Source of the DNA: a virus
Virus record (IMG/VR): IMGVR_UViG_3300031251_000087
Span: 1-28,374 of that record
Reading direction: 5' to 3' (one strand)
Length of the DNA stretch: 28,374 nt
A program made the position numbers and the translations under genes. Below are positions 1-28,374 of this stretch, piece by piece. Every line of letters starts with the position of its first letter. Position 1 is the stretch's first letter. A model generated the notes under the pieces. That model worked only from the letters and a program-made list of their open reading frames with translations. It did not search any database and had not been told where the DNA came from.

Positions 1-107
1 GACATTGCTACCATTGAAACATCATAACATCCAGCGGCGCGAAGCACAGCGCCAACATTTAAATGTGACTTTGGATTATCTAAACCGATAGCTGCATACC
101 CTCTCAT
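1..107 (-). CDS. SpoU/TrmH-type RNA methyltransferase, N-terminal fragment
   Basis: The first 35 codons of a leftward gene cut by the window edge. The protein opens MRGYAAIGLDNPKSHLNVG and continues AVLRAAGCYDVSMVA, which matches the start of SpoU/TrmH-family (SPOUT) tRNA/rRNA 2'-O-methyltransferases, where an N-x-G-x-x-x-R-A-A segment contributes the conserved arginine. That family methylates structured RNA using S-adenosylmethionine; phage copies exist, but their target here is unknown. The start is fixed by a strong AAAGGAGG site 5 nt before the ATG. It is the most downstream leftward gene in the window, 51 nt after the small gene at 159-296. The knotted C-terminal SAM-binding half lies outside the window, so the assignment rests on the N-terminus only. 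Confidence 0.75.
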   Translation of the reverse strand, partial: MRGYAAIGLDNPKSHLNVGAVLRAAGCYDVSMVAM

Positions 108-122
108 CTTACCTCCTTTAAA

Positions 123-133
123 TTATGCAATGA
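123..133 (-). repeat. Start-associated motif, variant copy
   Basis: Read leftward this is TCATTGCATAA, followed by TTTAAAGGAGG and the methyltransferase ATG. The rightward copy at 3736 has nearly the same context: CTCATTGC, a short A/T spacer, then CTTTAAAGGAG. It carries one extra base relative to the exact TCATTGCTAA copies. Confidence 0.45.
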
Positions 134-158
134 GCATGGTCTAGTTTGAGTAAAGTAA

Positions 159-296
159 TCATACAGATTTAAGCTCAAACATAACCCGCCACGCTGTTGT
201 AAAAGCCTCTCCTACAATCCACTCAGCCCTTCCCACACTTAATGCATCAAAAGATAGGGAAGTGCCTGATAGCTTGTCTGTGAGGATGAAGGTCAT
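159..296 (-). CDS. Small hypothetical protein, 45 aa
   Basis: A 45-residue ORF starting MTFILTDKLSGTSLSFDALS and ending VMFELKSV. Its ATG overlaps the TGA of the gene at 293-511 as ATGA, the usual sign of translational coupling in this genome, and this is the main support that it is real. It has no predicted signal peptide or membrane segment and I recognise no family. It fills what would otherwise be an empty stretch between two leftward genes. Confidence 0.6.
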   Translation of the reverse strand: MTFILTDKLSGTSLSFDALSVGRAEWIVGEAFTTAWRVMFELKSV

Positions 297-511
297 ATAA
301 CCTCCGAATTAAGTAATGAGAGCAATGATTGAGGTGGTTTTTGTTCATTCAATCGCCAGAATTGCCACCATTTCGGATATGTGTACCCGAGTTCATATGC
401 CCATTGCCAAACCCTTTGCTCTGCTTGGTCTATGGTATCGCAACTGCCAACAGTAATTGTGCTTACGCACCCTTTGCGGTCTTTGAAGGTTACATGCATA
501 GAATATTCCAT
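293..511 (-). CDS. Small conserved phage protein, paralogue of the 2657-2893 product
   Basis: A 72-residue protein of unknown function. About half of its aligned residues match the protein at 2657-2893 on the opposite strand: both begin M-x-YS-x-x-V-x-FKDR-x-GC, share a W-x-WA-x-E-x-GYT-x-P stretch, and then carry WWQFWR-x-N-x-Q-x-PP. The start is set by GGAGATTAATC before the ATG, and it lies 2 nt after the helix-turn-helix gene, so the two are co-transcribed. The tryptophan-rich core suggests a compact fold or a binding surface, but no function can be assigned. Confidence 0.75.
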   Translation of the reverse strand: MEYSMHVTFKDRKGCVSTITVGSCDTIDQAEQRVWQWAYELGYTYPKWWQFWRLNEQKPPQSLLSLLNSEVI

Positions 512-513
512 GA

Positions 514-693
514 TTAATCTCCTAACGATTTAAAATGATCGTGTAGCTTCTGAACTACGCTTGCAGTGCCGTCTTTGTCTTTCATAAGACGATAAACTTT
601 CGACCGATTCACTGGAATTGTTTTACAAACTGCTGACACATTTATCTGTGGGTCATCTAGCTTGCGTAATACATATTCAACTTGTGTTTCCAT
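514..693 (-). CDS. Small helix-turn-helix regulator candidate
   Basis: A 59-residue protein starting METQVEYVLRKLDD. Residues about 15-40 (INVSAVCKTIPVNRSKVYRLM) read as a helix-turn-helix, with a turn before VNRSKVYRL as the recognition helix. The ATG at 693 is preceded by AAGGGAAAACTA; an upstream in-frame start at 765 is less likely because it would lie inside the candidate promoter. It is the first gene leftward from the divergent control region and is transcribed away from the early block, the position where phages keep Cro- or repressor-like genes. It could regulate its own promoter and the opposing one. It is too short to separate Cro-like from other HTH families. Confidence 0.6.
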   Translation of the reverse strand: METQVEYVLRKLDDPQINVSAVCKTIPVNRSKVYRLMKDKDGTASVVQKLHDHFKSLGD

Positions 694-718
694 TAGTTTT
701 CCCTTATCACTTTTGGAG

Positions 719-747
719 AGTATATAATAGATTGTCTTAAAAAGCAA
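719..747 (-). promoter_or_regulatory. Leftward sigma70-like promoter candidate
   Basis: Read leftward: TTGCTT (742-747), a 17-bp spacer, then TATACT (719-724). The -10 matches consensus at 5 of 6 positions and the -35 is weak. Transcription would start near 712, about 18 nt before the HTH gene's ATG and just ahead of its ribosome site. Confidence 0.5.
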
Positions 748-776
748 ATACGCACCACTGGCCATCTAATGCAGAA

Positions 777-788
777 ATGTCTTGACAT
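777..788. promoter_or_regulatory. Candidate operator: inverted repeat on the rightward -35 box
   Basis: ATGTC-TT-GACAT is a perfect 5-bp inverted repeat with a 2-bp centre, lying directly over the TTGACA of the rightward promoter. The hexamer TGTCTT from this site also occurs at 733-738, inside the spacer of the leftward promoter. A repressor bound to both could control both directions. This is inferred from position only. Confidence 0.35.
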
Positions 789-810
789 GGGTTTAACAAG
801 AGAGTAAATT
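782..810 (+). promoter_or_regulatory. Rightward early promoter candidate
   Basis: A perfect TTGACA (782-787) is followed by a 17-bp spacer and TAAATT (805-810), which matches the -10 consensus at 4 of 6 positions. It would start transcription near 817 and serve the rightward early block after a leader of about 155 nt. Confidence 0.5.
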
Positions 811-971
811 CTCTTCTCATCCGGGCAAGCGACCAACCACCCGCAGCAGGCTTGGCATAATGATACAGAAATGTTTTCAGCCTAGAAGTCCTGATGCGGT
901 AGTAAAAAAGGTTATGTCCACTCGGCCTCAATACTTATCAATGCAATGTGCGAATGGAAAGGAATGTAGAA

Positions 972-1118
972 ATGAAACTAAAGAATTCACCAGCAAGAAA
1001 ACTACGCCGTCAGATTGTGGCGCAACAAGGTAAAGGCGCTGATTATCAGCCAGCTAACGATGCAGCAATTTCGGCAGCACGTGAAATACGTACAAAGAAA
1101 TATCGCGGCGCTAAGTAA
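972..1118 (+). CDS. Small basic hypothetical protein, 48 aa
   Basis: A 48-residue, lysine/arginine-rich protein (MKLKNSPARKLRRQIVAQQG at the start, REIRTKKYRGAK at the end). It is the first gene of the rightward block. The ATG is preceded by AAAGGA with 8 nt spacing, inside a 14-nt sequence, TGCGAATGGAAAGG (949-962), repeated exactly at 4170-4183 before another small gene. The basic character would suit nucleic-acid binding, but no family is recognised. Only 2 nt separate it from the next gene. Confidence 0.6.
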   Translation: MKLKNSPARKLRRQIVAQQGKGADYQPANDAAISAAREIRTKKYRGAK

Positions 1119-1120
1119 CT

Positions 1121-1351
1121 ATGAGCATCGCCATCTGCCATCAATGTAACACCCCCACAGACACCGACTCCGATGCTGAGTTCTACGAGGCTAACGATAC
1201 CGGATGTGAGGGAACATGCTCAAAGTGTCGTGACGACAACTGGAAGAAGGCACAGATTGAAGCCTCACCCTTTCACAACGATCCGCCAAGGAAAAGAGAG
1301 TATCAGCTTGCATTACTGGATAGCGGAATGTCGGAGAAAGATTTTTACTAG
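1121..1351 (+). CDS. Small cysteine-rich (zinc-finger-like) protein
   Basis: A 76-residue acidic protein with two CxxC pairs (C6-C9 and C33-C36, plus C29), the usual layout of a small zinc ribbon. The tail has a DSGMSEKDFY motif. It starts 2 nt after the preceding stop, so it is probably translated by reinitiation or coupling. Small zinc-binding proteins are common in phage early regions; the function is unknown. Confidence 0.65.
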   Translation: MSIAICHQCNTPTDTDSDAEFYEANDTGCEGTCSKCRDDNWKKAQIEASPFHNDPPRKREYQLALLDSGMSEKDFY

Positions 1352-1360
1352 GAGATAATG

Positions 1361-1543
1361 ATGAGCAATAAAAAGACTTTGCGTGACGATTTTGCTGTGG
1401 CTATAGCTAATGCATATATAAATCATACCATCCGAATCTATATGCATAATAATGAAAATCATATTTCGCTTCCACCTTCCAGAGATATTGCGCAATTTTC
1501 ATATTCTGTAGCCGATGCAATGATTGCCGAACGTAACAAGTGA
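1361..1543 (+). CDS. Small phage protein with -ADAMIAERNK C-terminus
   Basis: A 60-residue protein beginning MSNKKTLRDDFAVAIAN and ending VADAMIAERNK. The 'RDDFA...A-x-A-x-x-I-A-x-x-x-Y-x-x-ADAM' pattern is familiar from many small early proteins of tailed phages, none with a known role. Of two adjacent ATGs (1358 and 1361), the second has the better 6-nt spacing from AGGAG. Confidence 0.65.
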   Translation: MSNKKTLRDDFAVAIANAYINHTIRIYMHNNENHISLPPSRDIAQFSYSVADAMIAERNK

Positions 1544-1574
1544 TTCTGTAATTTTCAACGATAGGGAGATTGTG

Positions 1575-2456
1575 ATGGCTAAGAAAGCTGCAAGTAAAGT
1601 AGAAGAAACGATAGTGGCATACAAGGGCTTCGATGTGGATATGAAATGCCGTAATTTTCAATACGAAGTCGGCAAAACTTATGAGCATGACGGCGATGTT
1701 AAAGCATGTTCAAGTGGCTTTCATTCATGCACTGACCCGTGGGACGTGTTCGGTTATTACGATGTAACACAGCGCTTTGCCAAGGTAACGGTAGGCGGTA
1801 AAATGTCTACGCATAACGAAGATTCAAAAATCGCATCGGCTAAGATTACGATTGATGCCGAATTGCGATTTCCTGAATACGTGAAAACTTGTGTTTCTTT
1901 TTTGATTGGTTTGTGCAAAGTTACCATAGACAAAGGTGGAGAGAATATTCAATCAGCATCAGGTCAATACAGCAAGTTGGCAGCATCAGGTCACTCCAGC
2001 AAGTTGGCAGCATCAGGTTACTCCAGCCGGTTGGCAGCATCAGGTTACTCCAGCCGGTTGGCAGCATCAGGTTACTCCAGCCGGTTGGCAGCATCAGGTG
2101 ACTCCAGCCGGTTGGCAGCATCAGGTGACTACAGCCAGTTGGCAGCATCAGGTGACTACAGCAAGTTGGCAGCATCAGGTCACTCCAGCAAGTTGGCAGC
2201 ATCAGGTCACTCCAGCAAGTTGGCAGCATCAGGTGACTACAGCCAGTTGGCAGCATCAGGTGACTACAGCATTGCTTGTAACGCTGGTGCTAATGGGCGC
2301 GTTAAAGGCGGTAAGAATTGCGCCCTGTCTCTTGCACATTGGGTTGAGGATGAAAAGCGCTATCGCATCACAGTGGCTTATGTTGGTGAAGATGGTATCA
2401 AGGAGAATACTTGGTACAAGCTGGATTCGCTTGGCAAGTTCGCGGAGGACGTATGA
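1575..2456 (+). CDS. DUF7666-like protein with nonapeptide tandem repeats
   Basis: A 293-residue protein. The N-terminal 120 residues carry YKGFDVDMKCRNFQYEVGKT, then an EHDG...CSSGFH-x-C segment and DVFGYYDV, which I recognise from the phage/prophage DUF7666-type family. Residues 130-228 are eleven 9-residue repeats, G-[QHYD]-[YS]-S-[KRQ]-LAAS, followed by a broken twelfth. The C-terminal ~60 residues (GRVKGGKNCALSLAHW...) again match that family, which often has such repeats in the middle; they probably form a regular beta-solenoid-like or extended rod. The start is the ATG at 1575 behind AGGGAGATTGTG; an upstream TTG at 1524 overlaps the previous gene and is unlikely. Function unknown; no signal peptide. 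Confidence 0.7.
   Translation: MAKKAASKVEETIVAYKGFDVDMKCRNFQYEVGKTYEHDGDVKACSSGFHSCTDPWDVFGYYDVTQRFAKVTVGGKMSTHNEDSKIASAKITIDAELRFPEYVKTCVSFLIGLCKVTIDKGGENIQSASGQYSKLAASGHSSKLAASGYSSRLAASGYSSRLAASGYSSRLAASGDSSRLAASGDYSQLAASGDYSKLAASGHSSKLAASGHSSKLAASGDYSQLAASGDYSIACNAGANGRVKGGKNCALSLAHWVEDEKRYRITVAYVGEDGIKENTWYKLDSLGKFAEDV
1962..2270 (+). repeat. 27-bp in-frame tandem repeat, 11 full copies plus a partial
   Basis: Eleven 27-bp units run from 1962 to 2258 and a partial unit to 2270. The half GTTGGCAGCATCAGGT is invariant, while codons 2, 3 and 5 of each unit vary (CAA/CAC/TAC/GAC, TAC/TCC, AAG/CGG/CAG). Unit types recur out of order, and the unit pair at positions 7-8 resembles the order at 10-12. 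This fits repeated unequal recombination or replication slippage. Confidence 0.95.
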
Positions 2457-2647
2457 ACTTTGACATAGGCACAGAGATTGGTCTGGCGAATGCCGAATAT
2501 TCAATTACAAAATCACTAGCTCTTATCTCTAACCTTAGAGTGTTAAGGGTAAGAGAGTTTATAGAGAAGGAGCTTAGTGAGAGTGAAAGGCAAGTCTTGT
2601 TTAGGTTACTCGGCTTGCACAAGTCCGAAGTCATTGCGAAATCTTAA
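2453..2647 (+). CDS. Small hypothetical protein, 64 aa
   Basis: A 64-residue protein, MNFDIGTEIG at the start, mostly helical in appearance (FIEKELSESERQVLFRLLGL). Its ATG overlaps the TGA of the repeat protein gene as ATGA, with GGAGGAC just upstream, so it is coupled to that gene. No family recognised. Its last codons carry a near-copy of the start-associated motif. Confidence 0.65.
   Translation: MNFDIGTEIGLANAEYSITKSLALISNLRVLRVREFIEKELSESERQVLFRLLGLHKSEVIAKS
2631..2640 (+). repeat. Start-associated motif, one-mismatch copy
   Basis: TCATTGCGAA, 16 nt before the ATG at 2657, within the last codons of the preceding gene. It differs from the exact TCATTGCTAA copies at one position. Confidence 0.4.
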
Positions 2648-2656
2648 GAGGGTATG

Positions 2657-2893
2657 ATGGGATATTCAGCATCAGTAAAATTTAAAGACCGTCGCGGCTG
2701 CGAAACAATCATATCCATACGTGGTTGCAAAACTCAAGGCGATGCAATTCAAAAGATTTGGGATTGGGCTTTTGAGGATGGCTATACAGTTCCCCAGTGG
2801 TGGCAATTTTGGCGATGGAACGACCAAAGACCCCCAGCGGGATTCGTATATCGCAGCGCACTGTCAGCCGAACTTATTAAGGAGGTAGCATGA
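2657..2893 (+). CDS. Small conserved phage protein, paralogue of the 293-511 product
   Basis: A 78-residue protein (MGYSASVKFKDRRGC at the start, WWQFWRWN-x-Q-x-PP near residue 55) clearly related to the protein encoded leftward at 293-511. Of two adjacent ATGs, 2657 aligns with the paralogue's first residue. The C-terminus is about six residues longer than in the paralogue. The end overlaps the next gene by 4 nt as ATGA. Function unknown. Confidence 0.75.
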   Translation: MGYSASVKFKDRRGCETIISIRGCKTQGDAIQKIWDWAFEDGYTVPQWWQFWRWNDQRPPAGFVYRSALSAELIKEVA

Positions 2894-3279
2894 GCGAACA
2901 ATACTGGACAGCCAAAGACATACCTAACCTTGCCAACATCGACCTAGCTATTGGAGTGATGGAAAGAGTGATAGCGGAAGATGCGCCTTGGGACATGTGG
3001 AATTTTGGGTGGACAGAGACTAGTTGGAGCGCAGCAATAAGATTTAAATGCCCAGCTTGCTTTGCTGGATGGTTGCGCCGGAGCAATGTAATCCACAACT
3101 TTAATGAAGATGATATGGCAGCATTTTTAGGAATACCAATAGAACTGGCAGAGGCTTTAATTTTCCCATATTACGAATTTTGGAAAGTTAGAGGCCGTGA
3201 AATCACCCCTCAAATGGTAATCGAAAAGCTGCAAGCCATCAAAGCATTCGGGCTATTGGTACAGGAGTCTTTAGCATGA
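2890..3279 (+). CDS. Hypothetical phage protein, 129 aa
   Basis: A 129-residue soluble protein starting MSEQYWTAKDIPNLANID. It contains a tryptophan-rich middle (DMWNFGWTETSWSA), a single CPAC pair near residue 55 and a predicted helical C-terminus. I do not recognise the family. It is coupled at both ends by ATGA overlaps (2890-2893 and 3276-3279). Confidence 0.65.
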   Translation: MSEQYWTAKDIPNLANIDLAIGVMERVIAEDAPWDMWNFGWTETSWSAAIRFKCPACFAGWLRRSNVIHNFNEDDMAAFLGIPIELAEALIFPYYEFWKVRGREITPQMVIEKLQAIKAFGLLVQESLA

Positions 3280-3416
3280 AAACTCTAAAACTCAAGCTGT
3301 ACCGTTTCCTGGGTGTTGAATCATGCGCCCATGCACGAGCAAGAGTACGGCGTAATATCAACGCTTACGCTAATGCTGCTATCGGATTGAACTGGCGCTA
3401 TGAAGGTGACAAATGA
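3276..3416 (+). CDS. Small basic hypothetical protein, 46 aa
   Basis: A 46-residue, arginine-rich protein (MKTLKLKLYRFLG, then HARARVRRNINAYANAA). Support comes from the ATGA overlaps with both neighbours and the continuous reading through the space between them. The single conserved-looking cysteine lies in VESCAHA. The role is unknown; the strong positive charge would suit nucleic acid or membrane surfaces. Confidence 0.6.
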   Translation: MKTLKLKLYRFLGVESCAHARARVRRNINAYANAAIGLNWRYEGDK

Positions 3417-3619
3417 GAGTTCGCACAGGGTATAATACGTTAAGCGAGCTTGAGTACATTGCAGGAATAGGGACATGGGCCCCAGATCACGAAGGTGTTC
3501 AGGAAATGTCGAGAGAGGATATGCTGCGAAACTATCTGCGTGCTTTCGAGTTGCGAGATGATTGGGGCGGGATTGATTATGGTGTGGTATATGATGCAGT
3601 TACTAGGGAGCTATCGTGA
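3413..3619 (+). CDS. Hypothetical phage protein, 68 aa
   Basis: A 68-residue acidic protein beginning MRVRTGYNTLSELEYIAGIG with a DMLRNYLRAFELRDDWGG helix pair in the second half. It is coupled upstream by ATGA and downstream by TGATG. No family recognised. Confidence 0.65.
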   Translation: MRVRTGYNTLSELEYIAGIGTWAPDHEGVQEMSREDMLRNYLRAFELRDDWGGIDYGVVYDAVTRELS

Positions 3620-3705
3620 TGAAAACCATTAAAGAGATTTGCATAGGTTTACTAATATCTATTTTCTTTGTGGCTTTTGTTATAGTGGTGTTTTCAATCG
3701 TTTAA
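3619..3705 (+). CDS. Single-span membrane peptide, 28 aa
   Basis: A 28-residue peptide, MKTIKEIC followed by an unbroken hydrophobic stretch (IGLLISIFFVAFVIVVFSIV) that would span the inner membrane once. Its ATG overlaps the preceding TGA (TGATG). Short membrane peptides are often missed; the coupling and clean hydrophobicity make it plausible, but it could be an unused ORF. Confidence 0.45.
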   Translation: MKTIKEICIGLLISIFFVAFVIVVFSIV

Positions 3706-3735
3706 TTTTTACTCGGCTACGGTACTTATCTGTAC

Positions 3736-3745
3736 TCATTGCTAA
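3736..3745 (+). repeat. Start-associated motif, exact copy
   Basis: TCATTGCTAA, 17 nt before the ATG at 3763 and just before AAAGGAG. This copy lies in a true intergenic gap. The upstream TACTTATC (3723-3730) also occurs at 932-939. Confidence 0.55.
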
Positions 3746-3762
3746 CTTTAAAGGAGATTTAG

Positions 3763-4164
3763 ATGGATGACTCAATGAAAAATGAATTACTAAAAAGCGC
3801 TAAAGGAATTTTGGATTTAATTTCTAACGGCGTTCAGTCTGGCGCAGCGTTTGCCAAACAACAATTACCTGATATTGCGAATCAGTACCTCGCGTGGGGC
3901 TTATACGACTCCATCTCGACAGCAGTCATGTGCGCATTATTCAGCGCGATTAGCATTTATGTTTTTTACAACATGCTAAAGAATAAATGGAAATTAGAGG
4001 ATAGTTACGGCTGGCATGCAGGGCGAATAATTGGTTGCACGGCAGGCGGCTTGATTGGCGTTCCTTCAATAGTTGGATTTTTTTGTAGCCTTAGTGAAAT
4101 ACTTAAAATCACAGTTGCGCCAAAAGTCTGGCTGCTACAGCACATCGTAGAGTTGATAAAATAG
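3763..4164 (+). CDS. Membrane protein, two predicted spans, 133 aa
   Basis: A 133-residue protein with an amphipathic N-terminus (residues 1-45) and two hydrophobic segments at about 51-70 (ISTAVMCALFSAISIYVFYN) and 89-110 (IIGCTAGGLIGVPSIVGFFC). The start follows a strong AAAGGAG with 8 nt spacing. It follows the largest gap inside the early block (57 nt) and may begin a new translational unit. Inner-membrane location is predicted. No family is recognised; superinfection exclusion or host-membrane interference is possible but unproven. Confidence 0.65.
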   Translation: MDDSMKNELLKSAKGILDLISNGVQSGAAFAKQQLPDIANQYLAWGLYDSISTAVMCALFSAISIYVFYNMLKNKWKLEDSYGWHAGRIIGCTAGGLIGVPSIVGFFCSLSEILKITVAPKVWLLQHIVELIK

Positions 4165-4165
4165 T

Positions 4166-4175
4166 TCATTGCGAA
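4166..4175 (+). repeat. Start-associated motif, one-mismatch copy
   Basis: TCATTGCGAA, 17 nt before the ATG at 4193. It runs directly into the 14-nt sequence TGCGAATGGAAAGG (4170-4183), which is repeated exactly at 949-962 ahead of the first gene of the block. Confidence 0.45.
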
Positions 4176-4192
4176 TGGAAAGGTGGTAAAAT

Positions 4193-4294
4193 ATGACAGC
4201 ATTAATTGTGATTATATTGGTTGTTTGTGTGATATGTGCGTTAGCCCCACTGGGCGATAGTAGTGATGACAACATTACCGATGGGTATGATTGA
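4193..4294 (+). CDS. Single-span membrane peptide, 33 aa
   Basis: A 33-residue peptide: one hydrophobic span (ALIVIILVVCVICALAPLG) followed by an acidic tail (DSSDDNITDGYD). The ribosome site AAGGTGG precedes the ATG. It lies between two other membrane ORFs, so the stretch 3619-4401 is a run of small membrane proteins. Confidence 0.5.
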   Translation: MTALIVIILVVCVICALAPLGDSSDDNITDGYD

Positions 4295-4296
4295 TT

Positions 4297-4401
4297 ATGA
4301 AATTCACCCTACACACTATTCTAGCCCTTACCTCTGTATTGATATGGGCGATACTTGTTGTTATCTTTGGAGATAATGATGAGCCAACAAGATTGGTATG
4401 A
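4297..4401 (+). CDS. Single-span membrane peptide, 34 aa
   Basis: A 34-residue peptide with one predicted span (ILALTSVLIWAILVVIFG) and a short acidic tail (DNDEPTRLV). It begins 2 nt after the stop of the previous peptide. The layout of one span plus a short charged tail is the same as in its neighbour, although the sequences are not clearly related. Confidence 0.45.
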   Translation: MKFTLHTILALTSVLIWAILVVIFGDNDEPTRLV

Positions 4402-4534
4402 AACTGTAGGTAAACAGGAGGAGTATGAGGAATGGATAAACGAGAAATTGCCGAGCAGCTTAAAGCCCCTTTCGATCCCGCGTGTATCTCATGGCGAGTT
4501 GGCGCAACCAATGGAGACAAAACCAGCGGTATAG
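4379..4534 (+). CDS. Possible small overlapping gene, 51 aa
   Basis: An ORF starting [20 protein letters not shown] behind TTTGGAGATAATG. Its first 18 codons look coding and fill the space before the Rad52 gene, but its last 100 nt overlap the Rad52-like gene in another frame. It may be a real short gene that overruns its neighbour, or just leader sequence containing the Rad52 gene's own ribosome site. Confidence 0.3.
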   Translation: MSQQDWYETVGKQEEYEEWINEKLPSSLKPLSIPRVSHGELAQPMETKPAV

Positions 4535-5103
4535 CCCTAGCATATATTGACGCTAGGGACGTAATGCAGCGCCTGGATGACGTTTTCGGCCTCGATTGGC
4601 AATGTAGGTATTCACACACTGGCGCAAAGACCGTATGCGATATTGGCGCATGTATTGATGGTACGTGGATATGGCGCGCGGGTGGTGCGGGTGACACAGA
4701 CGTGGAAGCTGAAAAGGGAGCGTTAAGTGATGCTTTTAAACGTGCTGCCGTGCTTTGGGGTATCGGGCAATACCTGTATCGGCTGGAAAATAAGTGGGTT
4801 CCGATTAAGGCGCAGGGTAAATCTTATGTACTGGACGGAAAACCTTCATTACCAAACTGGGCGCTTCCTGAAAAATTGGATTACTCGGAAGATGAAATTA
4901 TCGCCGAGACAGACATATGGAACGCAACTAAACAGGCTATGCTTGATAGCGGTATGGGGACGGATAACCCCAGGTTTTCAGATGAATGGTACAGACGACC
5001 AAGTAACTTGCGTACAGCTATAAAGGCGCGCATGGATTCTCTTGCCAAACAGTTAGCGGCTGATGCACAATCTCACATGCAATCACTAAAGGAAACGAAA
5101 TAA
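4432..5103 (+). CDS. Rad52-family single-strand annealing protein
   Basis: A 223-residue protein of the Rad52/Rad22 type, which anneals complementary single strands and drives phage recombination and concatemer formation. Visible family features are [19 protein letters not shown] (residues 35-53), the WQ and ACIDGTW segment (residues 56-79), and the highly typical [20 protein letters not shown] (88-107) followed by LWGIGQYLY. The C-terminal third (residues 140-223) is variable and charged and probably contacts partners. It is followed directly by an SSB gene (TAATG overlap), the usual pairing of annealase and SSB. The start is the ATG behind AGGAGGAGTATGAGGA. There is no exonuclease gene beside it in this window. 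Confidence 0.85.
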
Positions 5104-5573
5104 TGGCATCGGTAAATAAAGTTATTCTAGTCGGCGGCTTGGGAGCTGACCCTGAATTAAAATATCTAGCGTCCGGCGATCCTGTAGCTAATCTTCGTGT
5201 AGCCACCTCGGAATCGTGGAAGGATAAGGCCGGAGTTAAACAGGACAAAACCGAGTGGCATCGAGTTGTTGTGTACGGTAAACTTGCTGAAATATGCGGC
5301 GAGTACCTAAAGAAAGGCTCTAGCGTTTACCTTGAAGGTAAGATACAAACCCGCAAATGGCAAAACAAAGAAGGTCAAGACCAATATTCTACCGAGATTA
5401 TCGCCGACCGGATGCAGATGCTTGGCGGAAAGCCTGCGAACTCAGCAATGAGTCAGGATAGCAATGAGCAGGGTGGACAAAACACTGGTGGTACTCCGGT
5501 CAATAAAATTGATGATATGGACGACGACATTCCGTTCATTGTTGACGCTGGACTATTCGATATTAAGGAGTGA
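5103..5573 (+). CDS. ssb: Single-stranded DNA-binding protein
   Basis: A 156-residue SSB with the bacterial OB-fold layout: [17 protein letters not shown] (5-21), the ATSESWKDK segment, [16 protein letters not shown] (49-64), and [21 protein letters not shown] short glutamine/glycine/asparagine linker follows, then the acidic tip DDMDDDIPF (137-145). In most SSBs that tip is the very C-terminus and binds partner proteins; here 11 further residues ([11 protein letters not shown]) follow. It overlaps the annealase stop by 1 nt, so the two are probably made together during replication and recombination. Confidence 0.95.
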
Positions 5574-5576
5574 GTG

Positions 5577-5810
5577 ATGGCTAACAGATATATTCCAGTA
5601 ACACCAGCGGGAACTCCATTAGTAGAGCTTGAAGCTAAAACAGAGCTAAATTCATGGAAAAATCTTCATGCTGCTACAGCGCATATTTATCCGTCTGTGC
5701 AAGCTCTTAAAAAGCGTGGATATACGGTTGAAAGAGTGGCTATCCTTACCACCATAGACCACCTATTGTATGCACTGTGTGTAAGAAACCTTTGTAGTTT
5801 AACTTTTTAG
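5577..5810 (+). CDS. Hypothetical phage protein, 77 aa, C-terminus possibly frameshifted
   Basis: A 77-residue protein (MANRYIPVTPAGTPLVELEA at the start) whose first ~55 residues look like a conserved small phage protein with an IYPSVQALKKRGYTVER segment. After that the frame becomes leucine/cysteine-rich and ends NLCSLTF. In the frame one base back, the same DNA reads RPPIVCTVCKKPL followed by a stop, a more natural zinc-binding ending. A frameshift or rearranged 3' end is therefore possible. The ATG at 5577 is preceded by AAGGAGTGAGTG; the in-frame GTG at 5574 is a weaker choice. Confidence 0.55.
   Translation: MANRYIPVTPAGTPLVELEAKTELNSWKNLHAATAHIYPSVQALKKRGYTVERVAILTTIDHLLYALCVRNLCSLTF
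5775..5787 (+). repeat. 13-bp direct repeat, left copy
   Basis: CTGTGTGTAAGAA here and again at 6047-6059. The two copies bracket the gene at 5822-6043. Such short flanking repeats can mark an insertion or deletion by illegitimate recombination. Confidence 0.6.
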
Positions 5811-5821
5811 GAGAAATGAAA

Positions 5822-6043
5822 ATGTACGAATCAGAAGCTAATCAACGTGTGCAAGCAAATTCAGCAATCGATGGATTTTATCCAAAAGGTAAAGAGCCAA
5901 TTAGCCCAACTGTAGGCGAAAACATAGACGCAAAGATTGCCTGCCTGCAAGCTGAAATTAAGCGCCTTGAAGAATCCCGCGAAACTCTAGCGCCACTTCT
6001 CGGCATGAAGATTAACGACCTGCGTTCAGCGATGCAGTATTGA
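5822..6043 (+). CDS. Small coiled-coil-like protein, 73 aa
   Basis: A 73-residue protein starting MYESEANQRVQANSAIDGFY. Residues about 38-60 (AKIACLQAEIKRLEESRETL) have heptad-like leucine spacing and probably form a short coiled coil. The ATG at 5822 has ideal 8-nt spacing from AGGAG; the ATG at 5816 is too close. No family recognised. It is flanked by the 13-bp direct repeat. Confidence 0.6.
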   Translation: MYESEANQRVQANSAIDGFYPKGKEPISPTVGENIDAKIACLQAEIKRLEESRETLAPLLGMKINDLRSAMQY

Positions 6044-6046
6044 TTG

Positions 6047-6059
6047 CTGTGTGTAAGAA
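6047..6059 (+). repeat. 13-bp direct repeat, right copy
   Basis: Second exact copy of CTGTGTGTAAGAA, 3 nt after the preceding stop and overlapping the upstream edge of the ribosome site (AAGGAG) of the gene at 6072. Confidence 0.6.
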
Positions 6060-6071
6060 GGAGTTGAAACC

Positions 6072-6323
6072 ATGAGCGAAGCCAGCGGCGATAGAAAGGT
6101 GAAATGCAATGAATGTGCATGGAAAGGGGTAGAAAGTGCCATTTTAACAGCGAAGAATCCTTTTTACGAAGGCGACATTATTAATGGTTGTCCGCAATGT
6201 AAGTCTGTAGATACGATAATTTATGCTTGTGATGAACCTGAATGCTGGCTTGATGCGAGTTGCGGCACACCTACAGATAATGGCTACCGTAGCACATGCG
6301 GAAAGCACGTGCCGAAACCATGA
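6072..6323 (+). CDS. Zinc-ribbon-like hypothetical protein, 83 aa
   Basis: An 83-residue, cysteine-rich protein. C12-x2-C15 (CNEC) and C40-x2-C43 (CPQC) form a classic four-cysteine zinc ribbon, with more cysteines at 53, 58, 64 and 76 and H79 that may form a second site. The start follows AAGGAG with 8 nt spacing. This layout is frequent in small phage early proteins of unknown role. Confidence 0.7.
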   Translation: MSEASGDRKVKCNECAWKGVESAILTAKNPFYEGDIINGCPQCKSVDTIIYACDEPECWLDASCGTPTDNGYRSTCGKHVPKP

Positions 6324-6359
6324 ACACCTTATGTTTATTCGTCTCTAACCAGACCAATC

Positions 6360-6369
6360 TCATTGCTAA
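6360..6369 (+). repeat. Start-associated motif, exact copy
   Basis: TCATTGCTAA, 12 nt before the ATG at 6382, immediately ahead of CGGAG, in a 58-nt gap between genes. Confidence 0.55.
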
Positions 6370-6381
6370 TCGGAGAAGATG

Positions 6382-6651
6382 ATGAAGACTATTGCTGAAA
6401 CAAAGTTAACGCCAAAATTATTGGCAGATGCTTTCTGGGATTTAGATTCTGTTGAGCAGGCGCAGTTCTTTGCGGAACTTTATGAATTGGTAGCTGATAA
6501 ACCGTATCCCGCACATTCTTTAGGTGAAATGCAATGGATATCTATGTCTTACGAATTAGAAAAGAATCCAAAAGCGAAGCAGATGGCTTGCGCGTTAGCT
6601 GCAAATATTTATGTCAGAACCACAAACTGGTTGAGCAATTCACCACATTAG
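6382..6651 (+). CDS. Hypothetical phage protein, 89 aa
   Basis: An 89-residue protein (MKTIAETKLTPKLLADAFWD at the start) rich in aromatic and acidic residues, with QAQFFAELYELVADKPYP followed by a MQWISMSYELEK stretch. It resembles small helical phage proteins that begin with a 'LADAFW-x-LDS-x-EQA-x-FF' pattern; no role is known. The second of two adjacent ATGs is better spaced from GGAG. Confidence 0.6.
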   Translation: MKTIAETKLTPKLLADAFWDLDSVEQAQFFAELYELVADKPYPAHSLGEMQWISMSYELEKNPKAKQMACALAANIYVRTTNWLSNSPH

Positions 6652-6669
6652 TAATCAACCACCATGACA

Positions 6670-6679
6670 TTAGCAATGA
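6670..6679 (-). repeat. Start-associated motif, inverted exact copy
   Basis: TTAGCAATGA, the exact reverse complement of TCATTGCTAA, 37 nt before the ATG at 6717. Fifteen nt further on, AGCCGAGTAGACA (6695-6707) resembles AGCCGAGTAAACA at 8525-8537, which lies beside another exact copy of the motif. Confidence 0.45.
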
Positions 6680-6716
6680 GCACAGACAAGGCAGAGCCGA
6701 GTAGACAGGAGGATTT

Positions 6717-7058
6717 ATGATTGAAATTAGTGTCGCCAACTTGTTCACCACAAATGCACAGAGGAAAGCGTTTGAAGATTGGGTAAAAACCGTTGGGGAC
6801 GGGATATTCGCTCGACACTATATGAATCTGATGTGGGAAGCATGGCAAGCCGCCCAATCCCTGCAAGACGGGTGGCAGCCTATTGAGAGTGCGCCTAAAG
6901 ATGGCACAAAAGTGATTATTTGCTCCAGTGAATATTCCCCTATTGTTGCTGCATTCAAAGGCAGTCAATGGGAAAAAAGAGCAGGCTCGTTTGTTGCGCA
7001 CTTGCCTACACATTGGATGCCGCTCCCCGCTGCCCCACAACAGAAGGGAAAGATATGA
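6717..7058 (+). CDS. DUF551-domain protein
   Basis: A 113-residue protein. The C-terminal half has the DUF551 signature: WQPIESAPKDGTKVIIC (53-69) and, near the end, THWMPLPAAPQ. This domain is widespread in phages and prophages and its function is unknown. The N-terminal half (WVKTVGDGIFARHYMNLMWEAWQAAQ) is the helical 'FE-x-W ... W-x-AW-x-A' segment often seen before DUF551. AGGAGG lies 5 nt before the ATG, and the end overlaps the next gene by 4 nt as ATGA. Confidence 0.8.
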   Translation: MIEISVANLFTTNAQRKAFEDWVKTVGDGIFARHYMNLMWEAWQAAQSLQDGWQPIESAPKDGTKVIICSSEYSPIVAAFKGSQWEKRAGSFVAHLPTHWMPLPAAPQQKGKI

Positions 7059-7291
7059 GCAGAGACCACGTTGAATACTACTGTGAAAATGCACTACTAG
7101 TCATGATGGAAAGTTCAATCGTTCCGTCAAAAGGTAGCTTCATTAGCATTAGGAAAGAAACCTATGAGGTAGTCTCTATTTCCTACGCTTGCGATTATAT
7201 AGATCAATCTTTAGTGGAAAGAACCATGCGTGCCAATGTTGACCTGGTACTGGCAAAAACGGAAAAACAAGTAAAGAGGACTAAATCATGA
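7055..7291 (+). CDS. Hypothetical phage protein, 78 aa
   Basis: A 78-residue protein starting MSRDHVEYYCENALLVMMES. The ATG is part of an ATGA overlap with the DUF551 gene and follows AAGGGAAAGAT; an upstream start at 6968 would run antiparallel to good sense in the DUF551 frame and is rejected. Its end is again coupled by ATGA. The middle has alternating hydrophobic residues (EVVSISYAC) and the tail is lysine-rich. No family recognised. Confidence 0.6.
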   Translation: MSRDHVEYYCENALLVMMESSIVPSKGSFISIRKETYEVVSISYACDYIDQSLVERTMRANVDLVLAKTEKQVKRTKS

Positions 7292-7719
7292 CTGACAAAG
7301 CACGGGATGAAATCTTAAAGCTGGCTAAACTGGCAGGGTTTGATATTAAAAGCATGAAGGAAAAAATACTTACCAAGCATTTGGGAGAATCTGTTGAAAA
7401 ACAACTTGAAACCTTCTACCACGCCGCCCGTTTGCCACTCGAACAGCGCATTGAGGCGATGGAGAAAGGTGGGGGGGCTGTTGCTGTCGTGAAACTTACA
7501 AATTATGCCAATATTCCCGCACGCAAAACGATCATATGCCAAACGATTGATGACCTGCCTGAAAACACTGAACTCTACACCCATCCTCCCGTAAGCTTAA
7601 CAAAGGAACGGCTGGTGGAGATAATGAAAGACAATATCATTGGAGCTAACGGAATTTACCCGACAACCGGATACAAACAAACAGCAGATAAAATACTAGC
7701 CGCCATGAAAGGACGATGA
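7288..7719 (+). CDS. Hypothetical phage protein with ELYTHPP motif, 143 aa
   Basis: A 143-residue protein. Residues 95-103 (NTELYTHPP) are a motif common to many uncharacterised phage early proteins, where it usually lies just ahead of a variable tail. The N-terminal part (LAKLAGFDIKSMKEKIL) and the C-terminal part (LVEIMKDNIIGANGIYPTTG) are predicted helical. Coupled by ATGA upstream and ATGATG downstream. Function unknown. Confidence 0.65.
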   Translation: MTDKARDEILKLAKLAGFDIKSMKEKILTKHLGESVEKQLETFYHAARLPLEQRIEAMEKGGGAVAVVKLTNYANIPARKTIICQTIDDLPENTELYTHPPVSLTKERLVEIMKDNIIGANGIYPTTGYKQTADKILAAMKGR

Positions 7720-8063
7720 TGAAAACGCAAGCAGACATTATCAGTCTATCGGAAGAAGTGGCGAAGTTGCTGGGCACAACCGCAAAAGTTAAAATAGCAG
7801 TGAAAGGCTTAGTCTTTACAGTAGAAGAACTATATCTCGCCCAAGATGTATCCCGATGCACTTCGTTGGCGCTGAAGCATGACATAAATCACTGGTGCAG
7901 TTCTAGTAAAGGGTGGGCTTGTTGTGCCGCCAATTCTGATGAGATTGTTCTTGATGAGCCGGAGTTGAAGTATGAATATTACACCAACCACGATTCCCGC
8001 GAGTCTGCATATTGCTTCGCTCTATGCAGGGCGTTGATAGCTAAACTTGGAGGTGAGAAATGA
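7719..8063 (+). CDS. Hypothetical phage protein, 114 aa
   Basis: A 114-residue protein (MKTQADIISLSEEVAKLLG at the start), with scattered cysteines (WACCA near residue 69, CFALC near residue 100) and an ESAYCFALCRALIAKLGGEK ending. The pattern 'ESA-x-x-FALC-x-ALIA' recalls small phage proteins whose C-terminus forms a helix. Of two adjacent ATGs the second is better spaced from AAAGGA. No known function. Confidence 0.6.
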   Translation: MKTQADIISLSEEVAKLLGTTAKVKIAVKGLVFTVEELYLAQDVSRCTSLALKHDINHWCSSSKGWACCAANSDEIVLDEPELKYEYYTNHDSRESAYCFALCRALIAKLGGEK

Positions 8064-8509
8064 GTGAGGATATTATTGCGCGCGTCAAAAAATTTTATGG
8101 TGCCGATTTGTCACTTGGAATTAAACCTGTAAAGCCATATAACCTTTCAAAAAAGCATCCGCTCATTGCTGAATTGGCAAGTGAATTGATTACTATACGC
8201 ACCATAAATGCCGACCTCACCACCACCCTATCTTCTCTACGTGCGGAAGTAGAAGCCAAGTCCTCGCAAGCCAAAGATAGCGGTAAGCCGGTTGCGTGGA
8301 ACAGAAAGATTCGTGATAGCGTTGACGAACTATTGGCGCAAGCTGGTTATGCCGCAGACTCAAGCGCACGCCATCAACTATCCATGATGAATTTTGACTC
8401 TTTAACCGCAGAGCAGGATAGAGATAGACTGCTGGAAGCGTTGAAAGAGTGTAGGCCATTGCGCGAAGATATGGAAGCTTTAATCGCAGAAATTGAAAAT
8501 AAGCAATGA
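8060..8509 (+). CDS. Hypothetical protein with coiled-coil segments, 149 aa
   Basis: A 149-residue, mainly helical protein. Residues about 32-70 (IAELASELITIRTINADLTT and following) and 120-149 (RDRLLEALKECRPLREDMEA and following) have regular leucine/alanine spacing typical of coiled coils, joined by a PVAWNRKIRDS linker. It is coupled to its upstream neighbour by ATGA. No family assignment. Confidence 0.6.
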   Translation: MSEDIIARVKKFYGADLSLGIKPVKPYNLSKKHPLIAELASELITIRTINADLTTTLSSLRAEVEAKSSQAKDSGKPVAWNRKIRDSVDELLAQAGYAADSSARHQLSMMNFDSLTAEQDRDRLLEALKECRPLREDMEALIAEIENKQ

Positions 8510-8586
8510 TTCCGGTCAGCAAGAAGCCGAGTAAACATGATTGCAGTGCTTTGTCATTGCTAAGGATAAATAATGGAAAATGTTAA
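8506..8586 (+). CDS. Possible small peptide gene, 26 aa
   Basis: An ORF starting MIPVSKKPSKHDCSALSLLR whose ATG overlaps the preceding TGA (ATGA). It would overlap the start of the next gene by 14 nt and contains an exact copy of the start-associated motif. It is very short; only the coupling supports it. Confidence 0.2.
   Translation: MIPVSKKPSKHDCSALSLLRINNGKC
8554..8563 (+). repeat. Start-associated motif, exact copy
   Basis: TCATTGCTAA, 9 nt before the ATG at 8573. AGCCGAGTAAACA (8525-8537) lies 16 nt upstream. Confidence 0.55.
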
Positions 8587-8806
8587 AGAAACTTTGTTAA
8601 TTTTTGTTTGGGCTATTGTGTTTTTATGGCTATTCGCACTTTTTATGCATTTAGTACATATACCGTATATACAAAGCAATTGCTGGTGGACAATCCCGTG
8701 GTTAATTACCTTTAGTATAGGGTTAGTCGCTATCTTATCAATGCTCTCAATGGCAATAACATATTTATTATTTTATATTTTGTCATTGCTAAATAGGAGA
8801 ATGTGA
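8573..8806 (+). CDS. Membrane protein, two predicted spans, 77 aa
   Basis: A 77-residue, very hydrophobic protein with spans at about 6-29 and 41-72, joined by a short loop with a CWW motif, and a basic end (NRRM). Inner-membrane location is predicted. It lies far from the lysis genes on the other strand. A holin-like role cannot be excluded from topology alone, but its early-block position argues for another membrane function. Confidence 0.55.
   Translation: MENVKETLLIFVWAIVFLWLFALFMHLVHIPYIQSNCWWTIPWLITFSIGLVAILSMLSMAITYLLFYILSLLNRRM
8783..8792 (+). repeat. Start-associated motif, exact copy
   Basis: TCATTGCTAA, 13 nt before the ATG at 8806, inside the last codons of the membrane-protein gene and just before ATAGGAG. 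Confidence 0.5.
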
Positions 8807-8928
8807 TGAAACATAACGATCACGTACTAAAATGGATGCGCTGGCAGCACTTCATGGCAGTACGCCAACATAGGCAATTCGCGCAATTAGTTTGGGCGAC
8901 AGAATACAAAATAGAAACTTCGGATTAA
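8806..8928 (+). CDS. Small hypothetical protein, 40 aa, last early gene
   Basis: A 40-residue basic/aromatic peptide (MKHNDHVLKWMRWQHFMAVR at the start). It overlaps the preceding TGA (TGATG) and follows AGGAGAATGTG. It is the final gene of the rightward block, and its TAA overlaps the TAA of the converging Rz gene within one TTAA, leaving no room for a terminator between them. Function unknown. Confidence 0.55.
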   Translation: MKHNDHVLKWMRWQHFMAVRQHRQFAQLVWATEYKIETSD

Positions 8929-9440
8929 CGCAAAACCTTCTCTAGTTCATTGACGTAATTGCGGCACTCTAAAGCTTGAACAGTAGTCTCAGCGCATCGT
9001 GGTATCAGGTTAGGTTCTATTCGTACTTCTTCCTGGTCGCTGGCGGTAGCGTGTCCATTGTTGGCGGTATTTGTTTTACTATCGCCGGCGCTGTTGGAAG
9101 GTGAGGGCATTCCACCGCCAAAGGCTTCATAGTGGCACAAGCCGTTAGAATCAGCGGTAACAGTAATAGGATGGTTCTTGTAGTATTCATATATTCCCTT
9201 TATAGCGTCTGTGGCGTTGTTTTGGATGGTGGTTGATGCGTTACCCAGGGCTTGTTCTTTTGAACGATTGGCGGCCTCTTGCTGTACGGCTACGACCTGC
9301 TCTTTCACCTTTTCCGCATCCCACAGAGCTTTTTCTGATGTTGCACCTTGATGATGCGCGAATAGATAAAATCCGAGTACAGCTAGACCGATTGCAACAG
9401 GTTTAACCCAAGGTGGAATTACTAAATCTTCAATGCTCAT
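8925..9440 (-). CDS. Rz-like inner-membrane spanin
   Basis: A 171-residue protein with a single N-terminal membrane span at about 13-28 (VAIGLAVLGFYLFAHH), then a helical periplasmic stretch (EKVKEQVVAVQQEAANRSKE) and a C-terminal domain with three cysteines. This is the layout of i-spanins, which join an outer-membrane lipoprotein to fuse the two membranes in the last step of lysis. The assignment is strengthened by an o-spanin gene embedded in another frame (9017-9190). It is the last leftward gene, separated from the endolysin by about 2.8 kb that includes the HNH gene, which is unusual for a lysis set. It overlaps the ParB-like gene by 4 nt. Confidence 0.8.
   Translation of the reverse strand: MSIEDLVIPPWVKPVAIGLAVLGFYLFAHHQGATSEKALWDAEKVKEQVVAVQQEAANRSKEQALGNASTTIQNNATDAIKGIYEYYKNHPITVTADSNGLCHYEAFGGGMPSPSNSAGDSKTNTANNGHATASDQEEVRIEPNLIPRCAETTVQALECRNYVNELEKVLR
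9017..9190 (-). CDS. Rz1-like outer-membrane lipoprotein (o-spanin), nested in Rz
   Basis: A 57-residue ORF wholly inside the Rz-like gene in another frame. It reads MNTTRTILLLLPLILTAC, a lipoprotein signal with lipobox LTAC and acylated C18, followed by a short proline-rich mature part (PHLPTAPAIVKQIPPTMDTL). This matches lambda-type Rz1: about 60 residues, lipoprotein, proline-rich, embedded in Rz. The start follows AAAGGGAATAT. It should partner the i-spanin across the periplasm. The lipobox and nesting make this assignment firm despite its small size. Confidence 0.85.
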   Translation of the reverse strand: MNTTRTILLLLPLILTACATMKPLAVECPHLPTAPAIVKQIPPTMDTLPPATRKKYE

Positions 9441-9889
9441 TTTAAATCCTCTGATATTTTGTCAGGAATTGGATTTTTGTCAAAACGCACTGCTTTGATA
9501 GTTTCAATTCCTTCGAGCATACAACGCATTATCCGGTGGCGACCATCCATTAACTCGCCATCTTCATCAAGGATGATCGGGTAAGCAAGGTCGGCGGCTA
9601 GAATTGCTCTCATGTGCATAACAAATTCACGCATGGTTAAATTTTTGTATTTCAGCCATACGTTAAGGTGGCGAAGCGGAACATCCATAATGGGCAAGTC
9701 TTTTGCGCATGAAATAAGCTTTGCCACTGCCCAACTATGATTACCTATTGTACATTCCTGCTCTTTGAAATCCACCCACTCAGGCATATGAATTGATGCC
9801 AGATACTGCGCTTTAATTTCAGGAATTGCTAGTGCTTCCCTTTTTGACATTGTTGCTCTAGCCATACTTAAGGTTAGTTTTGCTTTCAT
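9437..9889 (-). CDS. ParB-like nuclease-fold protein
   Basis: A 150-residue protein. Residues 104-127 (PIILDEDGELMDGRHRI and following) carry the ParB/sulfiredoxin-fold signature, in which an aspartate-glycine-arginine-histidine (DGRHR) segment binds nucleotide. The upstream part (LNVWLKYKNLTMREFVMHM) fits the helix before it. Phage proteins of this size are not partition proteins; they are free-standing ParB-like domains of uncertain role, often near DNA-modifying or regulatory genes. The start follows GAGGAGCATC, and the gene is coupled to Rz by a 4-nt overlap. Confidence 0.75.
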   Translation of the reverse strand: MKAKLTLSMARATMSKREALAIPEIKAQYLASIHMPEWVDFKEQECTIGNHSWAVAKLISCAKDLPIMDVPLRHLNVWLKYKNLTMREFVMHMRAILAADLAYPIILDEDGELMDGRHRIMRCMLEGIETIKAVRFDKNPIPDKISEDLK

Positions 9890-9898
9890 TGATGCTCC

Positions 9899-10090
9899 TC
9901 AATTGTCATTGTCTGTACCGCGCTGATTGATGGTCATGTTTAAATCATCGTCTGACCATACGCATATTTCAGTGCCGTTTGCTAGCAGGATTACAAGGTC
10001 ATCATTCTCGATGCCTACGCCTTCGATAGTCTGGTTTACGATATTCTCTAGATAGTCGGATAGTTGTGGGCGTAGCTTTTGTACGGTCAT
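9899..10090 (-). CDS. Small hypothetical protein, 63 aa
   Basis: A 63-residue acidic protein starting MTVQKLRPQLSDYLENIVNQ and ending RGTDNDN. The ATG at 10090 is chosen because it overlaps the TGA of the phosphoesterase remnant as ATGA, the arrangement expected before the HNH gene arrived. A longer reading from 10243 runs antisense through the HNH gene and is rejected. The present upstream sequence has no strong ribosome site, so the insertion may have weakened or uncoupled its translation. No family recognised. Confidence 0.65.
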   Translation of the reverse strand: MTVQKLRPQLSDYLENIVNQTIEGVGIENDDLVILLANGTEICVWSDDDLNMTINQRGTDNDN

Positions 10091-10131
10091 TTTAGCATAT
10101 CCGAGTTGATTGTTAGGCGGGAAACCTCTCC
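10087..10131 (-). pseudogene. Remnant of the original phosphoesterase 3' end
   Basis: Read leftward, these 15 codons encode GEVSRLTINSDMLK and a stop, identical in protein to the last 14 residues before the final Q of the phosphoesterase ending at 10756. At DNA level 12 of the 14 codons differ, all synonymously. One residue upstream (F versus Y, 10132-10134) is also similar; beyond that the match stops. The TGA overlaps the next gene's ATG. This is best read as the ancestral 3' end left behind when the HNH gene and a substitute tail were inserted. Confidence 0.9.
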
Positions 10132-10141
10132 AAAATTTTTG

Positions 10142-10150
10142 TGGTATAAT
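10142..10150 (+). promoter_or_regulatory. Extended -10 promoter candidate for the HNH gene
   Basis: TGGTATAAT combines a perfect TATAAT (10145-10150) with an upstream TGn extension, which can work without a good -35. It ends 5 nt before the HNH ATG, so transcripts would be leaderless or nearly so, or would start inside the first codon and use the ATG at 10189. Confidence 0.55.
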
Positions 10151-10155
10151 TTGGG

Positions 10156-10776
10156 ATGCATAAAAATCCTTATAAATTAGAAGCAAAAATGCTTGGGCTA
10201 CATATATTTTATGATAATAGGCCATGCAAATATGGGCATACATCCGGTAGATATACTAGGAATTCCGGTTGTGTTCGGTGTGCGGATGATAATTCAACGA
10301 TGCGTGATCCAGTATATAGACTTGCTTATCAAGAGAGGAACAAATCTCGTATAGCGCTTTACCGACAAGAATACAACATAAAAAATATCGGCAAAATCCG
10401 CGCTAAACAAGCTAAATATATATCTGAAAATAAGGCGGAAAAAATAGCCTATGACAAGATATATTCCGCTAATAACGCAGCCAAAAAAAGAGCAGCCACT
10501 AAGCAATGGGCGATTGATAACCCAGAAAAGGCTAGGGCTAATGCAAGACTTTCTCAATCTAATAGGAGAGCCAGTAAACTTAGAGCCACTCCCGCATGGG
10601 CAAATAAATCTCTCATAAAAGAGATTTATTTTAATTGCCCGGATGGTTATGAAGTTGACCATGCAATACCTTTGCAAGGGAAAAGTGTATGTGGATTGCA
10701 TGTTGAATTTAATTTGCAGTATTTGCCTAAATTGGAAAATAGGAGGAAATCCGCATCATTGCTTGAGCATATCTGA
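10156..10776 (+). CDS. HNH homing-type endonuclease
   Basis: A 206-residue endonuclease read against its leftward neighbours. Residues 23-45 hold a zinc-binding finger (CKYGHTSGRYTRNSGCVRC). A long lysine/alanine-rich helical region follows (about 60-140). The C-terminal HNH motif is EVDHAIPLQGKSVCGLHVEF (170-189) followed by NLQYLPKLENRRKSA, with DH and the final N/H positions as expected for the beta-beta-alpha-metal site. Free-standing HNH enzymes of this type nick or cut phage DNA and spread by homing. The last 21 nt overlap the phosphoesterase gene's tail antisense. It could start at 10156 (after TATAAT) or at the ATG at 10189, behind AGAAGCAAAA. Confidence 0.9.
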   Translation: MHKNPYKLEAKMLGLHIFYDNRPCKYGHTSGRYTRNSGCVRCADDNSTMRDPVYRLAYQERNKSRIALYRQEYNIKNIGKIRAKQAKYISENKAEKIAYDKIYSANNAAKKRAATKQWAIDNPEKARANARLSQSNRRASKLRATPAWANKSLIKEIYFNCPDGYEVDHAIPLQGKSVCGLHVEFNLQYLPKLENRRKSASLLEHI

Positions 10777-11922
10777 ATTTATGGTAAGCCTACTTACTTC
10801 CCCGTATTCACGACTGTACGTAATAACTTTTGCATCACGTCCTGACAGCCATCCGCCACGAGCTGCATACGCATCGTTAGGAGCTAATGTCCGATGCTGT
10901 TCGACTATCATCATAGGATTTTCTTTCACATCAAGATGGTGCTTATGCCCCATGTGTGCGTAGGCGTATTTAGTGCGCCCGTATATCTCTCGGAACTGGG
11001 CAGCGAATACTTCGCTGACATTCGTGGGATTGCGTTTATGACCGTGATGGAAAAATAGCGCGGTATTGCCGAACTCATAGGCTAGGTAAGGTGAAGGGCT
11101 GCGGTCTACAGTTAGGCGTGGTTCGTTCTCATAAAGCACAGAAAACCATTCACGCAACCATATTTGACTTACAGGATCGTGGTTTGCATCAGCCATGATA
11201 ACATGCACGTTTTCGTGTTTATGCAACAACATGTCTATAACCTGGCGCAATACTCTGATTGCCGACCGCACAAGCTTGGCAAAGCGTGTATCAGCATCAA
11301 GTAAGTGTTTCGATTCTGGTGTTAATGCTTCCATGCCATCGAAATGCAGGAAGTCAGATAGCTGCGCGAATAGTCCTATCTTTGCGTCCGGTGACTGTGC
11401 GATTGCCTGTCTGAACCACTTAATAATCAGTTCTTCAGCTAATTTTAGATCCCAATCTTCGCCAGCCTCCTCGTGCCAAGCGAGCATACCCATGTGATAG
11501 TCGGTGATGACGTAGCAATTTAAGAGATTGTCGTTATGATGTTTAACGCTATGCGTTATAGGCTGTAACCTTGGCAATTCCTCAGCCATACCCTCGAAAG
11601 CCTCGCGCATGATGTTCTGTTGCGCTGCTAGGTCTATACTTGATTTAACCCACTGACCGGATGGCTTGCCTTCGTTGTTGTAGTAAGTTGATACGCCCTT
11701 GACGATATAGCCATCAGGTACGGGGCGAGTCATGGAGTGCGCCGGAGAGAATCCATGCAGGGCGGCTTTGCGTTCTAACGCATGGAGTGACCGTTGTATT
11801 GAGGTGGGGTGTACATCAAGTGCCGCGCCTGCTTTTCTGGTGCTTCCTGCGGCATTTACAGCATCGACGTACTTCTCTTGAGTTGGTGTTGCCCATTGCT
11901 TTAACGCCGGGTCAATTTGCAT
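10756..11922 (-). CDS. Calcineurin-like metallophosphoesterase with N-terminal HTH
   Basis: A 388-residue protein. Residues 20-60 form a helix-turn-helix-like segment (TRKAGAALDVHPTSIQRSLH). The phosphoesterase motifs follow in order: D141-x-H143 (TDYHMG), D190 in LSDFLHFDG, N247-H248-D249 (ANHDP), H293-G-H295 and G325-H326-K-H328 (MGHKHH), which together make the two-metal site. Phage members of this family are common; their substrate is unproven. The final 14 codons are a synonymously recoded version of the remnant at 10087-10131, so the present 3' end was acquired with the HNH gene. It sits 2 nt after the exported-protein gene and has only a weak ribosome site. Confidence 0.85.
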   Translation of the reverse strand: MQIDPALKQWATPTQEKYVDAVNAAGSTRKAGAALDVHPTSIQRSLHALERKAALHGFSPAHSMTRPVPDGYIVKGVSTYYNNEGKPSGQWVKSSIDLAAQQNIMREAFEGMAEELPRLQPITHSVKHHNDNLLNCYVITDYHMGMLAWHEEAGEDWDLKLAEELIIKWFRQAIAQSPDAKIGLFAQLSDFLHFDGMEALTPESKHLLDADTRFAKLVRSAIRVLRQVIDMLLHKHENVHVIMADANHDPVSQIWLREWFSVLYENEPRLTVDRSPSPYLAYEFGNTALFFHHGHKRNPTNVSEVFAAQFREIYGRTKYAYAHMGHKHHLDVKENPMMIVEQHRTLAPNDAYAARGGWLSGRDAKVITYSREYGEVSRLTINSDMLKQ

Positions 11923-11924
11923 AC

Positions 11925-12245
11925 TTAGATGGCGTACTCAGAACTGCACTGTCTATTTACCGCACTCCATATATCGTTAGGGGATAGTTCAGGATGTGCG
12001 TATGTGAAGTCTACCCATTTTAGGGCATAATCCATTTCTGGGTCGCCATTCTTAATTCTGCGAAGCTCAGCTTTAACATCACCGACAAGGCGGGGGGTTT
12101 GGCTGTTTACACCTCGGAATCTGATAGCGATATTTTTAGCGACTGTCGCCCAATCGTTACAGGAAGTGGCGGCTTGCGCTGAAGCTTCCCATGTGGCTAG
12201 GTAAACTACGATTGTAGCCAGAATGCACCAAGTGAATATTCTCAT
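11925..12245 (-). CDS. Exported hypothetical protein, 106 aa
   Basis: A 106-residue protein with an N-terminal signal peptide, MRIFTWCILATIVVYLATWE and ASAQA, with likely cleavage after about residue 25. The mature part has two cysteines (CNDW and RQCSSEYAI) that could form a disulfide in the periplasm. It is coupled by ATGA to the endolysin gene, so a role in lysis or in blocking superinfection at the envelope is plausible. It is not a lipoprotein, and I recognise no family. Confidence 0.65.
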   Translation of the reverse strand: MRIFTWCILATIVVYLATWEASAQAATSCNDWATVAKNIAIRFRGVNSQTPRLVGDVKAELRRIKNGDPEMDYALKWVDFTYAHPELSPNDIWSAVNRQCSSEYAI

Positions 12246-12691
12246 GCTAAGACACCCCCTGCCTGAACAAAGATATTTTGTAAGGAGATTATATCATTTT
12301 CATGCTGTGAATACCCTGCTCCAGGCAAAGAAGCCCAAATATGTGCGCACTTTTTTATAGCTGGCTCAAAATTACCAGATGAAACGTCATCTAGGGCTTT
12401 GCATTCTTTGATCTGCTGAACGGCGATAGCATCTTGGCTATCAGGTGAGAAGTCTGAAAGATGGAGTAGCGATTTGTAGGAGTCAAAGTACCGCGCGAGA
12501 AGTTGATAACGTCCAGCAGCGGTTGACTCAAGGTGAGCATTCAGGTGGATTAGTTGCCTAGGATGGTCAGCATAGCTATGAAATAGCGTCCCGCCTACGA
12601 TTACGTTGTAGCCATTGTCACTACCTGAAATACGGCTTGTGCCTTCACTCCATGCGATAGTGTCTAAAAATGCCATTTCATTTTTGTTCAT
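12242..12691 (-). CDS. Endolysin, lambda R-type lysozyme/transglycosylase
   Basis: A 149-residue enzyme closely matching the lambda R family (GH104), which cleaves peptidoglycan by lytic transglycosylation. Visible matches are FLDTIAWSEGT with the catalytic E16, GYNVIVGGTLFHSYADHPR, STAAGRYQLLARYFD, FSPDSQDAIAVQQIKE and IWASLPGAGYSQHE. Lambda R has 158 residues, so the length is normal. There is no signal peptide, so release needs a holin hole. The ATG overlaps the holin candidate gene by 14 nt. Confidence 0.95.
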   Translation of the reverse strand: MNKNEMAFLDTIAWSEGTSRISGSDNGYNVIVGGTLFHSYADHPRQLIHLNAHLESTAAGRYQLLARYFDSYKSLLHLSDFSPDSQDAIAVQQIKECKALDDVSSGNFEPAIKKCAHIWASLPGAGYSQHENDIISLQNIFVQAGGVLA

Positions 12692-12905
12692 CCTTTAGTC
12701 CTTCCTGTTTAGTCATAACCCCATAAACTACAACAGCTAAAAGTGCCAATGTGATATATTGTACCATATGTGGAGGCAGCGTTGCTTTCATGTCATCAGG
12801 AATTTGAGGCCATGCCAGTTGTAATGCGCTAGCTAATGCAATTGCCTTGATGCTTAGGAACTTACGGAAATTGCGCCAATCATCACGTAAAGTAGGTTTA
12901 TTCAT
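12678..12905 (-). CDS. Holin candidate, two predicted spans, 75 aa
   Basis: A 75-residue protein: MNKPTLRDDWRNFRKFLS, then hydrophobic segments at about 18-33 (SIKAIALASALQLAWP) and 48-64 (VQYITLALLAVVVYGVM), separated by an IPDDMKATLPPHM loop. The 'RDDW ... AWPQIPDDMKA-x-LPP' pattern is familiar from small phage holin-like proteins encoded just before endolysins. The ATG at 12905 is used; the TTG at 12911 overlaps the previous gene's last codons. It overlaps the endolysin start by 14 nt and the preceding gene by 4 nt, so the lysis genes are tightly coupled. Confidence 0.75.
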   Translation of the reverse strand: MNKPTLRDDWRNFRKFLSIKAIALASALQLAWPQIPDDMKATLPPHMVQYITLALLAVVVYGVMTKQEGLKDEQK

Positions 12906-13072
12906 TTCCAACCGCCATGTGTTGCAATGAAATAAAGCAATGAGCCGATAGCGGCAGTCGCAAGACCTTTAGCTGTCCATTTTCCGAACTCAGCCCATTT
13001 ATAATCTAGCCATTCATGGAAGGCTTCTTTAAGAAGGGATTTTTGTTCTTCTTTGTCAATATCGGGCATCAT
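12902..13072 (-). CDS. Small membrane protein, second holin or antiholin candidate, 56 aa
   Basis: A 56-residue protein with a charged, amphipathic N-terminal half (MMPDIDKEEQKSLLKEAFHE and following) and one hydrophobic segment at about 35-51 (GLATAAIGSLLYFIATH), ending GGWK. AGGGAAAGCA precedes two adjacent ATGs (13072 and 13069). It directly precedes and overlaps the two-span holin candidate, so it may be a second holin or an antiholin; topology and position are the only evidence. Confidence 0.65.
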   Translation of the reverse strand: MMPDIDKEEQKSLLKEAFHEWLDYKWAEFGKWTAKGLATAAIGSLLYFIATHGGWK

Positions 13073-13088
13073 TGCTTTCCCTGTCTAG

Positions 13089-13589
13089 TTATGGCGAGGT
13101 CAAAGTGTATTTAATATCTACACGCGCAGAACGAAGCAGTGAAGTACCATAGTCTGGAGATACCCCGGAAGTGTAGCCTTGGCTAGTCAGTACACAACAG
13201 ACATTATCAGTGCTCTTAACTGGTACGCCCTGTGTGCCTTCACCAAAGTTCCAGCTTTGTTGCCTTTGTGGATTACCGTCAAGTACACGGCCTAGTTCAT
13301 AACTCCATAAACCTGATCCGGCAGGAGTTTCCACAGCCAGCAGGATTTCTCCCTTATCTACTACTTGTGGCCCCATTGACTCTAGAGTGATTTCGTTGAT
13401 AAAAATATCTGAAGTGTGTCCGGTAGGAACCAGAGTCACATACTCAGTATCTGCTTCTGCATATGCTACGGCGGAAATCGAGATAGGTGCGGCTGCTCCG
13501 GTGGTTGGATTCATAGGTAATACTGCGACGTATTCCCCTGTAATCAATCCTGATGGTAGTGTTACAAAACGTGGTGCTGGTATTGCCAT
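13089..13589 (-). CDS. Virion-type hypothetical protein, 166 aa
   Basis: A 166-residue, beta-rich, glycine/threonine-rich protein (MAIPAPRFVTLPSGLITGEY at the start) containing a VDKGEILLAVETPAGSGLW segment. It follows AAAGGAG and sits between tail-fibre-like genes and the lysis genes, so it is probably a minor structural or fibre-associated protein. No family is recognised. Confidence 0.6.
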   Translation of the reverse strand: MAIPAPRFVTLPSGLITGEYVAVLPMNPTTGAAAPISISAVAYAEADTEYVTLVPTGHTSDIFINEITLESMGPQVVDKGEILLAVETPAGSGLWSYELGRVLDGNPQRQQSWNFGEGTQGVPVKSTDNVCCVLTSQGYTSGVSPDYGTSLLRSARVDIKYTLTSP

Positions 13590-13613
13590 TGTGATTCTCC
13601 TTTAGGTTAAAAA

Positions 13614-14600
13614 TTAGCCTTGCATACTTCCTTGAATGCCTGATTTAGCAACAGCACCAGCAGCGAGTGTGCCATTGCCGTAAAATGTGGTTGTTCCAGT
13701 AGCTACACTACTTTCCAGCCATGCAAGAAAGTGCTTTCCAATGGCTGGTGTTCCTATATAATCTGCCATTACTCCAACTGCAAAGCTAGAAGAACCAGTT
13801 CCCATAAAAACAGCCGCTGTATTAGTAGTCGTGCTATCCAGCCCTATCCCAACCTGTGCGGTACATGCAGATGTATTTGTGAACACACCGAGAACTCGCG
13901 CCGTCACAGCATCCTCAGCCACACCTTGAATAAAATTTATTTGATTGGATGTAGAGGCGTTAGCTTGCCTTAATGTTGCTAAGGTATAGTTCCACGATGC
14001 GGTTGATTCAAATCGTTGCATTACTCTAGCAACTCGATTGGAATAATTGTACAAATACCGATTTGCGACACTATCTTCTGTTTGTGTGGTAGATGTAGTA
14101 AAAAATGTACCCATGTAACGCCTAGTAGTTACTCCAGACTTAACTAAAACACCATCTTGATAGACTAATGCTGTAGCTCTTGCGGTAGAGTTTGACCAAG
14201 CTAAAATTTCTAACGTTGGGACGGTTGAATTGTCAAAACAGAATACATCGTAAGGGAGGGAGCTTGTTAAAGTCCCCAAGGCAATCGAGAATTGTGTTGA
14301 GCTTCTCTGATTCCAGTTAGCGCCATCGTATAACGCGATATTCATACCTTTGTACGGGCAACAGAATATTGTGGTAGCTCCTGTCACATCCGCAGTAGTC
14401 ACAGGAACGGCGGTAGTTAAAGTAAGTCTGAAATCGTTTATAGAGTTGTCAATTGCGGATGAAGCGCCCAATGGCCCAAACTCTGTACCAGAGTCATTCT
14501 TTAGATAAAGTTTGGTATCCGCTTTGACGTAGAGCGTAGAAAGTCCCGCCCCTGGAGTCGCCGGAGCAGCCCCTTGGGTAAATATTGCTTGTGATGACAT
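13614..14600 (-). CDS. Tail-fibre-associated or minor structural protein, 328 aa
   Basis: A 328-residue protein. The start (MSSQAIFTQGAAPATPGAGL, then YVKADTKLYLKNDSGTEFG) is the 'TPAAG...LYVKADGKLY-x-KD-x-GTE' pattern that opens many phage fibre and baseplate-hub proteins. The middle has RRYMGTFFTTSTTQTEDS and RYLYNYSNRVARVM, a stretch I have seen in uncharacterised phage fibre-region proteins. The rest is threonine/serine/glycine-rich beta structure. A receptor-binding or fibre-associated role is inferred from these features and its position after the fibre gene. Confidence 0.6.
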   Translation of the reverse strand: MSSQAIFTQGAAPATPGAGLSTLYVKADTKLYLKNDSGTEFGPLGASSAIDNSINDFRLTLTTAVPVTTADVTGATTIFCCPYKGMNIALYDGANWNQRSSTQFSIALGTLTSSLPYDVFCFDNSTVPTLEILAWSNSTARATALVYQDGVLVKSGVTTRRYMGTFFTTSTTQTEDSVANRYLYNYSNRVARVMQRFESTASWNYTLATLRQANASTSNQINFIQGVAEDAVTARVLGVFTNTSACTAQVGIGLDSTTTNTAAVFMGTGSSSFAVGVMADYIGTPAIGKHFLAWLESSVATGTTTFYGNGTLAAGAVAKSGIQGSMQG

Positions 14601-14608
14601 GTTTTATC

Positions 14609-15709
14609 CTATGCTGTAACTGCTTTGATTACTGCGTACCCTATGACGATTGCTTCTGATAGAGAACCTAGACTTACGTTTCTAACGTCGATTGATGCCG
14701 AGCCTGATGCGGCTCTACCGTTTAAGGTATATGAGCCGAAAGTACCAACTGATTTATGGTTTAAAATAATCAAATCTGTTGCGGCTATTGTTGAATTTGT
14801 TAGTACAAAACTAACGGTTGTGCTAGCAGCCAATGAAGTCGCTTGCATTGTTATTTGTCCGGTGATCTTGTTTAAAGTAACCCCCGTGGTTTTATCGGTA
14901 GCTTGTGTTACAGTTCCACCCGCCCCTGTCGAGTATCCAACTCCAGCAGTACCAGAGCTTAAAACCGCACCAGTTTGAATCCCTATTGACGTTAAGCTAG
15001 AACTTACAACTGTGCTGTTAAGCGTTACGCCAGTTAAAGTGCTGGCATCAGCAGTGATTGTAATATTTGCCGAACCATCGAAACTTGTTCCGTTAATTGT
15101 TCTTGGGGTAGTTAAAGAGTTTGCGGTAGTGGCAGTTGTTGCGGTATTCGCGTTCCCGGTTGTGCTTTGATTGAGTGTTGGAACATCAGTCGAAACAATA
15201 GCCCTAAAAAATGGCGTACCACTTGAGCCATTCGGTGAAGCAAAAAATAAGTTTGGCGACTGCGATGTAGTGCCTGATGATCCAGAGCCATTTAGTATTA
15301 AAAGGTTTCCAGCAATCGTTAAATCACTCTGTATTGTCAGATATTCAACTATCGGGTAACTTGTATCAGCCGCTATCGTGGTCGGGGTGGAAATTATGTT
15401 ATTAAGACTTGCCCCGCCGCCGCCAGTTGAGGCAATTGTTACCGTACCCACCCCATTTGTAATGGTTACATTTGAGCCAGCCGTTAAAGTCTTGAACTCA
15501 AGATTAGAAGCCGCTGCGTTCTCACCTAATATTTGATTTGCTGTGCCTGCTGATAAAGCCGCAAGTTGGCTTATTAGCGTTGGCAGACTTGTTATCTGTG
15601 TCCAAGCTATCTGTCCAGCCTGAGAGACTCGCTTCCATAACTGATAAATCCATTGTGTGAAATATGGGTCAGTAGGATCAGGCGGTCTGTTTAGTGGTTC
15701 TTGAGCCAA
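14609..15709 (-). CDS. Tail fibre protein
   Basis: A 366-residue, low-complexity protein rich in T, S, G, N and A. The N-terminus (LNRPPDPTDPYFTQWIYQLW) looks like the virion-attachment domain of podovirus fibres. The shaft has repeats such as GNANTATTATTANSLTTPRT and NGTSFDGSANITI, which are classic fibre collagen-free shaft motifs. The start is TTG at 15709 behind AAGGA with 9 nt spacing; no ATG is available. A 38-nt gap separates it from the rightward small gene's ATG upstream. Confidence 0.75.
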   Translation of the reverse strand: MAQEPLNRPPDPTDPYFTQWIYQLWKRVSQAGQIAWTQITSLPTLISQLAALSAGTANQILGENAAASNLEFKTLTAGSNVTITNGVGTVTIASTGGGGASLNNIISTPTTIAADTSYPIVEYLTIQSDLTIAGNLLILNGSGSSGTTSQSPNLFFASPNGSSGTPFFRAIVSTDVPTLNQSTTGNANTATTATTANSLTTPRTINGTSFDGSANITITADASTLTGVTLNSTVVSSSLTSIGIQTGAVLSSGTAGVGYSTGAGGTVTQATDKTTGVTLNKITGQITMQATSLAASTTVSFVLTNSTIAATDLIILNHKSVGTFGSYTLNGRAASGSASIDVRNVSLGSLSEAIVIGYAVIKAVTA

Positions 15710-15713
15710 TGCC

Positions 15714-15742
15714 TTGATTCCTTATATGAAAAAGCCTATAAT
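15714..15742 (+). promoter_or_regulatory. Rightward sigma70-like promoter candidate inside the late block
   Basis: TTGATT (15714-15719), a 17-bp spacer and a perfect TATAAT (15737-15742). It faces against the late genes and ends 5 nt before the ATG of the small membrane ORF, the same geometry as at the HNH gene. Confidence 0.6.
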
Positions 15743-15747
15743 ACGGC

Positions 15748-15960
15748 ATGAGTTATATTGTTATTGCGTTGATTATTAGGCCATTCGTGGCATTTTTATT
15801 ATTTGGCGTTATAAGCGTGGCAATTAAGATACTTATCCTAAGATTCATGCCTGACTGTTGGCTTAAACATCAATTATTGGTTGAGCGCTGCCACAGTACC
15901 GCTAGTAGCAGCAATCGGAAGCTGGTCGGAAAGTTTCATTTTCGCAATATCAGCGAGTGA
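15748..15960 (+). CDS. Small membrane protein on the opposite strand, 70 aa
   Basis: An ORF with one or two membrane spans in its first 34 residues (MSYIVIALIIRPFVAFLLFG, then VISVAIKILILRF), followed by MPDCWLKHQLLVERC. The 'ALIIRPFVAF..LFG.I....K' pattern recalls short (about 45-50 aa) membrane proteins of other phages. The remaining ~20 codons run antisense to the last codons of the ejection-protein gene and look non-conserved, as if an original stop were lost. It has its own promoter candidate. There is no ribosome site because the -10 is 5 nt from the ATG, so expression would be leaderless. Confidence 0.5.
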   Translation: MSYIVIALIIRPFVAFLLFGVISVAIKILILRFMPDCWLKHQLLVERCHSTASSSNRKLVGKFHFRNISE

Positions 15961-17358
15961 AAATCCATAGTTTTTATTTGCCATAGACTTCTGAACTGTA
16001 TTGCTCATCAATGCTTTTCTGGCTGCAACTCTCGCTATCGGAGCAACTCCCATTGAAACAGGAGCTAGCATAATATCTGCCGCAGTAAATGGGCTGGCAT
16101 CACCAGACTTCGGTACTTTTGCTACATCCGGAAATGCATTCGCAAACTTAGCTATATCCAATGCGCCGCCATCTAAGGGCGCACCGTTCTTTAACATTTT
16201 CCCCAATGCTTGAGCATTGACTTGCCCTGTTTCATCATTCATGGCGCGATCAATAGTATTGATCTTAGCGAGGTTTACACGCGCATCTTTTAGTCTAGTT
16301 ACTAAATCCGGGTTATCATTCTTTTGCGCCATACTTTCAAGAGTATTCTCTAAATCAGAAGCTTGACTGTCGTACGATTTTGCTGCTGTATAAGCGGCGG
16401 GGTCATTGGTGGTGTTAAAGTGCTTCCAGTTCATTTGTGAATTAAACCGTGCGTCTTTTAACTGCTGTAGAATGTCATCACCGTTCGCAGTAATATCCGT
16501 AGTCGTAACGCGACCAGTTCCCGGACTTTTAACTGACTGTTGGCCTATGACAGTATCAGGCAATGAAGCCGCTTCTTTATAGACTGCGTTTTGTGGTTCT
16601 TTCAAAGCATCAAGAGCAGTCGGAGACAACGAGGAATTAGCATCTAATCCAAGATAGTCTTTAGCCAGTTGTTGCGTGTTTTGCTGGTTCTGAATACCCA
16701 TAGACTGATTGGTTTTGTACTTACCACTTAACCCTTCTGCCATTTTCGCAACGGTAGAACCGCCAGCCATAGTAGGCGGTAGGGCGTATCCATTATCGGC
16801 TGCATGTTGAACAGCAGCATCCATCGTTGCATTCTGTGAGGCTGAATTAGCCAGCGCCTCGCCTTTATCCGCCACCGAGCTAGCCAGCTTATTTCCTATA
16901 GCTGAACCTACTCCACCAGCTATCGCCCCCTCTGCTGCATTCTTTAGCGTTGATTCTCCTTCAAGCGTAGGATTTAACGCGCCAGCTATAGCACCAATAG
17001 CAGCGCCACCTATAGCAGTTCCAGCACCCGGTATTAATGCGGTAGGGGCAAGTAAGGCTGCATTCCCTAGTACAGCTCCTACAGGTGCTGCTTGAGCGAT
17101 TTGCCGCTGGTCTTTAATGTCCTGATCGACATTCATGCCAAGCGCCTGTTTAGCACGAAGGAGCAAGTTAGATACGGAAGTTCCAGCACCAGCAAGATTC
17201 CTATTTATTGTTCCTGCGTTTGCCAATTCATTTTTTAGTTCCCCGCTATAATCACCTGGATTATAAGGTACAGGCTGTCCAACGGGCTGAGAGGATGCAA
17301 GGTTAAATCCGCTAGAGGGCTGCCCTACGGGTTGCGCAGTGGCTAAGTCAAAAGGCAT
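15874..17358 (-). CDS. Presumed DNA-ejection / internal virion protein, 494 aa
   Basis: A 494-residue protein with two copies of an F-[DN]-LA-[TS]-[AS]-QPVGQP motif at its N-terminus (residues 3-14 and 18-29), a motif typical of phage internal virion proteins. A glycine/alanine-zipper hydrophobic region spans about residues 93-156 (including GAGTAIGGAAIGAIAGAL) and could insert in a membrane during DNA injection. The rest is helical and alanine-rich. It is last in a trio of genes after the gp10-like gene, as the ejection proteins gp7, gp20 and gp16 are in P22. Specific equivalence to one of these is not established. Confidence 0.65.
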   Translation of the reverse strand: MPFDLATAQPVGQPSSGFNLASSQPVGQPVPYNPGDYSGELKNELANAGTINRNLAGAGTSVSNLLLRAKQALGMNVDQDIKDQRQIAQAAPVGAVLGNAALLAPTALIPGAGTAIGGAAIGAIAGALNPTLEGESTLKNAAEGAIAGGVGSAIGNKLASSVADKGEALANSASQNATMDAAVQHAADNGYALPPTMAGGSTVAKMAEGLSGKYKTNQSMGIQNQQNTQQLAKDYLGLDANSSLSPTALDALKEPQNAVYKEAASLPDTVIGQQSVKSPGTGRVTTTDITANGDDILQQLKDARFNSQMNWKHFNTTNDPAAYTAAKSYDSQASDLENTLESMAQKNDNPDLVTRLKDARVNLAKINTIDRAMNDETGQVNAQALGKMLKNGAPLDGGALDIAKFANAFPDVAKVPKSGDASPFTAADIMLAPVSMGVAPIARVAARKALMSNTVQKSMANKNYGFSLADIAKMKLSDQLPIAATSGTVAALNQ

Positions 17359-18686
17359 TATTGAACCTCCTGAAACTGCTTACCATCTGGGCTGACGTAG
17401 GCTTGATTTCCTTGAGCATCTTTGTGCAATGTCCAGCCTTGCGCATTAACTTGAGGGGTTGCCGAACCACCTTGCAATCTAGTAATAGTGGCTTGTGCTT
17501 CTGGGCTAACCATTTCCAGTGGTGTTTTCTGGGTGGAGAATCCTTGATTGTATCGGTCCGACAAAGCCTCTAAACGACCTTGCATCAATCCCACAGCTTG
17601 GTCAATCATAGCTTTCTTTTGCGCTGGAGCCATGTTTGAATTTATCTTATCTTGCCAAGCATTGATTTCACCTTCGGACATTCCCGTTCTACGGAACACA
17701 CTCGCCAGTTCGTGAGAGACAGCCATCGCATCAGCATCAACGCTGGTGGCATTAGTTTGGATGTTTGAATTACCCAGTGCAGAACCCACGCTATTAACTA
17801 GGGAGTTGTAAAGTGGCATACTTGAATTATTAAGTTTGTCGTATGAGTCAGACAGTCGGCCTAAGTGAGAAATCGCTGTATTCAGTGCGAGAACATTATC
17901 GGCAGACTTGCCAGAGGTGAAGTCTTGCTGAACCTTGTTACGTTCTGCATATTTGGTAGCATCGTAATCAGGATAAACTTGATATAAACCTTGATTAATA
18001 GCTTGCCCATATGGGGTGCGTAGCATCATGCCACTTGGAGCTACTGCGCGACCTTCTCCAATAGCCTGCACCTGACTTGCGATAGCAGGGCTTAACAATG
18101 CAAGCGCATCTTTACCTGTTGGTGGAGCGTTATTTTGTCCGTTCGCTGCGCCCGGCGGTTGCCCGTTGAATTCATTGTTGAAGGATGCCGATACCGGACT
18201 GATAGGATTCTGTGCCGCAAATGTTAACTTTTCTTTAGCCCCCATTAACCCATTTAGAATGCTTGCTTGAGTTTGAGGTGTCCACTGTTCTCCTTCGTGC
18301 GGCGAAGGTACGCCAGTCGCTTGCTTGAATGTACTATTGGCTTGGTCTAATGATGCTTGGTCGTGTACATTGTTGTACAGTTTGGTTGCAAAGTCTTGAA
18401 CCGCTAATGCACGATTCATTGTCTGATCGGCTGGCTGATTTTGTAATGTATTTTGTTGAGCGCCAATATCAGCAGCGGTAGCCAAGCCTCTATCCATTGT
18501 TTGCAACGGGGCAAGAGTTTGGGCATCTTGAGTATTAGTCAAAGCAAGATTGTTTTGTGCATCACGTACAGGCGCGGCGTTGTTAAATGCTGTTAGTTGC
18601 GCCAGAGAAAGCCCGTTACCAATATCCTTCCCCTGAATGTTTGCGAGTCCAGTATCGCCAGCTAGCCTGCCTGCGTTAAATCCCAT
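17358..18686 (-). CDS. Presumed DNA-ejection / internal virion protein, 442 aa
   Basis: A 442-residue, glutamine/asparagine/alanine-rich helical protein. The middle (INQGLYQVYPDYDATKYAER, then KSADNVLALNTAISHLGRLS) is a pattern I associate with phage DNA-transfer or injection proteins. The end has a short WTLHKDAQGNQAYVSPDG segment. It overlaps its neighbours by single bases (TAATG), so the three ejection genes form a unit. No signal peptide. Confidence 0.65.
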   Translation of the reverse strand: MGFNAGRLAGDTGLANIQGKDIGNGLSLAQLTAFNNAAPVRDAQNNLALTNTQDAQTLAPLQTMDRGLATAADIGAQQNTLQNQPADQTMNRALAVQDFATKLYNNVHDQASLDQANSTFKQATGVPSPHEGEQWTPQTQASILNGLMGAKEKLTFAAQNPISPVSASFNNEFNGQPPGAANGQNNAPPTGKDALALLSPAIASQVQAIGEGRAVAPSGMMLRTPYGQAINQGLYQVYPDYDATKYAERNKVQQDFTSGKSADNVLALNTAISHLGRLSDSYDKLNNSSMPLYNSLVNSVGSALGNSNIQTNATSVDADAMAVSHELASVFRRTGMSEGEINAWQDKINSNMAPAQKKAMIDQAVGLMQGRLEALSDRYNQGFSTQKTPLEMVSPEAQATITRLQGGSATPQVNAQGWTLHKDAQGNQAYVSPDGKQFQEVQ

Positions 18687-19270
18687 TATAGGCTCCCAAG
18701 AGTTTTAGCCCATGCATCGGAAGAACCTGATACGCTATTATTCGTGTATGGGTTTTGTAGAGGATTGGAATATGCAGCGCCGATACCTTGATCATAAGAT
18801 TGGTCTTGCTGCTTTTTGTACTGGAACATGTTGTTTTGCAGGTTCGCGCCTTGTTGCTGGATTCCTATCTGATCGCTTTGGTTGTTCAATCCCTTTGCGC
18901 TATTGTTCAAAGTTGAGTACAAATCGGCAAGGTTAAAAAAGTTCTTATTATTTTGACCGGACTGATAATCTGAAATAGCAGCAAGCGCGTTACCTGAATT
19001 GCCATTACCATTAGCAGCTAGTTGACGGCGTACAGCATCTAAACCCATAGCGTTGCTGGATTGAAACAACGGATTACTTGCGACCGAGCTAGGATTAGAG
19101 ACTAAATCAGACAGCGCCTTACCGTATTGGCCTTGGTTAGCGGATTGATTGAACTGGCCTATGGATATAGCGTTGTTGTTATTGTCGAACGCTTGCGAAC
19201 CGTTTGTTGAGTAGCCATTCCATAAAGTTGAAATAGGGCTGTAATTTGTAGGTAATGCTGGATTTGCCAT
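18686..19270 (-). CDS. Presumed ejection-associated virion protein, N/Q-rich, 194 aa
   Basis: A 194-residue low-complexity protein dominated by N, Q, S and G (NNNNAISIGQFNQSANQGQY, AANGNGNSGN). It is the first of the three genes after the gp10-like gene, where P22 has the small ejection protein gp7. There is no sequence evidence for a specific role beyond position and composition. Confidence 0.55.
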   Translation of the reverse strand: MANPALPTNYSPISTLWNGYSTNGSQAFDNNNNAISIGQFNQSANQGQYGKALSDLVSNPSSVASNPLFQSSNAMGLDAVRRQLAANGNGNSGNALAAISDYQSGQNNKNFFNLADLYSTLNNSAKGLNNQSDQIGIQQQGANLQNNMFQYKKQQDQSYDQGIGAAYSNPLQNPYTNNSVSGSSDAWAKTLGSL

Positions 19271-19271
19271 G

Positions 19272-20600
19272 TTAGCTTCCTAATTCAATGAATTGCATTC
19301 TGCATCTGGTGTTGTCTACGTGGTGAAGCTCAAAAACCATCCTACGGGCTTTGCCTAATCTATTAAGTCGTGGCATCTTTGAGCTTAAGTCAAGACTGCG
19401 AGGATTGCTGAAAGTTTGGGAGTCATCAGAAGAATGCTTTTCCCATACCCGTGTCGGTATTTCGTCAGCAACTAACTTGACTGCTGGAAACAGTTTATTA
19501 TCCAGATTGTTGTTATCAATTCGCATGGTTCTAACCATCGAATCAATTGGGGTTCCAACACCGCCAGATACCAAGTCTTGAGTAACGCTTGGGGTTATTT
19601 CGTAAACCTTACCGTTGGACTCGTGCTGCAATAAATCCCTTTGGGCGGCGTATGTATAAGAAACAAAAGGCATGTATTGTTGAGTGTATGGCGTAGCAAT
19701 TAATGTGCCCGTAGCTGCCGCCGCAGATGTGTTGGTTATCTCGAAAGTAAACGAGCTTGTTCCTGTGACTGTAATTAAAGCAGATATGTTGTAATCGGTG
19801 GGCGTAGCACCTGAAATCTGCACCAGTGCGCTTGTAGCTAACCCATGAGGTGCAGTCGTAACCACGGTAACAAGGCCATTAGTTTGCGACATACTAGTAA
19901 TTGCGATAGTCGAACCTGCAAGAGAGAACGTCCAGCTATACCAGAGATTTGCGCCTACATCGTAGACAAGAGTTAGGTTGTCACTGATACAGTTCAGAAA
20001 GTAAAAGTGTGAACCGTTGATTCTGAACCCAAAGGCTAATACAGTAGTCAGTCCGAGAGTGTTAAGTATCCTATCTACCGAAGGGCTAGATACAAGTTCT
20101 GGCTGCAATCCGTTGAGTCGATAAATGCCCCGCCCCAGAGACTTATTCTTACCTATCCAGTAAACCGTTCCATCACAGTACCCTACCGAACCGCCAGCAG
20201 CACATCCAACCAGGGCGTTGTTCTGCGCCATCACTGATAATGGAGAACCGACTGGGTTGCCAGCATCATAGAAGAACTGCGTTGATCTATCGCATAACGC
20301 GACTATGTAATTATGGTATTTGGCTATTGCTACGCCAGGACTAGGTTCTGCTTGTGCGCTTATGAACCCAAGCGCCGACCAGCTTGCAGGATTGGATAAA
20401 TCTGAGTTCCAGATAAGCCCGGCTGCATCCATGACGAATATATACCCGTCAAGATATACAACTCCATTTACAGTAGTTGCTGGATAATCAACGTCAGTTA
20501 TTTGTTGGAAAGTTGTACCATTGAAGTAATACGCAGACGTGAGGTTTTTATATACGAAGCCGCTAGAAGCTCCATATTCCATAAAGTCCCAAACGGCCAT
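19272..20600 (-). CDS. gp10-like tail hub / DNA-stabilisation propeller, lacking N-terminal module
   Basis: A 442-residue beta-propeller-type protein of the P22 gp10 group (packaged-DNA stabilisation, tail hub). Recognisable segments are AYYFNGTTFQQITDVDYP (23-40), VNGVVYLDGYIFVMD, AIAKYHNYIVALCDRSTQFF and YDAGNPVGSPLS (111-122). Relatives have about 100 more N-terminal residues starting with an RDGT...KRPG module, which is absent here but present in the separate genes at 21995-22396 and 22393-22641. An extra beta domain (about residues 231-305, TTAPHGLATSALVQISG, TFEITNTSAAAATGTL) is inserted within the propeller. One base separates it from the preceding stop. Confidence 0.7.
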   Translation of the reverse strand: MAVWDFMEYGASSGFVYKNLTSAYYFNGTTFQQITDVDYPATTVNGVVYLDGYIFVMDAAGLIWNSDLSNPASWSALGFISAQAEPSPGVAIAKYHNYIVALCDRSTQFFYDAGNPVGSPLSVMAQNNALVGCAAGGSVGYCDGTVYWIGKNKSLGRGIYRLNGLQPELVSSPSVDRILNTLGLTTVLAFGFRINGSHFYFLNCISDNLTLVYDVGANLWYSWTFSLAGSTIAITSMSQTNGLVTVVTTAPHGLATSALVQISGATPTDYNISALITVTGTSSFTFEITNTSAAAATGTLIATPYTQQYMPFVSYTYAAQRDLLQHESNGKVYEITPSVTQDLVSGGVGTPIDSMVRTMRIDNNNLDNKLFPAVKLVADEIPTRVWEKHSSDDSQTFSNPRSLDLSSKMPRLNRLGKARRMVFELHHVDNTRCRMQFIELGS

Positions 20601-20601
20601 T

Positions 20602-20994
20602 TTATATCCCTGTTAAAGTCATTGAACCAGCAAGTATTTTCGGAGTAACACCGGGCGCTACGACTCCGTTCGATAAAGCGCCATAGTGGTAAATCTGCGT
20701 ACCGTTACCGAAAGAGACAAAGGTAATCGTCTGACTAGTTCCGGTATTCTGCGGGAAGGCTATATCTACCAAACTTTGTACGCCACCGGACAATACAGAA
20801 AAGTTTGATGATGAAGGCGCTAGTGTTGCTTGTGCGTATCCAGTGTAAGTTGCTGGACTTGTTGTTTGTGTTCCCAATATTCCGGGGTCAGCAACATGTA
20901 AAGCTACATGAATCGTGTTGCCTGCCCAACTTGGTGCTGTGTTGTTGTAAACGTAGGTTAATAAGTCTGTCTGCGTTTGGGTTGATGTTGTCAT
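20602..20994 (-). CDS. Tail-fibre-type phage protein, 130 aa
   Basis: A 130-residue protein with the pattern of a common small tail-fibre-region family: an N-terminal LLTYVYNNTA, then NTIHVALHVADPG (26-38), a YAQATLA strand, FPQNTGTSQTITFVSFGNG and a closing GALSNGVVAPGVTPKILAGS. Members are usually listed as tail fibre or minor tail proteins without a proven role. It is coupled by 1-nt overlap to the HAF gene and sits between two parts of the gp10-like module. Confidence 0.65.
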   Translation of the reverse strand: MTTSTQTQTDLLTYVYNNTAPSWAGNTIHVALHVADPGILGTQTTSPATYTGYAQATLAPSSSNFSVLSGGVQSLVDIAFPQNTGTSQTITFVSFGNGTQIYHYGALSNGVVAPGVTPKILAGSMTLTGI

Positions 20995-21995
20995 TATCTG
21001 GCACCGTTTGCGGTTGAATTATTACCACCAGCTAGAACGCCTAAATCATTTATCACAAATGAAGAATCCCAATATACTGCGTGCGTATGACCACTAATAA
21101 ATGCGCTACCCACTATTAATCCGTTTGCTATTTTATTAGCGGTTGATGCACCTGATCCCCCCGGCAATGTTCCTAAGTCGTGAACAGCCCCTAGAGCATC
21201 CCAATAAACAGCCCTTGTTCCTGTTGCCAATCTTGAGAACCCTATAATTATTGACCCATCAGTTCCAGTAGCTTGTGAGCCTGAAACTGTACCCGCTAAG
21301 TCAGGAAGTATGCTCACTGCAAAACTATTTGATATATCCCACCATACAGCAACCCCGTTAGGTAATGATGCAGATGTCGCACGCCCTACAATTTTATTCC
21401 CTCGTATTCCAGTGGCAAAACCAGTTACACTTGTCCCGGATATATTTGGTAATTGAGTTGCGGTAAAAGAACTGTCCCAATACCATGCAAATAGAGAACC
21501 TCCACCTACTATCTGGTTAGAATAAGTGGCAAATGCCTGTACGCTACTATCAGACCCTACACCAGTTAATGTATGTACTGAAAAAGAATTGTCCCAATAA
21601 ACCGGAAGTCCATTATTCTGTCCTACTATTATTGTCCCATCAGTATCATGCGCGGTTCCAATAAATGCAGACAAGCTATGTAAGTTAAAGGATGAATCCC
21701 AATAACATGCATGTAGAACATCCCTGCCAACAATAAGATTGCCAGCGGTTGCATTAGCAGTGGCATTTTGCCCGGACGTTCCGCCTATTCCATGAATAGT
21801 AAATCCACCATCCCAATATACTCCTTGAGTGGTAATTGATCCTGTGTAATCAGAAGCTCCAACAATAATATGCGGTGAGTAAAAAGAAGCTGCTAATACA
21901 CTATTGGCCTGCAAAGCAGCAATCATAAAGAAGTTAAATACTCTGACCCTGATTTGAGTGGTATTCAATCTTTGGTCTACCGTGAAAGTTGTCAT
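20994..21995 (-). CDS. HAF-repeat beta-propeller protein, 333 aa
   Basis: A 333-residue protein built of seven repeats, each with an IVG strand, a [YW]WD motif (WD at residues 61, 99, 134, 173, 219, 265, 309) and an L-G-x-L-x-GG-type turn; the last two are classic HAF repeats (VHDLGTLPGGSGASTANKIA). The N-terminus supplies HIIVGASDYTG...VYWD and the C-terminus stops after LGVLAGGNNSTANGAR, so the ends complement each other, consistent with closure of a seven-bladed propeller. A hydrophobic stretch at 20-37 might be a signal but could also be a strand. A structural or receptor-binding role is suggested by its place inside the tail gene cluster. Confidence 0.7.
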   Translation of the reverse strand: MTTFTVDQRLNTTQIRVRVFNFFMIAALQANSVLAASFYSPHIIVGASDYTGSITTQGVYWDGGFTIHGIGGTSGQNATANATAGNLIVGRDVLHACYWDSSFNLHSLSAFIGTAHDTDGTIIVGQNNGLPVYWDNSFSVHTLTGVGSDSSVQAFATYSNQIVGGGSLFAWYWDSSFTATQLPNISGTSVTGFATGIRGNKIVGRATSASLPNGVAVWWDISNSFAVSILPDLAGTVSGSQATGTDGSIIIGFSRLATGTRAVYWDALGAVHDLGTLPGGSGASTANKIANGLIVGSAFISGHTHAVYWDSSFVINDLGVLAGGNNSTANGAR

Positions 21996-22396
21996 TAATA
22001 AGTAATCAGGTAATTCTTCACCAAAGGGAAACCGCTAGCTGATAAATAAGTAGCGCCTGTAGCAAATGGATTCTTCGGGGATAGAGTAACTACGCTATAT
22101 TGTGCGTCAGTCAAGTCGGTTTGCACATTGGCAACAATCAACACATGATCGAAATTAGTCGTTGGTACTATGTTCGGGGTTGTAGCGCTGTTGTTGAACA
22201 TGTAAACATTGTTGCCAAATCCGAATATCCCATTACCGTTACCAGTAGCTGAAAATGCGCCATCATCCCAAGTTCCCGGACGCTTATCAGCTTGCGGTCC
22301 AGTTTTATCAGGAACAACCGAGAAATTCTGCATTACAGAATCACGAGCCAATGTCCCGTCACGGGTAGAAATGTCGTAATTAACAGGTAATCTCAT
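21995..22396 (-). CDS. gp10-like N-terminal module, second copy, 133 aa
   Basis: A 133-residue protein whose start (MRLPVNYDISTRDGTLARDS, then QNFSVVPDKTGPQADKRPGT) matches the N-terminal domain of gp10-like tail hubs, where an RDGT...KRPG segment leads into the first propeller blade (GIFGFGNNVYMFNN). It ends with SASGFPLVKNYLITY, which resembles the region where the main gp10-like gene at 19272-20600 begins (SSGFVYKNLTSAYY). It is a close relative of the protein at 22393-22641 and may supply the missing N-terminus of the hub in trans. Confidence 0.6.
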   Translation of the reverse strand: MRLPVNYDISTRDGTLARDSVMQNFSVVPDKTGPQADKRPGTWDDGAFSATGNGNGIFGFGNNVYMFNNSATTPNIVPTTNFDHVLIVANVQTDLTDAQYSVVTLSPKNPFATGATYLSASGFPLVKNYLITY

Positions 22397-22641
22397 ATTA
22401 ACGTGTTCGGAGTCGTGCTTGTAGTACCGCTAGACCATGCGTAAAGGTGCCCATTGAAGGCGAATATGCCAAAGCCTGTACCTGTAGTACCCGTATAACG
22501 ACTAATAGTGCCGGGGCGCTTATAAATGCCATCAGGTTCATCGGAATAGTTCTGTAGCATGTCGTCACGGGTCAATGTACCATCACGCGAATCAAGCGAC
22601 ATTGCCAGATTGATGCGTTGGGGTGTTATTTCTCCGGTCAT
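22393..22641 (-). CDS. gp10-like N-terminal module, first copy, 82 aa
   Basis: An 82-residue protein with INLAMSLDSRDGTLTRDDML, QNYSDEPDGIYKRPGT and FGIFAFNGHLYAWSSG. It parallels the 21995-22396 protein: R-DGTL-x-RD, QN-[YF]-S-x-x-PD, KRPGT, G-[IF]-F-x-F, [LV]-Y. It stops right after the first blade-like strand. ATGA overlaps couple it to both neighbours. Being so short, it is either a stand-alone adaptor or a duplicated fragment of the hub gene. Confidence 0.6.
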   Translation of the reverse strand: MTGEITPQRINLAMSLDSRDGTLTRDDMLQNYSDEPDGIYKRPGTISRYTGTTGTGFGIFAFNGHLYAWSSGTTSTTPNTLI

Positions 22642-23336
22642 ATACCATTAATCCAGTTGTAATAACCTGCTGTCTGACCATGTATCAGTCCGATTTCAGT
22701 TTTCATTACTGGAAGCACGATATTGTTTTTCTGGATGAGCTTTTTAGACTCGGTATAGCTTTTTAGTTGAGTTGGCGTCATTTCCTGCTCAAACTCAGGC
22801 ATCCAGTCTTGCATTAGCGCATAAGAAAGAAAACGTTTGTAGCCCCTGCCTAACGTGTAATCTGTATCCAAGTCTGCAAAAGAGGTCAACAGTTGTGGCG
22901 TTTGCAGGAAAACCGTGTAATTCTGGTCAGGCGTTCCCCAAAAGTACAAAGTTCCTAGTGGGTAAGCGGCGTTGTAAGCAAAGAATTGAGGAATCCCCAC
23001 TACAAAAGTCTTATTCATGATGTTGCCGTAATCCATCATGTTGATTTTCTTCATCGGAAAATCAATGTTGTTATATCTGACATATGCATTCGTAATATCG
23101 GTCGGCATCGTCACATTAAAGTTACCGCCTGTACCTATTGTGTACGAAGTCTGAGAACCTGTCATTGTGTAACTGGCTACAGTCGTAGCGTAAATGTACA
23201 TCTTTTCAATCTGCATTGATTCTATTACGTCATTCAATACACTTAAACCGTCTGTATATTCCTGATTAGTCGGTAACTGTTCGCTGGCGATCATCATACG
23301 ATAGGTGCGATTTATGATTGAACGGGCAGTTGTCAT
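22638..23336 (-). CDS. gp4-like head-tail adaptor
   Basis: A 232-residue protein of the P22 gp4 (tail accessory factor) type, which binds below the portal and closes the DNA channel. The helical N-terminus (INRTYRMMIASEQLPTNQEY followed by GLSVLNDVIESMQIEKMYIY) has the usual 'ARSIINRA-x-R-x-I ... L-x-x-LN-x-x-x-x-SM' pattern. A beta region follows (YTIGTGGNFNVTMPTDITNA, PLGTLYFWGTPD). P22 gp4 is 166 residues, so this is longer, as in many relatives. It precedes the gp10-like genes, matching P22 gene order. Confidence 0.75.
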   Translation of the reverse strand: MTTARSIINRTYRMMIASEQLPTNQEYTDGLSVLNDVIESMQIEKMYIYATTVASYTMTGSQTSYTIGTGGNFNVTMPTDITNAYVRYNNIDFPMKKINMMDYGNIMNKTFVVGIPQFFAYNAAYPLGTLYFWGTPDQNYTVFLQTPQLLTSFADLDTDYTLGRGYKRFLSYALMQDWMPEFEQEMTPTQLKSYTESKKLIQKNNIVLPVMKTEIGLIHGQTAGYYNWINGI

Positions 23337-23366
23337 GATTATCCTTGGTTAGCAATACAGTTTAAT

Positions 23367-23390
23367 CTGGCCTCTCGTGAGAAAGGCCAG
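23367..23390. promoter_or_regulatory. Hairpin in the gap after the coat-proximal gene
   Basis: CTGGCCT ... AGGCCAG gives a perfect 7-bp stem, with a nested CTC-GT-GAG. In the leftward transcript it lies between the 234-aa protein gene and the gp4-like gene. There is no run of U after it, so it is not a typical intrinsic terminator; it could lower read-through or act as an RNA processing or stability element. Confidence 0.5.
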
Positions 23391-23401
23391 TAAAACTATA
23401 C

Positions 23402-24106
23402 TTATGTATACAACTGAAAAACTGGGCCAACCGCAGTAGTAAACGTGGTTGGAACAGTAATGGTGGTGGGCAGAGTGCCGAATACACCAGTAGTTGAACC
23501 TGTCATCTTGTCATTGGAGTTAGCAGTAACAAACTTCATTGTGGTAGCAGTAGTACCGTTGCATTGAACAGCGCCGAAGTAACGACCTGGAGCAAGCAGA
23601 ACGGAAGTTACAAAGGCAAGTTGCTCAAAAGTAGAAGCATTGGCAGACAAAGTACCAGCCAAAGCACTGTTAGCAACCAATTGTCCGTTGGTGTTATACA
23701 GCGCACCAATCAGGTTATCGGTTGAGGCAGTAGTACCGTTCAGAACTGCGATACCTTTCCACACATTCCAGTGAGGAATGTAAATTTCGGAAAAGTACAC
23801 AGAGCCAGCGGTATGCGCAGACGAAGTACCTTGAGCAGTCAAAGCCGTATTACCCAGACTGGTATTGGTCAGGATAGAAGGGCCTTGCACAGCCACAGGG
23901 GTTGATTGCCCAGAAATATCAGCTATAGCGATATTGCCGCCAGAGTTGACAAACTGAGTACCAGACTGAATGAATTTCTCAGTATTGGTATTGGTGGCAA
24001 CAGCAGTAGCTAGACCTTGAGTAATCAAGGCGGCTTCCGTGTTGTCTGGCAACATAACGATTGAGCCAGAGGCGAAACCACCATAAGCACGTAGTAATGT
24101 AATCAT
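23402..24106 (-). CDS. Virion-type protein following the coat gene, 234 aa
   Basis: A 234-residue protein rich in T, A, S, G and N, mostly beta by appearance. It opens MITLLRAYGGFASGSIVMLP and has a central SVYFSEIYIPHWNVWKGIAV segment. It follows the coat gene by 9 nt with AAGGAG before the ATG. Proteins in this place are often head decoration or minor capsid proteins, but there is no family evidence. Confidence 0.55.
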   Translation of the reverse strand: MITLLRAYGGFASGSIVMLPDNTEAALITQGLATAVATNTNTEKFIQSGTQFVNSGGNIAIADISGQSTPVAVQGPSILTNTSLGNTALTAQGTSSAHTAGSVYFSEIYIPHWNVWKGIAVLNGTTASTDNLIGALYNTNGQLVANSALAGTLSANASTFEQLAFVTSVLLAPGRYFGAVQCNGTTATTMKFVTANSNDKMTGSTTGVFGTLPTTITVPTTFTTAVGPVFQLYT

Positions 24107-24115
24107 GATTTCTCC

Positions 24116-25330
24116 TTAGACTGAGTAGTATTTGGTTGCAAGTTCTGGATAGGTCGCAGCCCATCCATACAAGACGTCCAAACGGGTTATGAAGTTGTCG
24201 TACATGCCATCGTAGAACGTAGTAGCCTTGACGGTGTAACCGTTATGGCTCATCTGTGCTACATCAACAACGCCCTTTCCACCAGGAGGTGCGTACATCG
24301 GAACTACTGCCAATGTAAATGCATCCCGGTGATAAGCAACGTTGCAGTTGTATGCAGTCGAGGCAGCACCCAGAATCACGAACGGGGTCGTATTCGTTGG
24401 CGAAGCAGTTACGTTTTGGAAAGCACCAGAAGTCACCAAAGCTGGTGAGATAGGCAATGAAGTAGCGCCCGAGGCCACGTCAGCAGTGATGACAAAGTTC
24501 ATCAACACGCCAGTTGAGCTACGATTCTGTGGGTTAACAGCAAACACACCAGGAAGCGTGATTGTGGTTCCCTTGGTAATCGTACCGCCGCCAGTAGCTG
24601 CTACCGTAATGGTAGAACCAGTCTGGTTTGCACCAGAGATATTGGAAGCAGTACCAGCACCTAGCGTCTGAACAGAGACGTTCTGATCTAGAGCGATATT
24701 TGCAAAACCGATTGCGTTCTGCATAATACCTTTTTGATACTGAGTACCTATAGTAGCTTGGTTATTAAACAAACCGCTTAAACCGTACACAGAAGCACCA
24801 TTCAAGCCGGGAGACAGAATGAAAGCACGTTGGTTGTCACGGGGAGCGCCCATTTCATCCAAACGGCGATTTGCATCTGTGTAGACTTGTACAGCACCTT
24901 GGGTAGTAGTAGGCAATGCACCAGTTGAGTTCAAAGTGTTGAACACGGCAGTACGTGCCAAGTCCAAACCTTGACGGTCAATTTCGTTGGCGATTGCAGC
25001 AACACCCGCGGTCAGCTTTTGTTCGAATTGCTGAACACTCAAGGTCTTTTGAAAGCCCGTGAAGTTCAGATCAACACCGCCTTGACTCAAGGTCAAAGGG
25101 ATTGTGGTTTCGACAGTTGATTGTGGTACAGCTACGTTACCAGCACGATAGGTATAACGTGGTGGTTTCTTGATGTTGATGGTCTGACCGGGAGAATATC
25201 CGCGAGCTTGATTGCCTGCGAATTCATCCTGAAAGTCAGTGTTAACGTTCTTGGAGAATCCAAGCATGTTTTCCAATATCGCCAGTGATTCTTTAGCGAT
25301 AAGGTTACATGTTACTAATGTATTTGACAT
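24116..25330 (-). CDS. Major capsid protein, P22 coat-like
   Basis: A 404-residue coat protein of the P22 gp5 type (HK97 fold with an inserted domain); P22's has 430. Supporting segments are the N-terminal SLAILENMLGFSKNVNTDFQ-like stretch, the GYSPGQTINIKKPPRYTYR strand (residues 44-62), DLNFTGFQKTLSVQQFE, IANEIDRQGLDLAR, and the end YDGMYDNFITRLDVLYGWAA. It will form the procapsid with the scaffold encoded just upstream. A nested inverted repeat surrounds its ribosome site. Confidence 0.9.
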   Translation of the reverse strand: MSNTLVTCNLIAKESLAILENMLGFSKNVNTDFQDEFAGNQARGYSPGQTINIKKPPRYTYRAGNVAVPQSTVETTIPLTLSQGGVDLNFTGFQKTLSVQQFEQKLTAGVAAIANEIDRQGLDLARTAVFNTLNSTGALPTTTQGAVQVYTDANRRLDEMGAPRDNQRAFILSPGLNGASVYGLSGLFNNQATIGTQYQKGIMQNAIGFANIALDQNVSVQTLGAGTASNISGANQTGSTITVAATGGGTITKGTTITLPGVFAVNPQNRSSTGVLMNFVITADVASGATSLPISPALVTSGAFQNVTASPTNTTPFVILGAASTAYNCNVAYHRDAFTLAVVPMYAPPGGKGVVDVAQMSHNGYTVKATTFYDGMYDNFITRLDVLYGWAATYPELATKYYSV

Positions 25331-25375
25331 GGTGTTTATTCCTTGTTTATTGAGGAAGATTCCTCGTTAAACACC
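25331..25375. promoter_or_regulatory. Nested inverted repeat around the coat gene's translation start
   Basis: Outer arms GGTGTTTA (25331-25338) and TAAACACC (25368-25375) are perfect; an inner hairpin GAGGA ... TCCTC lies at 25352-25365. In the leftward transcript the structure begins at the scaffold stop codon and ends directly before the coat ATG, enclosing AAGGAA. It could control coat translation or protect the coat message. Confidence 0.6.
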
Positions 25376-26166
25376 TATGCCCATCTTGCTCCCTGCTTCT
25401 TGCGCATTTCAATATATTCATCCATGCCAGCTTCTTCAAGCGACTTGGTTTGTGATTTGCCACCAGATAGCGGGGAAATGGGTTTAGGTGCGTCTGGTTT
25501 TTTAATGGGCGTTGAGACTTTTGCTTCAAGTTCCCAGATTGCCCTAGCAGCAGGAATAGGGTCTAAGTTGGCAATGCGCTCCAGTTCTTTGGGATTAGCG
25601 CCAAGGTGCATCAAGATTTCAGGGGCATGTTTCGAGTCTTGCAGTGCTTCGCCAACTCCAGGTTTAGTCATGAACTTTTGGTTCTCATAAACTGGCTCGA
25701 CAAGTTCATCGTATTGCGGGAACTTATCACGGGCGTTACTCTCGACTTCTGACCACTTCTCTTGCGCTTGCTTGGTTGTCAATTCAGTCTGTTTGACTTC
25801 CTGACGTTCATCAAGAACGTTCATTTTTTCATTCAGTTTCTGCTCGACTCGATAATCCAGAATGGCGTTGAAGTAATCTTCGTCATTCTTGAATTGATTG
25901 CGTTGCGGTTCTTTCTCTACTTCTGCGGTTGGCTTGAGTTGATCGCGCAGCATCTGGTTTTCGACTTCCAAACGCACGTTCTTCTCTATACGCCGTTGTT
26001 CTTTGGCTACTCGCCGTCTTACTATGTCGTCCACATCTTTCTGTGAAAACGATTTTTCAGACTCCGGCTCTTGAGCTTCTGGCTCTGCTTCAGGTTCGGT
26101 TGTCGCCGTGACTTCCTCTTCCGGCGCGGAAACTTCTTCGTCCGCTACGATGTTTTCTTCACTCAT
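25375..26166 (-). CDS. Scaffolding protein
   Basis: A 263-residue, highly charged protein placed directly before the coat gene. Residues 1-40 are a glutamate-rich tail (PEEEVTATTEPEAEPEAQEP), 41-150 a long coiled-coil-like helix region (VRRRVAKEQRRIEKNVRLEV), and the C-terminus is basic (MRKKQGARWA), as in P22 scaffold where the basic end binds coat. P22's scaffold has 303 residues. The function is inferred from charge pattern, helices and gene order. The start follows GGAG with 6 nt spacing. Confidence 0.75.
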   Translation of the reverse strand: MSEENIVADEEVSAPEEEVTATTEPEAEPEAQEPESEKSFSQKDVDDIVRRRVAKEQRRIEKNVRLEVENQMLRDQLKPTAEVEKEPQRNQFKNDEDYFNAILDYRVEQKLNEKMNVLDERQEVKQTELTTKQAQEKWSEVESNARDKFPQYDELVEPVYENQKFMTKPGVGEALQDSKHAPEILMHLGANPKELERIANLDPIPAARAIWELEAKVSTPIKKPDAPKPISPLSGGKSQTKSLEEAGMDEYIEMRKKQGARWA

Positions 26167-26184
26167 TTAATACTCCATATAGGC

Positions 26185-26201
26185 CTGATGAAACGCATCA
26201 G
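26185..26201. promoter_or_regulatory. Hairpin between virion gene and scaffold gene
   Basis: CTGATG ... CATCAG, a perfect 6-bp stem with a 5-nt loop, 18 nt upstream of the scaffold start in the leftward transcript. The T-run beside it (GTTTTT) lies on the rightward strand, so it would terminate only rightward transcription; leftward it may affect scaffold translation or message stability. Confidence 0.4.
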
Positions 26202-26208
26202 TACGTTT

Positions 26209-26652
26209 TTAAGCAGATTGTCTTGCTCGCAATGTTCCGTAAACAGAAACAGCACCCGCAGAGAAACTAGCCTGTGCGGTCAGGAAAACAGTAGTCGTTT
26301 GGGTAATTACAAGTTGTATCTCGATACACCCATTCGAATTGGTAAATGATCCAAGCGTTGCAGCCAATGGGATTGTGACTAGAGCATCTGTCCCCAATCC
26401 CGAACCGCCTGCCTGTGTCGGTAGTGTTGCGGTAGTAAGCGAAGGCCCGGATTGCAATAACGTGGTGGTAGCAGCAGCAAGCACGAATTCAACTTGTGCA
26501 GATATGTCATAGGTTCCAGCAGGAAGAGAGATAGATGTGACATTTGCAGTCGTGTTATTGGTCAATGCTACTGCTGAACCTGCTGGAATCGTTGAACTCG
26601 TAAATGGTTGTTGATAAATACCATTTCTTACCAAGTCTGTTGAGGCTGTCAT
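26209..26652 (-). CDS. Virion-type hypothetical protein, 147 aa
   Basis: A 147-residue, beta-rich protein (ALTNNTTANVTSISLPAGTY, then DISAQVEFVLAAATTTLLQS), with the 'L-PAGTYDISA-x-V' pattern of jelly-roll-like domains found in head fibres and decoration proteins. It lies between portal and scaffold and overlaps its upstream neighbour by 4 nt. The structural role is inferred. Confidence 0.55.
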   Translation of the reverse strand: MTASTDLVRNGIYQQPFTSSTIPAGSAVALTNNTTANVTSISLPAGTYDISAQVEFVLAAATTTLLQSGPSLTTATLPTQAGGSGLGTDALVTIPLAATLGSFTNSNGCIEIQLVITQTTTVFLTAQASFSAGAVSVYGTLRARQSA

Positions 26653-26972
26653 AGAACTACACTCGCATTCACAGTTGCGCCTGTGCCTGTAACGCTAGCC
26701 GTTACGCACTGGATGAAAGGATATGGTGCGGCGCTTACGAAATTATCTGTTGCACCAGGGTTTCCCGATAGGGTAATAGTGCCAAATGCAGTGGCGGAGA
26801 AGTTAGTACCATCATTTGAGCCAAAGAAAGTTACAGTCGCGGTTTGTGCGCCAGTTCCCAAAACGGTGGCTTGATAGACTCGATTACACCATGCGGATGT
26901 GTTCTTTGAGCTAACATCAACAGTTGGCTGAGTCGCATTGGTGGTTGCGCCTTTGAATAAATCTATCTTCAT
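26649..26972 (-). CDS. Virion-type hypothetical protein, 107 aa
   Basis: A 107-residue protein with alternating strand-forming stretches (GTGAQTATVTFFGSNDGTNF; PYPFIQCVTASVTGTGATVN). The 'V-x-F-x-GSNDGTNF' pattern is common in small phage structural beta-sandwich proteins. Its start overlaps the portal stop by 4 nt and its end overlaps the next gene as ATGA. Probably a minor head protein; no firm family. Confidence 0.55.
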   Translation of the reverse strand: MKIDLFKGATTNATQPTVDVSSKNTSAWCNRVYQATVLGTGAQTATVTFFGSNDGTNFSATAFGTITLSGNPGATDNFVSAAPYPFIQCVTASVTGTGATVNASVVL

Positions 26973-28374
26973 TGCTGTGTCTCCATATTCGGTAGTGGTG
27001 TTTCGATATGCTGGATTACAAGTTTCAAGGCTTCTTCAAGCCCTTCTATGCGTGATGGGTCAATCGCTGCTTTTGCTGTCATAGCTTGTAAGTCAACAGC
27101 CATGCGGCGAGTCTCAGCGTCATAGGCATCAATCATGACTTGTGCGCTTTCGGTCTGTGATTTATCTGCCTTGGCCTTGAGTTCTGTCTGCATTTGTTGC
27201 ATAGCCTGATCGCGCTGTTGAATAGCGGCGGTCGCATCGTGAATGCCTTGTTGCAATTGTTGGATGTGTTGCGATGCCTGCGCTTTGACTTGCTGAACTT
27301 CTGGCGAATCCTGCCCATTGTTCTGTAATTGTGGGGGCATCATCATCTTAAGGCGGTCAGCTATCTCATCGGAATAAGGCATGTCCATAGACTTAAACAT
27401 CAAGTCACCAATAATCGGCATCAGGTCAGGACTGGACTGAACAATGCCCGACATAAACTGCGCGCCTTCCATACGTTTAGTAGCGAAGGACTGGCCGACA
27501 GTGACAGTTACATCGTAGATTCCGACACCGATGTTATAAACCTTGTCGATAGGCGTTTTAATCACAGCTGGTAATCCAGCATCGTTGATTATTTTCTTAT
27601 TATCTGGCGTTCCGTCTTTGCCTAAGATACGAGCAATCTGCGCTTTGTCATAAACCACGGGAATCATCCCTATGAGGATTTTCCCGGCATGACGTATAGA
27701 ACGTCCTAAGTTGTCTGGAAAGTGGAACGTAGCCACATCGCCCTGCTTCTGTTGGGCGTTCATTGCTATGCCAGACTTGGCATTTCCATCTTGACCTACG
27801 CTGGCCTGATACATTCCTAAAGCAGATTGAATGTCATGCTCGGATGTTTCAATGTCTTGCAATAAACCTGTTGGAACTCCGGCGAATCCCTGACGTTGTG
27901 GTAGAGGTGCTAAGTTCCCCTCTACAGTCACAGGATCAGCTTCCAGATAAGCGAAGTTATTACGATTCGCAGCCGCCCACTTCTCGCCGTGAGTCTCGAA
28001 CTGTCCTGTATAGCCAATGAACGGAGCTTTAACAGTAAGGTTTAGGCTCTCAGCGATAATAGATCGGTTATAGTTGTACATCCGTTGCGCATCTTTCACG
28101 CCACGCACAATCCCTCTCAGATTGCGCTTGCCGTTGAAGTCAGTCTCGATACCTTGAACCGGAATAACAGGTATGTATTTCCCAATAATCTTGGTATGGT
28201 CAATAACATTGAATGCGGTAAGTTTTGCCCAACACACTGTCCCACGATAACTCTTGCGATTCTTCTCTACCTTTGGGCGCTGGTCATTGCCAGTGTATTT
28301 CTCCCAGTAGTCAGACTCATACATCACATTGCCATCATCCAGCAACATGAGATTTTCTTGGTTAGTTTCAAGCC
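26969..28374 (-). CDS. Portal protein, C-terminal part (cut by window edge)
   Basis: The reading frame is open to the right edge, so the 5' end is missing; an internal ATG at 28348 is not the true start, since LETNQENL precedes it in frame. The 467 visible codons match the P22-type portal, which has 725 residues: KLTAFNVIDHTKIIGKYIPV, the RNLRGIVRGVKDAQRMYNYN segment, and the SALGMYQAS ... SGIAMNAQQKQGDVATFHF region. The C-terminal ~110 residues are glutamine-rich coiled coil (HIQQLQQGIHDATAAIQQRD), fitting the long barrel helix of P22-like portals. It is followed with overlap by two small virion genes, then scaffold and coat. Confidence 0.85.
   Translation of the reverse strand, partial: LETNQENLMLLDDGNVMYESDYWEKYTGNDQRPKVEKNRKSYRGTVCWAKLTAFNVIDHTKIIGKYIPVIPVQGIETDFNGKRNLRGIVRGVKDAQRMYNYNRSIIAESLNLTVKAPFIGYTGQFETHGEKWAAANRNNFAYLEADPVTVEGNLAPLPQRQGFAGVPTGLLQDIETSEHDIQSALGMYQASVGQDGNAKSGIAMNAQQKQGDVATFHFPDNLGRSIRHAGKILIGMIPVVYDKAQIARILGKDGTPDNKKIINDAGLPAVIKTPIDKVYNIGVGIYDVTVTVGQSFATKRMEGAQFMSGIVQSSPDLMPIIGDLMFKSMDMPYSDEIADRLKMMMPPQLQNNGQDSPEVQQVKAQASQHIQQLQQGIHDATAAIQQRDQAMQQMQTELKAKADKSQTESAQVMIDAYDAETRRMAVDLQAMTAKAAIDPSRIEGLEEALKLVIQHIETPLPNMETQQ

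Follow-up and report, generated by a model that had tools for sequence, protein, structure and literature searches.

An apparently recurring route by which HNH endonuclease genes enter phage genes without disrupting them

The locus examined here poses the question of how an endonuclease gene came to lie between two endings of the same phage gene, and which of the two endings is the original one. It is part of a 28,374-nt stretch of DNA (hereafter the window; positions 1 to 28,374 of IMG/VR record IMGVR_UViG_3300031251_000087) whose source is a P22-like phage. Elsewhere in the window, the coat protein (24116-25330) shares 64% identity with its counterpart in Rhodoferax phage P26218, a hint that the host is a betaproteobacterium, and a 310-aa ORF (1524-2456) contains a run of near-identical ASG-repeat units.

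Two endings of one phosphoesterase gene

The invaded gene (10756..11922, minus strand) is an ORF encoding a 388-aa phosphoesterase or 'DNA repair exonuclease' (phrog_704, E = 1.5e-126). Its ending, GEVSRLTINSDMLKQ, is repeated in frame beyond an antisense HNH gene: the C terminus in use reads ...VITYSREYGEVSRLTINSDMLKQ before the stop codon, and a second ending at 10131-10087 on the minus strand encodes GEVSRLTINSDMLK and a stop. Over the 14 residues in which the two tails overlap, 12 of the 14 codons and 15 of the 42 nt differ, every change is synonymous, and only GAT and ATG are the same; our recount agreed with these figures of the initial annotation, and the coordinates and translations of the two endings around the HNH gene, with their 21-nt antisense overlap, were confirmed. 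The shared residues had been placed correctly at 10131-10087, but the remnant is longer than first described, beginning five codons upstream (TAC CAC AAA AAT TTT GGA...) at position 10146. The full remnant, YHKNFGEVSRLTINSDMLK plus stop (10087..10146, minus strand), and the working YSREYGEVSRLTINSDMLK are identical at 15 of 19 residues and 32 of 57 nt, and the pair has a BLOSUM62 score of 78 compared with a maximum of 38 in 2000 shuffles (1 kb downstream). The TGA of the remnant overlaps the ATG of the next gene as ATGA. This 63-aa gene (9899..10090, minus strand), which would directly follow the native phosphoesterase end, bears a distant likeness to the small genes directly after the phosphoesterase in L002, L007, L046 and L048 (18.5 bits against their profile). 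By analogy with a second locus, L335, described below, the functional incoming 3' end would start at a Tyr codon and comprise YSREYGEVSRLTINSDMLKQ and its stop (10756..10818, minus strand). The inserted element, HNH gene plus replacement tail, would then span about 672 nt (10147..10818), its putative left edge being set by the repeat in the window and by the exact 569-nt insertion that separates L335 from L355.

The HNH gene itself (10156..10776, plus strand) encodes 206 aa with a conserved DH..P...G.H...N catalytic pattern and matches phrog_26577 (E = 1e-14) and the endonuclease VII family phrog_1035 (E = 1e-7). D168, H169, H182 and N186 are invariant in an alignment of 38 HNH homologues, and the AlphaFold model (overall pLDDT 90) has a predicted strand-strand-helix core at residues 165-198. 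The best PDB fold matches of the model are HNH domains, at weak E values (E > 0.5), and the protein did not reach the Pfam HNH families. Its conserved D-H, H and N residues and its predicted fold are those of the beta-beta-alpha-metal core by which an HNH endonuclease is recognised. Members of the family end in ...EN-x-x-K-x-N-K and a few further residues; the window protein departs from this pattern at N200, where a near-invariant asparagine is lost just ahead of the 21-nt convergent overlap (10756..10776), and its last four residues (203-206) are modelled with pLDDT < 50. Because residues 201-206 and the stop codon lie antisense to the last codons of the phosphoesterase, the original final codons of the HNH gene seem to be gone, its reading frame now closing within the incoming tail. 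A near-perfect 30-nt palindrome, AAATAAATCTCTTTTATGAGAGATTTATTT, lies within the HNH ORF at 10602-10631, and a TATAAT (10145-10150) stands at the edge of the remnant shortly upstream of the HNH start codon. A promoter scan of the HNH strand gave no sigma-70-type site, and no Shine-Dalgarno sequence was evident near the start.

An empty and an occupied site in a second gene

The order of events could be read directly from a close relative of the window that lacks the HNH gene, but none was present in the collections searched. Scans with the 150-aa and 63-aa genes gave no contig in which a window-type phosphoesterase is fused to a 63-aa homologue, and no phosphoesterase is annotated in structural relatives such as Rhodoferax phage P26218. 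HNH-less relatives of the phosphoesterase do have a small gene directly after it, in L046 with the same ATGA overlap. The initial annotation had taken the ATGA as a sign that the remnant is in the ancestral place; the overlap is there, but alone it says little about position because an overlap of this kind with some other upstream gene is frequent among homologues of the 63-aa gene. No HNH-less genome with both tails was seen among the relatives examined, nor, among the 63-aa homologues scanned, one preceded by the 45-nt sequence in the absence of a phosphoesterase, either of which would have spoken against an insertion.

The before-and-after comparison expected for the window was found instead in another phosphoesterase gene (phrog_7339), which has no detectable similarity to that of the window in pairwise BLASTP. 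Its HNH-bearing locus, L335, comes from one metagenomic contig only, with L354 a second entry for that contig; 79 further close IMG/VR loci of this phosphoesterase were available. L355 is of the same phage type but has no HNH gene; over the gene's first 1031 nt it differs from L335 at one position, and 889 of 900 positions of the right flank are identical. In L355 the gene ends GTACAAGAGGGTGCAGATTATCTTAATTATCTAAGAAGCAAAAAATGA and overlaps the next gene, and the same sequence stands behind the HNH gene in L335. There, the gene end in use differs from that of L355 at 14 positions (within 37 nt, in the last 49 nt of the gene) and is followed by the HNH gene, which lies in sense and starts in the stop codon, and then by the unchanged native tail, which now encodes the C terminus of the HNH protein. 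L335 thus equals L355 plus a clean 569-nt insert, new tail and HNH gene together, at gene positions 1030/1031, with 0 native bases lost and with the divergent stretch starting exactly at the insertion point. Within GADYLNYLRSKK of the L335 tail, 6 of 12 codons differ. The other intact relatives have the gene end once, most of them with the same next gene directly after it. As judged from these aligned sequences, the comparison with L355 shows that in L335 the distal copy, the one adjoining the next gene, is native. In the sister phages L357 (4077-4640) and L358, an apparent MT-A70-type methyltransferase gene, identified by inspection, occupies the L335 junction with no tail duplication.

Since the window has the same anatomy, an HNH gene of the same family, a similar insertion distance from the stop codon (19 codons, compared with about 16 in L335) and a remnant abutting the next gene, a shared history is the best explanation of the window locus. 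Its order of events rests on position and on this analogy because no close HNH-less relative was found.

Recurrence around related HNH genes

The flanks of 175 distinct related HNH ORFs from IMG/VR, GTDB genomes and phage records were scanned for the same peptide on both sides, with the mismatched flanks of other HNH genes serving as control (maximum score 48). The arrangement clearly recurs at L335 (tail score 79) and L481, probably recurs at L496, and is present in decayed form at L155/L205. In the window, L335 and L481, two copies of a 3' end flank the endonuclease gene and the copy adjoining the gene body is the one in use. L481 is a holin-like gene in a prophage-like region of a Geobacter genome bin, in which a 29-residue tail is duplicated around the HNH gene (score 114); the copies are identical at 50 of 87 nt, and 18 of the 21 shared residues are differently coded. 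Towards the 3' end of this gene the GC content drops from 0.67 to 0.39, with 0.58 in the leftover tail, so that the tail in use lies in a longer AT-rich stretch, as expected for foreign DNA. Relatives of the holin from four genomes provided no empty site. The holin of L496, which matches Pfam GTA_holin_3TM, is 39% identical to that of L481, and its remnant is short (score 54). At L155/L205 a broken HNH gene is followed by a 42-residue remnant of the native end of the window's phosphoesterase family; the phosphoesterase beside the broken HNH gene (L155 reverse complement 1-1450 / L205) gives an identity of 36%. In a tree of 161 HNH proteins, built from a short alignment, the tail-bearing members are scattered, which suggests that, as far as such an alignment can tell, tail-bearing elements arose repeatedly.

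Three further candidates were rejected: the scores of L435 and L451 reflect GC-rich low complexity, and the repeats of L302 sit in apparent group I intron core sequence. At L302 (700-2930) a SU10-type capsid gene is apparently interrupted, with two HNH ORFs and these core-like repeats, which gave no Rfam match at the gathering threshold.

Insertions at the 3' end of the phosphoesterase gene involve several HNH types. Another HNH subfamily is found there in related phages (L043:6156-6731, L054, L158 and L267, with an empty site in L065); like the window gene it occupies the 3' end of the same phosphoesterase gene, but unlike it these genes lie on the sense strand at the stop codon, and therefore no tail duplication is needed. 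KEYGEIERHTCDIGM, which follows the L043-type HNH gene and was considered as a decayed tail, corresponds for the most part to intergenic sequence in L065, the relative with the empty site.

Origin of the tails and mode of entry

Relatives of the phrog_704 phosphoesterase were numerous (405 in IMG/VR and 2037 in phage records), the closest having 74% protein identity. GEVSRLTINSDM is near-invariant at their C terminus, with one copy in each relative examined, and the residues ahead of it vary among natural alleles (YHKNY, YHKEF, YSRDF, YDKRF). The working copy's YSREY resembles such alleles, and at the DNA level the remnant matches natural alleles at up to 46 of 57 nt, compared with the 32 of 57 between the two window tails. 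To judge by these sequences, the two tails of the window are separate alleles of the same gene end and the remnant is not a drifted copy, since its private residues YHKNF match the natural YHKNY and YHKEF. Codon usage and GC content did not distinguish the native from the foreign tail of the window, and the co-converted tract along its phosphoesterase could not be mapped because the relatives are too diverged, the best-matching one shifting from bin to bin.

These observations are most readily accounted for if an HNH gene and a diverged tail entered the phosphoesterase gene together, the tail restored the gene and the native tail was stranded, to which we assign a probability of roughly 80%. 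Of the alternatives, the one that survives best, though we consider it unlikely, is that the tail in use derives from the native one and was recoded by selection, synonymous changes removing the HNH site and stopping recombination between the repeats. It would account for the nearly exclusively synonymous differences between the tails and for L335, where the insertion point is precisely where divergence sets in and, of 30 natural tails compared, the closest to the new one is still 10 nt away, whereas each of the 30 has a neighbor within 7 nt. However, strong purifying selection acting on a conserved peptide leaves natural alleles differing in just this way. In a set of 41 distinct natural alleles that encode exactly the 14-residue peptide, pairs differ at 8 codons on average, 4-5% of pairs are at least 12 codons apart and 13% at least 15 nt apart, and for half of the set at least one other allele lies 12 or more codons away. 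By this benchmark the divergence of 12 of 14 codons is at the high end of the natural range and no special process is needed to explain it; selected recoding is therefore unproven and a diverged donor sufficient. Between the window tails there are also 4 residue differences resembling natural variants, and the longer AT-rich stretch around the L481 tail fits a foreign donor as well.

It is improbable that the order in the window was the reverse, with the remnant side as newcomer and the tail of the long gene as native. No close window relative fixes the order, and an ATGA is common before 63-aa homologues, yet the native copy in L335/L355 is the one adjoining the next gene, and relatives of the window have a small gene directly after the phosphoesterase. 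Slighter still is the chance of an ordinary duplication, in which a single genome first acquired a second copy of the 3' end and an HNH gene inserted between the two afterwards: the HNH gene does lie between two versions of one tail, as such a history would have it, but the private residues of the remnant occur in other natural alleles, no HNH-less genome with two copies was found, and L335/L355 show tail and HNH gene as one clean insert. An HNH-bearing group I intron or intein, with the remnant as downstream exon or extein, can practically be dismissed even though introns and inteins commonly house HNH genes, because the gene upstream is complete down to its stop codon, so that a spliced product would be redundant, the HNH gene is antisense, and no group I intron was detected at the Rfam threshold in the window, L335 or L481.

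Under joint entry of the HNH gene and a diverged tail, a free-standing homing-type endonuclease gene would have invaded the phosphoesterase about 19 codons before its stop. The enzyme would cut the native tail region, and repair of that cut would drive the insertion. The incoming DNA would consist of the HNH gene joined to a complete phosphoesterase 3' end from a diverged allele; because this end is complete, the interrupted gene would be restored at once, and the native tail would be left past the HNH gene, next to the following gene. A diverged tail may protect the element in two ways, against its own nuclease and against loss by repeat recombination: if the native tail is what the nuclease recognises, an identical restored tail would be recut, and recombination between identical repeats would remove the insert.

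The initial annotation had likened the locus to Allomyces atp6, and the comparison is apt. Fungal mitochondrial mORFs, which encode LAGLIDADG or GIY-YIG enzymes, are inserted near gene ends, with the foreign C-terminal part expressed and the native part left behind; the first C-terminal-replacing case was Allomyces macrogynus atp6, and four more, in atp6, atp9, cox2 and nad3, are known from Glomus sp. (PMC3630166). Those of arbuscular mycorrhizal fungi are even closer to the window, the two ends of Glomus atp6 having 63.5% DNA identity and 91% protein identity (PMC3630166). The likeness lies in an endonuclease ORF near the 3' end, a foreign end in use and a native end downstream. Unlike the mitochondrial mORFs, the phage cases involve HNH enzymes, tailed phages and prophages, and tails of about 16-29 codons, and the window HNH gene is antisense to the invaded gene and shares codons with the new tail. 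The window element behaves like an mORF yet is not classed as one, because its enzyme is a phage HNH and not a fungal mitochondrial LAGLIDADG or GIY-YIG enzyme. Like the free-standing phage HNH genes of T4 (the mob genes; PMC2988022) and Skunavirus (PMC12724721), as the portions of those sources consulted describe them, it has no intron and lies beside a conserved phage gene. According to the same portions, such genes are expected to spread by cutting HNH-less genomes and to be copied with flanking markers (PMC2988022; PMC12724721); unlike the window case, no replacement tail or stranded native tail is mentioned in them. In the open-access literature, outside which most subscription journals lie, no phage precedent for an HNH gene with a replacement tail was found, and the searched portions of a review and of surveys of phage homing nucleases do not mention the arrangement.

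With L335 and L355 supplying, in a second phage, a before-and-after pair of the same event, the arrangement looks like a route that HNH genes have taken repeatedly into phage genes without disrupting them. In the usual view, homing nuclease genes persist in coding genes by splicing, in introns and inteins, or lie between genes, and to our knowledge a nuclease gene that supplies a substitute gene end has so far been known only from fungal mitochondria. Whether the phage cases form a recurring class of HNH elements, with 'nuclease gene + replacement gene end' as the mobile unit, is in our view an even bet; in such a class the carried tail would repair the invaded gene and give both immunity to the nuclease and stability of the repeat, and the unit would have arisen several times in different genes. 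If so, a nuclease gene would be able to enter coding sequence without an intron or intein, and a phage nuclease gene with a substitute gene end would be a third solution beside splicing and an intergenic position. Insertion with a replacement tail would account for gene ends that lie stranded next to phage HNH genes, and with L355 and L335 as an exact empty/occupied pair the mechanism can be tested directly. Such elements would also move short stretches of conserved genes between phages.
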